From the NCBI GenBank assembly GCA_020629515.1, contig JAHDDE010000001.1, positions 51,783-115,782 on the forward strand: a stretch of 64,000 nucleotides of DNA, read 5' to 3'. This DNA comes from Saprospiraceae bacterium. GTDB lineage: Bacteria; Bacteroidota; Bacteroidia; Chitinophagales; Saprospiraceae. The position numbers were made by a program, and so were the translations under genes. Below are positions 1-64,000 of this stretch, piece after piece (position 1 is the first letter of the stretch; each line of letters starts with the position of its first letter). Under the pieces are notes generated by a model, which was not told the DNA's origin, did no database searches, and saw nothing but the letters and a program-made list of their open reading frames with translations.

Positions 1-673
1 AAATGTTAATTTATTAGTGGTTCAGAACTATTGAGGCTGTGAGAAGTGACACTATTAATGAGCTCCTTACTGATCAAATGTCTATTGGATTATCCAAAAC
101 TGTTTTTAACCAACTTCCTAAACTAAGAGCTTAAATTTTTCATTAATTTTAATATTGAATGACGTCACAATCGTTATCATCTCTATGACTTCACAAATCA
201 CACAATAGTTCGATTGAGATCAATATTTATCAATCATACTCCGTTTCTATGAGCATCCTTGAGTATGTATGGAGAGGCCCTGATTAGGGATATTGAAATA
301 GGATATATACATCAAATTTTGATGTGTTCATTTTTTTTTAAAACTTTAATAAGGATTGAAGAACGAAACAAATAGTTCCTATAAAAGAAGCATTCACTTA
401 TGTATTATTTCAACAGTCTCATTGGAGAATTTATTGATACATAATTCAAAGCTCAAAGTTGGGACATAAAGTACTTTTTTAGTGCCACCTATATAGATTA
501 TTTGATCAAGTTCAAATAAGTTAATTACAACTTTTTGCAACTTATTGCGTTTATAATTACATGAATATCAATGTATTAAGTTCAGCTACTCTTCAATATA
601 TCCCAATCTAACGAGATTTCTGCGTCGACAGACATTCTTTAATCAAGCCTATTTTTTAATCTTAAATTATTCT
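1..673. other. Upstream region without a supportable gene
   Basis: No convincing gene is visible. A 39-codon open stretch (18-134, plus strand) ends in TAA but is preceded by an in-frame TAG at 15-17, so at most it is the decayed tail of a gene. A terminator-like hairpin lies at 309-339 (separate entry). The 13-mer TCTATGACTTCAC occurs at 182-194 and again at 671-683, where it carries the start codon of the sigma factor gene. The first copy would begin a 7-codon ORF starting with the same MTS residues. No TAnnTTTG promoter box was found just upstream of the sigma factor. Confidence 0.5.
309..339 (+). terminator. Terminator-like hairpin with T9 run
   Basis: The arms ACATCAAA (309-316) and TTTGATGT (318-325) pair perfectly and are followed within five bases by nine T residues (331-339). 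The form is that of a Rho-independent terminator on the plus strand, although the stem is AT-rich. No intact gene lies upstream inside the window, so it may end a transcript that begins to the left of it. Confidence 0.4.
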
Positions 674-1168
674 ATGACTTCACGACAATTCATCTCTACC
701 TATGATTCAAATTATGATCAATTAGTACAATTTGGTCAGAACCTCACCCTCAATAAAAACGATGCTCTCGATATCGTGCAGGAAGCCTCAATTCGAGCCT
801 ATAAATACAAAGAAAAACTTTCTCCTGAGGATAACTTTTTGGGATGGATGCGTACTATAATTAAGAATGTATTCATTACCAGATATAAAAAGAATAAACG
901 AAGACAACAACTCATGCAAGGTGCAACTAAAGAGATGTGTACACTATTAAAATCCGAGACGTATAACAGAGGGGTACAGCAAATGGGATTTAACTCCCTC
1001 AAGAGCAGAATAGGACAAGTAAAAGAGAAATATAGAAAACCCTTTTTTCTATATTTTAAAGGCTATAGTTATCATGAGATAGCCGAGCAAATGGAGATCC
1101 CTGAAGGAACAGTAAAAAGTAGAATATATACTGCCAAACAAAAAATGCAGGCCTTGATTGCAATATAA
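674..1168 (+). CDS. ECF-type RNA polymerase sigma-70 factor
   Basis: A 164-residue sigma factor of the extracytoplasmic-function type, which directs RNA polymerase to a limited set of promoters. Region 2 is visible at about residues 10-75: an acidic DIVQEA stretch, then FLGWMRTIIKNVFI followed by a basic RYKKNKRR segment, as in Bacteroidota ECF factors. Region 4 is at about 105-160, with the helix-turn-helix segment YHEIAEQMEIPEGTVKSRIYTAKQKM. Region 3 is absent, as expected for ECF factors. No anti-sigma factor gene with a membrane segment follows; two very small ORFs do. The signal and regulon cannot be read from the sequence. Confidence 0.9.
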   Translation: MTSRQFISTYDSNYDQLVQFGQNLTLNKNDALDIVQEASIRAYKYKEKLSPEDNFLGWMRTIIKNVFITRYKKNKRRQQLMQGATKEMCTLLKSETYNRGVQQMGFNSLKSRIGQVKEKYRKPFFLYFKGYSYHEIAEQMEIPEGTVKSRIYTAKQKMQALIAI

Positions 1169-1271
1169 CTATAGGTGATAAAGGCATAATTCTATATGCC
1201 ACCTAAAAAAGATTAAGTTGTATCGAACAAATGTCATTTTTGTTAAGTCAATATCGTAAAAGCAATAAAAA

Positions 1272-1433
1272 ATGAATAAAAAGAAAATTATTTTTTCCAT
1301 ATTCAGCGGAATAAATAGGCACAGGAAAAATCGAGTAATTAATCAATTGCCTATACAGAAAAGAAGAAGATTGCTCAATCGGTTAAAACGAACTTCTGAT
1401 GTACTGCAAAGAGAGCAAATCAGATTTGTCTAA
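1272..1433 (+). CDS. Very small basic ORF (53 aa), unknown
   Basis: An ATG-initiated 53-codon frame lying about 100 bases after the sigma factor gene on the same strand. The product is strongly basic, with arginine/lysine clusters near residues 16-21 and 30-40 (QKRRRLLNRLKR) and no signal peptide. A basic helix of this kind could bind nucleic acid or ribosomes, but no family is recognised. A hairpin with arms GGCATA/TATGCC (about 1181-1198) lies between the sigma gene and this ORF. Support is limited to codon structure, position and its pairing with the next small ORF, so it could be spurious. Confidence 0.35.
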   Translation: MNKKKIIFSIFSGINRHRKNRVINQLPIQKRRRLLNRLKRTSDVLQREQIRFV

Positions 1434-1465
1434 ATTTAATTTATCAACACTTAAATGTTATAACT

Positions 1466-1633
1466 ATGCCTTTGAGAAAACCACAAATAAGAATAAAGAG
1501 CACTAATGGTCGGTGGGTAAATATTATGTATATTTCATCATCAGCTAAGTCCAGGATCCCATTACAGCAGCTCAAAAGTCAAATAAAGCAAGACTTAATA
1601 GACGTAGTGAATCCAGAGTTGCTAGATGATTAA
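1466..1633 (+). CDS. Very small ORF (55 aa), unknown
   Basis: A 55-codon ATG frame starting 32 bases after the previous small ORF and ending 32 bases before the trkH-like gene. The N-terminal half is basic (RKPQIRIKSTNGRW), the centre contains a serine run, and the C-terminal half looks helical and acidic, ending in ELLDD. There is no signal peptide, membrane segment or cysteine pair. I do not recognise a family. Same strand and close spacing make co-transcription with the neighbouring genes possible. Coding status is uncertain. Confidence 0.35.
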   Translation: MPLRKPQIRIKSTNGRWVNIMYISSSAKSRIPLQQLKSQIKQDLIDVVNPELLDD

Positions 1634-1665
1634 AGATGATAAAATAATATCAATGCAATTCTTTT

Positions 1666-3036
1666 ATGATAGGTCAAAATCCACGAATCCTTAAATTTAT
1701 AAAGAAGCAATTGGACCTTTGCCTTACCAATCACACTCGATTAGTAAGGCTTTTTGTTTTAGGATATTTTCTACTAACACTATTAGCCATTATTTCCTTG
1801 TCACCTCCATTTATGCGTGATAATCCAATAGCATTGATCGATCACATTTTTATGTGCTTTTCTTTGGTGAGTACTACAGGATTAGCATCAGTTGACTTTG
1901 GATCTTCATATAATTTTTTGGGGCAAATATTTGCACTTCTTTACATACAGCTTGGCGGAGTAGGATTTATGGCACTCGGATCTCTAATTATTTTAAGGAG
2001 TAGTAAAAAGCTGCCAGACATGAGCAACCAGTTGCTCAAACTTGAATTCTCCATTCCTAAGCGATATCCAGTACTCAATTTTATCTATGGTATCGTTGGA
2101 TTCACTTTGGTTATTGAGATTATAGGAGCCTTGCTATTATATATTGGATTTAAAGAAGAAGGGATTCCAGATCCTATATGGAATGCCATTTTTCATAGTA
2201 TATCTGCTTTTTGTACAGCTGGATTCTCACTTTTTGGAGATAGCCTGACAGGATTTAAAAATAACCCTGTGATCACCTACACAATATTTGGCTTATCCAT
2301 ATTAGGATCCTTGGGCTTTATAGTGTTTATCGATGGACTGCTTTGGTTGGGAAAAAAATCACATAGTATAACGCTCACCTCTAAGATTATTCTGTTTGGG
2401 ACTTTCTCTATTCTAATAATCGGATTTATGTTAGTGTATCTGAGTGATCCAACTCTACGAGCTATGCCTTTCTTAACAGGTTTTAATCTAACATTATTTC
2501 AGACCATGAGTGCGATGACCACAGTTGGGTTTAACACCTACGAATATGGGAACTTAAGCCAGTCGGGGATGCTTATTATTATACTCCTTATGGCTCTTGG
2601 AGCATCACCTTCTGGAACTGGAGGAGGTATAAAGACAACCACTATAACTGCCCTTTATGCAACTATGAATGGTGTAATTCATAATCGCGACAAAATTTCA
2701 TTTTTCAATAGGATAATTCCAAGCGATAGGCTCAATTTGGCAGTAGCCACATTATTTCTTTATGTTCTTATACTAATTTTAGGCCTTTGGGTTATTAATA
2801 TAAGTGATGGACATCAACACTCTTTTATTAACCTCCTATTTGAAAGCGTATCTGCATTGAGCACAGCCGGTATCAGTACGGGCATAACTGCAGATTTATC
2901 ATCTTTTGGAAAAGTAATTATCTGCGTGCTGATGTTCATAGGAAGAGTAAGCCCTTTAGCCATTGGACTATCGATAATTATCAATCATCACAATTCAACT
3001 GAGACTTTTATCCCTGAAGAAGATTTGGCCATTTAA
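1666..3036 (+). CDS. TrkH/KtrB-family potassium uptake channel subunit
   Basis: A 456-residue polytopic membrane protein of the TrkH/KtrB superfamily, which imports K+ and is normally gated by a cytoplasmic TrkA/KtrA RCK protein. All four pore-loop filter sequences are visible: STTGL (69-73), CTAGF (183-187), TTVGF (285-289) and STAGIS (399-404). A glycine-rich GTGGGIKTTT segment (318-326) lies in the intramembrane loop region. The length suits the KtrB/TrkH class. No trkA/ktrA gene is present in this window, so the gating partner must be elsewhere. A strong hairpin follows the gene. Confidence 0.93.
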   Translation: MIGQNPRILKFIKKQLDLCLTNHTRLVRLFVLGYFLLTLLAIISLSPPFMRDNPIALIDHIFMCFSLVSTTGLASVDFGSSYNFLGQIFALLYIQLGGVGFMALGSLIILRSSKKLPDMSNQLLKLEFSIPKRYPVLNFIYGIVGFTLVIEIIGALLLYIGFKEEGIPDPIWNAIFHSISAFCTAGFSLFGDSLTGFKNNPVITYTIFGLSILGSLGFIVFIDGLLWLGKKSHSITLTSKIILFGTFSILIIGFMLVYLSDPTLRAMPFLTGFNLTLFQTMSAMTTVGFNTYEYGNLSQSGMLIIILLMALGASPSGTGGGIKTTTITALYATMNGVIHNRDKISFFNRIIPSDRLNLAVATLFLYVLILILGLWVINISDGHQHSFINLLFESVSALSTAGISTGITADLSSFGKVIICVLMFIGRVSPLAIGLSIIINHHNSTETFIPEEDLAI

Positions 3037-3082
3037 AATATTATAATTATTCAGTAAAACAGGGAAAAGTAAAACCAAAATT

Positions 3083-3139
3083 TAATTAAGAAGCTGTCAT
3101 ATCACACGAATTAATTATATGGCAGCTTTTATTAATTAT
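3083..3139. terminator. Bidirectional terminator between trkH-like and hisC-like genes
   Basis: The arms AAGCTGTCATAT (3091-3102) and ATATGGCAGCTT (3117-3128) form a 12-bp stem with a single G-T pair. It is flanked by TTAATTAAG on one side and TTTTATTAATTA on the other. It sits between convergent genes, and the U-rich flanks would serve termination mainly on the plus strand and plausibly on both. Confidence 0.7.
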
Positions 3140-3179
3140 GAGAGCCGATATTTTAAACATAAATCTATCGAACAAATAG

Positions 3180-4274
3180 TTATGATAAAATTTCTTGCAA
3201 GGCCAAAATTAAGGCCTTATTTGCCTCTTCGTTACCTATAGTAATTCTAACAAACCCTGATGCTCCAAAATTATTAAGAGGTCTAATTAATATGCCTCTT
3301 TTTTCAAGTTCCTCTACAAATTTATCAGCATCCATAGGAGGATATACGAAGAAAAAATTAGCTTGAGTTTCTAAATAACTGAGGTTCAGCTTGTCAAATT
3401 CATTTTTCAATAGCCTCTTACCTGAAAGAACTACATCTACCGTCATTTTTATAAACGAAGAGTCAGATAGAGCTGCAATAGCCGCATCTATATTAAGTTT
3501 AGGCAATAAAAATGGACGACGTACTTGTCTCAAATAAGCGGCAACCTCTTTAGACATATAACCATAGCCAATTCTTAAGGCGGCTAAGCCATAAGCCTTT
3601 GAAAAACTATTAATGGCTATAATATTGGGGTAAGACTTTAATAATTCAAATCCTCTGCAGTAATCATCTGCTTCTACAAAATGCCAATAAACCTCATCAT
3701 AAAGAACAACTATATCTGAAGGTAACTTGTCAAGTAAAGAATTCAAGTCTTCTTGTGGTATATGTCTGCCTGTAGGATTGTTAGGACTTGTGAGATAAAC
3801 TATACGTGTTCTCTCTGTACAAGCAGATACTATCCCATCAATGTCTAATTCAAAATTAGCCCCTTTCAAGGGTATATCCTTGACGGCTGCACCGGCCCAC
3901 AATGAAAAGGATTTATATGGGACGAAATATGGTGATGAAATAATCACCTCATCACCCATGCTTATAAAACCTTTAATTACTAAATTGATGATTTCCGAGC
4001 CACTATTGCCACAAATGAACTGATCTTTATCTACAGTTTTCTCATAATATAATTCTAAGGCTTCTCGGAGTCGGATATCAGTTTGGTCAGGATATCGATT
4101 GAGGTCTACTAAAGCATCCGAAATAGCTTTTACAGCTAAAGGGGAAGCTCCATTAGGGTTCTCATTAGATGATAGTTTGTATACCTTACCTTCATAAGCG
4201 GCTATAGAAGCGTTACCACCTTTATACCCTCCTCTGACGGTGAAATGAGATTTAAAATGCTTATTGAGACTCAT
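3180..4274 (-). CDS. PLP-dependent aminotransferase, histidinol-phosphate aminotransferase-like
   Basis: A 364-residue fold-type I aminotransferase of the HisC-like branch, transferring an amino group between a donor such as glutamate and a 2-oxo or phosphorylated carbonyl substrate. Family motifs are SNENP (36-40), SPNNPTG (163-169), YDEVYW (192-197) and FSKAYGLAALRIGY (224-237), with Lys226 expected to form the PLP Schiff base. No other histidine-biosynthesis gene is nearby. It is the third gene of a minus-strand set after an FMN hydroxyacid oxidase and an Nramp-like transporter, with 16 bases to the transporter gene. That context makes a catabolic or specialised aminotransferase at least as likely as a HisC. 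Substrate unknown. Confidence 0.85.
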   Translation of the reverse strand: MSLNKHFKSHFTVRGGYKGGNASIAAYEGKVYKLSSNENPNGASPLAVKAISDALVDLNRYPDQTDIRLREALELYYEKTVDKDQFICGNSGSEIINLVIKGFISMGDEVIISSPYFVPYKSFSLWAGAAVKDIPLKGANFELDIDGIVSACTERTRIVYLTSPNNPTGRHIPQEDLNSLLDKLPSDIVVLYDEVYWHFVEADDYCRGFELLKSYPNIIAINSFSKAYGLAALRIGYGYMSKEVAAYLRQVRRPFLLPKLNIDAAIAALSDSSFIKMTVDVVLSGKRLLKNEFDKLNLSYLETQANFFFVYPPMDADKFVEELEKRGILIRPLNNFGASGFVRITIGNEEANKALILALQEILS

Positions 4275-4290
4275 ACATTTCAGTTATTCA

Positions 4291-5565
4291 TTAGTGACCG
4301 GTAGCAGAAATATTCAATACATAGTAGACTACAAATATCACCATTACCAGCAAACCAATGTAGGACAACCCAAGTATAAATTTGGTTACCTCAAATTCTC
4401 CTTTAAGCGTTTGGATTACTTTTAAATTTAAAAATGCCATGATAGGAGCAACAAGAAAAGATATTATAGTTGCCCATTCCAATATGGTTATCATACTCGA
4501 AGCGCTAAAATAAAACAAACCAAATCCCCCTATTCCTAATACTATTAGGGCATAATTATAAAACAAGTTCAGAAATTGATCTTGCTCAGTATTGTGCGCT
4601 ATGTGATCATATTTTAGTGCCCTCAATCCATGTACAAAACTTCTTGTAAAGGCGTCCAAGACTGTAATCAAAGTACCATAGATTGTTCCAAATGCTGCGA
4701 TAGCAATAATTGGGAAAGACCAAGCTCCAAGGTTAGACGAAAAAACCGTTAGGAGCTTTTGTGAGAAGTCCGTAGTGCCTCCATCCAATTGTTGTCCAGT
4801 ACCATATACTGTATAAGCGCCTATAACCAAAAATAAAAATGCTACCACAGCTGTAAAACCATATCCCAAGTGAAAATCGAACAATACCTCTTTGAGTGTT
4901 CCTTTATGCTGAGAAATTTTCTGATTTTTCACCACCCAAATACTATTCATTGCAGATGCCTCCAATCCTGTGGGCATCCAACCTATTAAACCTATAAGCA
5001 ATGTGAGACCAGCGCCTTCGAACAAAGGTGGGGTAATAAAATCCGCAGAAGGACTTACAGGACCTTTTAACATTACTGCAATGAAAGCGATCAGAACTGT
5101 AATCAAAAGTATCAAAGAAATAAATTTAATCACAACATCCAATCCTCTATACCCTCCAGTAAGCAATAGCACTACAGTCAGAAAGATGATAATTCCCGCT
5201 AAAAGAGGTGTTGCTATTGACCAATTAAACATGGTTGATAATAGTCCTGCACTTACTGCTCCTATAGCCCCTGTAACTGCAAACATACTAACGACTATAA
5301 CTAACAAAAATAGATATACAGCCCATTTCCCCTGCTCTCTATAACCTTTGAGTAAACTATGTCCAGTAGCCGCAGCGTATCTTGGGCCAAATTCAAAAAA
5401 TGGATATTTAAATAGAAGAGCAAAGAGAATAATCCAAAAATAGATCATGCCGTGATGCGCTCCCGCTCTCGTTGAGAGTACTAAGTGAGAAGTCCCAATA
5501 GAAGAACTTGCGAAGATTAATCCAGGACCTATACTTTTCAATAGTTTTTTATTTAATCCTATCAT
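4291..5565 (-). CDS. Nramp-family transporter lacking the canonical metal-binding motifs
   Basis: A polytopic transporter (424 aa from this start) with an Nramp-type layout: GPGLIFASSSIGTSH in the first helix and a GLIGWMPTGLEAS segment where helix 6 is expected. Classical Nramp proteins carry DPGN in helix 1 and MPH in helix 6, both part of the metal site. Here the aligned residues read GTSH and MPT, so the usual Asp/Asn ligands are missing. The ATG at 5565 is chosen because it leads directly into helix 1 and overlaps the upstream oxidase gene by only 17 bases; an in-frame ATG at 5628 would overlap by 80. Mn/Fe transport should not be assumed. Confidence 0.8.
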   Translation of the reverse strand: MIGLNKKLLKSIGPGLIFASSSIGTSHLVLSTRAGAHHGMIYFWIILFALLFKYPFFEFGPRYAAATGHSLLKGYREQGKWAVYLFLLVIVVSMFAVTGAIGAVSAGLLSTMFNWSIATPLLAGIIIFLTVVLLLTGGYRGLDVVIKFISLILLITVLIAFIAVMLKGPVSPSADFITPPLFEGAGLTLLIGLIGWMPTGLEASAMNSIWVVKNQKISQHKGTLKEVLFDFHLGYGFTAVVAFLFLVIGAYTVYGTGQQLDGGTTDFSQKLLTVFSSNLGAWSFPIIAIAAFGTIYGTLITVLDAFTRSFVHGLRALKYDHIAHNTEQDQFLNLFYNYALIVLGIGGFGLFYFSASSMITILEWATIISFLVAPIMAFLNLKVIQTLKGEFEVTKFILGLSYIGLLVMVIFVVYYVLNISATGH

Positions 5566-6742
5566 TGTTATGTACACTTGGTGAGAAAATTGGAATTTGC
5601 GAGACTTCGGATAACCTTTCAATCCCACACTGAATCATATTATTACTTAGATCATCTTTGAGTAATTCGATGACGTGGGCCACACCAATTTCGCCCAATG
5701 CGCATACTCCATAAATAAAAGGTCTTCCTAACAATACAAAGTCAGCTCCAATAGCCAATGCTTTCAGCACATCAAGACCAGATCTGACACCACTATCAAA
5801 TAGTATCTTTGTGCGAGATTTAAATTTTTGAACTATAGAAGGTAATACTTCTATAGAAGACGGAGCCCCATCAAATTGTCTGGCTCCATGGTTAGATATG
5901 ACTACACCATCAAATCCTATATCAATGGAACGTTGCACATCATCTGGATGTAATACCCCTTTCAGTACTATTGGGCCATCCCAATACTCTCTTAACTCCT
6001 CACAATAATCCCAAGACAAGTTGCCGCCCATATTATTCTGTACAAACGCCCCAACTGACATCATATCTTTAAATTCTGAATAACCTTCTATGGTACGCAA
6101 TCTGGGAAGTCCTCTTTGGATTGTCTTCCATGTCCAAGCTGGATTTTTGCATCCTTCTATGAAAAATTTAGGGTCTATTCGGGGAGGCATTGTTAAACCT
6201 GCTCTTTTGGTGCGTTCTCTTCTACTTGGAGCAGGCACATCTGCTGTAACTAAAAGCACCTTAAATCCAGAAGAACGAGCTCTATCCAGTAAGTTTCTTC
6301 TTAAAGACTTATTCTTTGGTGGATATAATTGAAACCATCCATTTGGGTTCACATATGGGCCAACGATCTCAGGTGTTTCTGTAGCAACAGTACTTAGTGA
6401 AAAAGGTATTCCATATAATTTGGCTACTTTACTAATTATTATTTCCGCTTTGGGCCACATTAATCCAGTAAGACCGACAGGAGCCACTCCAAAAGGCGCT
6501 CTATAAGACTCTCCAAACAATTCTATTCCTATATTCGGATTGAGCTGTCCTTTACAAAATTTAGGCACAAGCTGGATGTCATTTATAGCACGTTCATTTC
6601 GATCTAAAGTTAGCTCCTTTCCTGTTCCAGTTTCCAGATATTCCCAAGCCACGTTTGGTATGCGCTTTTTAGCTTTCATTTTTAAATCCTGAATAGCAGG
6701 ATATTTATTGAATAACTTAGCTTTATGTAATGCGTAGTTCAT
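5549..6742 (-). CDS. FMN-dependent alpha-hydroxy-acid oxidase/dehydrogenase
   Basis: A 397-residue TIM-barrel flavoenzyme of the glycolate oxidase / L-lactate dehydrogenase family, oxidising an L-2-hydroxy acid to the 2-oxo acid. The catalytic signature SNHGARQFDG is at 283-292 with the base His285, and the FMN-contacting lysine is in LKGV (Lys261). The late barrel segment ILFDSGVRSG and ALGADFVLLGRP-like phosphate-binding region are present. There is no signal peptide or membrane anchor. It is the first gene of the minus-strand set with the Nramp-like transporter and HisC-like aminotransferase. Lactate, glycolate or an aromatic hydroxy acid are all possible substrates; motifs alone do not decide. 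Confidence 0.88.
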   Translation of the reverse strand: MNYALHKAKLFNKYPAIQDLKMKAKKRIPNVAWEYLETGTGKELTLDRNERAINDIQLVPKFCKGQLNPNIGIELFGESYRAPFGVAPVGLTGLMWPKAEIIISKVAKLYGIPFSLSTVATETPEIVGPYVNPNGWFQLYPPKNKSLRRNLLDRARSSGFKVLLVTADVPAPSRRERTKRAGLTMPPRIDPKFFIEGCKNPAWTWKTIQRGLPRLRTIEGYSEFKDMMSVGAFVQNNMGGNLSWDYCEELREYWDGPIVLKGVLHPDDVQRSIDIGFDGVVISNHGARQFDGAPSSIEVLPSIVQKFKSRTKILFDSGVRSGLDVLKALAIGADFVLLGRPFIYGVCALGEIGVAHVIELLKDDLSNNMIQCGIERLSEVSQIPIFSPSVHNNDRIK

Positions 6743-6923
6743 GAAATTCTTCTATGCAGTAAAGTATCGAAGTTTTGATCTTACTTCTCAAAGTACAAAT
6801 ACAGATTAAAACCATTGAGCAATGACAATTCTTTTTAAAAAATATTGCGATACTTAGCATTTGGATGAATATAAATTGAGTCTCAACAAAATTTCATATG
6901 TTGTCAGTATATTATATCATATC

Positions 6924-9185
6924 ATGATTATCACCAAGATTAAATATCTTATCCTGTTATTGACAGTTCCAATTATTATTCAAGGTCAGCAATATGCTAA
7001 TCAGAGTAAGATTGATTCTCTGCTGTATCTAATAGACAATACCGATAATGACAGCACTTTATTAAGTTCATATAACTCAATTTCTGACCTATTGATCAAT
7101 GAAGATCATGAGGCATCTATTAATTACCTCCAAAATCTTATAGAAATTTGCGAACAACTCTTATTAAATAAAGAAACAGTACGTACTGAAAAACAGACAA
7201 AATATTATAATCGTCAGATAGCTTGGGGCAACTTCAGAATTGGGCAGATTCTCAATTATTATTTGGAGTACGATAGATCTATTCCTTTTATTGAGAATGC
7301 TATACGAAAAGGGAAAGAACTGAAATGGGAAGATTTAGTTTTTGATTCCTATGATGTTATGCACTTCAACTTCTATAGTTTAAATGAATACGAAAATGGA
7401 ATTAGACTAAATGATGACTATTATGATTATGCGATAGAACATAATAATAAAATGCATCAAAGTACAAGTTTGTACTATAAGGGATGGGTATACTTTGAAC
7501 AAAGGTTAAACAACGAAGCAAGGCTATATTTTGAAAAGAGTCTCCAACTTGCTGAAGAAGCGAATATTCCCGAAAGGATTGCAAGAAGTGAGGACGCTTT
7601 AGGGAGCATTTTATTAGAAGAAGGAAATCACTTCGAGGCTATTAAATATTTTATGAGATCCCTCAATACTTATGAAAAGATTGGCGATATAGCTGGCATT
7701 GCCTATGTCAACGTATGTTTAGCTAATATTTACATAGATCAGCGTGAATATGACAAATCTTTAAAACATCTCGATGTTGCTATAACTATTAAGGAAGATA
7801 ACAATCCAGATTATGAACTAATAGATAACGATTATGAGTATGTCCTCACCTCTCAGGCCAGTGCCTATAGCGGAAAAGGAGACCTTCAAATGGCTAAAAA
7901 TTTACTCCTCAAAGCAATCAAATCGAGTCTCATAAAAGGGAACAACGTGCCATTGGCCGAATCATGGATTGCATTAGGTGATCTTTATCTGCAAGAGGCA
8001 AAAATTGATTCGGCTAAACTACTTTTCACCAAAGCCTTAAACCTCAGTAAAGAGCTAAACTTTAAAGATTATTTGGCTGAGAGTCTTTCAGGTCTTGGTA
8101 GGACCTGTCTACAACAAAAAAAATACGATTGTGCAGAAAATTATTTGTTACGAGCTAAGAGAAGATATGAAGAACTAAAATCTTTAAATGGGCAAAAAGA
8201 TGTGAATCATGCCTTGTATCAGTGCTATGAACAAAATGGAAATAGTAAGAAAGCGCTAACTACTTATAAGTCATACATAGGATTTCGTGACAGTCTAAGT
8301 CGAGAAGAAAATGAAAGAGAGGTAATCAAACAAGAGTATAGTTATCAATATGATAAAAAAGCTTTTGCTGATAGTCTATACTTTGCACAAGAACAAAAAG
8401 AAATCGCTACGCAGCTATCCGTTCAGAAGCAGAGAAGTTGGTTTTTATTCGCTGGATTAGGACTTACTGTGCTATTTGGAGGTTTCATCTTCAACAGGTA
8501 TAAAGTCACTCAAAATCAAAAAAGAATAATTGAAATAGAGAGGGACAAAAGTGATAAACTATTACTCAATATTCTGCCAAGAGAGACTGCCGAAGAACTC
8601 AAATCAGATGGTAAAGTAACAGCTAAATCATATGAAGAAGCCACTGTCTTATTTTCTGATTTTGTCGATTTCACAAAGCTATCATCCCAACATTCCCCCC
8701 ACGAATTGGTTAGTTTGATTGACGAATATTTTACGGCGTTTGATAAAATAATGATTAAGCATAGTGTTGAAAAAATAAAAACTGTAGGAGATGCATATAT
8801 GGCTGTATCAGGAATCCCTAATCCAAATCCTAATCATGCATACAATTGCATGAATGCTGCATTCGAAATGATGGATGCGGTCAAGTCTATCAATATGATT
8901 AAAAAAGAACAGTCTCTACCTTATTTTGATATGCGAATTGGCATTCATAGTGGACCATTGACAAGCGGAGTTGTTGGAGAAAATAAATTTCAGTATGACG
9001 TGTGGGGTGATTCAGTTAATATAGCAAGCCGAATTGAAAGCACTTCTGAAAGAAATAAAATTAATATCTCACAATCTTTTTACGATTTAATAGAGCAACA
9101 CAAGGAAATAAAAATTACTCCAAGAGGTCCAATCAATGCAAAAGGAAAAGGAGTAATAAACATGTATTTTTTAGAGCACTGTTAA
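6924..9185 (+). CDS. Membrane TPR sensor with C-terminal class III adenylate cyclase domain
   Basis: A predicted sensor making cAMP. From the ATG at 6924 the protein has 753 residues: signal peptide (MIITKIKYLILLLTVPIII), about 480 residues of extracytoplasmic TPR repeats, one membrane helix near 505-525, a short helical linker, and a cyclase homology domain from about 572 to the end. Metal-binding aspartates are in LFSDFVDFT and VGDAYM. Purine-selecting positions are the second Lys in EKIKTVGDAYM and the Asp in YDVWGDSVN, which match adenylate rather than guanylate cyclases; DSVNIASRIE carries the transition-state Asn and Arg. An in-frame ATG at 6861 would put 21 polar residues before the signal peptide and is less likely. 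Confidence 0.87.
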   Translation: MIITKIKYLILLLTVPIIIQGQQYANQSKIDSLLYLIDNTDNDSTLLSSYNSISDLLINEDHEASINYLQNLIEICEQLLLNKETVRTEKQTKYYNRQIAWGNFRIGQILNYYLEYDRSIPFIENAIRKGKELKWEDLVFDSYDVMHFNFYSLNEYENGIRLNDDYYDYAIEHNNKMHQSTSLYYKGWVYFEQRLNNEARLYFEKSLQLAEEANIPERIARSEDALGSILLEEGNHFEAIKYFMRSLNTYEKIGDIAGIAYVNVCLANIYIDQREYDKSLKHLDVAITIKEDNNPDYELIDNDYEYVLTSQASAYSGKGDLQMAKNLLLKAIKSSLIKGNNVPLAESWIALGDLYLQEAKIDSAKLLFTKALNLSKELNFKDYLAESLSGLGRTCLQQKKYDCAENYLLRAKRRYEELKSLNGQKDVNHALYQCYEQNGNSKKALTTYKSYIGFRDSLSREENEREVIKQEYSYQYDKKAFADSLYFAQEQKEIATQLSVQKQRSWFLFAGLGLTVLFGGFIFNRYKVTQNQKRIIEIERDKSDKLLLNILPRETAEELKSDGKVTAKSYEEATVLFSDFVDFTKLSSQHSPHELVSLIDEYFTAFDKIMIKHSVEKIKTVGDAYMAVSGIPNPNPNHAYNCMNAAFEMMDAVKSINMIKKEQSLPYFDMRIGIHSGPLTSGVVGENKFQYDVWGDSVNIASRIESTSERNKINISQSFYDLIEQHKEIKITPRGPINAKGKGVINMYFLEHC

Positions 9186-9205
9186 TTTACTTCAATACTT
9201 CTTTA

Positions 9206-11341
9206 CTATCCTTTGATGCCAAAGGTCATAGTCTCATTCATGTTAAAATACATAAAGGAGAGTATATCAGCATACTCGTCCAATATTTTTGATGTTGGCT
9301 TCCCAGCACCATGACCCGCACTCGTTTCTACTCTAATAAGAACGGGATTATCACCATTATGTTGATGTTGTAATTCAGATGCAAATTTAAAAGAATGGGC
9401 TGGCACTACTCTGTCATCGTGATCTGCGGTAGTGATCATTGTCGCTGGATAAGCTCCTGGCTTAACATTATGCAAAGGGCTATACTTAATAAGATATTCA
9501 AAATCATCTGGATTATCACTACTACCATAGTCATCGACCCAAGCCCAACCTATAGTGAATTTATGGTATCTCAACATATCCAATACCCCAACAGCTGGAA
9601 AAGCCACCTTGTAGAGATCAGGGCGTTGAGTCATACATGCCCCAACTAACAATCCTCCATTACTTCCCCCTCTGATGGCGAGCTTTTCTGAATTGGTATA
9701 CCCTTCTCTTATCAAATATTCTGCTGCGGATTGGAAATCATCAAATACATTTTGTTTCCTTTCTTTTGTACCCGCCTTATGCCACTCTTTACCAAACTCT
9801 CCTCCTCCTCTTAAATTTACAACCGCATATATTCCATCATTTTCAAGAATAGGTAGATTAGTGACACTAAAACCAGGAAGAAGCGAAATATCAAATCCTC
9901 CATAGCCATAAAGCATAGTTGGATTACTACCGTCCAACTTAAGATCTTTACGATGAGTTACAAACATTGGAACATCTGTTCCATCATAACTTTTAAACCA
10001 AAGTTGCTTGGTGATATAATTATCAAAATCGAAGTTAATATCTGGTGCTTTGAACACCTTATAAGTCATCTGATCTGTATCTAATGAATAAATACTCGTT
10101 GGAACAGTAAAGGATGAAAATGAGAAAAACGCCTCATTGTCAGACTTTTTACCACTTAGTCCTCCAATATTACCAATCCCAGGTAATTTTAAATCATCAA
10201 TATATTGACCATCAAGATCAAACACCTTTACTTGACTTGAGGCATTATGTATATACTCAGCAAATATCTTTTCACCTACTATTGAGAGCGTTTGAAGCAC
10301 ATCTTGTGATTCAGGAATTACCACAGACGCACCTGAACTTAGGTTATTAGCATCTATTGATATCAACTTTTTTCTGGGGGCATCAGCATTAGTTAAAAAC
10401 AATAGTTTGCTATCATCATTATCAATAAGATTATAATCAGCCGTAAAACCTCCAAAGACCTCAATAATTTTTCCATCTGAATCTAAATCTTTGATTTTCA
10501 CAGAATTGCCACTGGTTGACTCAGATTCAGAAATGACTAAATATCGTTCATCTTCAGTAGTAGTAGCATACACATTTCTAAGTGGATGATCATCATTCTT
10601 ATAAATTAATTCATCTTGCTCCTGATCATCTCCCAACTTATGATAATACAAAGAGTGATATTCATTAATACCTGACAATTCATCTCCATCATTAGACGTC
10701 GGATAACGGCTATAAAAAAATCCATCCCCATACCAAGATATTCCAGAAAACTTAATCCAATTTAATTGATCTGATAGCTCTTCCATTGTTTCTAAATTAA
10801 GTATGTGAGCTGATCGCCAATCAGAGCCGCCTTCAGATTTAAAATAAGCCAAATATTTGCCATTCTTACTAAAATCAAGCCCCGCCAAAGATGTTGTTCC
10901 ATCCTCTGAAAACTCATTAGGATCTATTATAACTACATCGTCACCCCCTTCCACAATTTTATATAGTACACTCTGATTTTGCAGACCATCATTCTTGAAA
11001 TAATAATAATTTTCAGACTCTTTAAAAGGACTACTAAACTTTTCATAATTCCATAGTTCTTCTAACCTCTCACGTACATCATCTTTAAAATCAATATTAT
11101 CCAAATAGGATGAAGTCACTTCATTTTGTGCTATGACCCAATCCTTTGTTCGATCACTATTATCATCTTCTAACCACCTATAACTATCAACTATAGTTGT
11201 ACCATGATAATCATCTACTATAGAGCTATCTCTATCAACTTCGGGATAAACAACCTCTATCTTATCTAACTTCATAGGAGTGTCTTGACATGACAAAAAA
11301 ACAACAAATAATAAACCAGAGATAACTTTTAAATTGAACAT
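9206..11341 (-). CDS. Prolyl oligopeptidase family serine peptidase, lipoprotein
   Basis: A 711-residue S9A prolyl oligopeptidase, cleaving after proline in short peptides. The N-terminus is a lipoprotein signal (VVFLSC, lipidation Cys18), so the enzyme is probably tethered in the periplasm or outer membrane. A seven-bladed propeller (about 75-430) precedes the C-terminal alpha/beta hydrolase domain. The triad is Ser560 in RGGSNGG, an Asp within DHDD (about 640-643) and His677 in AGHGAG. Its end lies 20 bases from the convergent cyclase gene. Lipid-anchored S9A enzymes are common in marine Bacteroidota and probably take part in peptide scavenging. Confidence 0.93.
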   Translation of the reverse strand: MFNLKVISGLLFVVFLSCQDTPMKLDKIEVVYPEVDRDSSIVDDYHGTTIVDSYRWLEDDNSDRTKDWVIAQNEVTSSYLDNIDFKDDVRERLEELWNYEKFSSPFKESENYYYFKNDGLQNQSVLYKIVEGGDDVVIIDPNEFSEDGTTSLAGLDFSKNGKYLAYFKSEGGSDWRSAHILNLETMEELSDQLNWIKFSGISWYGDGFFYSRYPTSNDGDELSGINEYHSLYYHKLGDDQEQDELIYKNDDHPLRNVYATTTEDERYLVISESESTSGNSVKIKDLDSDGKIIEVFGGFTADYNLIDNDDSKLLFLTNADAPRKKLISIDANNLSSGASVVIPESQDVLQTLSIVGEKIFAEYIHNASSQVKVFDLDGQYIDDLKLPGIGNIGGLSGKKSDNEAFFSFSSFTVPTSIYSLDTDQMTYKVFKAPDINFDFDNYITKQLWFKSYDGTDVPMFVTHRKDLKLDGSNPTMLYGYGGFDISLLPGFSVTNLPILENDGIYAVVNLRGGGEFGKEWHKAGTKERKQNVFDDFQSAAEYLIREGYTNSEKLAIRGGSNGGLLVGACMTQRPDLYKVAFPAVGVLDMLRYHKFTIGWAWVDDYGSSDNPDDFEYLIKYSPLHNVKPGAYPATMITTADHDDRVVPAHSFKFASELQHQHNGDNPVLIRVETSAGHGAGKPTSKILDEYADILSFMYFNMNETMTFGIKG

Positions 11342-11435
11342 ATATATTAAATTATCATATAATTATGTAGAGTCGTACCTTTAGGGATTATTGGAAAGGA
11401 TAGAATCTTTCTCCAATTTATAAATACAATCTTAT

Positions 11436-11993
11436 ATGAAACTAATATTGCTTATTCTTTTCACGGCATTGATGTCATCACACCTTCAAAATACCGAAAA
11501 TAATTGTGAGATTGTATTTGATGGTATTGACTTAAGTTCAAAACTTTATAGAAAAGAAATCGTTCCGCAAAAGTTATTTTACTTTACCCCCGATGAGATT
11601 AAAAATAATATTCAGCAAGGTAACCTTATAGAAGCATTTGGGCAGATGATGAGAGTAGAAGATAATTATTATCTCAATCTTAATTTATCCCTCTATAGCA
11701 AAAAGGCTTCCGAACAATATGGTTCGATAGATAAAGGAAGTTCATTGCATGTTAAAATGATCAATGGTCAATCATATAAAATCCCCTGTCGAGCAGGCAG
11801 TTATGGGCAAAAAGTTAATTTTCAGAAAAACTATATTTATCCCGTTAGCTATTCAATTGATAAAAGTTTATCAAAGAAGTTAACCAAATCGGAAATAGAT
11901 AAGATTGGAATAGAATGGTCATCAGGATACGAAGAATATGTAATCTATGAGCTTGATTTTTTCATAAACCAGATAGCATGTCTGAATCGTTAA
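11436..11993 (+). CDS. Secreted protein of unknown function
   Basis: A 185-residue protein with a clear signal peptide (MKLILLILFTALMSS) and no further membrane segment. The mature part has three cysteines (about residues 24, 118 and 182), two of which could form a disulfide. I recognise no domain. Its last 16 bases overlap the start of the miaE gene, so the two are translationally close, yet an exported protein and a tRNA hydroxylase have no obvious joint role. Upstream, TACCTTTA resembles the TAnnTTTG promoter box with one mismatch. Confidence 0.7.
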   Translation: MKLILLILFTALMSSHLQNTENNCEIVFDGIDLSSKLYRKEIVPQKLFYFTPDEIKNNIQQGNLIEAFGQMMRVEDNYYLNLNLSLYSKKASEQYGSIDKGSSLHVKMINGQSYKIPCRAGSYGQKVNFQKNYIYPVSYSIDKSLSKKLTKSEIDKIGIEWSSGYEEYVIYELDFFINQIACLNR

Positions 11994-12586
11994 AAAGCAA
12001 GACTACACTTGGACTCGAACTCCCGACAGATCCAAGATGGGTTAATTTAGCAGAAAAATCGCTTCAAGATATACTAACAGATCATGCATATTGCGAACAG
12101 AAAGCAGCCTCAACGTGTATATCTTTAATTACAATGTATCCAGAAAAAGAGGAACTCTTAGAAGAGGTTATGCCTGTTGTTACTGAAGAATGGGGGCACT
12201 TTCGGTTAGTAATTGCTGAACTAAAAAAAAGGAATTTAACATTAGGTAGACAACGTAAAGATGAATACGTACATGAACTACTCAAGTTTCAGAAAAAAGG
12301 AGGCAGTTATGAAGATCGTTTATTAGAAAAACTGTTGACTTGTGCTCTAATCGAAGCCCGTTCGTGTGAGCGATTTAGATTATTATCACTTCATATTTCA
12401 GATCCAGCATTAAGAGAATTTTATCATGGCTTTATGGTTTCGGAAGCAGGACATTACAAGATGTTCTTACGTCTCGCTAAACTCTATGCTGGCGAAGAAA
12501 AAGCCTCAAAGCGATGGAGAGAATATTTAGAATTTGAAGCTGGATTAATGGCAACGTTTTCGGCTACAGGAGACCGCATGCACTAA
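11978..12586 (+). CDS. miaE: tRNA-(ms2io6A)-hydroxylase, MiaE-like diiron protein
   Basis: A 202-residue ferritin-like non-haem diiron monooxygenase of the MiaE family, which hydroxylates the isopentenyl side chain of ms2i6A at position 37 of tRNAs reading UNN codons. The four-helix ligand set is visible: Glu40 (AYCEQKAAS), Glu71-x-x-His74 (EEWGHF), Glu126 (IEARSCERF) and Glu156-x-x-His159 (SEAGHY). The length fits the family. The start overlaps the preceding secreted-protein gene by 16 bases. The enzyme needs MiaA and MiaB products, which are not in this window. Confidence 0.9.
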   Translation: MSESLKSKTTLGLELPTDPRWVNLAEKSLQDILTDHAYCEQKAASTCISLITMYPEKEELLEEVMPVVTEEWGHFRLVIAELKKRNLTLGRQRKDEYVHELLKFQKKGGSYEDRLLEKLLTCALIEARSCERFRLLSLHISDPALREFYHGFMVSEAGHYKMFLRLAKLYAGEEKASKRWREYLEFEAGLMATFSATGDRMH

Positions 12587-12592
12587 ATAAAA

Positions 12593-12619
12593 AAGCCCAT
12601 AGTTAATAACTATGAGCTT
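12593..12619 (-). terminator. Terminator for the TPR/PD40/SPOR gene
   Basis: On the minus strand this reads as a stem CATAGTT/AACTATG extended by AGC/GGC-type pairs with a 3-base loop, followed by CTTTTTTATTT. It lies just beyond the stop codon of the minus-strand gene ending at 12650 and between convergent genes. On the plus strand no U-tract follows, so it acts mainly on minus-strand transcripts. Confidence 0.65.
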
Positions 12620-12649
12620 CAAACTATATATTACTTGGTATTTTTTTAC

Positions 12650-14689
12650 TTATCGAGTAGTTATTTTCCTAAGAACACCTCCTTCATCAACCACTAACTC
12701 TGCATCACGCCACCCTCTATTAATAGCCATAATTCTTGCCTTTTTCGCTTCTTCGATAGTAGCAAAACCACCTAAAACAAAAATTGTCCAGTTTCCTTTT
12801 GTCCATTGTTCTAATCTCCCAGCATCCTTTATTGCATCTACATTAAACTTCAAGGGATCGTTGTAAGAAGCTAACTTAACTTTGTATTGACTACTTATGT
12901 TATAATCATCCACAAATGTGCTATTTGAGTTATATTCAGAAGCATTAATTAACTCGAAATTAGAAACTGCGAGTACATCAGTTGTAATAAATGCATCTGT
13001 AAATCCTCTATTCTTAACTGAGTACAAAATAGACTCAGCCTCACTTTTTGAAGAATAGTAACCTAATCTAATCTTTACTGCATTTGGCTTAAAGAATCTA
13101 TATAAACTTCCATATGACTCCACACTTGTGTAATTCGATAATTTGCCATTTGATTGAGCCAGTGAAGCTAACTGTATAAAATACACTTCTTGGTTATCAT
13201 ACTCTTCTGTTAGCACTTCCGTTAGCGTCGCTCCTTCAAAATCAAACAAAGCTTCTGATTCAAAAGTCACTGTCTCAGAGCTACTTACAGGGATAACCGT
13301 AGCTTCTGTAATTTCACCTTCCTCAAGATCTAAAAAGCTATCTGAACCATTAGCTATTGCCAATTCATCTAAATTAACTGCTTCAGGTACCGCTACTTCT
13401 ATCACATCGGCAATTAATTCTTCTTCTTGAGCCAAAGGATACGCTATATAAATATCGTCCTTACCTCTTCCGCCTAATCTATTTGAGCTATAATAAAAAT
13501 CACCTGTATTCTGATCAACTACAAAATAATAATCATCAGAAGGAGAATTTATTCCTTTACCCATATTTTTTGCCTCTGTCCAACTACCATTATCCGCTCT
13601 CGAAGAGAAAATATCATATCCACCTAATCCAAATTTGTAATCGGAAGAAAAGTACAACTCTTCACCGTCAAAGTAGGGTGTTATTTCGTTACCTGACGAA
13701 TTAATTGCTGGGCCTAAGTTCTCTGGTGCAGACCACTTTCCATCTTTAAAGTAGCTCACATAAATGTCAAATCCACCATAACCTCCGGGACGATTAGAAG
13801 CAAAATATAAGGCACTGCCATTAAACCCTAAGCTTGGGAAAGCATAACTATATTCTACTTGATTATATGGAAATGGCTTAGCATCAGCAAAATCTCCATT
13901 GTCATCAGTAAAAGCAAAATAAATGCTCATATCGGATTCATCCGTAAAAACAAAATTCGACGACTTACTAAAGTTATTGCGCATAAATGCCACCATCCTT
14001 CCATCTCGCGAGTAACTCAATGGACCGATATTATGCGTTTCCTTGAAGTCTGGTCTAAGAAAAGAAAGCCCTTTAGTGGATCCTCCTTCTTTTAAGACCA
14101 CATATAATTGATTTCCTTTTTGATTGATATAGCTACTATTGAGCTTGTCGTTTTCTCTTTTCAAATCTTCTCTAAATGAAGAAAAGACAATCTTGTCTTT
14201 GAAAAAAGCAGGACCGAAATCGGCCTCTTCAGAATTACCATCAAAAGAAAGGACATCAAATTGGTCTTTAGCCTGTAGCAGTTCTTTAGCATATTCATTA
14301 TTACTGATCCAATAATCCGCCATTGTGGGGTTAATAGCGTTGTAGGATGCGTACCATGAAGATGCCTGATTATACAAACCGACCTTTTTAAGTGTATGAG
14401 CATAATTCAATTGGTATTCTGGGCTCAAGTCTCCACTTAATTCAAAAGCTTTTTCATAAGCTCTCAAGGCCTCCAAAGGTTGATTAGTCATCCTATAAGC
14501 TTCAGCTAATTGAGCATGAGCCTTAGCATGAGTAGGATTCATCGAAATAAAAGAATTATAATTCTTAATCGCAAGATCAAATGCCTTTAAGGAAAGTAAT
14601 TTATCCGCTTTCTTAATGTCTTTTTGCCCACTTAAAGCAAACGTCATCATCATCGCTGTTAAGAAGCCTAAAATTATCTTTAGTTTCAT
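12650..14689 (-). CDS. TPR / PD40 beta-propeller protein with C-terminal SPOR-like repeats
   Basis: A 679-residue exported protein. Order: signal peptide (about 1-21), TPR-like helices (about 25-130), PD40/WD40-like propeller with repeated SS(N/D)RPGGYGGFD-type blades (about 140-430), an acidic linker, and two SPOR-like segments (about 500-575 and 600-675) instead of an OmpA domain. The N-terminal two thirds resemble the PorE-like protein at 34070-36076. SPOR modules bind denuded peptidoglycan glycans, so this may be another cell-wall anchor for an envelope machine. A TATATTTG promoter box lies 65 bases upstream. The link to Type IX secretion is inferred only from architecture. Confidence 0.75.
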   Translation of the reverse strand: MKLKIILGFLTAMMMTFALSGQKDIKKADKLLSLKAFDLAIKNYNSFISMNPTHAKAHAQLAEAYRMTNQPLEALRAYEKAFELSGDLSPEYQLNYAHTLKKVGLYNQASSWYASYNAINPTMADYWISNNEYAKELLQAKDQFDVLSFDGNSEEADFGPAFFKDKIVFSSFREDLKRENDKLNSSYINQKGNQLYVVLKEGGSTKGLSFLRPDFKETHNIGPLSYSRDGRMVAFMRNNFSKSSNFVFTDESDMSIYFAFTDDNGDFADAKPFPYNQVEYSYAFPSLGFNGSALYFASNRPGGYGGFDIYVSYFKDGKWSAPENLGPAINSSGNEITPYFDGEELYFSSDYKFGLGGYDIFSSRADNGSWTEAKNMGKGINSPSDDYYFVVDQNTGDFYYSSNRLGGRGKDDIYIAYPLAQEEELIADVIEVAVPEAVNLDELAIANGSDSFLDLEEGEITEATVIPVSSSETVTFESEALFDFEGATLTEVLTEEYDNQEVYFIQLASLAQSNGKLSNYTSVESYGSLYRFFKPNAVKIRLGYYSSKSEAESILYSVKNRGFTDAFITTDVLAVSNFELINASEYNSNSTFVDDYNISSQYKVKLASYNDPLKFNVDAIKDAGRLEQWTKGNWTIFVLGGFATIEEAKKARIMAINRGWRDAELVVDEGGVLRKITTR

Positions 14690-14754
14690 GGTAATCTTTT
14701 AAAATACTACATATTAAAGACTGCAATAATTTAAAACTTATTGCTGATTAGTAA

Positions 14755-14762
14755 CAAATATA
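14755..14762 (-). promoter_or_regulatory. Bacteroidota -7 box (TATATTTG)
   Basis: On the minus strand the sequence TATATTTG matches the Bacteroidota consensus TAnnTTTG exactly, 65 bases before the ATG of the TPR/PD40/SPOR gene. No clear TTG is seen at the -33 position. Confidence 0.4.
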
Positions 14763-14804
14763 TTAAATATATTCTGAATATGTATCTTTATGAATCTTTT
14801 TAAG

Positions 14805-15779
14805 TTAGGCTTCTTTAGATCCATCGAGGTAGCTCATAAGGCCAACCAATATCAAGCCCATAATAAAAGATAAGACAACGATAGCAAGCTTAGGATTCTC
14901 AAAACTTTGATAAAAAGCAGGCACCACATTAATTTCGTCTAAAATTTTAAACAACTCTTCATTAGGTAATGATACATTGTTTATTTCTACGACCTCCGTG
15001 GTCTCCTTATTGAATGCCGTTTTTATAAACTTCCAAGGCCACAATTTATTCAATGAACCTAATAATATACCTATTAAAAAACCCATGGTGGAATTGGCAT
15101 AATTATTAAACAAGTATGAAAGAATCCTTGCAAAAGAAAAAAGGCCTGTTAGTATTCCAGCTGCTAAAACAGCTAAAGTCAACAATTGCCCATCAGAAAT
15201 ATCTCCGGATAAAACATCCTTTAAGGATCCTATGACTATATGATATAGACCAAAAAGAAGCAAAATAAAACTACCCGATATCCCTGGCAACATTAAAGCA
15301 GAAACTGCTATACTCCCTGCAAAAAAGATATAAAAAAGATTCTCAGACCCTGATGAAGGCGTTAGCGTAGTAATAATATATGATAAAATTGCACCTGATA
15401 TAGCTAACAAAATTGATTTGGCTTCCCATTTCACATTTTTTCCTAAGTATACTGCGGATGCGAGAACAAGTCCAAAAAAGAACCCCCATAATGGTTCCTT
15501 TTGGGTTTCTATTAAGTGAGTAATCAGTACTACTCCTATCAAAAGCCCTGCTGCCATGCCACCTAAAAGAAATAATAGGAATGAGCCATTCACTGTTTTC
15601 CAAAAAACCTTAATATCCTTGAAAAGCAAGGATAAGTTAGAGGGAGTTATAGACTTAATAGTTTCTATTAATTCTTGATATATTCCTGTTATAAATGCTA
15701 TGGTACCCCCGGATACTCCAGGGATAGCTTCAGCTATCCCCATAAAAGCCCCTTTTACTATTAAACTTAGATTTTTCAT
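14805..15779 (-). CDS. DUF368 membrane protein, PopT-type polyprenyl-phosphate transporter
   Basis: A 324-residue DUF368 protein with about eight to ten membrane helices. Two inverted-repeat signatures are visible: AEAIPGVSGGT near residues 17-27 and ALMLPGISGSF in the second half. DUF368 members have been shown in other bacteria to recycle undecaprenyl phosphate across the membrane, so the same role is likely here. It is the last gene of the gldA-gldF-gldG-phospholipase set, with 3 bases to the previous gene. UppP, the matching pyrophosphatase, is encoded about 5 kb away in the next operon. A soluble insertion of about 50 residues lies near 235-285, before the last helix. Confidence 0.82.
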   Translation of the reverse strand: MKNLSLIVKGAFMGIAEAIPGVSGGTIAFITGIYQELIETIKSITPSNLSLLFKDIKVFWKTVNGSFLLFLLGGMAAGLLIGVVLITHLIETQKEPLWGFFFGLVLASAVYLGKNVKWEAKSILLAISGAILSYIITTLTPSSGSENLFYIFFAGSIAVSALMLPGISGSFILLLFGLYHIVIGSLKDVLSGDISDGQLLTLAVLAAGILTGLFSFARILSYLFNNYANSTMGFLIGILLGSLNKLWPWKFIKTAFNKETTEVVEINNVSLPNEELFKILDEINVVPAFYQSFENPKLAIVVLSFIMGLILVGLMSYLDGSKEA

Positions 15780-15782
15780 ATA

Positions 15783-16919
15783 CTAATTTCTGAGTTGATG
15801 GTTTTCCATTAAATCGATGGAGATAACTTCGTCCATCCTTTGATAGCCCAATTCTGGCATACCGGCATTAACCCATGCAGTATACCAAACCGAACTAATG
15901 GCTATGATGGCTTTCTGCATTTGAGTTTCTACCATTCCTTTCATTTCCTTTTGATATTCCGCCGCATATTCAGGACATTCTAAGCGAGCGACTCTACCAT
16001 TCCTCTCGTCATAACAAAACAGGCGGTCGGGGGGCAATCTATTTTTGACCTTATTCTCGCCCTCCAATACATCAATGACAAGACTATGTGAGTGCTCAAT
16101 AATATCCCAAAAGTACTTATCGATATCTTTAATAAAATCTGCTTTCCCTAAGAAAAAGTCATATTGATCTTCAGCAAAAAGTTCTGGAATACGAGTTTCC
16201 CAAAAAGCATGTATTCCTACTTGATTTGTTAGCTGTCCATTATAATTTTTTGTAGTATGCAGAGGGACATGAGCATCGGCAATATAATGACCTAACTCTG
16301 CACTGTACCTCAATATTGATTCAACATCTTCATCCAAAAAGGAATTTTCCAATCTATAATAATAGTCTATCAGATGATAAGGTAATATACCATGTGCAGA
16401 AAACTGATCAATTATAGTAACTTGATATGGAGTCGTTTGGGTATCAATATCCTGCATCGTCAACCTTCCTTCTGACAAGATTTTCCACCAATTCTGTTCA
16501 TAAAACATATTAATCAATGTATCAATCTCATAATTATCACTCTTGATCTCTTCAAAAGACATAATCTTCTTACGGCCAGAACTTAGATTGGTGATTTCCA
16601 CATGGGCTTTGAGATGTATTATCTTTTTGAGCGAATAAGACTTCAATTGTTCACGTTCGGACTCTCCCCAATGATCTAAATCAATGAAATGCCTGGGTCC
16701 TTCAGCCTTAACCCCATATCTTCTTTTGTCAGGATCTATAGCATGATTTTGGATGTATATTAAATTGTTCTTGTAGAATCCTAAAAGCTCTGTGGGTAAG
16801 GTGAAAATCGCCATCCTATTTATCAACCTATGACCATAAAAACCCCATTCTTCAATTGTAAAAGAAAATAATAACCCTAACGAAATGATCACGAAAAGTA
16901 TGAACCTATTTCTTAGCAT
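15783..16919 (-). CDS. Zinc-dependent phospholipase C / S1-P1 nuclease-fold protein
   Basis: A 378-residue exported protein with the trinuclear-zinc fold shared by bacterial phospholipase C and S1/P1 nucleases. After an N-terminal hydrophobic signal comes EEWGFYGH; Trp25 would become the N-terminal ligand after cleavage and His30 follows. Further ligands are His77 (PRHFIDLDHWG), His211, Asp215 and His221 (GHYIADAHVPLH), and His237/Glu241 (IHAFWE). The H-x3-E spacing with Glu resembles phospholipase C more than S1 nuclease, which has Asp there. It overlaps gldG by 14 bases. Substrate (phospholipid or nucleic acid) is not decided by sequence. Confidence 0.78.
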   Translation of the reverse strand: MLRNRFILFVIISLGLLFSFTIEEWGFYGHRLINRMAIFTLPTELLGFYKNNLIYIQNHAIDPDKRRYGVKAEGPRHFIDLDHWGESEREQLKSYSLKKIIHLKAHVEITNLSSGRKKIMSFEEIKSDNYEIDTLINMFYEQNWWKILSEGRLTMQDIDTQTTPYQVTIIDQFSAHGILPYHLIDYYYRLENSFLDEDVESILRYSAELGHYIADAHVPLHTTKNYNGQLTNQVGIHAFWETRIPELFAEDQYDFFLGKADFIKDIDKYFWDIIEHSHSLVIDVLEGENKVKNRLPPDRLFCYDERNGRVARLECPEYAAEYQKEMKGMVETQMQKAIIAISSVWYTAWVNAGMPELGYQRMDEVISIDLMENHQLRN

Positions 16920-18579
16920 ATTTAAGCTTTCGGTACATAAACAGGGCTAAATATAGTATCACCATAGCGGTAATCGGCAACCCTAATAACATAAAAAGAT
17001 ATTTAGAATATCCCTTTTCGAATTTCTTCTCATCAATTAGCTGAAGTCTGTTCTCTCTTTTTTTAAGACTTAACAACTCTCCATCATTGATTAATAATTC
17101 AATGCAACTTTGCAGAAAGTCAATATTACCATCATAGTTTCTACGATCCCAATTGTTATATCCAATGGGTAATAATGTACCGTCTTTAGATATCAAGGGT
17201 AAGGCAAAATCACTATCACCAACTATTATCTGATTAGATCGCTCTGTAGTAGATATAATAGACACATTCTCCTTAGCTAAAACTTCTTTGTCTAATTGAG
17301 TTAACCTATTGTTGAAATACGACTGTTGCCCTCCTTTAATCCAGACGGCTATATTAGAAGGGCCAGAATTATACTCTTCTTCTAATGGTTCTTTCCTTAA
17401 AAAATTAAATTCTAAGGATACTGGTGGTTTTTGATTTCGTGAGAAACTTGAAGTAGTTAAGAGAACTTCACTTTGTTGCTTTTTACTTTTCAAAATCTCT
17501 ATGGAAGAAACGAATTTCGAATTAACAGGTGCCGATAAATGTGATAACCGATCTGAGAATCCTGACAATAACGGATGATATGGGTACTTAATTAAACTTA
17601 ACTGTGGTTGTCCTCCCTCAGATCCTACAACCTGTTGTATAGGGCTACAATTCATATCCATTATCAAGTCTGTACCAATTCGAACGCCATATTTAAATAA
17701 TTGGTCAGCAGTATTGAATTCTTTGGGGATTGCCGCATAGCTACCATATTTACCGATGGAGTCAACACTCACCTTATAACTATCAATTAGCCAAAATATA
17801 GGTATCTCTCGTACCATAGCTTGATCTATGGCCAGTTGATCAATTCTACTCAGATCATCCGTATTTAATATCGAAACCACGAGCTCTATATCATCCATCT
17901 TTTTAATGACCTGATCACCTGTCATAGGGATGAAGAAATAGTTCCCTAATTTGCCTTTTGTATTATTCCAACCTGCCGCTAATAAATCGTTATTGTATCC
18001 TAATACTCCTACCAAGCCGCTTCGATTATTTTTGACATCCCTAAAAGCCCTAATTAGCTTAGACTCAAGATTGATTTGAGAGTTGTGGATAGCCTCTTGT
18101 TCGGATTGATCAGCTCTTTTAGCCTCTAACAGATCCACAAAAATTACTCTCTCATTATTCTCTATTGAGATATAGGGATAAATAACTTTTTGAGTCATAC
18201 CATCCCCTTCAGAAGCCCTCCTCGAAATAGGTACTATGCCATAGGATTGAAAATATCTTTTTATATCCTTAACCTCCTCTATTGTACCTGATGTAGGGTC
18301 TATATACTGAACTCGTATATTGCGATTTAGGCTTTTTAATTCTTTTAGATAATAGTCAATGAATTTTCTATACTTCTTAAAACTACTGGGCAAAGAGCCT
18401 TCCAAAAAAACGGTAACAAGCACTTCTTGATCTAAGCTATCTACTACATCCGCAGTCATAGGATTGATAGAATATCGTTGGTCTTTAGTAAGGTCAAAAT
18501 TCTTTTTTACTAATCCGCCTAAGGCATTTAAAATCAATAAAAGAAAAAGACCAATTATGTATTTAAAGCTTTGCTTCAT
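16906..18579 (-). CDS. gldG: Gliding-motility ABC transporter auxiliary protein GldG
   Basis: A 557-residue GldG protein, the large mostly extracytoplasmic subunit of the GldA-GldF-GldG ABC complex needed for gliding in flavobacteria. It has an N-terminal membrane helix (about 7-24), the family opening NFDLTKDQRYSINP, a long soluble region with a VLGYNND segment, and a C-terminal membrane helix (about 527-552) followed by basic residues. It starts one base after gldF ends and overlaps the next gene by 14 bases, so translational coupling is likely. Some gliding Bacteroidota do without this complex, so its exact role here is open. Confidence 0.9.
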   Translation of the reverse strand: MKQSFKYIIGLFLLLILNALGGLVKKNFDLTKDQRYSINPMTADVVDSLDQEVLVTVFLEGSLPSSFKKYRKFIDYYLKELKSLNRNIRVQYIDPTSGTIEEVKDIKRYFQSYGIVPISRRASEGDGMTQKVIYPYISIENNERVIFVDLLEAKRADQSEQEAIHNSQINLESKLIRAFRDVKNNRSGLVGVLGYNNDLLAAGWNNTKGKLGNYFFIPMTGDQVIKKMDDIELVVSILNTDDLSRIDQLAIDQAMVREIPIFWLIDSYKVSVDSIGKYGSYAAIPKEFNTADQLFKYGVRIGTDLIMDMNCSPIQQVVGSEGGQPQLSLIKYPYHPLLSGFSDRLSHLSAPVNSKFVSSIEILKSKKQQSEVLLTTSSFSRNQKPPVSLEFNFLRKEPLEEEYNSGPSNIAVWIKGGQQSYFNNRLTQLDKEVLAKENVSIISTTERSNQIIVGDSDFALPLISKDGTLLPIGYNNWDRRNYDGNIDFLQSCIELLINDGELLSLKKRENRLQLIDEKKFEKGYSKYLFMLLGLPITAMVILYLALFMYRKLKYAKK

Positions 18580-18580
18580 A

Positions 18581-19309
18581 TCAAATGCTCTTTTTAACCA
18601 ACTTCAAATGAGCTAAGGAAAGAAATACAATTATTAACGAAAGCATATAAATCAAAGAGCTCAATGGCAATACTCCCTTACTTAGATATTCTGCATGGTA
18701 TAGCAGACCCCAACTTTCTACCGATCTCCTAATGACTTCTGGCAACACTTCTATACTTGCAAAAAAGCCAAAACCTGAATAAAACATAAAACCTATCAAT
18801 ATCGAGACTATAAATGATATAGCACTATTACTAAAGAAAGTAGAAACCAGAATCGATAGGGCCACAAAGGCTGCTCCGATCATAAGCATACCAATAAAAG
18901 AGCCTATTGTTTGATAAAAATCAAAAGCATCGTTGACTGTGATCTCGGATAGGACCAACATAACCAGCACAGACATGACTATGATGATCAAAAGAAAAAT
19001 ACAACTTGATAAAAATTTAGATAACAGTACATGTATCCAATTGACCGGTAATGACTTAATAATCTCTATATTTCCTGAATTAAATTCATGCGATAATCCT
19101 CCTATTGTAAGGATTGGGATGATAAAGAGCAAAAGGTAATAGGCTAATTCAAAAAATAATTCTGATGAAGCATAACCATAAGACAGATAAGAAGTATCTG
19201 GAAAGACCCATAAAAATAATGTGCAGATCAAAAAAAACGTAATTACTGCCACAGGTCCTGTCATTTGGATCACCAATTCCTTAATATCTTTGATCAATAA
19301 GTACTTCAT
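18581..19309 (-). CDS. gldF: Gliding-motility ABC transporter permease GldF
   Basis: A 242-residue ABC-2 type permease with six predicted membrane helices and the GGLSHEFNSGNIEIIKSLP segment (about 75-93) typical of the coupling region in GldF/NosY-like permeases. It forms the membrane channel of the GldA-GldF-GldG complex. Its start codon directly abuts the gldA stop and its stop is one base from the gldG start, which marks a tight operon. Length is normal for the family. Confidence 0.9.
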   Translation of the reverse strand: MKYLLIKDIKELVIQMTGPVAVITFFLICTLFLWVFPDTSYLSYGYASSELFFELAYYLLLFIIPILTIGGLSHEFNSGNIEIIKSLPVNWIHVLLSKFLSSCIFLLIIIVMSVLVMLVLSEITVNDAFDFYQTIGSFIGMLMIGAAFVALSILVSTFFSNSAISFIVSILIGFMFYSGFGFFASIEVLPEVIRRSVESWGLLYHAEYLSKGVLPLSSLIYMLSLIIVFLSLAHLKLVKKSI

Positions 19310-20197
19310 CTATTCGAATATTTGATCCAAATTCTCTTTATATTCTTTTAGCCCAAGAATAAATCGATTATTCTCAAAAACTCTGGCGTTCAAGTCTCTG
19401 AGCATATTAAATTCCTTCTTTGACTCTATTATATATGTGCTCTCCCCTTTTTCAGTAATATGACAAATCGAATCAATTGACTGAAAAATGTCGAGAGAAA
19501 GCGATTCATTAAGTTTAAGTATCCATTTTTTCTGATTAGATGCCACATGTGAACTGCCTAATTTCTGATCCTTTGATATAATCCTATCATCTAATAATAT
19601 AACCCTATTGCAAATGGCTTCTATTTCTTGCATCAAATGGCTGGATAGGATAATTATCTTATCTCGGGACAAGGATTTTATTAATTGACGGTAAGCTATG
19701 ATCTGTTCTGGATCTAATCCATTCACTGGTTCATCTAATATTAATAATCTCGGATCATGCAAGATAGAAGCAGCTATACCCACTCGCTGCCTATACCCCT
19801 TAGATAACTGAACAATCTTTTTTTCTGCTACAGTCAACAAGTCCGTCATTTCAACAACTTCATTTATTCTCTGACCCACCGCCTTTAAATCATGGATACG
19901 CCCTAACCACTCTAAATATTCTTTAACATACAGATGCTCAAATAGTGGATTCTTCTCGGACATGTAGCCAACCTTCTGCTTATATTCTGATGAATTAGTC
20001 GAGCATAATCCGTCTAATTGTACTTCTCCTGAGTCAGCGGTATGAATCCCAGATATAGCTTTTAACAAAGTTGTTTTGCCTGCACCATTTTTACCTATTA
20101 ATCCGACAACTCCGTTATCCTCGATATCAAAACTAACGTTATCAAGAACTACCTGATCATCGTATAGCTTGGTAATATTCCTTACCGTTAATCCCAT
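19310..20197 (-). CDS. gldA: Gliding-motility ABC transporter ATP-binding protein GldA
   Basis: A 295-residue ABC ATPase that would energise the GldF/GldG complex. Walker A is GKNGAGKTT (about 35-43), the Q-loop region reads VGYMSEKNPLFEHL, the signature is QLSKGYRQRVG (LSKGY is characteristic of the GldA/NatA-type branch), Walker B is LLILDEP and the switch histidine is in SSHLMQEIE. It is the first gene of the minus-strand operon gldA-gldF-gldG-phospholipase-DUF368. No TAnnTTTG box was found in the 100 bases upstream, which also hold the truB terminator. Confidence 0.9.
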   Translation of the reverse strand: MGLTVRNITKLYDDQVVLDNVSFDIEDNGVVGLIGKNGAGKTTLLKAISGIHTADSGEVQLDGLCSTNSSEYKQKVGYMSEKNPLFEHLYVKEYLEWLGRIHDLKAVGQRINEVVEMTDLLTVAEKKIVQLSKGYRQRVGIAASILHDPRLLILDEPVNGLDPEQIIAYRQLIKSLSRDKIIILSSHLMQEIEAICNRVILLDDRIISKDQKLGSSHVASNQKKWILKLNESLSLDIFQSIDSICHITEKGESTYIIESKKEFNMLRDLNARVFENNRFILGLKEYKENLDQIFE

Positions 20198-20240
20198 TCT
20201 TAATGAACGTTGCTATGGCTGAACCATATTATTTGAAAAC

Positions 20241-20274
20241 TCTAAAATAAAAAGACATATTAAATAAATATGTC
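20241..20274 (-). terminator. Rho-independent terminator after truB
   Basis: The arms GACATAT (20254-20260) and ATATGTC (20268-20274) are perfect complements with a 7-base loop. On the minus strand the stem is followed by TTTTTATTTTAG. It lies 25 bases past the truB stop codon and separates that operon from gldA. Confidence 0.75.
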
Positions 20275-20298
20275 AAGTGAAGGAATTAATCGTATTTA

Positions 20299-21021
20299 TC
20301 AAAGAGACTGAATCCGCTCTATTAATTCATTCAAGTCCCATGCATTGACCAATTCATAGTCACCTATTTTTGTCCTTACCAAAGATTGTAAACATCCTCC
20401 ACTTTTCAACTTTTTACCAAAATCATAGGCTACTGATCTGATATAAGTTCCCTTGCTACATGATATTTCAAACTCAATTATTGGTAATGAAATATCTGTA
20501 ATGGTAAATTTTTTGATCTCTACTTTTCTACTTTTAACTTCAGTTTTTATTCCTTTTCGTGCTAATTTATACAGTGGCACTCCATCCTTCTTTATAGCAG
20601 AAAACATGGGCGGCAATTGTTCTATCATCCCAGTAAGTTCTTTTCGAGCCTCATTTAAATCATCTTCCTCAAAAAGAATATTAGGAAAATATGTATCAAA
20701 AGGTTGTTCTAAATCATAACTTGGCGTAGTAACCCATAAGCGAATTGAACCTGTATAGACCTTATCCCAGCCAGTCATCAATTCAATTTTTTTGGTATAT
20801 TTTGAAAAGCATATGATCAACAATCCAGTCGCTAAAGGATCCAAAGTGCCAGAGTGACCAATTTTATATTTTTTCTTTTGAAGTTTAGATCGAATAGCAA
20901 ATCTCATCTTGTTCACCACATCAAATGATGTCCAAGTCGATGGTTTATTCACTAAGAAAAAACCTCCTTCTAATAAATCAGCTGTTGTAAATGAGGAATA
21001 TTTATCAAAAAGCCTATCCAT
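20299..21021 (-). CDS. truB: tRNA pseudouridine(55) synthase TruB
   Basis: A pseudouridine synthase that converts U55 in the T-loop of tRNAs. The catalytic motif GHSGTLDPLATG contains Asp61 (numbering from the start used here), and the family segment FFLVNKPSTWTSFDVVNK precedes it at 21-38. The later GTYIRSVAYDFG and LVRTKIGDY motifs are present. The ATG at 21021 is preferred: it overlaps uppP by 8 bases and gives 240 residues. The ATG at 21051 would overlap by 38 bases. Last gene of ftsX-DUF3098-uppP-truB. Confidence 0.94.
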   Translation of the reverse strand: MDRLFDKYSSFTTADLLEGGFFLVNKPSTWTSFDVVNKMRFAIRSKLQKKKYKIGHSGTLDPLATGLLIICFSKYTKKIELMTGWDKVYTGSIRLWVTTPSYDLEQPFDTYFPNILFEEDDLNEARKELTGMIEQLPPMFSAIKKDGVPLYKLARKGIKTEVKSRKVEIKKFTITDISLPIIEFEISCSKGTYIRSVAYDFGKKLKSGGCLQSLVRTKIGDYELVNAWDLNELIERIQSL

Positions 21022-21817
21022 AAAAATGGTATAGTATTGTACCAAGTCCAATAATCACACAGTAGTAAGCGAAAAACTTCAATTGACTATTTTTTACCAA
21101 AGATACCATCCATCTACATGCCCAGACACCCACTAAAAATGATGAAACGAGTGCCACGATTATAGGGATATAATTATCAGAATTGAGCACCAAATCTCCC
21201 CCTGAAATATCTAATATTACCTTGCCAAAAATAACGGGCAATACCATCAAAAATGAGAAACGAGCAGCTCTCTCCTTATCGATGCCTAAGCTAAGGGCAG
21301 ATGCTATTGTCATTCCACTTCTCGATATACCCGGCAGTACAGCTACGGCTTGAGCAACACCAATGACAAGGGCATTCTTAAAAGTCACCTTATCGCCTTT
21401 TTGTGTTGAAATACCTGATGGTGTAATATAAAGTACGAGGCCCGTAAGAGTCAGAAATATACCCACCCAAATTATCGAACCTGAAAATAAAGCTTCTAAC
21501 TGATCTTCAAAAAGTAAACCGATAATCATTGCCGGTATCATAGACAGCAATATCTTTAATGATATTTGAGTTTCTTCACCCCATTTAAATTGCAATAGAT
21601 CCATAAGGATACTCTTGATATCTGACCAGTACACGTATAATATACTAAATGCCGTACCGAGGTGAACTAATATAACCATCGTCAGATCGGAGTCTATTGA
21701 GGATCCTGATCCCATCAATTCATTCATTATCTCTAAATGTCCACTACTGCTAACAGGCAAAAACTCTGTTAATCCTTGAACAACCCCAAGAACTAATGCG
21801 CGAAGTATATCCGACAT
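21014..21817 (-). CDS. uppP: Undecaprenyl-diphosphatase UppP (BacA)
   Basis: A 267-residue integral membrane phosphatase that dephosphorylates undecaprenyl pyrophosphate to regenerate the lipid carrier for peptidoglycan and polysaccharide synthesis. Both family signatures are present: QGLTEFLPVSSSGHL (14-28), giving the (E/Q)xxxE site Gln14/Glu18 and His27, and PGISRSGMTI with the active-site Arg/Ser. About eight helices are expected. Its order with ftsX, DUF3098 and truB is conserved in Bacteroidota. Confidence 0.96.
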   Translation of the reverse strand: MSDILRALVLGVVQGLTEFLPVSSSGHLEIMNELMGSGSSIDSDLTMVILVHLGTAFSILYVYWSDIKSILMDLLQFKWGEETQISLKILLSMIPAMIIGLLFEDQLEALFSGSIIWVGIFLTLTGLVLYITPSGISTQKGDKVTFKNALVIGVAQAVAVLPGISRSGMTIASALSLGIDKERAARFSFLMVLPVIFGKVILDISGGDLVLNSDNYIPIIVALVSSFLVGVWACRWMVSLVKNSQLKFFAYYCVIIGLGTILYHFYG

Positions 21818-21830
21818 ATATATACCCTTA

Positions 21831-22136
21831 CTATTTGAAGATGGCGTAAATTTCTATGGCTAAACCGGTAAGAATGACGATCGGGGCCAGAGTAATTCTT
21901 CTAAAGCTGTAAATGCGGCCGTCATCCCAAACATCAGGACTTGGCATACTCCCACCCATCATAAGAAGCATCCCAAGGAGGATTAAAGCAAGGCCTATGA
22001 ATATCCATTTAAAATTTTCTCTGCCGAAGAGCATTTCGACACTTTTGGTTTTAACAGCTTTGCGTGAAGCCGTTGGAACAATTTTTTTCTTTTTAGCCTT
22101 TGTAGTAATGACTTTTTTCTTTTTGGAAGTTGACAT
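21831..22136 (-). CDS. DUF3098 small membrane protein
   Basis: A 101-residue protein with a lysine-rich, disordered N-terminal third (about 1-35), a helix at about 44-62 (IFIGLALILLGMLLMMGG), a short loop with SPDVWDDGRIYSFRRIT, and a second helix at about 82-100. This matches DUF3098, a family of unknown function found between ftsX and uppP in Bacteroidota. The loop motif and two-helix topology are typical. The location suggests an envelope or division-linked job, which is inference. Confidence 0.85.
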   Translation of the reverse strand: MSTSKKKKVITTKAKKKKIVPTASRKAVKTKSVEMLFGRENFKWIFIGLALILLGMLLMMGGSMPSPDVWDDGRIYSFRRITLAPIVILTGLAIEIYAIFK

Positions 22137-22144
22137 TATAAAAT

Positions 22145-22978
22145 TTAATGGATTGAAAACCTCCTCAAATATAAGTTTACAATTATATATGTACTAATTA
22201 ATGCAACTCCTTCGGAGATTATTAACAAAACGAATAGTATTAAAATAAAATCTAAAAGACTAAAAAGATCTGTTAAACCATAAGAGCTGAACCAACTGAC
22301 ATACATAATAGACAACACAAGTGCAGTTAGTAAAAAAGAAATCAATCCCATCTTGAAAGACTTCCATAACCAAGGACGAAGTACATATTGAGATGTAGCA
22401 CCAACTAAGAGTTGAATCTCGATCAACTTTTTGTCTTGCCGAATCTTCGACGTCAAAAGTTGGTAGATTAGCGTTACTGTCATCAAACCAAAAAGCACAG
22501 TTATAATGATAAGGGCAAACCTAATCAAAGAAAAACCTCCATCTACCTTCTGATTGAAGTTACTCTCATATATTAACTTAACTGAAGGGTCCCATTCTTT
22601 AGCCAATTTTTCGATATCTCGAAGGGATGTATTAGTATAAAGTGACGAAGGAATAGTGATTAATACCATATCCAAGAAAGGATTGATAGAATCTAAGATG
22701 CCGCTATAATCTTCTTGATTCTTCAATTGACGAAAAGATTCCTCTTTGGTTATATAATCAATGGCATCGGGCTCCAAATCGATTTTACTCATTATAGCAG
22801 ATGTAAGAGCGTTAAGATCTGGTTTTTCTTTATTATCCGATATTTCTATAATTACATTGTTCTTAGCTATTAGTTGATGCTTAATAGTCGAACCATGCAC
22901 AATCAGGAGTAGTAAAAGCCCAAGAAAAAAAAGCAATAATGCCCAAGACAGAATCAATACCGAGTTAGAAAACTTCAC
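22145..22978 (-). CDS. ftsX: FtsX-like cell division ABC permease
   Basis: A four-helix FtsX protein: helix 1 at the N-terminus (LILSWALLLFFLGLLLLLIV), an extracytoplasmic domain of about 115 residues, then three helices. With FtsE it couples cytokinesis to peptidoglycan hydrolase activation; ftsE is not in this window. No ATG is available at the 5' end. The open frame allows TTG at 23008 or GTG at 22978. The GTG is preferred because the TTG lies inside a perfect promoter box (TACCTTTG, 23006-23013), so a transcript from that promoter would start downstream of it. First gene of the ftsX-DUF3098-uppP-truB operon. Confidence 0.87.
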   Translation of the reverse strand: MKFSNSVLILSWALLLFFLGLLLLLIVHGSTIKHQLIAKNNVIIEISDNKEKPDLNALTSAIMSKIDLEPDAIDYITKEESFRQLKNQEDYSGILDSINPFLDMVLITIPSSLYTNTSLRDIEKLAKEWDPSVKLIYESNFNQKVDGGFSLIRFALIIITVLFGLMTVTLIYQLLTSKIRQDKKLIEIQLLVGATSQYVLRPWLWKSFKMGLISFLLTALVLSIMYVSWFSSYGLTDLFSLLDFILILFVLLIISEGVALISTYIIVNLYLRRFSIH

Positions 22979-23005
22979 GAGCAGATTTAAATCAACGTAA
23001 GACCA

Positions 23006-23040
23006 CAAAGGTAATAGTTAGTTGATCATATAAAGGCAAA
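23006..23040 (-). promoter_or_regulatory. Bacteroidota promoter for the ftsX operon
   Basis: On the minus strand TTTG (23037-23040) is followed after 23 bases by TACCTTTG (23006-23013). This fits the published Bacteroidota pattern TTG-N17-23-TAnnTTTG with no mismatch. Transcription would begin near 23000, leaving a short leader before the GTG at 22978. Confidence 0.55.
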
Positions 23041-23167
23041 CCAGTGATGCCAATTTAGATTAAAGTCTCAATTAGAGGAGCAATTTTTATAATTGTTCTT
23101 AAATTGCTAAAACAACCTATTTTTTAAAACTTAACTTCTTGTAGTCAGAAGTCTAAAACCTTAAAGA

Positions 23168-23605
23168 ATGAAAAAAGTATACTTAATAGTATTGTCATCA
23201 ATTCTCCTTACAACAATATCATACAGCCAAATCAGATTTGGAGCTGGAATAGACACCAATTTTAGCGGCTTTGGCATTGCTGCGAAAGCTAATATGGCAA
23301 TCAATGAGCAATGGGGAGGTCAAATTGGTTATAATTTTTATCTAAACAACTCTAATCCTACTCGTTTAGATGTGGATGCCACTTATCTACTGACGACAGC
23401 AGGAAATAGCGATGAGGTAATACTAAAAGGCTTAGGTGGATTTAACTATTGGAACAGCGGAGTCAGTGATGCCAACAGTGAGTTAGGATTAAACATTGGT
23501 GCAAATATAAGTTTCCCAATTTCTGATATGAATTTCTATATAGAGCCGAGAATAACGTTAATAAGTCGTGGAGATTTTTTCATTGGAGCGGGGATGTATT
23601 TTTAA
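23168..23605 (+). CDS. Small outer-membrane beta-barrel-like protein
   Basis: A 145-residue protein with a signal peptide (MKKVYLIVLSSILLTTISYS) and a mature region of alternating hydrophobic/polar strands rich in glycine and asparagine, ending in FIGAGMYF with the terminal aromatic residue typical of outer-membrane barrels. The size would allow a six- to eight-strand barrel. No closer family assignment is possible. It stands 40 bases before the GDPD lipoprotein gene on the same strand. Confidence 0.65.
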   Translation: MKKVYLIVLSSILLTTISYSQIRFGAGIDTNFSGFGIAAKANMAINEQWGGQIGYNFYLNNSNPTRLDVDATYLLTTAGNSDEVILKGLGGFNYWNSGVSDANSELGLNIGANISFPISDMNFYIEPRITLISRGDFFIGAGMYF

Positions 23606-23645
23606 ATCCTTTTATGTTTTCGCATTTATCTGAATAAACTGTCAA

Positions 23646-24569
23646 ATGACAAAGAACACAGTTTTAAATTATGGGGTCTTTTATACTTTAATAATTATGA
23701 TCTCCTGTAGCACAAATAAATCTTCAGAACAGATGACTTTTGATATAGAAGGACATAGAGGGTGTAGAGGCTTGTATCCCGAAAACACAATTCCCGCATT
23801 CAAAAAAGCGCTTGAATTAGGGGTTTCTACTTTAGAAATGGACTTAGTTATTTCTAAAGACAAAAAGGTAGTAGTCTCTCACGAACCATTTTTTAGATCT
23901 GGACTAAGCCTGACTCCCGAGGGTGATACAATCTCCAAAGAGGATCAATTAAGTCATAATATATACAATATGCTTTATGATGAAGTCAGAAGCTATGATG
24001 TAGGTTCAATACCTGATCCTAAACATCCTCATAGGGTCAATATTTCGGTGTCAAAACCATTATTTGAAGAGGTCATAAAAATGACAAAATCTTATTGTGA
24101 AAAACATGGGAAATCAATGCCAGACTTTAATATTGAGATAAAAAGACATCCAGATTATGATCATAAGTTTCATCCTGATGCAGAAGAATTTGTACAATTA
24201 GTGCTAAATGAGGTTGATAGACTTGACATATTCCAACATACGATCATCCAATCTTTTGATCTCGAATCACTTCAGCTAACTAAGGAAAAAGCTCCATCAA
24301 TTAGGACCGCCTTGCTAATAGAAAACGAAAAAAGTCCTATCGAAAATTTAAATGCATTAGGTTTTATTCCAGACATTTATAGCTCGTATTTTGAGTTAGT
24401 TGATGATGAACTTATAAACCTCTGTAGGAAAAAAGGAATCTTGGTGATCCCATGGACGGTAAATACTGAAGAAGACATAAACAATATGCTCAAAATCGGA
24501 GTTGATGGTATTATATCGGATTATCCTGATAGATTGATTAAATTATATAACCAACATGCCAATAATTGA
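23646..24569 (+). CDS. Glycerophosphodiester phosphodiesterase, lipoprotein
   Basis: A 307-residue GDPD-family enzyme that hydrolyses deacylated phospholipids to glycerol-3-phosphate and an alcohol. The active site is clear: His37-Arg38 in EGHRG, PENT with Glu46, Glu64 and Asp66 in LEMDLV, and His79. A GDPD-specific insertion follows (about 85-150). The N-terminus has a lipoprotein signal (IIMISC, Cys21), so it is probably anchored in the envelope. It overlaps the next gene by 14 bases. Confidence 0.92.
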   Translation: MTKNTVLNYGVFYTLIIMISCSTNKSSEQMTFDIEGHRGCRGLYPENTIPAFKKALELGVSTLEMDLVISKDKKVVVSHEPFFRSGLSLTPEGDTISKEDQLSHNIYNMLYDEVRSYDVGSIPDPKHPHRVNISVSKPLFEEVIKMTKSYCEKHGKSMPDFNIEIKRHPDYDHKFHPDAEEFVQLVLNEVDRLDIFQHTIIQSFDLESLQLTKEKAPSIRTALLIENEKSPIENLNALGFIPDIYSSYFELVDDELINLCRKKGILVIPWTVNTEEDINNMLKIGVDGIISDYPDRLIKLYNQHANN

Positions 24570-25515
24570 TGGTAGCGATTTTATCCCTGAAAGAAGATTT
24601 CGCAACGGTCATTACAACACATTTATACCATCTTTATTCTATACTAACCCAGAGGTTAAGTACGAAAGGTACAGGATCACTACTCCAGATCAAGATTTTT
24701 TGGATATAGACCAATCATTGATTGGCTCAGATAAGGCAGTAATCATATGCCACGGATTAGAAGGAAGCAGCTCGTCAGGCTATGTCTTGCACTTTGCCGA
24801 CTACTTTAATGTTCACGGTTTTGACGTGATATGTCCCAACTATAGAGGTTGTAGTGGAGAAATGAATCTCCAGCTTCGAATGTACAATAGCGGAACCACC
24901 GATGATATAGATTTGGTTGTTCAACGGGTAAGTAAGGATTATGAAGAAGTCACACTTATAGGTTTTAGCTTAGGCGGGAATTTAGTGCTGAAGTACTTAT
25001 CCGAAGGATCTTTCCTACTACCTCTTAATCTAAAAGGAGGAATTGCCATTTCTACCCCAATCGACCTGTCCAATGCATCTCAAGAGTTACTTAAGTGGGA
25101 AAACTTTGCCTATCAGATTAGATTTTTAAGCACACTTATCAAAAAAGCTATAGCTAAAAAATATCAATATCCTGAACAGATAGATCTTAGCAAATTGTAT
25201 AAGATGTATAATCTGTATCAATTTGATAATTACTTCACTGCTCCAGTATACGGCTACCAAGATGCAGAAGACTACTATACTCAGAACTCAAGTCTACCTT
25301 TACTTCCATCTTTAGAAAGATCAGCTCTATTAATCAACGCTTTAGATGACCCCTTCTTAGGTAAATTGTGCTACCCTCATGATTTGGCCAAAAAATCTAA
25401 AATGCTTCATTTCTGTGCTCCTATATATGGCGGCCATGTGGGTTTTGCCAAAAACAATACAGATAGGAATTGGATGAAACAAAAATCATTGAACTTCATC
25501 AATGGCCTGCTTTAA
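24556..25515 (+). CDS. YheT-like alpha/beta hydrolase
   Basis: A 319-residue alpha/beta hydrolase of the YheT/ABHD1-3-like branch. The oxyanion segment CHGLEGSSSSGY (65-76), nucleophile Ser138 in GFSLGGN, acid Asp264/265 in NALDDPF and His294 in GGHVGF give a complete triad. NYRGCSGE (95-102) is typical of this branch. There is no signal peptide, so it is probably cytoplasmic. The start overlaps the GDPD gene by 14 bases; a joint role in lipid turnover is possible but unproven. Natural substrate unknown. Confidence 0.87.
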   Translation: MPIIDGSDFIPERRFRNGHYNTFIPSLFYTNPEVKYERYRITTPDQDFLDIDQSLIGSDKAVIICHGLEGSSSSGYVLHFADYFNVHGFDVICPNYRGCSGEMNLQLRMYNSGTTDDIDLVVQRVSKDYEEVTLIGFSLGGNLVLKYLSEGSFLLPLNLKGGIAISTPIDLSNASQELLKWENFAYQIRFLSTLIKKAIAKKYQYPEQIDLSKLYKMYNLYQFDNYFTAPVYGYQDAEDYYTQNSSLPLLPSLERSALLINALDDPFLGKLCYPHDLAKKSKMLHFCAPIYGGHVGFAKNNTDRNWMKQKSLNFINGLL

Positions 25516-25597
25516 AAATAAAGGAGCGTTATACCCACTTCAATCACAAGAATTATCCATTTTTGCATTTTAGTTAACCATCAGAAATACAGCTGTA

Positions 25598-28447
25598 GTG
25601 ATAGGTAAATATTCTGACATAGAAAAGAAGTGGAAAAAATACTGGCAAGATCAAGCAACATATAAAGTTGACATTGATCATGATAAACCTAAATATTATG
25701 TTTTAGACATGTTTCCCTATCCTTCTGGTGCAGGTCTTCACGTAGGTCATCCATTAGGGTATATAGCCTCTGACATCTTCTCTCGATACAAACGCATGAC
25801 GGGTTACAATGTCTTACATCCTATGGGCTTTGATGCTTTTGGACTACCCGCAGAAGAGTATGCTCTGCAGACAGGTATACACCCTGCCGTCTCCACCAAG
25901 GAGAATATGCAACGTTATAGAGAGCAGTTAAGCAACTTAGGGTTCTCATTTGATTGGAGCCGAGAATTATACACTTGCGACCCAAAATACTATAAATGGA
26001 CTCAATGGATATTTACTGAATTATATAAACACTACTTTGACAATCAGACACAACGAGCGCATCCGATTGATGAGTTGATTAAAATCTTTGAGAAAGAAGG
26101 AAATACTAAGGTTGATGTTGCCAATACTCAAGATGAAAGCTTTTCTGCTTCTGAATGGTCTACGTATGATGAAGTAACACGAGAAGCGATTCTGATGAAT
26201 TACCGACTGGCCTATCGCAAGGTCGGATATGTCAACTGGTGCGAAGAATTAGGTACTGTATTAGCCAATGATCAGGTAAAAGATGGTATATCGGAGCGAG
26301 GGGGCCATCCAGTAGTTCAAAAAGCAATGACCCAATGGTATTTAAGAATTACCGCCTACGCCGATCGACTATTGAATGATCTTGAGTCAATTGATTGGTC
26401 TCATTCATTAAAAACTATACAAAGAAACTGGATAGGAAAATCGGAAGGTTGTAGCATATTTTTCAATGTTAAGGATAGCGATGAGACCATTGAGATATTT
26501 ACTACTCGTGCCGATACTATATTTGGTGCCACATATATGGTACTTGCTCCAGAACACGACTTGGTCAAACAATTGACCACAGACGATCAAAGGGAATCGG
26601 TTGAACAATACGTAGCTTATGTAAAATCTAAGTCCGAGGTCGAACGAATGGCTGAAAAAGAAGTTACTGGAGCATTCATTGGAGCTTATGCAATAAATCC
26701 TTTTACGAACACAGAGATCCCTATTTGGATTGGAGAATATGTCCTAAAAGATTATGGCACAGGCGCTATAATGGCTGTACCCAGCGATGATGACAGGGAC
26801 AAACTTTTCGCCACTAAATTTGGTTTAGAAATAATCGATGTCGTGGACAAATCGAAATATCCTGGTGCTACGCTCAAAGATAAGGTTGGTGTGATCATTA
26901 ATAGCGGATTTTTGAATGGCTTGGAGGTTCCTGAAGCAATAATAGCGGCACATCACAAAGTGGAAGAATTAAAAATTGGGAAAGCTGTATCCAATTATAA
27001 ACTAAGAGACGCCAATTTCAGTCGACAGAGATACTGGGGCGAACCATTTCCAGTGACATATGATAGTAAGGGAATAGTCAATATGGTGGAGCAAGAGCAT
27101 CTTCCTGTTATGCTTCCTGATACCGATGACTTCAAGCCCGGCAAAGGTGGACAATCGCCATTGTCCCGAATAACAGATTGGGCGAATCCATCAGTGGGTA
27201 TAAGTAGAGAAACTGATACCATGCCTGCAGTTGCGGGATCTTCGTGGTACTTCTTGCGATACATGGACCCACATAACGACCAAGAATTTGCAAGTCAAGA
27301 AGCCGTCAATTATTGGCAATCAGTAGATCTATATGTAGGTGGATCAGAGCACGCTGTAGCACATTTGATGTACTCTCGTTTTTGGCACAAGTTTTTACAT
27401 GACAAAGGATTAGTCCCAACCAATGAACCCTTCAAAAAATTGGTAAACCAAGGAATGATCCAAGGGGTAATTGAGTTCATATTTTTGGACAAAACTATTG
27501 ATACACCTAAAACATTCGTCTCTGCGGACTTAGTCGAAGATCTTGAAAGTAATAGATATGCTAAAATTCCAGTTCATGTCGATTTTGTGACTAATTATGG
27601 ATCCCCTAATTCACATCTGAATAGTGAAGGTATCGAAAAATTCATTGCTTGGAGACCTGAGTATACCGACGCAGTTTTTAAATTTAAAGAAGGCACCTAT
27701 CAAAAAAATAATGCAGAAAATAGCACGGGAGATAAAGTAAATATGCTTACCCTTTCTGAGGTTGGTAAAATGTCTAAATCAAAATTTAATGTGATCAACC
27801 CAGATGAAGTGACGGCTAAGTATGGCACTGATTGTTTTAGAATGTATGAGATGTTTTTAGGACCAATCGAGCAATCAAAACCATGGGACACTAATGGCAT
27901 AGATGGTGTAAGCAAATTTTTAAAGAAATTTATAGAGCTATTTTATTCCAATGAAGAATTTAACCTGGATGAGTCATCAGCATCCTCGCAAGAGTTGAAG
28001 ATACTCCATACTGCAATTAAAAAAGTACGTAGCGATATAGAAAATTTCTCCTTCAACACTTCAATTAGTGCTATGATGGTGGCTGTAAATGAATTGAGAA
28101 AATTGAAATGTAACAAGCGCCAAATACTTGACCCTTTTGTTAGGCTGATTGCTCCTTTTGCCCCATTTGTGAGTGAAGAAATCTGGACATTATTGGGTAA
28201 TAAAAACTCTATTCATCACGCCGATTACCCAGCACATGATGAGTCCTACTTAGTAGAAGATCAGATCAGTTATCCTATATGTATTAATGGTAAGAAGAGA
28301 GGAATAGAAGAGTTCGCCAAGAATATGTCTAATGATGACATCAGCAAAATAGTACTCGAGTTAGATTATGTTGCAAAATGGATTGATGGAAAAACCATAA
28401 AAAGAGTAATTGTTGTCCCTGGACGTATGGTAAATGTAGTGATCTAA
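25598..28447 (+). CDS. leuS: Leucyl-tRNA synthetase
   Basis: A 949-residue class I synthetase that charges tRNA-Leu. The HIGH motif appears as HVGH (48-51) and the second signature as KMSKS (about 724-728). The CP1 editing domain is recognisable by FTTRADTIFGATYMVLAPEHD, though the usual HDxRD at its active site reads DDDRD (H to D). WCEELGTVLANDQV and SSWYFLRYMDP are family motifs. Translation starts at a GTG; the frame upstream to the stop at 25571 has no ATG, and the GTG places KYSDIEKKWKKYW correctly at the N-terminus. Confidence 0.96.
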   Translation: MIGKYSDIEKKWKKYWQDQATYKVDIDHDKPKYYVLDMFPYPSGAGLHVGHPLGYIASDIFSRYKRMTGYNVLHPMGFDAFGLPAEEYALQTGIHPAVSTKENMQRYREQLSNLGFSFDWSRELYTCDPKYYKWTQWIFTELYKHYFDNQTQRAHPIDELIKIFEKEGNTKVDVANTQDESFSASEWSTYDEVTREAILMNYRLAYRKVGYVNWCEELGTVLANDQVKDGISERGGHPVVQKAMTQWYLRITAYADRLLNDLESIDWSHSLKTIQRNWIGKSEGCSIFFNVKDSDETIEIFTTRADTIFGATYMVLAPEHDLVKQLTTDDQRESVEQYVAYVKSKSEVERMAEKEVTGAFIGAYAINPFTNTEIPIWIGEYVLKDYGTGAIMAVPSDDDRDKLFATKFGLEIIDVVDKSKYPGATLKDKVGVIINSGFLNGLEVPEAIIAAHHKVEELKIGKAVSNYKLRDANFSRQRYWGEPFPVTYDSKGIVNMVEQEHLPVMLPDTDDFKPGKGGQSPLSRITDWANPSVGISRETDTMPAVAGSSWYFLRYMDPHNDQEFASQEAVNYWQSVDLYVGGSEHAVAHLMYSRFWHKFLHDKGLVPTNEPFKKLVNQGMIQGVIEFIFLDKTIDTPKTFVSADLVEDLESNRYAKIPVHVDFVTNYGSPNSHLNSEGIEKFIAWRPEYTDAVFKFKEGTYQKNNAENSTGDKVNMLTLSEVGKMSKSKFNVINPDEVTAKYGTDCFRMYEMFLGPIEQSKPWDTNGIDGVSKFLKKFIELFYSNEEFNLDESSASSQELKILHTAIKKVRSDIENFSFNTSISAMMVAVNELRKLKCNKRQILDPFVRLIAPFAPFVSEEIWTLLGNKNSIHHADYPAHDESYLVEDQISYPICINGKKRGIEEFAKNMSNDDISKIVLELDYVAKWIDGKTIKRVIVVPGRMVNVVI

Positions 28448-28498
28448 TTATCACTATATAATAGGGTTCATTTTATAAAAGGAGTGTCATTATCTTAG

Positions 28499-31400
28499 AT
28501 GAAGCATCTCTCTTTTATAAAAAGCAATAAAGTGCCTTTATTCTCAATCAATCAATTAATCTTATGCATAGCCATCTTTTTTATTAGCAACGAAATGTTG
28601 CAAGGTCAAAAATATAAGGATTTAGAAAGTCTACAGGAATATTATTCCAGCAAACAAATCACATTTGAAGTTAGCGACTATCATTGTGATTCTTCTATCA
28701 ATATTTGTTATTACTATTTACAACAACTACATCAAAATATACCAATACAGTCCTACATAAGTGTAGCAAGTCAATCTGATAAGAAGGACTCAATATTTTT
28801 CAAAGAGAATCTTGCAAAGTATAAGTTTGTTCATTCAAACAAATCCAAAAATGATCATATTGATGATCAACGTGCAGTAAGTTTAGCCTTATTAGGTTTT
28901 GGTATATCTAAAAAAGTAAAATTAAAAGAGATTCCATTAAAAAGTGGCAGAAACAGAACCTATCAGAATTTGGATATCAGTTCAGAAATCATCAAGGTAG
29001 ATGAAGTCTACATAGTCAAAAATGGAGGACTAAAACTCTGTAAACAAGTATCCCTATTTATCGATGAGAAAAATGAATGGTGGGAAGTAAGAATTGATCC
29101 TGCCACTCAAAAGATAATAGAACAAAATACATGGACGATTGAATGTAATCATAAACAACCTCATCTACACAAAGATCCATATGAACACTACAGCGGAGAA
29201 GTTTATATAGATAATGTAACAGACAATTCTTATGTGGTATATGGCATGCCACTGAAAAGTCCAGATGAAGGAAGTCGTACTGAGATTGCGTCTCCATGGC
29301 TCATACAGGGGCAAAGTGTACTTCCCTCCCCTTATGGTTGGCATGATACCGATGGCACTGAAGGAGCAGAATCTACGCTAACATTTGGAAATAATGTATT
29401 TGCTTATCCTGACCGCAATGCGGATAATCAACCTGATAGTATATTAATACCAGATGGAGGATCAAATTTAAGTTTTAACTTCCCTATAAATCTTTCAGAA
29501 TCTCCGAATACTTATGTTGCCGCAGCTACCACCAATTTGTTTTATTGGAATAACATTATCCATGATGTAATGTATAATTATGGCTTTACAGAGGCTGCTG
29601 GAAATTTTCAATTAAATAACTACGATAAAGGAGGGCAAGCAAATGATCACGTCAAAGCTGAATCACAAGATGGGTCTGGATTAAATAATGCCAACTTTTC
29701 TGCACCACCAGATGGTTTTAATCCAAGAATGCAGATGTATGAATGGGGTGTGCCTAAGCAGGCTAATCTCACGATAAATAATCAAAATAGCTATGCCGTA
29801 AGACCCGGTTCTTTTGGACCAAGTATTGGAGAAATCACGGGTGAACTAATACTTGCTGAGCCCATATTAGCCTGTACTCCTCTAATAAATACAGATAGCT
29901 TGAATGGCAGAATAGCAATAATAGATAGAGGCGAATGCAAATTCATTCAAAAAACACTTGGCGCCCAAGAAGCTGGTGCAATTGCGGTAATAATATGTAA
30001 CAATCAAAATTCCTTATTTACTATGTCTGGTGATACTACGGCAGAAATAAATATACCTGCAGTTCTTATGGCTAAGAATGATTGTGATATAATTAAAATG
30101 CAACTTGAATCCGCTTCTCTTGACGGGTCACTCAGTATAACGAGTTCTATCAATAAGGATAGTGATTTAGATAATGGTGTGATCATTCATGAATATGGTC
30201 ATGGTATTTCTATCAGGCTGACAGGAGGGGCAGGTAATAGTTCTTGTCTTTCTAACTCAGAACAAATGGGTGAAGGATGGAGCGATTACTTCGGATTAAT
30301 CATGACGATGAAACCAGAAGATGCAGCAAACGATGCTATAGGAATGGCCACATATCTGGCTAATCAACCAAGTACAGGGAATGGAATTAGGAATTATCCC
30401 TACAGTACAGATATGAATATTAATCCGTTCACGTATGGAGATTTAGATCAGGTTAGTGTTCCTCATGGAGTGGGCTCAATTTGGGCAACAATGTTATGGG
30501 ATATGACGTGGGCCCTGATCGAAGAATATGGGTTTGATCCAGATCTATACAATGGAAGTGGAGGCAACAACATCGCCCTGCAATTAGTCATGACTGGATT
30601 AAAACTTCAACCCTGCAATCCCGGATTTGTGGATGGTCGAGATGCCATATTACTGGCTGATGAATTAATTTTCCAAGGAGCAAATAACTGTTTGATTTGG
30701 CATGCTTTTGCAAAAAGAGGATTAGGATTTAACGCTAATCAAGGGGATAGAAATAGTGTCGTAGATGCTATTGAATCATTTGACCTACCACCAAGTTGCT
30801 CCTCTACATTATCCTATCAGTATATAGCTGATCGTACAGTTGTGGGTGAAGGCGACACAGTTACTTTTCAATCGACTATCCTAAACAATTATCCAGAGAC
30901 CATTTCTAACTTAAATTATACTGACAGCTTATTCCAACCTTTCATATATGTTGAAAACTCCTTGAATAATGGTCTACAAAATGATTCTATTATAGCATTC
31001 ATAGCCAATACCAGTGATAGTAGCGATGTATTTGACATAACTTATAAAACGACAATCGACACCATGAATAACAGTTATGTTGATCATTTTGAAGATTTTG
31101 AAGATCGACTTACTTGGAGCATCAATTCTTTTGAAGGAAACGAAATATGGGAAGTGGTAGACACTAATGCCTATTGGGGACAAAACAGTGCTTTTGTCGA
31201 TAATGTAAATACTCGGCAAACTCAGTATTTGGAAAAATCAGTAATACTGCCTAATCAAGCCTTATTATCTTTTTGGCATAAATATCAAACTGAGGAGTTC
31301 TGGGATGGTGGATTTGTACAAATAAGTACAGATAATGGGTCATCTTGGTTAGATCTTCACACTGATTTTTTACTTAATGGATATGATGGCATATTAATTA

Positions 31401-31900
31401 ATTCGAGTAATCCTGAGATAGCAGGTAAGTACGCTTTCACAGGAAATAGTGGTGGCTATCAACAGAGTATTATAAATCTTCAAGACTATTCCGATCAATT
31501 TGTAAAGATTCGATTTGTATTTGGTTCTGATAGTGCAGTAAGCGAAGATGGATGGTTCATTGATGGTATAACTATCTATAGCTCTACATTAGCACAAAAG
31601 GCTTCATATCTCAACGCAGATAATTATGATCGCATCAGTCAATTACTGAATTTTTATATTCTCCCAAATTGTATAAATTGCCAACCAGAATTGGATTGTC
31701 AAGAGAACCAATTGAACATTACAAACTTTGATCAAAATAAGTATACAGCCTTTCAAAATATAAGCTCATCAGGAAAATTGGAGGCTCAAGAACTTCTTTG
31801 GTTTAGGGCAGGACAATCTATAGAATTGCAGCCAAATTTCGAAATTTCACCTTCAGCCATATTCATGGCAGAATATGAAAACTGCAATGAGCCCGAGTAA
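28499..31900 (+). CDS. Secreted M36 (fungalysin-type) metallopeptidase with PA and coathanger-like domains
   Basis: A 1133-residue exported zinc protease. Order: hydrophobic N-terminal signal (about 17-36), FTP-like propeptide (to about 240), catalytic domain interrupted by a PA domain (about 440-545, with RGECKFIQKTLGAQEAGA), HEYGH zinc motif at 564-568, and a downstream zinc ligand in MGEGWSDYF (about 592). The C-terminal half has a repeat/adhesion part with a concanavalin-like segment (about 870-1030) and ends in FRAGQSIELQPNF, resembling the 3-coathanger stack modules on many Bacteroidota surface proteins. A standard Type IX sorting domain is not obvious. It probably degrades proteins outside the cell. 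Confidence 0.88.
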   Translation: MKHLSFIKSNKVPLFSINQLILCIAIFFISNEMLQGQKYKDLESLQEYYSSKQITFEVSDYHCDSSINICYYYLQQLHQNIPIQSYISVASQSDKKDSIFFKENLAKYKFVHSNKSKNDHIDDQRAVSLALLGFGISKKVKLKEIPLKSGRNRTYQNLDISSEIIKVDEVYIVKNGGLKLCKQVSLFIDEKNEWWEVRIDPATQKIIEQNTWTIECNHKQPHLHKDPYEHYSGEVYIDNVTDNSYVVYGMPLKSPDEGSRTEIASPWLIQGQSVLPSPYGWHDTDGTEGAESTLTFGNNVFAYPDRNADNQPDSILIPDGGSNLSFNFPINLSESPNTYVAAATTNLFYWNNIIHDVMYNYGFTEAAGNFQLNNYDKGGQANDHVKAESQDGSGLNNANFSAPPDGFNPRMQMYEWGVPKQANLTINNQNSYAVRPGSFGPSIGEITGELILAEPILACTPLINTDSLNGRIAIIDRGECKFIQKTLGAQEAGAIAVIICNNQNSLFTMSGDTTAEINIPAVLMAKNDCDIIKMQLESASLDGSLSITSSINKDSDLDNGVIIHEYGHGISIRLTGGAGNSSCLSNSEQMGEGWSDYFGLIMTMKPEDAANDAIGMATYLANQPSTGNGIRNYPYSTDMNINPFTYGDLDQVSVPHGVGSIWATMLWDMTWALIEEYGFDPDLYNGSGGNNIALQLVMTGLKLQPCNPGFVDGRDAILLADELIFQGANNCLIWHAFAKRGLGFNANQGDRNSVVDAIESFDLPPSCSSTLSYQYIADRTVVGEGDTVTFQSTILNNYPETISNLNYTDSLFQPFIYVENSLNNGLQNDSIIAFIANTSDSSDVFDITYKTTIDTMNNSYVDHFEDFEDRLTWSINSFEGNEIWEVVDTNAYWGQNSAFVDNVNTRQTQYLEKSVILPNQALLSFWHKYQTEEFWDGGFVQISTDNGSSWLDLHTDFLLNGYDGILINSSNPEIAGKYAFTGNSGGYQQSIINLQDYSDQFVKIRFVFGSDSAVSEDGWFIDGITIYSSTLAQKASYLNADNYDRISQLLNFYILPNCINCQPELDCQENQLNITNFDQNKYTAFQNISSSGKLEAQELLWFRAGQSIELQPNFEISPSAIFMAEYENCNEPE

Positions 31901-31901
31901 T

Positions 31902-34001
31902 TTACTGAATTAATTGCATCGGATGATATACCTTCTTAGCATTTGCTTTTACCCATTCTATACTAAGTCCCATTGGTTTTAATTCCTGATTAACATAAAG
32001 GGGCATTTGATCCGTATAATGTGGGCTATCTGGCTCAGCAGAGCTCCCAAATGCATTAATGGATTCAATTATTGGCATTTTACCTTTATTAAATTGAACC
32101 AATTGAATATATGACTCTCCTGCTGTAGCTCTATATGAACCATCTTTTTGACGCTCTCCGTATATCGCTGCTAACACATCACTTCCTCCATTCAATGGCA
32201 AGTTCACCTCCCCTCGACTATGCCTCATGACCTGTGAAAGCTCAGGATCTATTTTGCCAAAATCTTCTAATAATATCCTTTTGGCTTTAGTTATTCCATC
32301 AAGACAATCCTCTACCGTAATACTATTCTCTCGTTGATGCCTATTTTCATCTTTCAATTTTTGATTTATCTCGTGAAGAGTTAAGAGAAAAAGAGGAGCG
32401 GCTCTACTCTCTTTATTACATTTTCTATCCCAGTTATTAAGGAGACTAATTGCATCTTTAATCTCCGGAAACTTATCTTGATCCAGAGATAGGATCAGCT
32501 CTTGGTTGATCATATGAGGTTGTCTCAATGTTTGTGGATATTGATAATCAAATTTGATCCTCTTGAAATCTTCATAACTTATCGAAGAATCTTGAGCTAT
32601 CAATTCCAAAAATCTCAAAGATCTATTGTTCTCAAGTCCTACACCCTGAAATCCCATATCCCAATGTTCACTGACTATTGGGTTAAAATTCGAGCTCGAA
32701 GATGAATAAGGAGTATTATTTGTATTAAATACAAAACCAGAACTTGGATTGGTTATTTGTGGTAGCTGCTCAAATTTATAATAGCCCTTATTCCACAAAA
32801 GCTCAGTAGAATTTCCTGGAAGTACTTCTCTCCAATTATAGGATGTATCTCTACGAGGTATTTTGGCATTGCTAACAAAAAAAATATTCCCTTCTCTGTC
32901 TGCATATACAATATTAGTGCAGGGGATGCCCTGATTGTCAAGTTCAGACTTAAACTCATCAATGTCTCTGGCTCTATTGAGGTGATACCAAGATTCTATC
33001 GCTTTGACTGCATCATGGGCCACAAATCGCCAGGCGAAAGTACCCTGTTCAGTGATAAATGTAGGGCCAAAAATGGATCGATATTTTTTTTGCCTAATCG
33101 GTATTTTCAAAGGCCCTAAAACTTTCATCCATGCCCAAATACTTTCTTCTTCTAATTCTAACCATTCTCCATCTACCTTATATAGCAATTCATTTTTAGG
33201 ATCTACTTCTAATTTGTATACGTCTGAAAAGTCCGCATGATTTACGGTATGGGCCCATCCAAGATGCTCATTAGTCCCATGAAAAATTGTAGTTCCTCCT
33301 GGGAAAGTTCCTCCCAAAATATTGGTTCCCTCCTCACTGATCAAGTGGGCCTCATACCATGAGTACCATCCCTCCAATGGCTGATGAGAATTTATAGCCA
33401 AATAAGTTGACCCATCCTCGGTTCTATCCGCATTTATAGCTATTGCGTTGGATCCTTTAGGAAAGTTGGATTTTAAATCCTTTATGATTGTACCATTTAA
33501 TATCTTCTGTAAATCTTCGCCAGCCCCAGAGATTTCAACAAGACCTAACATATAGCCGGCGACTATATCCTCTTCTGTCACAGGAAATAAAGAGTGATCA
33601 AAAACTTCTTCTGGATAATGTGCCGCAAATGAATTAACCCCTGAAGCATATGAATTAATTATTGCAAGAACTTTTGGGCTTAAACTTTCTTTATAATTTG
33701 ATCTTGCTACGTCCATAATATCCATAAAGTGGATACCAAAATCTGCAAGCAAACCTTCCTTCCCCTTGTAGGCACCATATTTACCATTCAAAGCGAGCAT
33801 TTGTTCTTGGATTGTTACAAAATCATCTTCGCAGGTGGCCCACGCTAACCCAAAAGCGACTTGTTCATCTGTAGATGCATGAATATGTGGCACTCCAAAT
33901 GAATCCCTATAGATAGTCACCTCTTTGTATTCTTTGAAAGAAGGCGTGCCGCATGAAAATATTAGGAATACAAATAGGAAGGGGAAATAATACTTAAGCA
34001 A
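31902..34001 (-). CDS. Penicillin acylase-family Ntn hydrolase, lipoprotein
   Basis: A 699-residue precursor of the penicillin/AHL acylase family, which cleaves acyl groups from amides and processes itself into two chains. The N-terminus is a lipoprotein signal (LIFSC, Cys17). The alpha chain opens with YRDSFGVPHIHA. Cleavage before Ser184 in PKGSNAIAI would free the nucleophile of the beta chain, and TVNHADFSDVY contains the expected downstream beta-chain motif. Family substrates include beta-lactams, acyl-homoserine lactones and lipopeptides; none can be chosen here. Its stop is one base from the convergent M36 gene. Confidence 0.9.
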   Translation of the reverse strand: MLKYYFPFLFVFLIFSCGTPSFKEYKEVTIYRDSFGVPHIHASTDEQVAFGLAWATCEDDFVTIQEQMLALNGKYGAYKGKEGLLADFGIHFMDIMDVARSNYKESLSPKVLAIINSYASGVNSFAAHYPEEVFDHSLFPVTEEDIVAGYMLGLVEISGAGEDLQKILNGTIIKDLKSNFPKGSNAIAINADRTEDGSTYLAINSHQPLEGWYSWYEAHLISEEGTNILGGTFPGGTTIFHGTNEHLGWAHTVNHADFSDVYKLEVDPKNELLYKVDGEWLELEEESIWAWMKVLGPLKIPIRQKKYRSIFGPTFITEQGTFAWRFVAHDAVKAIESWYHLNRARDIDEFKSELDNQGIPCTNIVYADREGNIFFVSNAKIPRRDTSYNWREVLPGNSTELLWNKGYYKFEQLPQITNPSSGFVFNTNNTPYSSSSSNFNPIVSEHWDMGFQGVGLENNRSLRFLELIAQDSSISYEDFKRIKFDYQYPQTLRQPHMINQELILSLDQDKFPEIKDAISLLNNWDRKCNKESRAAPLFLLTLHEINQKLKDENRHQRENSITVEDCLDGITKAKRILLEDFGKIDPELSQVMRHSRGEVNLPLNGGSDVLAAIYGERQKDGSYRATAGESYIQLVQFNKGKMPIIESINAFGSSAEPDSPHYTDQMPLYVNQELKPMGLSIEWVKANAKKVYHPMQLIQ

Positions 34002-34069
34002 AACGATGTTTTTATTTATTAATTTAATTGGATCAATTCATTTCATCCCATTTTCAATTATGACTGTAT

Positions 34070-36076
34070 TTATTCCACTCTGAATGTAGTTCTTCTATTA
34101 ATTTGGTGTTCTTCTTCAGTACAATTATCACATTCGCACTCTATCTCCGGGCTCGACTCGCCCTTCCCTTTGGCAGTCATTCTTTGAGCATCAATTGAGG
34201 CCGACGATTGTATGTAACTAATAGCAGATGCTGCTCTTCGTTGGGATAGATCAAGGTTATAATCATCCTCTCCTCTGCAGTCTGTATGCGAAGTTAATTC
34301 TATTCTGATTGCAGGATTGTCAAGTAAGACCTGTGCTAAATAATCCAATGCTGGCTTAGCATCTTCTCTTATCGAAGCTTTATTATAGTCATAATAGATA
34401 TTATCAATTATAATATCTACTCCCTGAAAAATTCTATCCAATTCAATCTCCACATTAAAAACTTGACCATCCACCAATCCTGAATACTCTTCATTGATAC
34501 TAAATACGGCACCTTTATTAAGGTATTCTCTCTTCCCTGCTAAAAATTCATATTGTATACTGGTATCAACCGGAATTAAGATCGCTCCTTTGTCATTTGT
34601 AGTAAATATTTCCTCTCTATCATTGTATCTCATTCTTACTGATGCTGAAGAAACATCCTTGGTCCCTACTACATAGCTATTAGGATTATTAGATACGGCG
34701 TAAATTTTCTCTTTGACATTCACTTCTAAAAAGAAATTCTTTTTAGGTGTATCAATTACTATTTCCTTTTCCACTACTTCTTCTGTTGTGTTATCCTCTG
34801 ACGTAAGCTTATATTCTGTTAGACTATATAAATCGTCATTGCCAAAAACACCTCTTGTGGAGGTAAAGTAAACCTTCAACTCTTCATCCTTTTTTAAATA
34901 TTCTTCAGGTACAACAGTGTAAGCATAATCATCCTCACTACTGTTAAACGGAGCATAAAGATTGACCGGATTACTCCAACTGCCATCCTCTTTAAGAGTT
35001 GTCTTAAATAAGTCTAACCCTCCTAATCCAGGAAAGAAATCGGAAGAATAGTACAATGTCTGGGAATCTTGATCCCATGTGGGGAAACGCTCTGCACCTA
35101 AACTATTGAGATATGGCGGCATTAATTCAGGAAGTGACCAACTATCATCCTCTAATCGAAGTGAATAATATAAATCGTGTCCACCAATTCCTATTGGGTC
35201 ATTAGATGAAAAAATTAGAACACTATCATTTTCAATCAACATGGGGTCACCATAGTTAACCGTTGACTTTTGCACAAAGGCTTCTGATGCATCAGCCCAT
35301 TTTCCATTTAGCTTTTTTGATCGCATAATCCTACAGTGGCTATCACCAGTATCGCTATAGCATCGCGTAAAGTATACTTCATCCCTTTCTTTCGTGAACA
35401 CTGCAGTACCCTCATTACCCATTGTGTTAAGCTCTCCAGCAAAAGGTGTTACCACCCTCTTGTCTAAATCCAATAGGTATAAATCAGAAAATCCATTTCC
35501 TGTCCAATTATAAACAGGACTCTGGCCAATTATTCTATCTGAAGTAAATACTATTTTATCGGATGAGTATAAAAATGGTGAGTAATCAGATTGAGTACTA
35601 TTAATTTCAAGTGCTTTTAGGGTATATTTATTTTGGCCCTGAGCAGCAGACCACCTACGAGCTAATCTACACTTCTCTATTTCTTTTTTAAGTTCATTAG
35701 ACCTGGATGGTACCATCTTAAGTAATCGTTGAAAACTAAGCTCTGCATCCTCGTAACGCTCATTTTTTTTAAGCATGTAGGCCATTTCATAAAAAGCATC
35801 TGGTCCATAACCATTCTTGGCAGATTCTATGAACCATCTTAGGCTATTCTCAGAATCATTGATATTCTTGTAAGACGTACCCAGCATATAAGCCGTCTGA
35901 GCATATTCCTCGCCTTCTTTTAATTGAATTATTTCATTCTCCAAAAACTCAATTGCGCGAGCATATTGTTTAAGCTCGTAAGCTGTCTGACCATCTTTTA
36001 CTTTCTTAGTAGTCTGACAAGACAACAATATCATAAATAAAAAAAGACCAATTAAGCTCTTGTTCATTCTGTTCAT
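34070..36076 (-). CDS. TPR / PD40 / OmpA lipoprotein, PorE-like
   Basis: A 668-residue outer-membrane lipoprotein. Order: lipobox MILLSC (Cys20), TPR helices (about 30-140), PD40 beta-propeller (about 150-420), a carboxypeptidase-regulatory-like beta domain (about 450-545) and a C-terminal OmpA peptidoglycan-binding domain (about 550-668; TSHTDCRG, LSQRRAASA, NRRTTF). This is the architecture of PorE, which attaches the Type IX secretion apparatus to the cell wall. Similar proteins occur in several copies per genome, so the assignment to T9SS rests on domain order. It follows secDF on the same strand after 69 bases. Confidence 0.82.
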   Translation of the reverse strand: MNRMNKSLIGLFLFMILLSCQTTKKVKDGQTAYELKQYARAIEFLENEIIQLKEGEEYAQTAYMLGTSYKNINDSENSLRWFIESAKNGYGPDAFYEMAYMLKKNERYEDAELSFQRLLKMVPSRSNELKKEIEKCRLARRWSAAQGQNKYTLKALEINSTQSDYSPFLYSSDKIVFTSDRIIGQSPVYNWTGNGFSDLYLLDLDKRVVTPFAGELNTMGNEGTAVFTKERDEVYFTRCYSDTGDSHCRIMRSKKLNGKWADASEAFVQKSTVNYGDPMLIENDSVLIFSSNDPIGIGGHDLYYSLRLEDDSWSLPELMPPYLNSLGAERFPTWDQDSQTLYYSSDFFPGLGGLDLFKTTLKEDGSWSNPVNLYAPFNSSEDDYAYTVVPEEYLKKDEELKVYFTSTRGVFGNDDLYSLTEYKLTSEDNTTEEVVEKEIVIDTPKKNFFLEVNVKEKIYAVSNNPNSYVVGTKDVSSASVRMRYNDREEIFTTNDKGAILIPVDTSIQYEFLAGKREYLNKGAVFSINEEYSGLVDGQVFNVEIELDRIFQGVDIIIDNIYYDYNKASIREDAKPALDYLAQVLLDNPAIRIELTSHTDCRGEDDYNLDLSQRRAASAISYIQSSASIDAQRMTAKGKGESSPEIECECDNCTEEEHQINRRTTFRVE

Positions 36077-36145
36077 ATTGATTGAGTTCCAATATAACAG
36101 ATCAAAAGCTAAATTGATCTTTTAAATATTACTTTTAAGCGTTCT

Positions 36146-39100
36146 CTAAGACTTTACAGCACGAGAGAAATGCTTTTTACTTTCTACTTTTTTACCTGTA
36201 GTTAACTCTTTAGATAAATCTCTTACTATAGGCGTTGCCACGAAAATTGAGGAATAAGTTCCTACCAAAACTCCTACAACTAAGGCAAAAGCAAATCCCT
36301 TAATCCCACTACCTCCAAAAAACAACATTACCAACATCACAAATAACGTTGTTAATGAGGTAATAATAGTTCTACTGAAAGTACTGTTGATGGCCAAATT
36401 AATGACCTCATCAGTGGATTTGTTAGAGTAAATTCCTAAATATTCTCTAATTCTATCGAATACTACTACCGTATCATTAATCGAATATCCTATCACTGTT
36501 AACAAGGCAGCAATGAAAGCCTGATCTATCTGAAGTGAAAAAGGAAGAATACCCCAAAATATAGAAAACAATCCAAGCACTACAAGAGAATCGTGGAATA
36601 AAGCTCCAACCGCACCCATACTAAATTGCCATTTTGAGAATCTGATAAAGATGTAAAGGAATATAGCTAAGAGCGCAAATACGCCAGCGTACATTGAATT
36701 TTTAGTAATGTCATCCGCAATTGTAGGACCGACTTTACTCGAAGATGTAACATGAGTACTTCCATTAGAGTCAGAAGACTTAAAAACATCTAAATTTAAA
36801 CTTCCTCCTTGCAATGCAGATATTCCTTCATGCAGCTTGGACATTACATTATTAGGTGCATCGTCTGAAGTATCATCTATAAGATAAGATGTGACCACTT
36901 GATAAGTATTGCTACCTTCTACTGCTTTCACCACTGTGTTACCACCGAATACTTCATCCATTTTCGATCTAAGTTCATCGGTGTCAACGTTGATATCTTG
37001 TGCAAACTCAACGTTATATGAATAACCTCCTTTAAAGTCTACTCCTAAGTCAAACCCTCTAATCACCATTGAGGCTATACCAGCTATTATGATAGTGGAA
37101 GAGATCACATATGCGATCTTTCTCTTTCCTATCCAGTCAATAGACAGATTTGAGAATAAATCTTTTGACCATCCTGTCCAAAAAGACATTTGATTACCTT
37201 TCGATTGAGTCCAGTAATCTATCATCAATTTCCCTAACAATACTGCAGTAAAAAGTGATGATAACACACCAATGATCAAAACTACTGCAAATCCTTTCAC
37301 AGGGCCTAAACCGAACCAAGCTAAAATAATTGCTACTAATATTGTGGTGACGTTAGCATCTATTATCGCAGAATAGGAATTATTGAATCCATCCTGAATG
37401 GCTGTAAGCAATCCCTTCCCAATACGTAACTCTTCTCTTACTCTTTCGAAGATGATTACATTGGCATCCACGGCCATACCAATAGTTAGTACGATACCCG
37501 CAATTCCTGGCACAGTAAGTACAGTACCAAAAGATGCTAATGCCGCAAATATGAAAAACAAGTTAGCAACAAGAGCTATAATTGATACGATACCCGCTCC
37601 TCCGTAATATAATAACATGAACAATAGGACCAATAATAATCCTACCGCCAAGGAAACAAAACTCTTTTTGATATTAGAGGCACCCAAAGAAGGACCTACT
37701 GTACTTTCTTGAATGATTCCAACTTTAGCCGGCAATTTACCCACCTCCAGTATAGAAGCCAAATCTTTAGCTTCTGTCACAGTAAAGCTTCCACTAATTG
37801 CGGTATTACCTCCAGTGATCGGTTGATTAACTCTTGGCGCCGAAACGACTTCGTCATCGAGCGCTATTGCTATCTGTCTATTGCCTTCTCCTGCAGCTTT
37901 AGTTGTCATATCTGCCCACTTTCTTGCACCATCACTATTCATAGCAAGAGAGACTTCAATTTGACCAGTTACTGGATTAGGTGACTGCGATGCTGAGATA
38001 ATTACATCTCCTTCAATAGGAGCATCAGTAGATCCTGGGAGCAATTTCACCATATATAGCTCATAGTCCTTCGTATAATCTCCTGTCTCTATATCTTGTA
38101 CTGGATTAGCACTCCATAAAAACTTTGAATTTCTTGGAAATAATGCTTTTACATCTTCCCTATTCAACAAGGCCATGACTTTATCACGTTGATTACGATC
38201 TGCGATTCCCATAGTCGATAGAGAATATTGAAGTTGTCCACCTGCGGAACCATTCAACTGAAAAGCCTTAAAAAGTGGACCTTGATTGTTCAAAGGATTA
38301 TTTACTTCAACAATTTGTTCAGTAGAGTCAATAGCATTTCCTAATGAATCATAAACCATTGTATAAGTAGTATCAAATTGAGGTGTGTTATTATCCACAC
38401 CCATTTCAGCTTTCAACAGTTGATCTGCCTGAATAAATGCAGCCTGTACTCCTTGATCGTTTACTCTATAAAGATCCCAAAACTCCAATTGTGCACTGGC
38501 CTGAAGGAAATCTCTGGCTCTTTCAGGGTTATCAATACCTGGAAGTTCAACCAATATGATATCTCTCGCTGCATCTAAAGTGATATTAGGCTGTACCACC
38601 CCCATCTTATCTATACGCTGCTTAAGTCTATTGAAAGTCAAAGACACTACATCTTTAGTGATCTCACCGAGCACTCTAGCCACATCGCCATCAGTACTTT
38701 GTGTATCAATACCTTTCTCTCTTATGGATGGGTTAGATATAAAAAAGCGAGCAAGCTTTTTACCATCAGCGATCTTTCTAAATTCTGAAACAAAAAGAGT
38801 GACAAAATCTGAGGAAGAATTCCTTAAAGCTAATTCAGCGTTATCGAGCGCCTGATTAAAGGTTGGATCTTTACTATTATTTGCCAGATCAGATACTAAA
38901 TCCTTAGTCTTTACTTGGAGTACAACTGACTGTCCTCCTTTAAGATCAAGACCTAAAGCCAATTGTCTTTTTTTCAATTCATCATAAGTAAAATCCTTTA
39001 ATAATGGAATTGAAAAAATCGTCTCACTCGACATAGAATCCAAGTAATTCGATATGATCTGTCTTTTCTTCGATGTTTTCTCTATACCATCTGGCATTCC

Positions 39101-39232
39101 GCTTACTAAAGATGTAGCGTAAGCCTCTGCACGATTCTCTACTCTATTAGTGGGTAAGATATATGCACACTGCAACAAGCTAACCAGTATTAGCAATACT
39201 AATAATAGCTTGATAAATCCTTTTCCTTGCAT
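36146..39232 (-). CDS. secDF: Fused protein translocase subunit SecDF
   Basis: A 1028-residue fusion of SecD and SecF, which uses the proton motive force to pull preproteins out of the SecYEG channel. The SecD half has TM1 (about 7-27), GLDLKGGQSVVLQV, the P1 head and the helix-4 signature MAVDANVIIFERVREEL (about 586-602). The SecF half begins near 735 with GFDLGVDFKGGYSYNV and carries YSINDTVVVFDRIREYL (about 917). The two halves are joined without a stop, as is usual in Bacteroidota. A perfect TATATTTG promoter box lies 34 bases upstream. Confidence 0.96.
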   Translation of the reverse strand: MQGKGFIKLLLVLLILVSLLQCAYILPTNRVENRAEAYATSLVSGMPDGIEKTSKKRQIISNYLDSMSSETIFSIPLLKDFTYDELKKRQLALGLDLKGGQSVVLQVKTKDLVSDLANNSKDPTFNQALDNAELALRNSSSDFVTLFVSEFRKIADGKKLARFFISNPSIREKGIDTQSTDGDVARVLGEITKDVVSLTFNRLKQRIDKMGVVQPNITLDAARDIILVELPGIDNPERARDFLQASAQLEFWDLYRVNDQGVQAAFIQADQLLKAEMGVDNNTPQFDTTYTMVYDSLGNAIDSTEQIVEVNNPLNNQGPLFKAFQLNGSAGGQLQYSLSTMGIADRNQRDKVMALLNREDVKALFPRNSKFLWSANPVQDIETGDYTKDYELYMVKLLPGSTDAPIEGDVIISASQSPNPVTGQIEVSLAMNSDGARKWADMTTKAAGEGNRQIAIALDDEVVSAPRVNQPITGGNTAISGSFTVTEAKDLASILEVGKLPAKVGIIQESTVGPSLGASNIKKSFVSLAVGLLLVLLFMLLYYGGAGIVSIIALVANLFFIFAALASFGTVLTVPGIAGIVLTIGMAVDANVIIFERVREELRIGKGLLTAIQDGFNNSYSAIIDANVTTILVAIILAWFGLGPVKGFAVVLIIGVLSSLFTAVLLGKLMIDYWTQSKGNQMSFWTGWSKDLFSNLSIDWIGKRKIAYVISSTIIIAGIASMVIRGFDLGVDFKGGYSYNVEFAQDINVDTDELRSKMDEVFGGNTVVKAVEGSNTYQVVTSYLIDDTSDDAPNNVMSKLHEGISALQGGSLNLDVFKSSDSNGSTHVTSSSKVGPTIADDITKNSMYAGVFALLAIFLYIFIRFSKWQFSMGAVGALFHDSLVVLGLFSIFWGILPFSLQIDQAFIAALLTVIGYSINDTVVVFDRIREYLGIYSNKSTDEVINLAINSTFSRTIITSLTTLFVMLVMLFFGGSGIKGFAFALVVGVLVGTYSSIFVATPIVRDLSKELTTGKKVESKKHFSRAVKS

Positions 39233-39265
39233 TAATTGTTAGTTTATGTCACTCAAAAAGAGGCG

Positions 39266-39273
39266 CAAATATA
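39266..39273 (-). promoter_or_regulatory. Bacteroidota -7 box (TATATTTG) for secDF
   Basis: The minus strand reads TATATTTG, an exact TAnnTTTG match, 34 bases before the secDF ATG. A convincing -33 TTG at the right distance was not found. Confidence 0.45.
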
Positions 39274-39356
39274 CTGCTTTTTGTTTTCTTGAGATTCTTA
39301 AACTTGACAATTATTCTACATATAATAGTTAGTTGTGTGACTGTGCCGATAAATCC

Positions 39357-40508
39357 TTACTCATTAAGGGACCAATTGTACTCAAGGAAGCTCACTTTTG
39401 TATTGTCATGGAGCGAAGAAGAGGTATAATTATTCAAAAACCCCATTAAATCGGTAAAATCCTCTTTATACCATTCGAATATCTTTGATAGCTCAACTTT
39501 AGAGTCACTTATCTTGTTGGCATCTGAGTTAATAAATTCTTTTGTGAGCTTTTCTAAATTTGCTTCTAAGTTATCGGCTGTAAACGCTTGATTATGCAAC
39601 TTTGGACAAGATTTAGCGGCACAATTTACTGCAAAGTGAATTCGAGCATCTTTGAATTGCGGCCTCAAAATCACATGTTCTATATCATTCAAAGAATAAG
39701 ACTTACCTCCAATTAGTATTCTTTTTACCTTCCATGGATTACCATCATCGAGTGCGGTAATAGAGCTGATAGGATAATTAGTGACAATCAAGTCTACCGT
39801 AAAAGCGTTATATGCATTTATCCAATAAGCCATTTTTTCTGATCGACTCCATTTATCCTTTGGTGAATTATTCTTAAGCAATTCCAAATAAGTATTGAGC
39901 AAAGTATAATCCGTATTGAACCCTTTGTAATTTACATGACCTTTATCATCCACATATTTGGTCAAAAGATTATTCCAAAGCTCGTGTGACACCTTAGACA
40001 CATCAGTGGCTGATTGAGCAGATACATTCTCTACTATCTCATTAGGTTTGAACTCTTTGACAAATTCCTCATTTATATTTTGAGCATGGTTACGATTACT
40101 ATCCACTTGCGCTTTTTTTTCTCTTTCTTGAGGCATAGTTTCCACAATCTTTTCAAGCATTATCTGTTCACTTTTTTCTTCCCCACTTCTATTTTCAACT
40201 TTGATGACATGTTCTACGATATCTACCTCATCTCGACTTAATGGTTCTTTATGATGTTGCTTGACGGAATTATATTCGGCGACTTCATTCTCAATTTGTT
40301 TTACTTCACTTGTATTGACATATTTCGATGATTCGCCTTGTATTGGATCATTGTTGATTGAATCCAACACAACGTCTAATTCTTCACTTGGAGTAATGTT
40401 TTTTCTGCTTATTAATTCTTCCTTTTCGGTAGGTTTCGTTTCTCCCTTACAAGAGCAGACTGTGATTATTAAACCTATAATGAACGATCTGTATAAGAAA
40501 CTTATCAT
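39357..40508 (-). CDS. DUF547 lipoprotein with long charged linker
   Basis: A 383-residue lipoprotein (VCSC lipobox, Cys20). Residues about 22-165 are low-complexity, rich in Glu, Lys and Ser, and look disordered. The C-terminal 200 residues are a DUF547 domain with KMAYWINAYNAFTVDLI, VKRILIGGKSYSLNDIEHVI and IHFAVNCAAKSCPKL. DUF547 has no settled biochemical function; its conserved Asn/His/Cys residues suggest a catalytic or thiol-containing site. The linker could let the domain reach across the periplasm. The gene stands alone between secDF and a TonB receptor. Confidence 0.83.
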   Translation of the reverse strand: MISFLYRSFIIGLIITVCSCKGETKPTEKEELISRKNITPSEELDVVLDSINNDPIQGESSKYVNTSEVKQIENEVAEYNSVKQHHKEPLSRDEVDIVEHVIKVENRSGEEKSEQIMLEKIVETMPQEREKKAQVDSNRNHAQNINEEFVKEFKPNEIVENVSAQSATDVSKVSHELWNNLLTKYVDDKGHVNYKGFNTDYTLLNTYLELLKNNSPKDKWSRSEKMAYWINAYNAFTVDLIVTNYPISSITALDDGNPWKVKRILIGGKSYSLNDIEHVILRPQFKDARIHFAVNCAAKSCPKLHNQAFTADNLEANLEKLTKEFINSDANKISDSKVELSKIFEWYKEDFTDLMGFLNNYTSSSLHDNTKVSFLEYNWSLNE

Positions 40509-40608
40509 TTCAATTTTATTTGTTGCTATCTAAACGCAGATATCTAAAAAAGATTTAGCTCCTGAACGTTTTTGCTCAACTTAGTACTGAAGAAGACATT
40601 TGACCCCA

Positions 40609-42894
40609 TTAAAGAGTTACATCTAACCTAAGACCTACATTTCTGGGAGCTTCAATAATACCAGGTCTTTGCGTATATTCTGTATTTAGTAGATTCTTGA
40701 GGTGAAAGGAAAGCTTATACTTTTCGTATTCATACCCTACCCTTAGATCGAGTATGCTGTAACCATTATTATTCAGCTCTCTATATGGTCTCAAGTCTGT
40801 GATGAATGTCTCTAAAATTTTGTCTACTGCTATCACATGTCCAGCACCCTGCCACCCTACGCCAAAGCTGAATTTATTAATCTGACTTTGCACGTCCAGG
40901 GTGTAACTATTCCGACTTCTATATTTTAGAATATTTTCTGTGGAAGAAGAAGTATCTTCTAAGAAATCATTTAATCCTTCAAAATTCTGATATGTCGGAT
41001 TAGAAAAATTTACACCACCATAAATATCAAATGGAATCTCTCCTACCATGTATCTCCCGGCGATAGAGAATTCTATACCATTAATTTGAGTATCGCCAAT
41101 GTTACGTGATTGAAACCCAAAAATTGGAGTACTGACAAAAACGAATTCCATCATATTGTCATATCTCGATGAATAAGCCGTCAAGTCAACAAAACCTTTA
41201 AAGCCTCCTAACTTAATTCCTTGTTTAATACCAATTTCAGTAGTTATACCTGTTTCGGACATTAAGTCAGGGTTGGGTAGTATAACAAAACCCCCAAATT
41301 CTGTACTTAAAAATCGTTCAATCATAATAGGAAATCTGTACGCTTGACCTATGGACCCTCGAATAAAAGTTCCTTCACTTACTTGATAATTTAGCCCTAA
41401 ACGTGCTATAATTTTATCTTCGACATTGTCTCCTTCTGGGACTACAATGGTACTATGATTGATCTCATCATTGTGTTGTTTGTTATACTCGTAACGAAGC
41501 CCCCCCGATAGTCTAAGCTTACCTATAGCCTGATCTGTCTGAATAAAGGCCGCATAATTGATCTGGTACATATCAGCATTCTCAAAAAATTGAGATTCAC
41601 TTGTTGAGCGACTTGCCACACCACCTACTGTAGTTTTATTACCAGATAAAAAGGAGGTTTGATATTGATACTCTCCGTACAACATTTTGGAGAGATTAGA
41701 CTGATTCAAATTGTTATCATTGTCATTGTAATAGATTCGAGACTGAAACCTATGGCGGTTATTGTTTTTATCAAAATAAGTAATCTGGGGATCAATGATA
41801 TACCTAAGATTATCTGATTTAGTTACTGTCCCCTCTAAGGGTTGTAATGCGCCAATCGTACCGTTTTTCCATAAGAAAAAAGAAGAAGATCTTCCTTTGT
41901 TGACTATTGTGTTTACGCCAATAGTCAGACGATCAGTTGCACGATATCGTACATTAACATTACCTCTCAACTTATAATTGAAGTCTTCTTTTCTGTACGA
42001 CTTTGTGCTATCTTGATTAAAGTAATATGACCCTAAAACGATATCCCATTTTCCAATTTTTTGTTTGTGAGAAATAGAAAAACCTATGTCTTGAGGCGTG
42101 TGATTAAAACTTCCTGATCTAAACCAATTTTTACGCTCATCAGCATAGTCACTAAATCTTGTATGGAATAAGCTAATCTTAGTTACTGGTTCAGATGTAG
42201 CATATGCGGTTCTAACATTTATTACTCCATTCATCGCTGCCGAACCATATAGAGTGGAGCCGGCACCTTTTACTACTTCGATTTGAGCTATATTCTCTAC
42301 GGGGATATCTGCCCAAGAAGCACGCCCTGCATCTGGTTGGAGAGCTGGTATATCATCGATCAATAACATTACCCTATTTCCTGCATTATAGCTCCAACCA
42401 CTTCCACCCCTTATATTAGGCTGACCATCAATCATCTGAACACCGGGTATTTTGTTAAAAATATCCTCTACGTTATTCGTATTTGTATTTTCGATCAAAC
42501 TGGGCTTGAGTACATCCAAAGAAACAACTGATTCTCCTAAGGTGGTTTCATATTTGGCACCAGTAACAACCGCTGTTTGAAGCAAGTTACTTGAGACCTC
42601 CAAAGCTATAACATCCAAAGCTGACTCAGCAGTAAGTTCAACCTCTTTAGCCTCATAACCCACATAACTTACTAAAAGTATTTTGGCATCGACTGGAACA
42701 CTAAGCTTAAAGTCTCCATCAAAATCACTGGAGGTCCCGTAGGTATCATAAATTATCGTAGCCCCAAATAGTCCCTCTTGGCTACTGGCATCGACAATAC
42801 GACCAGAAATTTCTTTGAATTCTTGTGTGTACGATCGACCAACAAATGCGATCATACTGATGGTGAAAAGTGATATTTTTATTCTGTACGACAT
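40609..42894 (-). CDS. TonB-dependent outer-membrane receptor
   Basis: A 761-residue TonB-dependent transporter. After the signal peptide (about 1-23) comes a carboxypeptidase-regulatory-like domain (about 27-112, ISGRIVDASSQEGLFGATI), then the plug (about 120-235, IPGVQMIDGQPNIRGG and VEVVKGAGSTLYGSAAMNGVINV-like segments) and a 22-strand barrel ending in VGLRLDVTL. The plug and the FHLKNLLNTEYTQRPG C-terminal motif resemble siderophore/cobalamin-type receptors more than SusC. No SusD partner is adjacent, so a small chelate or vitamin is more likely than a glycan. Confidence 0.9.
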   Translation of the reverse strand: MSYRIKISLFTISMIAFVGRSYTQEFKEISGRIVDASSQEGLFGATIIYDTYGTSSDFDGDFKLSVPVDAKILLVSYVGYEAKEVELTAESALDVIALEVSSNLLQTAVVTGAKYETTLGESVVSLDVLKPSLIENTNTNNVEDIFNKIPGVQMIDGQPNIRGGSGWSYNAGNRVMLLIDDIPALQPDAGRASWADIPVENIAQIEVVKGAGSTLYGSAAMNGVINVRTAYATSEPVTKISLFHTRFSDYADERKNWFRSGSFNHTPQDIGFSISHKQKIGKWDIVLGSYYFNQDSTKSYRKEDFNYKLRGNVNVRYRATDRLTIGVNTIVNKGRSSSFFLWKNGTIGALQPLEGTVTKSDNLRYIIDPQITYFDKNNNRHRFQSRIYYNDNDNNLNQSNLSKMLYGEYQYQTSFLSGNKTTVGGVASRSTSESQFFENADMYQINYAAFIQTDQAIGKLRLSGGLRYEYNKQHNDEINHSTIVVPEGDNVEDKIIARLGLNYQVSEGTFIRGSIGQAYRFPIMIERFLSTEFGGFVILPNPDLMSETGITTEIGIKQGIKLGGFKGFVDLTAYSSRYDNMMEFVFVSTPIFGFQSRNIGDTQINGIEFSIAGRYMVGEIPFDIYGGVNFSNPTYQNFEGLNDFLEDTSSSTENILKYRSRNSYTLDVQSQINKFSFGVGWQGAGHVIAVDKILETFITDLRPYRELNNNGYSILDLRVGYEYEKYKLSFHLKNLLNTEYTQRPGIIEAPRNVGLRLDVTL

Positions 42895-42938
42895 ACAGTA
42901 AAAATATCAAAAACTAATTTCTATTTATACTTTTTGAG

Positions 42939-43430
42939 TTATACTTCCCCTTCTGACTCTTCTAATATGATTGGAGTAACCATCGGTAGCTCAATCCACT
43001 TCTTTTCCTCATTAGAAATAGAACCAAAACGAAGAAATCCTCCAGACGCTTTTGCAATATGTTCTGCAAAAGAAGTGAAGCTTTTATATAAATTATAAGC
43101 CGTATGATTGTCCAATAGAAGGAATATCTTATTCAACCCTTCTAACCTTTTAGATAAAATCTCTTCTCTAAGATCCAGTCCTCCAGGAAGATCACTTATT
43201 ACCGCATTCAGATCATCATTAAATGTACTCTCTACATCTTGATAAAATCCGTTTAACATTTCTGGATTGGCGTATGATCTAATATGCGTAAGCTTTTCTG
43301 CCCAATTCAATTCCTGCGAATCTATAGTTCCATCCGCTCCTGCCACTAATACAGTTATGTTAACTAAAGATTGCTTTAAATCTTGATATTGTTCTGCTGA
43401 TAAACTTGAAAATAAATTCTCTGCACTCAT
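42939..43430 (-). CDS. TerB-like helical protein
   Basis: A 163-residue cytoplasmic helical protein. VLVAGADGTIDSQELNWAEKL (about 28-48) resembles the metal-loop helix of the TerB/TIM44-like fold, in which acidic residues sit between helices; this part is the basis for the call. The C-terminal 30 residues (LPMVTPIILEESEGEV) are acidic and probably extended. It carries no membrane segment or signal. The function of stand-alone TerB-like proteins of this kind is unknown. A TATTTTTG promoter box lies about 20 bases upstream, suggesting its own transcript. Confidence 0.6.
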   Translation of the reverse strand: MSAENLFSSLSAEQYQDLKQSLVNITVLVAGADGTIDSQELNWAEKLTHIRSYANPEMLNGFYQDVESTFNDDLNAVISDLPGGLDLREEILSKRLEGLNKIFLLLDNHTAYNLYKSFTSFAEHIAKASGGFLRFGSISNEEKKWIELPMVTPIILEESEGEV

Positions 43431-43450
43431 GTCTTTTTTTCTTATGACGG

Positions 43451-43458
43451 CAAAAATA
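43451..43458 (-). promoter_or_regulatory. Bacteroidota -7 box (TATTTTTG)
   Basis: The minus strand reads TATTTTTG, an exact TAnnTTTG match, 20 bases before the ATG of the TerB-like gene. No TTG at -33 was found at the usual spacing. Confidence 0.35.
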
Positions 43459-43522
43459 TAATTTTAGTCAAACAAGAATGAATAAACTTTTATTAACTCA
43501 ATCGATCAGCCTCGTCAACAAT

Positions 43523-44905
43523 CTATAATGCCAGATACTTCAGACTGAACAACAGTACTAATAGATATAGAATAGGATGAACATTTGTACCCCTTCCTTT
43601 TGCCAGCTCTATTAAAAGGAAAAAGGCAAGCCCAAATGCAATACCATTGGCAATGCTATACGTGAATGGCATTAAAATGATTAATAATACAGCTGGAATT
43701 AAAGAGTCAAGATGATCAAAATCAATTTTCTTGATACCATCCATCATCAATACGCCAACCATAATGAGTATCGGTGAGGTAGCAGCTACTGGTACTACTC
43801 CTGCGATTGGCGCTAAGAATATGGCTCCTAAAAATAATATTCCTGTTGTTACTGAAGTGAGTCCTGTCCTACCCCCTTCTATCACTCCAGCGCTGCTTTC
43901 GATGTATGTAGTCACTGATGAAGTACCTAATAAAGATCCGATAGTAGTCGCTGTTGCATCAGCTATTAAAGCTTTATCCATATTCTTTACTTCTCCATTT
44001 TTAGTCAGCATGCCACCTTTACTCGCTGTACCTATTAGTGTACCCATCGTATCTAATAAATCTACCATAGTAAAACTTATCACAACCAATAAGACCGCCA
44101 AAATCGAATTGGCACCACTGAATAAACCAGAAAAATCAAATTGCCAAAATGTGGGACTGATAGATAGTTCTTGAAGGTCATATGATTGAGGAACGATGGT
44201 TACGCCAAGGGGTATTCCAATAAGGGTAGTCAACAAAACGGACCAAATCATCGCTGCTTTAATCTTGAGCACCATTAAAACTGTTAATATAGCTAATCCA
44301 ATAATTGCTAATAAAACAGAAGAGTCAGTAATACTACCAAGTTGTAAAACCTGGGGCCCAGCCTTATTAATTTTTGTAATGATCTCATCCTGTTGCAGAC
44401 CATGAGAATTTAAGATTATATCAATGATCGGCCCTTGATTCATATCTATAATTCCGGCATTATTCATCCCAATTAAAGCTATAAACAGACCAATTCCAGG
44501 GGCGATGGCATATTTTAAATTAATAGGTATGGAATCGATAATTTGTTTTCTGATCCCTGTAACTGTCAGAATTAAGAATAATATACCAGAAAGCAAAACA
44601 ATGGCCAACCCTTGGTTCCATGTATACCCGAGCCCAAACACCACTGTGAACGTGAAAAAAGCATTAAGCCCCATACCAGGAGCTTGAGCAAAAGGCAAGT
44701 TGGCATAGAGCCCCATTATGAGTGTTCCTATGGCGGAAGCTACACATGTAGCGATGAATACAGATGAAAAACTCATCCCTGTCTGTGATAATATGGAAGG
44801 ATTAACAAATATGATATAAGACATCGTAAGAAATGTCGTCAATCCTGCCAGTAGCTCAGTTCGCGCTGTAGAACCTTCCTTTGTAATATTAAAGAACTTA
44901 TCCAT
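43523..44905 (-). CDS. NCS2-family purine base permease (AzgA/PbuG-type)
   Basis: A 460-residue permease with about 12-14 membrane segments, of the AzgA/PbuG branch that imports hypoxanthine, guanine or adenine by proton symport. Family motifs are ARTELLAGLTTFLTMSYIIFVNP (about 14-36), APGMGLNAFFTF (about 74-85), TLIGTASKGGML and TTTIGSLLGTSSVTTYIESSAG. It is transcribed divergently from an exported adenosine deaminase and a NUP protein, which supports a purine, rather than uracil, substrate. A perfect palindrome lies in the shared intergenic region. Confidence 0.9.
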   Translation of the reverse strand: MDKFFNITKEGSTARTELLAGLTTFLTMSYIIFVNPSILSQTGMSFSSVFIATCVASAIGTLIMGLYANLPFAQAPGMGLNAFFTFTVVFGLGYTWNQGLAIVLLSGILFLILTVTGIRKQIIDSIPINLKYAIAPGIGLFIALIGMNNAGIIDMNQGPIIDIILNSHGLQQDEIITKINKAGPQVLQLGSITDSSVLLAIIGLAILTVLMVLKIKAAMIWSVLLTTLIGIPLGVTIVPQSYDLQELSISPTFWQFDFSGLFSGANSILAVLLVVISFTMVDLLDTMGTLIGTASKGGMLTKNGEVKNMDKALIADATATTIGSLLGTSSVTTYIESSAGVIEGGRTGLTSVTTGILFLGAIFLAPIAGVVPVAATSPILIMVGVLMMDGIKKIDFDHLDSLIPAVLLIILMPFTYSIANGIAFGLAFFLLIELAKGRGTNVHPILYLLVLLFSLKYLAL

Positions 44906-44965
44906 CGAATAAACTTAAAAAGAAATAGCGTAGCCCCTTAAACTCTACTAATAAAATTGATTCTT

Positions 44966-44981
44966 GAATAAAATTTTATTC
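44966..44981. promoter_or_regulatory. Perfect 16-bp palindrome, candidate operator
   Basis: GAATAAAATTTTATTC is a complete inverted repeat with no spacer, placed between the divergent purine permease gene (start 44905) and the adenosine deaminase gene (start 45023). Symmetric sites in such positions often bind dimeric repressors. The AT-rich composition lowers the weight of the observation, and no regulator gene is adjacent. Confidence 0.4.
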
Positions 44982-45022
44982 GACATAGTAGCTAAATAAA
45001 TTTCGCGAAGTATCATTACAAT

Positions 45023-46594
45023 ATGGTTGCAGAAGCTAAATTTAAATGGCCTTTAAAACTGATGTATTTATTATCAGTACTTTTTATCTGCTCCCTCACA
45101 TCTTGTAAAACCAGTAAGCCCCAGAAATTCAAATCGGGTCTCACTATACAAATGAATGAATATCTCGATAGGAGAAATGAAATTAAAATATTAGACCAAT
45201 CATTAAATTTTTCAAATAAGCTCGTACTAAGCACCATAGAAGAATCATTGGATTCAATTCTTGGTGTTATTAAAAGTGAGCGATTGGCACATTATAAAGA
45301 AACACATTTTTTCCCTCCCAGCAGAATGTTCTTTCAATCCAAGGAACACATAGAAAATGATTTACTATTCGCAATAATCAAAGATATGCCTAAAGGTGGC
45401 ATATTACATCTGCATACTATGGCAATGGGTTCCGCCGAATGGGTTTTGCAAAAAGCAATCAAAACTCCAGAAATGTGCATCTATTGGAAGGAAGAGAATG
45501 CAGGACCGCTAATCAAGGGGCAATTTAAGGCCTTTAAAAAAGGTGAAATTGAAGATGGATACATACCAGTATATCAGTTGATTAATGATGATGCGCAAAA
45601 TAAGGAAGAGATCAAATCGCTATTAACTTTTGATTCTTACGTTGATCAAGACTCCTTCGATATTTGGGGCAATTTTGAGCAGATATTTCAGAGAATGACT
45701 GGATTCATGAGGTACGAACCTATATTCTCAGAATATTTAATACATGGTTTTGAGCTTTTGGTGAATGATAACATTCAACATGCAGAACTTCGCATGCCAT
45801 TTGCTCCAACATTATATAACTTAGATAATGAGCAATTGCCAATTGATTCATTTGTAAAAGGGCTCGAAAAAGCAGTCCTGTACACTAAAAAGTCATCGCC
45901 TCAATTCACTGCGAAAATCATTCATGCCAATCTAAGATTCAAAGACAATAAGCTCATATGGGAGGATATGAAGCATGCCGTCAATATGAGACAGAGATAT
46001 CCTAATTGGCTGGTCGGATATGACTTAGTTGCAGAAGAAGATAATGGCCATAGTACACTATTTCATCTACCAAGTTTTTTGCGACTTGATTCATTAACTA
46101 AAGCCAATAATTGTATCCTACCACTATACCTGCATGATGGTGAGAGTAATTGGATAGACAATGACAACCTCTATGATGCGGTACTCCTCAATTGCAAAAG
46201 GATTGGTCACGGATTCAATTTATTTCGATATCCCAATTTGATCGAGGAAGTCAAAAAAAATAATATCTGTATTGAAATCAATCCATTAAGCAATCAAATT
46301 TTGGGGTATATAAGAGACCTAAGAATGCACCCTGGGCAGAGCTATTTAAAACAAGGGGTCACTTGCATAATTAGCTCAGATGACCCGCAAATATTTAAAT
46401 ATCAAGGACTGTCATACGATTTATGGAGTATTCTCTTAGCGTGGGATCTTAATCTAAGAGATCTTAAAGCGTTAAGCCTTAATAGTTTAAAATATAGCGC
46501 TCTTGATCCCGCAGAAAAAGAACAAGCCATAAGCAGATGGCGCACTGACTGGGACATATTTGTAAATCAATCTCTTAAGAAATTAAAATCATGA
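45023..46594 (+). CDS. Exported adenosine deaminase (ADGF/CECR1-like), lipoprotein
   Basis: A 523-residue member of the adenosine deaminase superfamily, converting adenosine to inosine. Zinc and catalytic residues are visible: His129 and His131 in GGILHLHTM, LYLHDGES (His, then Glu), RIGHGF and SSDDPQIF. Length, the helical N-terminal region (about 40-120) and PSRMFF resemble the secreted ADGF type rather than cytoplasmic ADA. The N-terminus has a lipobox (SLTSC, Cys28), so the enzyme should sit outside the cytoplasm. A second ATG (Met14) would also leave the full signal. The stop overlaps the next start by four bases (ATGA). Confidence 0.88.
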   Translation: MVAEAKFKWPLKLMYLLSVLFICSLTSCKTSKPQKFKSGLTIQMNEYLDRRNEIKILDQSLNFSNKLVLSTIEESLDSILGVIKSERLAHYKETHFFPPSRMFFQSKEHIENDLLFAIIKDMPKGGILHLHTMAMGSAEWVLQKAIKTPEMCIYWKEENAGPLIKGQFKAFKKGEIEDGYIPVYQLINDDAQNKEEIKSLLTFDSYVDQDSFDIWGNFEQIFQRMTGFMRYEPIFSEYLIHGFELLVNDNIQHAELRMPFAPTLYNLDNEQLPIDSFVKGLEKAVLYTKKSSPQFTAKIIHANLRFKDNKLIWEDMKHAVNMRQRYPNWLVGYDLVAEEDNGHSTLFHLPSFLRLDSLTKANNCILPLYLHDGESNWIDNDNLYDAVLLNCKRIGHGFNLFRYPNLIEEVKKNNICIEINPLSNQILGYIRDLRMHPGQSYLKQGVTCIISSDDPQIFKYQGLSYDLWSILLAWDLNLRDLKALSLNSLKYSALDPAEKEQAISRWRTDWDIFVNQSLKKLKS

Positions 46595-47670
46595 ATAAAT
46601 CAATTCTACTTATAACAGGCATCTGTACCTTCTTAATCCTCTCATTAATTGGGTGCATAAACAAGGACAATGAGTCCCGAGAAAAAATAAAAGTCAAAGT
46701 GGTGGTGGTATCTATGTTTGAGGCAGGAGATGACAGCTCTGATAAGCCAGGAGAATTCCAATATTGGGTAGATAGTCTGCCCTTAAACGAAACCTTATCA
46801 TTCCCTCAAGGTTATAGAGATCTTAGAATAAATAGAGAACTGGGAGTAGTTGGGATTGTAACAGGCGTCGGCAATACTAAGTCTGCCATATCCATATCAG
46901 CTCTTGGACACGATGAACGCTTTGATCTGACTGATGCCTATTGGCTCGTTGCTGGTATTAGCGGTGTTGACCCAAATGATGTGGCAACTGGCTCTGCGAT
47001 TTGGGCAGATTGGATTATAGATGGAGATCTATCGCATGAAATTGATGCACGCGAAATCCCAGCGGAATGGAGCACAGGTTACATCCCTCTCAGAAAAGCT
47101 GCTCCATATGAACTGCCGTTCCCCTCAGAAAAAGAAGTAGTGGCAGTACAATTAAATCAACAACTCTTAAATTGGGCTTATAATCTAACCAAAGAAATTA
47201 AGCTGGATGATAGTGAATCTATTCGCAAAATGCGACAGCTATACAAAGGATATAAAGCCGCAGAAATAGGACCAACCGTTACAATAGGTACCCAATTAGC
47301 GGCAAGCACTTATTGGCATGGTGAACTCTTAAATAATTGGGCTGATGATTGGGTGAAATATTGGACAGAATCAAAAGGAAATTTCATTACTTCTGCTATG
47401 GAGGAAATGGGTACATATCATGCCTTGGATCGACTACACGAGATAGGCAGAGTTGACAAAAATAGATTTTTAGTATTACGGACAGCCTCTAATTATACTA
47501 TGCAATGGCCAGGTATAAGCGCAAGCGAAAGCCTCGCTGGTGAAAAAATTTCAGGCAAAGGGTATTCGGCTTATATTCCTTCTTTAGAAGCTGCTTACAA
47601 AGTAGGGAGTCCCGTTGTAAAGGAGATTGTTAATAATTGGAATATTTATAAAAATGAATTGCCTAATTAA
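46591..47670 (+). CDS. NUP-family lipoprotein, probable extracytoplasmic purine nucleoside phosphorylase/nucleosidase
   Basis: A 359-residue member of the family named purine nucleoside permease (NUP). Apart from an N-terminal lipoprotein signal (LSLIGC, Cys22) it has no membrane helix, so it cannot be a channel by itself. It shows phosphorylase-superfamily features: TGVGNTKSA (91-99) like the phosphate/ribose loop, AGISGVDP (121-128), SAMEEMGTYHAL (268-279) like the Met-Glu ribose site, and LRTASNYT (296-303). The overlap with the adenosine deaminase gene and the divergent base permease suggest it splits inosine to hypoxanthine outside the cytoplasm. Phosphorolysis versus hydrolysis is undecided. 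Confidence 0.8.
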   Translation: MNKSILLITGICTFLILSLIGCINKDNESREKIKVKVVVVSMFEAGDDSSDKPGEFQYWVDSLPLNETLSFPQGYRDLRINRELGVVGIVTGVGNTKSAISISALGHDERFDLTDAYWLVAGISGVDPNDVATGSAIWADWIIDGDLSHEIDAREIPAEWSTGYIPLRKAAPYELPFPSEKEVVAVQLNQQLLNWAYNLTKEIKLDDSESIRKMRQLYKGYKAAEIGPTVTIGTQLAASTYWHGELLNNWADDWVKYWTESKGNFITSAMEEMGTYHALDRLHEIGRVDKNRFLVLRTASNYTMQWPGISASESLAGEKISGKGYSAYIPSLEAAYKVGSPVVKEIVNNWNIYKNELPN

Positions 47671-48036
47671 AATGGAGTTAAAAAGTAGTTTGTACGACCT
47701 TTTAGGCCGATACCAACATATGTGAATAACTTATATAATATAAATCTTCCATAAACTATAAACTTTGCTCATATTCGCGCTGTCTATGAGTAACTAACTG
47801 TCTACTATTGTAGTCAATAATTAAACCTTATACTCAGCTGAGAATGAAAGACATTTTAACTTCCAACCTGATTGGGAGTCATTTACGATTTCTTTTAATT
47901 CAATTACCCCTAAGTAATCACAACTTTTGCGACTCTTTGTCGAAAGACGAATTGACTAATACTGTGTTCAGATGGAACAAGGTTTTCTTTTTATTTCAAA
48001 ATTTTACTAAACCATTTACTTACAACTAAAATTAGT
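47671..48036 (+). other. Intergenic region upstream of the large TonB receptor
   Basis: No supportable gene. A 61-codon frame at 47844-48029 is judged spurious: it lacks family features and ends against the receptor start. TAAACTTTG near 47757 resembles a TAnnTTTG box with one extra base. CTCAGCTGAG at about 47833-47842 is a 10-bp palindrome. The length is compatible with a long leader on the receptor mRNA. Confidence 0.4.
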
Positions 48037-51000
48037 ATGAGAGCTATTTTTAAAATTTCCTTAATTGCTTTTGGGCTTATGACTTTAATAAGTCAGTCTG
48101 TGAGCGCCCAAGGGTCAACTTCATCCAGAATTAATGGACAAGTTGTTTCTAATGGCGAGTCTTTGATCGGCGCAGCGGTAGTCGCCGTGCACACGCCTAC
48201 AGGATTCGAATACGGCACCACCACTAACGTTGAAGGTTACTTCACATTGAATAATGTCAATGTGGGCGGTCCTTACACTATTGTAGTTTCCTTCTTAGGA
48301 TATGAAGATCGAACAATTAATGACATTTATTTGGCATTAGGTCAAACAGAAACTTTCAACATTGAATTACAGGAATCCTCTGTTACTCTAGACGAGATCG
48401 TTGTGACAGCAGGAGGTTTATTTGATGGAAATAGAACAGGGTCTGAGACGAAAGTATCAGAAGATATGATTAACACCTTGCCTTCAGCAGATAGAGGACT
48501 TAATGATTATCTAAGAGTTACTCCTCAAGCTGATGTAGCTAATAATGGTGCTACCAATGGTGGTGGAATATCATTTTCTGGTGTGAATAATCGATTTAAC
48601 TCCATATTCATTGATGGAGCAGTTAATAATGATGTTTTTGGATTGGCCAATTCTGGAACCAACGGTGGGCAAGCTGGAATATCCCCTATCAGTCCAGATG
48701 CCATTGAGCAAATCCAAGTAGTACTTGCCCCGTATGACGTTACTCTCGGTGGTTTTGCAGGTGGTGGTATCAATGCAGTTACGAGAAGTGGAACGAATGA
48801 ATTCGAAGGTTCTGCTTACTACTTTTTTAGAAATCAAGATTTGTCAGGTAAGACACCAACGGACGATCCAAATGCAGAACGAACAAAATTAGCACCATTT
48901 TCTGCTAAAACTTACGGAGCAAGGATTGGTGGGCCACTAATCAAAAATAAATTATTCTTTTTTGCTAACGCTGAGATACAAAGAGATGAGCTACCAAGAC
49001 CATTCGTGCCAAGCGAATATCAAGGAGATTCAGATGTTAATCAGTTAAATGCTATAAGACAAAAATTGATTAGTGATTATGGATATGATCCAGGAGAATT
49101 TCTTGATAATCCGCAGACAATCAATGGAGAGAAATTCTTAGTGAAGTTTGATTATAACTTGAGCGATAAGCATAAACTTACAGCAAGACATAGCTATGTC
49201 AAAGGAACCACTGAAATTCATCCAGCACCAAGTGCATCGAGAGTAGTGTTTGGAAATGTAGGATACATATTCCCATCAACTACCAATTCTACTGCATTAG
49301 AATTAAAAAGTATATTCGGACCAAATGTTTCAAACAGTCTAATCATTGGTAGAACTACTGTTAATGATGACAGAGACATATTAGGAGATCCTTTTCCACA
49401 GATTATCATGCCTGATGGTAATGGTACGGTTGTCGTTGGAACTGATAATTTCTCCTACTCTAATATTGTAAATCAAGATGTATTTACAATTACAAACAAC
49501 TTTAACTTATTTAAAGGAAAGCACAATTGGACATTTGGTACACACAATGAGTTCTTCACAATTGAAAACTTATTTACCATATTTTCAACACCAAGATATC
49601 AGTACTTCTTTGACGGAGTTAATAGATTCTTAAATGATGAAAATCCAGACTTATTATTGTTCGGTCATGAGCAATCAAGTGGTGGAGATGCAATCCGAAT
49701 AGGTGATGCCGCTACAAACTTAGGTCCATCGTTCAATGCCATGCAATTGGCTTTTTATGGTCAAGATGAGATACAAGTAAATAAAGATCTTAAGGTGACA
49801 GTAGGTCTAAGGTTAGACATTCCTATCTTTAGTGACGATCCTCCTTTGGACAATACAGCGTTCAATAATCAAACAATTCCTGTATTGGAATCTGCAGGAT
49901 GGGACTTACAGGGTGCAAGAGCATCTCAAGCTCCAGCCACTCAGTTAATGTGGAGTCCGAGAATTGGATTCAATTATGATATGAAAGGAGATAAAACTAC
50001 TCAGCTAAGAGGAGGTTTAGGAATCTTCACAAGTAGAGTTCCATGGGTTTGGCCAGGTGGTATGTTCATACGTAATGGTTTGAATAGTGCATTTAACGTA
50101 GCTTTCGGGCAACCAATTTATACAGAAGAATCAGAATGGTTGGCAAATCTTACTTCAGATGCAAGCCCTACAGGAGATGTTGACTTGTTTACTGAGAATT
50201 TCAAATACCCACAGATTTTTAGAGCAAGTTTAGCTATAGATAAGAAACTTCCGGGTGGCTGGGACGCAACAGGTGAATTCACTTACACCAAGACGCTCAA
50301 CAATATGGATGTGAAGCAAATCAATATCAGTCCTAATTCTATAGGTGCATTGTCATCTGCTGATAGTAGACCAACAATTAATTTTGATGAGAAGCTTGAT
50401 CCAACTTACTCCAATATCACATTGGTAAGTAACACAAGTGAAGGTTATACTTGGAACTTTACAGCTCAATTATCTAAGCAGTTCTCAAGAAATTCTTTCT
50501 TTAATATCGCCTATTCATATACTGATGCTAAGGCATTGTTGGATGGTCGAGGGTTCATTAACAATACCAACTGGTTGAACATATTATCTGTACAAGGAAA
50601 TAATAATCCATCTGTACAAAGATCGACGTTTGCAGCTGGTTCGAGAATTACATCATTTATTAGTCACAAATTTGATTATTCAGAATACGCTTCAACGACC
50701 CTTTCATTATTTTACACAGGCAAATCAGGTTCACCATTTTCTTTCACATACAACAACCCGATTTCGGATGTTTCTAATAGTGCAGGATACAATGACTTGT
50801 TCTATGTACCTTCAAGTCAAGGAGAAATCAACTTAGTTGACATAGAAGGTGGAGCTACGGCAGCTCAACAATGGGCTTCTCTTGATGCTTTTATTGAAAA
50901 TGATAGTTACTTAAGCAGCAGAAGAGGTGATTATGTGGAAGCAAATGAGTCAAGAACTCCTTTTGAACATGTCATAGACCTTAAAGTTACTCAAGACTTT

Positions 51001-51246
51001 ATGTTCAGAGATCATAAGTTTCAATTCACATTAGACATCTTCAACTTCACTAACATGTTGAATAAAAATTGGGGAAGAAGATACTTCGTAGGAGGCAACA
51101 CATTCCCATTAGTTCAAGCTAATAGAGTTGATGAAAGTACGGTCGAATATAATTTCCAAGATCCAGGTGATCCTTGGGCTATTGTTCAATCTGGCACCTA
51201 TAGTGCAAGATGGAACATGCAAGTTGGATTGAGATATATTTTTTAA
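48037..51246 (+). CDS. Oar-like TonB-dependent receptor with carboxypeptidase-like N-terminal domain
   Basis: A 1069-residue outer-membrane protein. Order: signal peptide ending SVSAQG (about 1-25), carboxypeptidase-regulatory-like beta domain (about 30-110, NGQVVSNGESLIGAAV), plug (about 120-250, with GGISFSGVNNRFNSIFIDG and GGFAGGGINAVTRSGTNEFEGS-type segments) and a large barrel ending in MQVGLRYIF. This pattern is that of Oar-like TonB receptors, used for large or proteinaceous ligands in some bacteria. It has no SusD neighbour. A strong terminator follows directly, so it is transcribed alone. Ligand unknown. Confidence 0.88.
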   Translation: MRAIFKISLIAFGLMTLISQSVSAQGSTSSRINGQVVSNGESLIGAAVVAVHTPTGFEYGTTTNVEGYFTLNNVNVGGPYTIVVSFLGYEDRTINDIYLALGQTETFNIELQESSVTLDEIVVTAGGLFDGNRTGSETKVSEDMINTLPSADRGLNDYLRVTPQADVANNGATNGGGISFSGVNNRFNSIFIDGAVNNDVFGLANSGTNGGQAGISPISPDAIEQIQVVLAPYDVTLGGFAGGGINAVTRSGTNEFEGSAYYFFRNQDLSGKTPTDDPNAERTKLAPFSAKTYGARIGGPLIKNKLFFFANAEIQRDELPRPFVPSEYQGDSDVNQLNAIRQKLISDYGYDPGEFLDNPQTINGEKFLVKFDYNLSDKHKLTARHSYVKGTTEIHPAPSASRVVFGNVGYIFPSTTNSTALELKSIFGPNVSNSLIIGRTTVNDDRDILGDPFPQIIMPDGNGTVVVGTDNFSYSNIVNQDVFTITNNFNLFKGKHNWTFGTHNEFFTIENLFTIFSTPRYQYFFDGVNRFLNDENPDLLLFGHEQSSGGDAIRIGDAATNLGPSFNAMQLAFYGQDEIQVNKDLKVTVGLRLDIPIFSDDPPLDNTAFNNQTIPVLESAGWDLQGARASQAPATQLMWSPRIGFNYDMKGDKTTQLRGGLGIFTSRVPWVWPGGMFIRNGLNSAFNVAFGQPIYTEESEWLANLTSDASPTGDVDLFTENFKYPQIFRASLAIDKKLPGGWDATGEFTYTKTLNNMDVKQINISPNSIGALSSADSRPTINFDEKLDPTYSNITLVSNTSEGYTWNFTAQLSKQFSRNSFFNIAYSYTDAKALLDGRGFINNTNWLNILSVQGNNNPSVQRSTFAAGSRITSFISHKFDYSEYASTTLSLFYTGKSGSPFSFTYNNPISDVSNSAGYNDLFYVPSSQGEINLVDIEGGATAAQQWASLDAFIENDSYLSSRRGDYVEANESRTPFEHVIDLKVTQDFMFRDHKFQFTLDIFNFTNMLNKNWGRRYFVGGNTFPLVQANRVDESTVEYNFQDPGDPWAIVQSGTYSARWNMQVGLRYIF

Positions 51247-51264
51247 AGGATAATATCATTTCTA

Positions 51265-51300
51265 AAAAAGCCCCATACCTTTTTAAGTATGGGGCTTTTT
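51265..51300 (+). terminator. Strong Rho-independent terminator after the Oar-like receptor
   Basis: The arms AAAAAGCCCCATAC (51265-51278) and GTATGGGGCTTTTT (51287-51300) are perfectly complementary across a CTTTTTAA loop and end in a T-run. It closes the receptor transcript 19 bases after its stop and immediately precedes the APC permease gene. Confidence 0.92.
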
Positions 51301-51307
51301 CATCTCT

Positions 51308-52606
51308 ATGAAACCCACAAATCAATATAAAATAGGTTCAAAAACTGCAACTGCTCTTGTTCTATCAAGTATGATAGGCACTGGAGTATTTACAAGTTTA
51401 GGATATCAACTTTCTGATATAACCAATACATGGAGCATAATTTTACTTTGGTTTATAGGTGGTTTTATAGCTTTAATTGGAGCATTCACTTACGCTGAAT
51501 TAGGCACTCATTTTAAAGAATCAGGAGGAGACTACATATTCCTGTCAAGAATATTTCACCCAATATGGGGGTATTTATACGCATGGACTTCAATGACAGT
51601 TGGCTTTTCTGCTCCTATAGCCATAGCAGCATTAGCTATGGCAGAATATCTAACCCTTCCTTTTGGACTCGGGATGTATGGCAAATTCATAGGAATAGGA
51701 ATTATCCTAATTCTTTCTACCATACATTCTTTTAATCTGAGAGTTAGCGGTTCATTCCAAGATTATTCTAGTCTCTTTAAGGTTCTATTCGTAATATTAC
51801 TTATTGTGATTGGCATAATCGTATCTCCTCAAGTTGCTGGTAGCATCAACCTCAATAATGAATGGACACATGAAATATGGAAGCCTGGTTTTGCAGTGAG
51901 TTTGGTATACGTATCCTATGCTTATCAAGGATGGAATCAAGCTGCATATATCACCGAAGAAATTCAAAATCCCAAAAAACAATTACCTATTGCTTTAATT
52001 GGTGGTACATTGATAGTTACTGTGATTTATGTAGCACTCCAATTAGTGATGCTCAAACATGCCAATATTAATCAGTTGGCTGGCGAAGCTGATGTAACGA
52101 CTATTTCATTTAGTAATATTCTCGGATCGCAAGCGATCATGTGGATAAGTCTATGTATCGCTATTCAACTTATTGCTACAATGAGTAGTTACATATGGGT
52201 GGGATCACGATTAATCAAAGCTATGGCGTCAGAACATCCTCTGTGGAGACCATTGGCTAAAGTATCTAAAATGGATATTCCAATTCGGGCTATCTGGTGG
52301 CAAACTATTATAAGTGTTGCACTGACATTATTAGTTTCTCTTGAGCAAGTAATGCTTTATGCGGGATTTTTATTACAGATGATGAGCACGGTAACCATCT
52401 TTGCGTCATTTTATATCAAGCCTAAGGAGGGTAGCTTTAGATCACCATTTGGTAGGGTTCTGCAGTGTATTTATATACTCTTTAGTCTATTTGTACTATG
52501 TTATTTACTTTATGAGCGGCCACTGGAGAGTATACTTGGGCTAACTCTAATTGGCCTTGGTGTTATCACATATTTTATTAGACCGTCTCTCAATAGGACT
52601 TCATAA
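51308..52606 (+). CDS. APC-superfamily amino acid permease
   Basis: A 432-residue transporter with 12 predicted helices. The N-terminal SSMIGTGVFTSLG (about 20-32) is the substrate-backbone-binding loop of APC transporters, and AFTYAELGTHFKESGGDYIF (about 59-78) is the conserved helix 2-3 region. FAVSLVYVSYAYQGWNQAAYITEEI is the helix 6 region. Substrate is probably an amino acid, not specified. It begins only a few bases after a strong terminator, so its promoter must lie within or before that hairpin or it relies on read-through. One base separates its stop from the DNA methyltransferase start. Confidence 0.87.
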   Translation: MKPTNQYKIGSKTATALVLSSMIGTGVFTSLGYQLSDITNTWSIILLWFIGGFIALIGAFTYAELGTHFKESGGDYIFLSRIFHPIWGYLYAWTSMTVGFSAPIAIAALAMAEYLTLPFGLGMYGKFIGIGIILILSTIHSFNLRVSGSFQDYSSLFKVLFVILLIVIGIIVSPQVAGSINLNNEWTHEIWKPGFAVSLVYVSYAYQGWNQAAYITEEIQNPKKQLPIALIGGTLIVTVIYVALQLVMLKHANINQLAGEADVTTISFSNILGSQAIMWISLCIAIQLIATMSSYIWVGSRLIKAMASEHPLWRPLAKVSKMDIPIRAIWWQTIISVALTLLVSLEQVMLYAGFLLQMMSTVTIFASFYIKPKEGSFRSPFGRVLQCIYILFSLFVLCYLLYERPLESILGLTLIGLGVITYFIRPSLNRTS

Positions 52607-52607
52607 A

Positions 52608-53645
52608 ATGGGGCTTAATACTACTCATCATTTTTATGAAGTCAATTCCTTTGACTCCTTCCCTCTCAAAGACCAGTCAGTAAATCTTATTGTCACCTCT
52701 CCCCCCTATCCAATGGTTGAGATGTGGGATGAAATTTTCACTACCTATCATAAATCTATCTCTACCAACCTTAAAAAAGGTGAAGGTGATAAGGCCTTCG
52801 AAAAAATGAATAAACTATTGGATAGCACTTGGGCAGAATGTTTTAGAGTATTGACAAACGGTGGATTTGCGATTATAAATATTGGAAATGCTACCAGATC
52901 TCTTGTTGGGCACTTTGAGATGTATAGTAACCATAGCCGATTTATACAATCTTTTAAAAAAATAGGTTTCGATATACTCCCTTATATAATATGGCGAAAG
53001 CCCACTAATAGCCCAACAAAATTCATGGGATCTGGTGTTCTTCCAGCAGGAGCGTACGTAACCTTAGAACATGAATATATCTTAATCCTTCGCAAAAGAG
53101 GCAAAAGATTATTTAATGAAGATGAAAAAGTTAGAAGAAGAGAGAGTGCTATATTTTGGGAAGAAAGAAATAAATGGTTTTCTGATCAATGGGAGGATAT
53201 CAGAGGTGCCCGTCAAAATCTTCAGCAGACGGCAGCAAGGAAAAGAAGTGGAGCATTTCCATTACAAATTCCATTAAGGTTGATTTTGATGTACAGTATG
53301 TACGGCGATATAGTTTTAGACCCATTTGGTGGAACAGGCACCACCAACATAGCAGCAATAATTTCTGGGAGAAATAGCATTTACTTTGATACTGATAAAG
53401 ATCTTATAAGTTCTACCCATCAAACTATGAAAGAATCCTTAACACCCGAATTATTAAATGAAGAGGTAAACAAGAGAATGACTCAACACATTTCCTTTTG
53501 TGATTCAAAAGAAGAACTTTTTTTTAAATACAGAAATGAGTATCATCATTTCCCTGTCAAAACGAATCAAGAAAAACATTTGCGATTACTTAAAGTCCAA
53601 CAGATCAAAGCATTCAAAAATCATTTTAAGGTAAGCCATGGTTAA
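52608..53645 (+). CDS. Type II DNA methyltransferase, N4-cytosine beta-class, probable CTAG specificity
   Basis: A 345-residue SAM-dependent DNA methyltransferase. Motif IV TSPPYPM (30-36) precedes motif I DPFGGTGTTNIAA (about 236-248), the beta-class order; SPPY is typical of N4-cytosine enzymes. The PPYPMVEMWD segment resembles the CTAG-specific M.MjaI/M.MthZI group. The ATG at 52608 is used: a longer frame from 52551 would run into the permease gene. Its stop codon overlaps by 4 bases the stop of a convergent MjaI-like endonuclease gene, so the two form a restriction-modification pair. About 100 residues follow motif I and may help target recognition. Confidence 0.87.
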   Translation: MGLNTTHHFYEVNSFDSFPLKDQSVNLIVTSPPYPMVEMWDEIFTTYHKSISTNLKKGEGDKAFEKMNKLLDSTWAECFRVLTNGGFAIINIGNATRSLVGHFEMYSNHSRFIQSFKKIGFDILPYIIWRKPTNSPTKFMGSGVLPAGAYVTLEHEYILILRKRGKRLFNEDEKVRRRESAIFWEERNKWFSDQWEDIRGARQNLQQTAARKRSGAFPLQIPLRLILMYSMYGDIVLDPFGGTGTTNIAAIISGRNSIYFDTDKDLISSTHQTMKESLTPELLNEEVNKRMTQHISFCDSKEELFFKYRNEYHHFPVKTNQEKHLRLLKVQQIKAFKNHFKVSHG

Positions 53646-54436
53646 CTGTTATTGTTCAACAATTCAAAGAGATCTTTTTTTTGATTACTCTCTTTAATAT
53701 CACCACTTTCCGTACATAGCAATGTATATACTTCTTTGCCAGTCTTATTGTGATATTCTAAATTTTTCTTGACATTAATATTAACTGCCTCTTTTATATA
53801 CAGCTTCCGACTATTGTAGGACATTGGTTTAATCTGAATTCCACAGATTAATCCATTTTGACCATAGACTTCTACGTCAACTGCATATTTCGTATCTATA
53901 GAAGAGGATGTCTGTTCAAATAGCAATTTTGGAAAAGAATCTTTCAAAGTGATTAAGACATTCTGCTCTCTGATATAAATGCCATTCCATGTTTCGCCCA
54001 AGAGCCTATACTTTACCAACTCAAATGATTCACTCAATCCCAAGTCTACCATATTCTGAATCATTTTTTTTAAAATAAAAGCCCTATTTAATAAAATAGC
54101 TGGAGTGCGTCCAAAATTATACTGGGCATCCAATACCTTTTGTGAGGAATTAAATTTAGAGTAGTTAGGCCCATTGCTATAATTTAATGAAAAGGCTAAT
54201 TCCGGACCAAATTTCTCAAGCAACAACTCTCTTTCATGTCCTGATGCGAAATAATAATCTTCCCATTCATGATAATGATTAAAATATTGACCCTTTATGA
54301 GGTAGCTCAACATGCCTACGCTCCATGCAGAATTAAGCCTCGCTCTATTCCAGATATCATTTGTACATCTCAATAGCTCATGAGATACTTCTAAGTCTCG
54401 TCTAACTTTTTTTGATCCACAATATTGATCTCCCAT
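53642..54436 (-). CDS. MjaI-like Type II restriction endonuclease
   Basis: A 264-residue protein that I assign to the MjaI-type endonucleases (cleavage at CTAG) from its partner and a PD-(D/E)xK-like core: Asp187-Val-Glu189 in AVDVEV, then Gln201-Ile-Lys203 in GIQIKP, a Q-x-K variant of the usual E-x-K. The GRTPAILLNRA segment (109-119) is followed by a helical middle part. It lacks a signal peptide. The gene converges on the methyltransferase with a 4-base overlap and lies downstream of porX on the minus strand. The family call depends on pattern recognition; the nuclease call is firmer than the exact specificity. Confidence 0.68.
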   Translation of the reverse strand: MGDQYCGSKKVRRDLEVSHELLRCTNDIWNRARLNSAWSVGMLSYLIKGQYFNHYHEWEDYYFASGHERELLLEKFGPELAFSLNYSNGPNYSKFNSSQKVLDAQYNFGRTPAILLNRAFILKKMIQNMVDLGLSESFELVKYRLLGETWNGIYIREQNVLITLKDSFPKLLFEQTSSSIDTKYAVDVEVYGQNGLICGIQIKPMSYNSRKLYIKEAVNINVKKNLEYHNKTGKEVYTLLCTESGDIKESNQKKDLFELLNNNS

Positions 54437-54570
54437 TCTTTTATTCTATCAAATAGAAGATCGCCATAATTAGGAATATTACAACAACCATCTAATGAAA
54501 ATATTAAATCATACTCTTTTAGAGCCTCCCGATATTCATCCTCATTAGCTATTTTTTTGGAGAGATCCAT
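54391..54570 (-). CDS. Small ORF (59 aa) overlapping the restriction endonuclease start
   Basis: An ATG frame of 59 codons starting 6 bases after the porX stop and overlapping the first 46 bases of the endonuclease gene in another frame. The product (opening MDLSKKIANEDEYREALKEY) is acidic and helical; EYREALKEYDLIFSLDG and YGDLLFDRIKEWE resemble the N-terminal helical segment that precedes the HTH in HigA-type regulators, but no HTH follows. It may set translation of the nuclease by coupling, act as a control protein, or be the remnant of one. Gene context supports it; homology is weak. Confidence 0.5.
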   Translation of the reverse strand: MDLSKKIANEDEYREALKEYDLIFSLDGCCNIPNYGDLLFDRIKEWEINIVDQKKLDET

Positions 54571-54576
54571 TTTACT

Positions 54577-56133
54577 TTATCTCGGTCTAAGCTCTATGAA
54601 AGGACAGATGACTTCTTCGAGTGAAATACCTCCATGTTGAAAGGTATTCATATAAAGATTGTTGTATTGGTTATAGTTGTTAGGGTAAAGAAAGAACTTA
54701 TCTTCTTTGGCGAAGACATATTTACTACTAATATTCGTCTTAGGTAATCCTACTGCATGGGGATCATTGATCTCCAAAACATCTTTTCTTTCATAATTTA
54801 GATTACGCCCCATCTTATATCTCAGATTGGTAGTAGTATTTTTATCGCCTATCACTTTAGACGGTTTATGGACTCTAATCGTACCGTGGTCAGTTGTAAT
54901 AAAAACTTTAACTTTCTTTTCTCTTAACTTATCGAGAGCCACTCTCAGCGGTGAATTCTCAAACCAAGATATGGTAAGAGATCTATAAGCTTTTTCATCT
55001 CCAGCTAATTCTTTCAACACTTCCATCTCAGTTCGAGCATGAGAGAGCATATCGATAAAATTGTATACTACCACCGTCAGATCATTATTTAAATAATTGT
55101 AGATATTATCACTCATCTGTCGAGCTGCGTTGACATTCGTGATTTTTAAATAATCAGACTGAAGCTCTCTTCTAACAAGTCTATTTAGTTGAGATTTCAA
55201 CAACTCCGCCTCATGATTATTTTTACCCCCTTCTTCATGATCATCAAACCAATAATTCGAATAGTTCTTTTTTATATCTGCGGGCGTCATTCCAGCAAAA
55301 ATAGCGTTCCGACTATATTGAGTGCTGGTCGGAAGTATACTGTAAAAAAATTCTTCTTTTTCGACTCTATAATATTCAATAATAGCTGGCTCGATTGCTT
55401 TCCATTGATCAAATCGCAAATTGTCTAATAAAAATAAGAAGGTAGGTGTTCCCTCTGTAATATGAGGAAGCAACTTATTTTTCAATAAATTATGAGACAT
55501 GACAGGTGCTTCATCTGGATTTTGAAACCAAGTGTGATAGTTTTTCGCAACAAATTTTGAAAACTCTGCATTTGCTTCAGTTTTTTGCATTTGAAGGATG
55601 TCCATCATCTCAGGAGTTTGGGACTTATCCATTTTTAGCTCCCATGAAATAATTTTTTTATAAATTTCAACCCATCCCGCTATATCTAAACCGCTATTGA
55701 TCTCCATTAATATTTTTCTAAACTCAATCTGATAATCTGTCATTGTTTTCTCACTTACAAGACGTTTATTATCTATGAGCTTTTTAAGAGTCATCAATAT
55801 CTGATTAGGATTGACAGGCTTTATGAGGTAATCATCTATCTGAGAGCCTATCGCTTCCTCCATTAAATTCTCTGCCTCATTTTTAGTGATCATTACAACA
55901 GGAACGTTGTTATTTCTTTCTTTTATAGCTGCCAGAGTTTCAAGACCCGATATACCAGGCATAGATTCATCTAAAAATACAACGTCGATATTTTTATCTT
56001 CTTCAAACGTCTCAATTGCATCATGACCATTAGTGACAGTTATAACCTCGTAACCTTTCTTTTCCAAAAAAAACAATTGAGGTTTTAGCATGTCAATTTC
56101 GTCGTCTGCCCATAATATCCTGATATCTGCCAT
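54577..56133 (-). CDS. porX: PorX, response regulator with PglZ/alkaline phosphatase-like domain
   Basis: A 518-residue PorX protein, the response regulator of the PorX/PorY system that controls Type IX secretion genes. A receiver domain (1-120) has the acidic pocket WADDE (8-12), phospho-acceptor Asp55 in VFLDESMPG and Lys in LIKPVNP. A helical bundle follows, then a PglZ-type phosphodiesterase domain (about 200-518) with PTSTQYSRNAIFAG (nucleophile Thr/Ser region) and metal-binding TTDHGTIRVHKP. It lacks a DNA-binding domain, as PorX does. No porY kinase gene is adjacent. It is divergent from the HD hydrolase gene. Confidence 0.93.
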   Translation of the reverse strand: MADIRILWADDEIDMLKPQLFFLEKKGYEVITVTNGHDAIETFEEDKNIDVVFLDESMPGISGLETLAAIKERNNNVPVVMITKNEAENLMEEAIGSQIDDYLIKPVNPNQILMTLKKLIDNKRLVSEKTMTDYQIEFRKILMEINSGLDIAGWVEIYKKIISWELKMDKSQTPEMMDILQMQKTEANAEFSKFVAKNYHTWFQNPDEAPVMSHNLLKNKLLPHITEGTPTFLFLLDNLRFDQWKAIEPAIIEYYRVEKEEFFYSILPTSTQYSRNAIFAGMTPADIKKNYSNYWFDDHEEGGKNNHEAELLKSQLNRLVRRELQSDYLKITNVNAARQMSDNIYNYLNNDLTVVVYNFIDMLSHARTEMEVLKELAGDEKAYRSLTISWFENSPLRVALDKLREKKVKVFITTDHGTIRVHKPSKVIGDKNTTTNLRYKMGRNLNYERKDVLEINDPHAVGLPKTNISSKYVFAKEDKFFLYPNNYNQYNNLYMNTFQHGGISLEEVICPFIELRPR

Positions 56134-56294
56134 AATTCTTATTTCTCCTTTTAGTTCGCAATGGTAGTGATTTTTTAATACAATGAAACTTGCATTCTAA
56201 CCACCGATAAGCGAACGAGTGTATTCCTTAGATTATTACAACTTCATGCTATACTAAAATATTTATGGTATGAAATATGTAATGATTAGCATAT

Positions 56295-57497
56295 ATGTCC
56301 AAATTCAAAGTATTTAATGATCCAATCTACGGGCTAATCAATTTCCCTTTTGAGATTATCTACCGCTTGATAGATCACAGGTACTTTCAACGATTGAGGC
56401 GAATTTCTCAAGTTGGGCTATCTTCCTTGGTCTATCCTGGAGCTACTCATACGCGATTTCATCATGCTCTCGGAGTGGCACACCTTTGCTCAGAACTTAT
56501 AATTAATCTAAGGTTAAAAGGTGTCGAAATTACTGATGAAGAATATGAGGCCACCTGTATAGCAGCATTATTACATGATATTGGACATGGCCCATTCTCT
56601 CATGCATTAGAATACCAGATCCTCCCTATACATCATGAAAAAATTACTTTGCTCATGATGAATATCCTTAATGATGAATTTGATGGAGCCCTTTCTTTGG
56701 CAATTAAAATTTTTAAGAAAGAATATGATAAAACATTCTTGCATCAGTTGTTATCAAGTCAATTGGATGTAGACAGAATGGATTACCTCAACCGTGATAG
56801 TTATTATACAGGAGTCGCTGAAGGCATTATTGGTTATGACAGAATCATAAAAATGATGAATGTTGTCGATAATCAGCTGATAGTTGAATCTAAGGCTATC
56901 TATAGCATAGAAAAGTTTTTAATCTCGAGATATCTCATGTATCGCCAAGTATACCTGCACAAAACTGCTATATCTGCAGAACAGATGTTGAAACTTTTTT
57001 ATTCTGAACTCAAAGAAAGCTTTCTCAATGAACATATTGACTCAAATATTTTAGCACAATTAGCACAATTAAATGAAGATCAAATAAATAAGGATAGTGT
57101 AGAATTATTTTCAAGGCTCGATGATATCGATATTATCGTAGCAATAAAAAATAAGGTTCATTCAAAAAATTATATTCTGAACTATCTATCCCAAAGTATA
57201 TTGAACAGACGTTTATTTCGAACTATCGTTCAAAAATCACCATTCAGTAGTGACTTTATAAGTAACCTCCGTCTTAAAACCGAAAATACGTTGCTTGTAA
57301 CGCCTCCTATATCAATGAAACTGATTATTTTTGGGGCGGATAAGAGCAGCATGTATAATAAGGAAGACGAAATAATCATAATGCACTCACCATCCGAAAC
57401 CAAACCATTCGCCGAAATATCCCAATTTCAATCAATCGAATACAATGAAAATTTAAATTTTATTTCATTTCCAAAGGAAATATTGGAGATAGATTAA
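56295..57497 (+). CDS. HD-domain phosphohydrolase
   Basis: A 400-residue HD-superfamily protein related to dNTP triphosphohydrolase-type enzymes. Metal-binding residues are His57 region (HTRFHHALGV), His94-Asp95 in LLHDIGHGPFSHALE, and an Asp in QLDVDRMDYLNRD. The segment IYGLINFP at the N-terminus and the RRISQVGLSSLVYPGATHTR motif are characteristic of this widespread HD family. It probably acts on nucleotides in the cytoplasm; the substrate is not settled. The C-terminal 100 residues are less conserved. It lies 64 bases before the large repeat protein gene. Confidence 0.87.
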   Translation: MSKFKVFNDPIYGLINFPFEIIYRLIDHRYFQRLRRISQVGLSSLVYPGATHTRFHHALGVAHLCSELIINLRLKGVEITDEEYEATCIAALLHDIGHGPFSHALEYQILPIHHEKITLLMMNILNDEFDGALSLAIKIFKKEYDKTFLHQLLSSQLDVDRMDYLNRDSYYTGVAEGIIGYDRIIKMMNVVDNQLIVESKAIYSIEKFLISRYLMYRQVYLHKTAISAEQMLKLFYSELKESFLNEHIDSNILAQLAQLNEDQINKDSVELFSRLDDIDIIVAIKNKVHSKNYILNYLSQSILNRRLFRTIVQKSPFSSDFISNLRLKTENTLLVTPPISMKLIIFGADKSSMYNKEDEIIIMHSPSETKPFAEISQFQSIEYNENLNFISFPKEILEID

Positions 57498-57502
57498 ATT
57501 TG
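57495..57502 (+). promoter_or_regulatory. Bacteroidota -7 box (TAAATTTG) for the repeat protein gene
   Basis: TAAATTTG is an exact TAnnTTTG match and overlaps the stop codon of the HD-domain gene, 60 bases before the ATG of the repeat protein. The -33 TTG is not evident at the usual spacing. Confidence 0.4.
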
Positions 57503-57561
57503 CAACTTTTTTTATAGAATTCATATAACAAATATTTATTAATTAAACGCTTTCAAAAACT

Positions 57562-59916
57562 ATGAAAAATCTTAACTCATTGTTTACCGCTATCTTATGC
57601 TTAGCGTTTGTGAGCATGTATGCGCAACCTGAAGCAGGTATGCCATCAGAGCCAGGCAAATGTTATGCTAAGTGTTTGATCGCTGATCAGTATGAGACAG
57701 TGACTGAGCAAGTTTTGGTAAAAGAAGCTTCTTCAAAAGTTTCTATTGTACCGGCTAAGTATGAGACGGTAACTGAGCAAGTATTAGCTAAAGAGGCTGC
57801 AACGACTCTTTCTGTTAATCCAGCAACATTCGAAACTGTAACTGAGCAAGTATTAGCTCAAGATGCAGGAAAAAGAGTTTCGACAACTCCAGCTACATTT
57901 GAAACAGTATCTGAAAGAGTGATCAAATTTATTGATGCTCCAGGTGTTTCAGTTGTTCCTGCTTCGTTCGAAACTGTAACCGAGCAAGTATTAGTACAAG
58001 ATGCTTACACAACTCTTCAGGTAGTTCCAGCTACATTTGAAACTGTAACTGAGCAGGTATTAGTGCAAGATGCTTACACAACTCTACAAGTTGTTCCAGC
58101 AACTTATGAAACTGTAACTGAACAAGTATTGGTAAAAGAAGCTTATAGCACTACTGCTCAAGCTCCTGCTATCACTGACGGTCCAGGCCTAATTGATATG
58201 ATCTCGAGCGGATCTAACAGTTACACAACTTCAAATGGAGTAACAAGAACTTTTTCTTCAGCTGAAGTTAGTGCCTTAAAAGCATTAATCGATGGTGGAA
58301 ATGGTTCTGGAGGTTCATTAACTGGAGCTCAATTGAGCAGAATTTTAACTTCTGATCAATACGGAAACGTGTATGCGACTATGACTGAGCAAGTTTTGAC
58401 TCAAGATGCTTATAACACAATCAACACTTTCCCAGCTCAGTATGAGACTGTGACAGAACAAGTGTTAGTGAAAGAAGCAGGTACAAGAATTGAAACAAGA
58501 CCTGCAGGATACGAAACTGTAACAGAAACAATACAAACTTCTCCAGCAAGTACTAAGTGGGTGAAGAAAAAAGCAGATAGAAACTGTTTATCTGCGGATC
58601 CAAATGATTGTTTAGTATGGTGTTTAGTTGAAGTTCCTGCTCAATTCAAAACAGTTACTAAGTCTGTTAGAAAAGCTTGTGAAGCAGGCTGGACTTCAAG
58701 TGGAGAAGATTGTGTAAGAACTGTTGAAGTTCCTGCTGAATATTCTACTAGAAGTTTCCAAAAATTAGCTTCAGCTGCAGGATCAAACACGAATGCAGTA
58801 GCAGCAAAATACGGAACAAGAACTTACAAAAAGTTAATTGTACCAGCTGGAACATACAGCACACAAGCTCCTGCTCAATATAGTACAAGAACGTATAGAA
58901 AAGTTGCCACTCCAGCTTCTACAACAGCGGTTGAAGTACCAGCTCAATATACTACAAGAACAATTAAAAAATTGAAGTCACCAGCTACTACAACAGTTGT
59001 TGAAGTACCAGCTCAATACACTACAAGAACATTCAAAAAATTAGCTAATGATGCCGCTACAGTTGAAGTAGCTTGTGGTAAGTCTTCTATATTAGAAGGT
59101 ATCAACTTTGAGAGTGGTTCAGCGAGATTGACTGCTTCTTCAAGTGCAGCAATAGCGAGATTGACAGCGATGTTAAACGATAAGCCTGCTGTAACTGCAA
59201 GATTAATCGGACATACTGATAGTCAAGGTGGCGAAGCTGCTAACGCTGATCTTTCAAGAAGAAGAGCTAAAGCAGTGTACGATGCAATAGTTGCTTCTGG
59301 AATATCTGCTTCAAGATTGAGCTATGAAGGAAGAGGGGAAGCTTCTCCAATTGCTTCTAACGAAACTGCTGCGGGTAGAAGAGCAAACAGAAGAACTGAG
59401 TTTATCACTTTTGGTGATAACGATGGTGCAGGAGACTGTACAGTATATGAGACAAGAACATTCCAAAAGTTAGTTTCAGATGCTTCAGTTGGATCTGATG
59501 ACATAGCAGCAAAATACGAAACAAGAACATACAAAAAGTTGGCTAATGATGCTTCAGTAAGTTCTAATGACATTCCAGTGGCATACGAAACAAGAAGTTT
59601 CCAGAAGTTAGCTTCATCTGCTACCACTACTACATCTGAGATACCTGCACAGTACAACACAGTTACTAAAACTAATTTAGTTAAAGCTGGTGGTTTTACT
59701 GAGTGGAGAGAAGTAATCTGTAATGCAGATATCACTCCTTCTTTCTACAGAAGCGTACAACAAGCTTTAAATGATAGAGGTTACGATGCAGGTCCAGTTG
59801 ATGGACAGGTTGGAGCGAGAACTAAAGCTGCTTTAGTTAAATTCCAAAGAGATAACAACCTTCCAATTGGAAGTATGGATATCGAAACTCTTAAAGCTCT
59901 TGGTATACAGAGATAA
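57562..59916 (+). CDS. Repetitive outer-membrane protein with OmpA and peptidoglycan-binding domains
   Basis: A 784-residue exported protein (signal peptide ending about residue 21, SMYAQ). The mature part is built from two kinds of roughly 23-residue repeats. Type A (YETVTEQVLVKEA plus a valine-rich spacer ending PAT/PAQ) occurs about 9-10 times in 44-330. Type B (YxTRT(Y/F)KKLA plus spacer) occurs five times before and three times after an OmpA domain (about 507-622; GHTDSQGG, LSRRRA, NRRTEF). A C-terminal PG_binding_1 domain (about 725-784; SVQQALNDRGY, VDGQVGARTKAAL) follows. Non-repeat insertions lie at about 204-273 and 335-390, the latter with a cysteine cluster. Two wall-binding modules suggest a structural envelope protein; its own promoter and terminator make it a single-gene unit. 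Confidence 0.85.
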   Translation: MKNLNSLFTAILCLAFVSMYAQPEAGMPSEPGKCYAKCLIADQYETVTEQVLVKEASSKVSIVPAKYETVTEQVLAKEAATTLSVNPATFETVTEQVLAQDAGKRVSTTPATFETVSERVIKFIDAPGVSVVPASFETVTEQVLVQDAYTTLQVVPATFETVTEQVLVQDAYTTLQVVPATYETVTEQVLVKEAYSTTAQAPAITDGPGLIDMISSGSNSYTTSNGVTRTFSSAEVSALKALIDGGNGSGGSLTGAQLSRILTSDQYGNVYATMTEQVLTQDAYNTINTFPAQYETVTEQVLVKEAGTRIETRPAGYETVTETIQTSPASTKWVKKKADRNCLSADPNDCLVWCLVEVPAQFKTVTKSVRKACEAGWTSSGEDCVRTVEVPAEYSTRSFQKLASAAGSNTNAVAAKYGTRTYKKLIVPAGTYSTQAPAQYSTRTYRKVATPASTTAVEVPAQYTTRTIKKLKSPATTTVVEVPAQYTTRTFKKLANDAATVEVACGKSSILEGINFESGSARLTASSSAAIARLTAMLNDKPAVTARLIGHTDSQGGEAANADLSRRRAKAVYDAIVASGISASRLSYEGRGEASPIASNETAAGRRANRRTEFITFGDNDGAGDCTVYETRTFQKLVSDASVGSDDIAAKYETRTYKKLANDASVSSNDIPVAYETRSFQKLASSATTTTSEIPAQYNTVTKTNLVKAGGFTEWREVICNADITPSFYRSVQQALNDRGYDAGPVDGQVGARTKAALVKFQRDNNLPIGSMDIETLKALGIQR
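57691..58170 (+). repeat. In-frame 69-bp tandem repeats, type A
   Basis: Seven consecutive 69-base units (one with a variant core) encode the YETVTEQVL repeat. Units beginning near 57967 and 58036 encode identical 23-residue stretches (FETVTEQVLVQDAYTTLQV plus VPAT) and are nearly identical in DNA, which invites slippage or recombination. Two further units and a partial one follow at about 58381-58550. Confidence 0.85.
58741..59691 (+). repeat. In-frame repeats, type B, interrupted by the OmpA domain
   Basis: Five units at about 58741-59070 and three at about 59446-59650 encode the YxTRTxKKL repeat with 69-72 base spacing; a last hybrid unit (YNTVTKTNL) ends near 59691. The OmpA domain lies between the two groups, so the repeat array was either split by domain insertion or grew on both sides of it. 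Confidence 0.8.
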
Positions 59917-59940
59917 TCGATAAGAGTTTTTAAAAAATAG

Positions 59941-59973
59941 AAAAGGTCCACATTAGATATGTGGGCCTTTTTT
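59941..59973 (+). terminator. Strong Rho-independent terminator after the repeat protein gene
   Basis: The arms AAAAGGTCCACAT (59941-59953) and ATGTGGGCCTTTTTT (59959-59973) pair with one G-T and a 5-base loop and end in a T-run. It lies 24 bases after the stop codon. Confidence 0.9.
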
Positions 59974-60009
59974 ATTGATATATATGTTATATCTAATGTT
60001 TAACAATCA

Positions 60010-60017
60010 TACATTTG
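60010..60017 (+). promoter_or_regulatory. Bacteroidota -7 box (TACATTTG) for glyA
   Basis: TACATTTG is an exact TAnnTTTG match 26 bases before the ATG at 60044. It lies downstream of the alternative ATG at 59975, so it also argues for the shorter glyA reading frame. The -33 element is unclear. Confidence 0.45.
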
Positions 60018-60043
60018 CCACATTATTTAACAAGCCTATAAGT

Positions 60044-61324
60044 ATGGATAGTGTTTTTAACCTTATTGACAAAGAACTTCATAGACAACAAGAAGGAATA
60101 GAATTAATAGCTTCTGAAAATTTTGTAAGCAAACCCGTGATGAAAGCCATGGGGACATGTTTAACTAATAAATATGCCGAAGGCTATCCAGGCAAAAGAT
60201 ACTATGGAGGGTGCGAGATCGTGGATCAAATAGAAACATTAGCCATTGAAAGATTAAAACTGCTTTTCGGTGCAGAATATGCTAATGTTCAACCTCATTC
60301 TGGAGCTCAAGCCAACGCCGCCATATTTTTAGCTTGCTTACAACCAGGAGATACTATTTTAGGGTTTGATTTAGCTCATGGAGGGCATTTATCTCATGGT
60401 TCGCCAGTCAACTTCTCAGGAAAAGTATACAACCCCATATTTTATGGTGTTGAGAGAGAAACGGGCACAATAGATATGGATAAAGTAGAAGCATTAGCCA
60501 AGAAAAACTCACCTAAGCTTATCATATGTGGTGCCTCTGCTTATTCAAGAGATTGGGATTATGCACGATTCCGTGTTATAGCGGATGAAGTTGGCGCACT
60601 TTTACTTGCAGATATTGCACATCCTGCAGGGTTGATCGCCAAAGGTCATCTTAATGACCCTATCCCCCACTGCCATATCGTAAGTAGTACTACGCATAAA
60701 ACTTTACGCGGCCCAAGGGGTGGAATAATTATGCTTGGTAAAGATTTCCAAAATCCTTGGGGTCGTAAAACGAAAAAAGGAAATCCTATTATGATGTCAA
60801 GTATTATGAATAGTGCAGTTTTCCCAGGTATGCAAGGAGGCCCATTGGAGCATGTTATTGCATCTAAAGCAATAGCTTTTGGCGAAGCATTAGGAGATGA
60901 GTTCAAGGAATATGGACATCAAGTTATAAAAAATGCGACAGCTATGGCTACTGAGTTCGTCAATCGAGGATATGAGGTGATATCGGGGGGCACTGATAAT
61001 CATCTAATGCTTATCGATTTACGGTCTAAAGGAGTAACTGGAAAAGATGCAGAAAAAGCATTAGTCCAAGCGGACATAACTGTCAACAAAAATATGGTAC
61101 CTTATGACGATAAAAGTCCATTCGTAACATCTGGCATTAGAATAGGTACAGCAGCTATTACGACAAGAGGATTAGGCGTTGATGCTTGTCTCAACATTGT
61201 TGATTGGGTTGATAGAGTTGTATGCAATTATGAAAATTCGTCGATCATAAAGGAGACTAAAAACGAAATAAATAAGTTTATGGAAAAATTTCCATTATAC
61301 GAACCTTCATCTGAGATGTTCTAA
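60044..61324 (+). CDS. glyA: Serine hydroxymethyltransferase GlyA
   Basis: A 426-residue PLP enzyme that interconverts serine and glycine while loading tetrahydrofolate with a one-carbon unit. The PLP lysine is Lys219 in [14 protein letters not shown]. Other family motifs are [10 protein letters not shown] (20-29), [15 protein letters not shown] (42-56), QPHSGAQAN (83-91) and DIAHPAGLI (190-198). The ATG at 60044 is chosen: it gives the standard N-terminus [12 protein letters not shown], whereas the ATG at 59975 adds 23 residues and lies before the promoter box. It converges on truA with a 7-base gap. Confidence 0.96.
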
Positions 61325-61331
61325 GAAAAAA

Positions 61332-62075
61332 TTAATATTCGATACTACTTAGGGATAAACCTTTAGCTGGTACACTCCAGCTTAACTTAAGTTGTGATTG
61401 GGTATCTAAGGCATTCTTTAGCTCTTGTATTGTTATTTTGCCTCTGTTGATATTGATGTGTGCACCTACTAAAAGTCTGATCATACCTCTCAAGAATCGA
61501 TTTGCCGTTATTTCAAAAACTAAAGTGCTTTGAGAAGCATCAGTGAAGTGCCAGTGAGATTTGTAAATTTCACATAGCATAGTCGAACTATCCGAATTAG
61601 TTTTGCAAAATGTAGTAAAGTCTGAATATGAGGAAATTATGTAAGATATATGGTTAAGCAGATCTACATCCAAATTAGTTCCCAAAGAATATTGATACGA
61701 AAAACGATCTACAAAAGGATCTTTTTTAAAATGTAAACAATATCGATAAGATCTTTTTAAGGCATGGAATCTGGCATGAAAATCATCATGGACCTGATCT
61801 ATCGCTCGTATAGCGATCTGGGAACTCAACATTTTATTGAGCTTATATTTTAACTCGTCTAAATTATATTCATCATTCAAAAGATCGCAATGAAAATAGT
61901 AATCATCGGCATGAACACCAGCATCAGTACGTCCACAACCTATTATTGGGATCTCGCTTTGGTATAAAGTTGCTAAACAGTCTTGTATATCGCCTTGAAT
62001 GGTTTTACTATTAGGTTGGACCTGCCAACCAGAGTAGCCCGTTCCGTCATAAGACATTCTCACAGACACTCTCAT
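61332..62075 (-). CDS. truA: tRNA pseudouridine(38-40) synthase TruA
   Basis: A 247-residue pseudouridine synthase acting on the anticodon stem of tRNAs. The catalytic Asp51 is in GCGRTDAGVHA (46-56). The N-terminal YDGTGYSGWQVQP and the C-terminal RFLRGMIRLLVG motif are typical. It lies 11 bases after clpX and is probably the last gene of the clpP-clpX-truA transcript. This is the second pseudouridine synthase in the window besides truB. Confidence 0.94.
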   Translation of the reverse strand: MRVSVRMSYDGTGYSGWQVQPNSKTIQGDIQDCLATLYQSEIPIIGCGRTDAGVHADDYYFHCDLLNDEYNLDELKYKLNKMLSSQIAIRAIDQVHDDFHARFHALKRSYRYCLHFKKDPFVDRFSYQYSLGTNLDVDLLNHISYIISSYSDFTTFCKTNSDSSTMLCEIYKSHWHFTDASQSTLVFEITANRFLRGMIRLLVGAHININRGKITIQELKNALDTQSQLKLSWSVPAKGLSLSSIEY

Positions 62076-62086
62076 AGCTTAAGTGT

Positions 62087-63325
62087 TTATGCCACCTTTA
62101 ACTTGCCAAACTTTGACTTATCAAGCTGACCCTGTGCATATGCTTTAGTTACTTTAAATTCTTTAACCTCATTATCTGAGGGTAAGTTAAACATAGCATC
62201 AGTTAATACCTCCTCACAAATTGATCTTAAACCTCTGGCACCTAAACCAAAATCCATCGCTTTGGACGCTATGTACTCAATAGCCGCATCTTCAAAGGTT
62301 AATTTAATACCCTCTAAATCAAATAATTTTACATATTGCTTTATCAATGCATTTTTAGGCTCAACCAATATTTTGGTCATCATATCTATGGTAAGTGGAC
62401 GTAAGTATGTAAGAACTGGTAACCTACCTAATAACTCTGGTATAAGACCGAATCTCTTAATATCCTGATGAATCACATTGCTCAACGTTGAAGAAGTCTC
62501 CTCCAACTGTTCTGGTAGATTACTGTTAAACCCTATAACATGAGTATTCAATCTTTTACTTATGATCTTCTCTATTCCATCAAATGCACCTCCACAAATA
62601 AAAAGGATATTTTTGGTATTTACATTGATCAGCTTTTGTTCAGGGTGTTTTCTACCGCCTTGAGGAGGAACATGCACTTCCGTCCCTTCCAGCATCTTCA
62701 ATAATGCTTGTTGCACGCCTTCTCCTGACACATCTCTTGTAATCGAAGGATTATCACTTTTGCGAGCTATCTTATCAATCTCATCGATATACACTATACC
62801 ACTTTCAGCCGCCTCCGTATTGTAATCACAGACTTGCAATAATCGACTTAACATACTCTCAACATCTTCACCCACATATCCGGCTTCTGTAAACACTGTA
62901 GCATCAACTATAGCGAATGGAACATCCAAAAATCTTGCGATAGTTTTTGCCAACAAAGTTTTACCAGTACCTGTCTCACCGATAAAAAGAATATTAGACT
63001 TTTCTATTTCAACATCATCTATTTTCTCATTATACTTTAGCCTTTTATAATGATTGTAGACAGCCACAGATAAGTACTTTTTAGCTTCCTCTTGTCCTAT
63101 GATGTATTCATCCAAATAAGCATTGATATGCTCTGGAGTTATATTTTCGGGAAGTGTGAACTTCTCGTCCGATTCGGAGACACTTGATTTTAATTCTTTA
63201 AGAACTATCTCATTTGCTTGCTCTACACACGACTCACATATATGACCATTGGTGCCTGCTATCAATAATAGCGCTTCGCTCTTATCCTTTCCACAAAATG
63301 AGCAATTTGGATTTTTAGTCTCCAT
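62087..63325 (-). CDS. clpX: ATP-dependent Clp protease ATP-binding subunit ClpX
   Basis: A 412-residue AAA+ unfoldase that feeds tagged proteins to ClpP. The N-terminal zinc domain has Cys8, Cys11, Cys30 and Cys33. Walker A is GETGTGKT (116-123), pore loop GYVG is at 149-152, Walker B is VYIDEID (178-184), and the sensor region [14 protein letters not shown] and [10 protein letters not shown] (sensor 2) follow. It begins 13 bases after clpP. Confidence 0.97.
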
Positions 63326-63338
63326 GTTAAATTTTTAG

Positions 63339-63992
63339 TTAGACTTTTTTGGCTTTCTTACTTTCCCGATTCAATACCTCATCAATCAAACCATAATCTT
63401 TGGCTTCCTGTGCAGTCAACCATTTATCTCTATCACAATCCTTCTCGATAGTATCAACATCTTTACCTGTATGATTTGCCATAATTTCATATAACTCTTT
63501 CTTCATCGTTTTGATCAAGTTATATGAAATCTCCATATCTGAAAACTGCCCTTGCATGCCTCCTGAAGGTTGATGAATCATAACTCTACTATGAGGAAGA
63601 CAGCTTCTTTTACCTTTTTTACCAGCGCATAATAATACTGCTCCCATTGATGCTGCTAAACTTGTACATATTGTATTTACATCAGGAACCACGTATTGCA
63701 TTACATCATATATACCCAATCCCGCTATCACACTTCCACCAGGACTATTAATAAACATTTGAATGTCCATCTTAGGGTCTGTTGACTCCAAAAATAACAT
63801 TTGGGCTTGCACCACATTGGCAACGTAATCATTAACAGGGACTCCCATAAAAATGACTCTGTCCATCATCAATCTTGAAAACACATCCATTCCAACTACA
63901 TTTAGTTGCCTTTCCTCGATCACTTGCGGGGTAAATCCATCTATTTGAGGAATGCTATTCGCCATGTATTTTTCTAAATGCATGGTACTCAT
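63339..63992 (-). CDS. clpP: ATP-dependent Clp protease proteolytic subunit ClpP
   Basis: A serine protease of about 217 residues forming the ClpP tetradecamer. The triad is Ser115 in SLAASMG, His140 in MIHQPSGG and Asp189 in CDRDKW. FINSPGGSV (80-88) is the substrate-binding strand. The ATG at 63992 is only 8 bases from the window end; ATGs at 63983 and 63965 are alternatives and an upstream start beyond the window cannot be excluded. First gene of clpP-clpX-truA as far as visible. Confidence 0.94.
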   Translation of the reverse strand: MSTMHLEKYMANSIPQIDGFTPQVIEERQLNVVGMDVFSRLMMDRVIFMGVPVNDYVANVVQAQMLFLESTDPKMDIQMFINSPGGSVIAGLGIYDVMQYVVPDVNTICTSLAASMGAVLLCAGKKGKRSCLPHSRVMIHQPSGGMQGQFSDMEISYNLIKTMKKELYEIMANHTGKDVDTIEKDCDRDKWLTAQEAKDYGLIDEVLNRESKKAKKV

Positions 63993-64000
63993 CCCAAGGT

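Follow-up and report, generated by a model that had tools for sequence, protein, structure and literature searches.

The window analyzed here is a stretch of 64,000 nucleotides from a Saprospiraceae bacterium (contig JAHDDE010000001.1). On its + strand, the open reading frame 57562-59916, whose position the earlier note had given exactly, encodes a protein of 784 amino acids. It is composed of two repeat arrays, termed A arm and B arm, two wall-binding domains, and several Cys-rich segments. These features are collected in Table 1 together with two neighboring genes.

Table 1. Features of the window protein and neighboring genes (positions refer to the window; locus counts refer to the neighborhood comparison of 81 loci).
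Feature	Position	Strand	Remarks
porX (T9SS response regulator)	54577..56133	-	NF052313, E 6e-240; relative in 63/81 loci
HD-domain-like hydrolase, upstream	56295..57497	+	weak dGTPase matches only; relative in 73/81 loci
Signal peptide	57562..57627	+	by eye: Sec type I, cleavage after MYAQ, without lipobox; helix 5-17 in AlphaFold model
Base motif GKCYAKC	57655..57675	+	residues 32-38, Cys34 and Cys38; 7/7 residues invariant in 20-member alignment
A arm, units A1-A7	57691..58173	+	residues 44-204, 23 residues per unit; unit profile
A-arm non-repeat insert	58174..58371	+	66 residues, partly helical in AlphaFold model
A arm, units A8-A10	58372..58578	+	residues 271-339; unit profile
Tip/junction CLSADPNDCLVWC	58585..58623	+	Cys342, 350, 354; inferred hairpin turn; conserved in family alignment; ladder symmetry by hand calculation
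B1 unit with extra loop	58645..58740	+	32 residues; Cys373 and Cys384 in loop
B arm, units B2-B6	58741..59073	+	ends at Cys505
OmpA-like domain within B arm	59074..59439	+	PF00691 at residues 516-610; Cys505 and Cys626 on flanks; looping-out is a proposal
B arm, units B7-B10	59446..59721	+	terminal base motif WREVIC, Cys720
C-terminal PG_binding_1 domain	59722..59913	+	PF01471 at residues 730-780

A unit profile built from the family resolves the window protein into 10 A units and 10 B units of 23 residues each, in line with the period of about 23 residues read from the sequence earlier. Units were called at a threshold of 4.5 bits; for shuffled family sequences, the 99.99th percentile is 0.15 bits. 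Across the 120 family ORFs, there are 1028 A spacings and 892 B spacings of 23 residues. In the window protein, the spacing departs from 23 at three places: the 66-residue insert between A7 and A8, the 9-residue Cys loop of B1, and the OmpA-like domain between B6 and B7. The earlier note was silent on the A insert, on the conserved Cys-rich A/B junction, and on the equal numbers of A and B units.

The closest relative of the window protein is L021 from Saprospirales bacterium GYS_P2D, with 77% identity. Between the two, the overall dN/dS is 0.116, and no stretch of either arm reaches 0.15, which argues that the repeats are maintained as protein. For the A-arm insert, 53 of the 66 residues are alignable in L021, at 68% identity as compared to 80-83% in the adjacent A-arm stretches, and a Pfam search returned zero matches above cut-off.

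Both wall-binding domains are of ordinary, already known kinds. PF00691 matches with an E value of 2e-20 and 73.4 bits (gathering cut-off 27.2), PF01471 with 9e-12 and 45.4 bits (gathering cut-off 23); the earlier statements that an OmpA domain interrupts the B block and that PG_binding_1 caps the chain at its C-terminus are thereby borne out. The OmpA-like domain gives a fold match with Z about 15, and its HTD and LSxxRA segments align with those of OprF 5u1h (HTDS, LSERRA), YiaD 2k1s, and PA0833 6jfw. We take these segments to hold the diaminopimelate-binding Asp and Arg of OmpA-like domains; binding in the window protein is predicted. The C-terminal domain of family member L091 matches the SltB3 and SleB domains in fold with Z 7-8. 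Peptidoglycan binding of the window protein at two points is thus a prediction from domain identity. The Pal equivalog TIGR02802 scores 50.3 bits, below its cut-off of 125.35, and no Pal-like lipobox was found at the N-terminus when read by eye. With OmpA/Pal/YiaD-type envelope proteins (PF00691), the window protein shares the OmpA-like domain by profile, sequence, and fold; it differs from them in having no lipobox by eye and no beta-barrel family in Pfam, and in carrying the OmpA domain within a repeat array. Its C-terminal domain matches PG_binding_1 domains such as those of SltB3, SleB, and CtpB (PF01471) by profile, and that of L091 does so by fold, but the window protein has no enzyme domain above the Pfam cut-off.

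ORFs containing the junction were collected from the loci L001-L130, amounting to 135 occurrences and 120 distinct proteins, 102 of which are complete. With the junction profile, matches were obtained in 99 of 298 genomes sampled from the order and, at the level of the phylum, in 11 of 395, a number that includes the genome of the window itself. A contig scan revealed 275 relatives, the best 80 of which are all assigned to Saprospirales, Saprospiraceae, Lewinella, Lewinellaceae, Aureispira, Portibacter, or 'Bacteroidetes bacterium'. Judged by these matches, the family range is mainly Saprospiraceae and related Bacteroidota. For the neighborhood comparison, 80 loci and the window were used, with flanks of up to 6 kb. 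Besides the genes in Table 1, a hydroxymethyltransferase-like ORF downstream has a relative in 30 of the 81 loci. At 52608-54436 the window carries a methylase-like ORF and a convergent ORF of 264 residues without NCBIfam match, by eye resembling a small restriction-modification insertion; no relatives of these ORFs were found in the 80 loci compared, whose flanks of at most 6 kb are possibly too short to reach them.

Among the 102 complete members, 79 are without OmpA domain, 15 carry a single one, which invariably lies in the B arm, and eight carry two, one per arm. The OmpA insert is therefore not the defining feature of the family. Where a single domain is inserted, a Cys is found close to both of its ends in 17 of 17 rows (L003 and L050 stem from N-terminally cut ORFs); taking all 40 OmpA rows with sufficient flank, 25 have a Cys at both ends.

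The earlier note had regarded A and B as diverged relatives. A profile-profile comparison of the two gives a probability of 98.2 (scale 0-100) with E 4e-14, and all nine controls, eight column-shuffled and one reversed, remain at a probability of 0.31 or less. This profile evidence identifies A and B units as homologs. The contrast in charge is real as well: the mean net charge per unit is -1.59 in A and +1.65 in B, and of 36 non-redundant OmpA-free members, 30 have a net negative A arm and 33 a net positive B arm. Pfam reports no family above cut-off over the repeats, and G5 is absent from the list of matches down to E 1. When the PDB was searched with the family profile, the 15 sequences matched down to E 1 (best 5e-4) aligned only with its PG-binding part.

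AlphaFold2 was applied to the window protein (mean pLDDT 73.6, pTM 0.33) and to L091, a member with 7+7 units (mean pLDDT 70.3, pTM 0.40). In both models, most A and B units consist of a 12-residue strand and a 7-residue strand separated by 2-residue breaks, a pattern that is consistent with a ladder in which 12 lies opposite 12 and 7 opposite 7. With pTM values this low, the global arrangement is unreliable, and only the predicted beta units are taken from the models. Structure prediction, which the earlier note had named as a check, hence supports one common beta unit for A and B when whole proteins are modeled, but not an arrangement of the arms. Foldseek with the low-confidence whole model of L091 gave long alignments across the arms with probabilities of at most 0.13; the top matches, long beta-hairpin pore proteins, were not counted as homologs. 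The VIA-align rows cover the PG-binding and OmpA domains and no others.

As a measure that sidesteps many unit-counting errors, we defined LA as the number of residues from GKC to the junction and LB as that from the junction to WREVxC. Both lengths were measurable in 90 of the 120 proteins, since 18 incomplete ORFs were dropped and 12 further, complete ORFs without recognizable base motif were left out of the length test. In the 68 OmpA-free members, LA ranges from 83 to 497 residues and is closely followed by LB (r = 0.988, slope 1.003). The difference LB minus LA is 0 in nine members, 8 or 9 residues, equal to the B1 loop, in 39, and another value of 5-13 in nine. Eight members are one repeat off (-14 or +32), and differences of -21, 54, and 100 occur once each. 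In 48 of the 68 members, the arms are thus exactly equal in length or deviate only by the 8-9 residues of the B1 loop. Phylogenetic contrasts in these 68 members retain the correlation (r = 0.91, 67 contrasts).

Unit counts, which reach 24 in A among the 102 complete members, point the same way. Counted automatically, A equals B in 57 of these members and differs in 45. In the non-redundant set, 34 of 56 members have equal counts; 100,000 shuffles gave 4.2 on average and never more than 14. Equal counts are found in 46 of 79 members without OmpA domain, seven of 15 with one, and four of eight with two. The 14 measured single-OmpA members show r = 0.93 at a slope of 0.57, and L070, L075, and L079 in this group have 3-6 fewer B units than A units; the eight two-OmpA members span a narrow length range and give r = 0.13. 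The earlier note had named a survey of repeat numbers in related strains as a check; at the level of family members, counts vary and arm lengths match in the OmpA-free set.

Length changes were followed in nearest pairs of members, of which 23 out of 34 had changed in length (r = 0.956). In five of these 23, the change is equal in the two arms to within one residue; in 13, both arms changed in one direction but to differing extents; the remaining five changed in a single arm. The one-arm changes amount to exactly one repeat in L024/L027, L058/L092, and L072/L100 and to three repeats in L007/L044. Such differences in close members may represent stepwise intermediates or assembly errors.

Irregular inserts were compared in members with one insert per arm, 17 of 25 being kept by the redundancy filter. 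The number of units between insert and junction is identical in both arms in seven of the 17 (1.9 expected, p = 0.001), and within one unit in ten (5.6 expected, p = 0.017). In the other seven, the window protein (3 versus 6 units from the tip), L038, L048, L049, L068, L080, and L088, the inserts are more than one unit apart. Insert heights thus indicate that mirroring is real in part of the family, and that the window protein is not among the mirrored members.

Coevolution between the arms was measured as mutual information of A versus B positions in 116 proteins (about 76 effective; four of the 120 ORFs were not entered), controlled by shuffling the B units within the same protein. The strongest line is antiparallel and connects A unit i with B unit i-1 at position sum i+j = 34 (mean centered Z 4.61). 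A weaker antiparallel line connects A unit i with B unit i at i+j = 10-12 (Z 0.9-1.4), and at all other shifts the lines stay at or below 1.13. Compared with the shuffles, total mutual information is elevated at every shift tried, with z of 6.4-9.0 off register and of 14.3 and 25.1 in register; hence, a diffuse background signal is also present. In a joint coordinate, the antiparallel offset 11 has a mean Z of 2.95, the offsets 9, 10, and 12 have 1.1-1.4, and all other antiparallel offsets have 0.51 or less, at a standard deviation of 0.46 over 103 offsets. Random halves of the data, with related proteins present in both, each peak at offset 11 (2.78 and 1.60). The two antiparallel lines are, as far as covariation can tell, one continuous ladder in mirrored register. 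A parallel A:B arrangement was rejected, the best parallel offset reaching only 0.79. An earlier run with 36 members had given z 10.4 for the mirrored register, 6.8 for its neighbor, and 5.7 for parallel pairing; the latter signal may come from middle units that coincide in short arms.

Within the unit, the coevolution peak covers A11-A19, i.e., the 7-residue strand and its flanks, and the 12-residue strand is weaker. At A18-B16, charges are opposite in 42% of cases (19% expected) and alike in 0.1% (21% expected). A11-B23 and A16-B18 follow the same trend, and A15-B19 is contrary to it, with opposite charges in 6.5% (10.5% expected); all these charge counts lack the within-protein control. Extrapolation of the ladder by hand arithmetic from the offset, ignoring the B1 loop, places its symmetry point at residue 344, in the CLSADPNDC loop.

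The earlier note had proposed that A and B blocks could pair. Since arm lengths match, inserts mirror each other in part of the family, and units coevolve in antiparallel order, we regard the two arrays as putative partners; A:B pairing is well supported by these three lines, and charge swaps at several inferred contacts agree with it. Taken as a whole, the earlier interpretation is partly supported. We consider it likely that one chain is folded as a giant antiparallel beta hairpin, anchored to peptidoglycan, in which A and B arrays are paired one-to-one. The protein would be secreted and most likely periplasmic. From the base, the acidic A array would extend outward, a turn would follow in the conserved Cys loop (NCLSADPNDCLVWC), from where the basic B array would return antiparallel, resulting in a single continuous two-stranded beta ladder with A unit k from the tip opposite B unit k. 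Ribbon length would be tunable, such that gain or loss of repeats in one arm tends toward a match in the other. At the base, GKCYAKC and WREVxC would be brought together next to the C-terminal peptidoglycan-binding domain. In some members, including the window protein, the OmpA domain would be looped out of the B arm and provide a second wall contact, and the ribbon could act as a peptidoglycan-anchored strap or stalk.

Intra-chain pairing, disulfides, periplasmic location, wall binding, and the role as a strap are what we infer from these data, location and strap role on account of the signal peptide, the wall-binding domains, and the lipoprotein-like short relatives. Three conserved Cys are found at the base and three at the tip, an odd number each, which counts against the hairpin with disulfides. 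By arithmetic, a fully extended 10-unit ribbon would measure about 76 nm at 3.3 A per residue. This exceeds the periplasm, so a ribbon of that length could only be accommodated by running along the wall, by coiling, or by kinking. Coiling with stacked turns should give a second ladder, which is absent from the offset profile; the profile is nevertheless compatible with coiling.

Equal lengths, mirrored inserts, and the ladder specify the partner units but are silent on whether these belong to the same or to different chains. They would equally be produced by pairing between two molecules, in a domain-swapped antiparallel dimer or a fibre. We consider this arrangement unlikely, because the A/B junction is short and conserved around the Cys loop, and because the repeat-poor relatives L139, L141, L143, and L147, with the tip, most of the base motif, and short arms, suit a simple hairpin. 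Less probable still is that A and B form independent beta straps or solenoids which space the wall-binding domains and owe their equal length to a shared optimum or to ancestry. The single-OmpA members, which fall off slope 1, and the failure of AlphaFold to give a confident global fold would fit such straps, and variable-length repeat spacers are known among bacterial surface proteins (PMC8201768). Arm lengths that are equal to the residue in many members, the correlation left in phylogenetic contrasts, and antiparallel coevolution limited to one offset and its neighbors under a within-protein shuffle control argue against independent straps.

Finally, the equality might arise at the DNA level, by joint duplication, by gene conversion between the arms, or by collapsed repeats in metagenome assemblies. 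The named loci are mostly metagenome-assembled, and some close members are one repeat apart in one arm. But gene conversion predicts similarity at the same position rather than an antiparallel line, and assembly errors are expected to break equality, not to create it, so that we give this explanation very little weight. A DNA hairpin between the arms was also rejected, as the window gene has only one 15-nt inverted repeat pair.

One of the closest analogies to the single-chain hairpin is given by the antiparallel coiled-coil arms of SMC-type proteins, which are matched in length, fold back at a tip, and are joined at a base. Two matched arms, tip, and base are alike by analogy, and homology is not claimed; the SMC arms are helical coiled coils, whereas a beta ladder of 23-residue repeats is predicted here. 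A literature search by repeat strings gave no match in open-licence papers, and among the matches listed, none of the open-licence papers describes the family in its title or the start of its abstract. Periscope proteins are presented in PMC8201768 as variable-length bacterial surface proteins with tandem SHIRT domains. They are alike in that length varies through repeat copy number among relatives; the difference is that here two arrays covary and appear to pair, in place of tandem SHIRT domains. The matched-repeat zip design is not recognized by the libraries searched in this study. Whether the paired-array architecture is previously undescribed as a whole we judge to be evenly balanced; it would comprise two homologous, oppositely charged arrays kept at equal copy number by selection, zipped antiparallel into a two-stranded beta ribbon, covalently locked at tip and base, and forming a length-tunable wall-anchored strap with loop-out domains at set heights.

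If this reading is true, the family represents a repeat architecture with two arrays obliged to change in step, and thus a natural experiment on tandem-repeat growth under a pairing constraint, in which possible one-arm intermediates are visible. The family further suggests a beta ribbon that is genetically encoded and tunable and for which contact rules are predicted. It also draws attention to a so far unstudied wall-binding protein of Saprospiraceae, encoded in a conserved neighborhood that includes porX, the gene of the T9SS regulator.

Beyond the long members, several related forms were found. In L134, L135, and L137, from another family of the class, reading by eye gives about four units per arm and an OmpA-like domain at the C-terminus, where the window protein carries PG_binding_1; on this reading, the C-terminal domain is of a wall-binding type in both forms. 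The repeat-poor L139, L141, L143, and L147 retain the tip as well as most base motifs; their arms measure 55-57 and 54-58 residues, and L147 is without one base Cys. The N-termini of L141, L143, and L147 appear lipobox-like by eye, suggesting a short lipoprotein form alongside the long soluble one. L136 is a small member from another class of the phylum; its segment gave no match against phages, and neither did the window junction against plasmids. A replicon of Methylobacterium bullatum contains a 240-residue frame, read as 2 A and 2 B units without PG_binding_1, with 38% identity over 46% of the query. At L144 (positions 4023-10154; G024, contig 542), an open frame of 2043 residues encloses a repeat cassette that shares the Cys-rich junction of the family; this could be a true fusion or an assembly join. 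By eye, this frame is TonB-plug/alpha-2-macroglobulin-like, and a separate mini form of 224 residues is located upstream of it.
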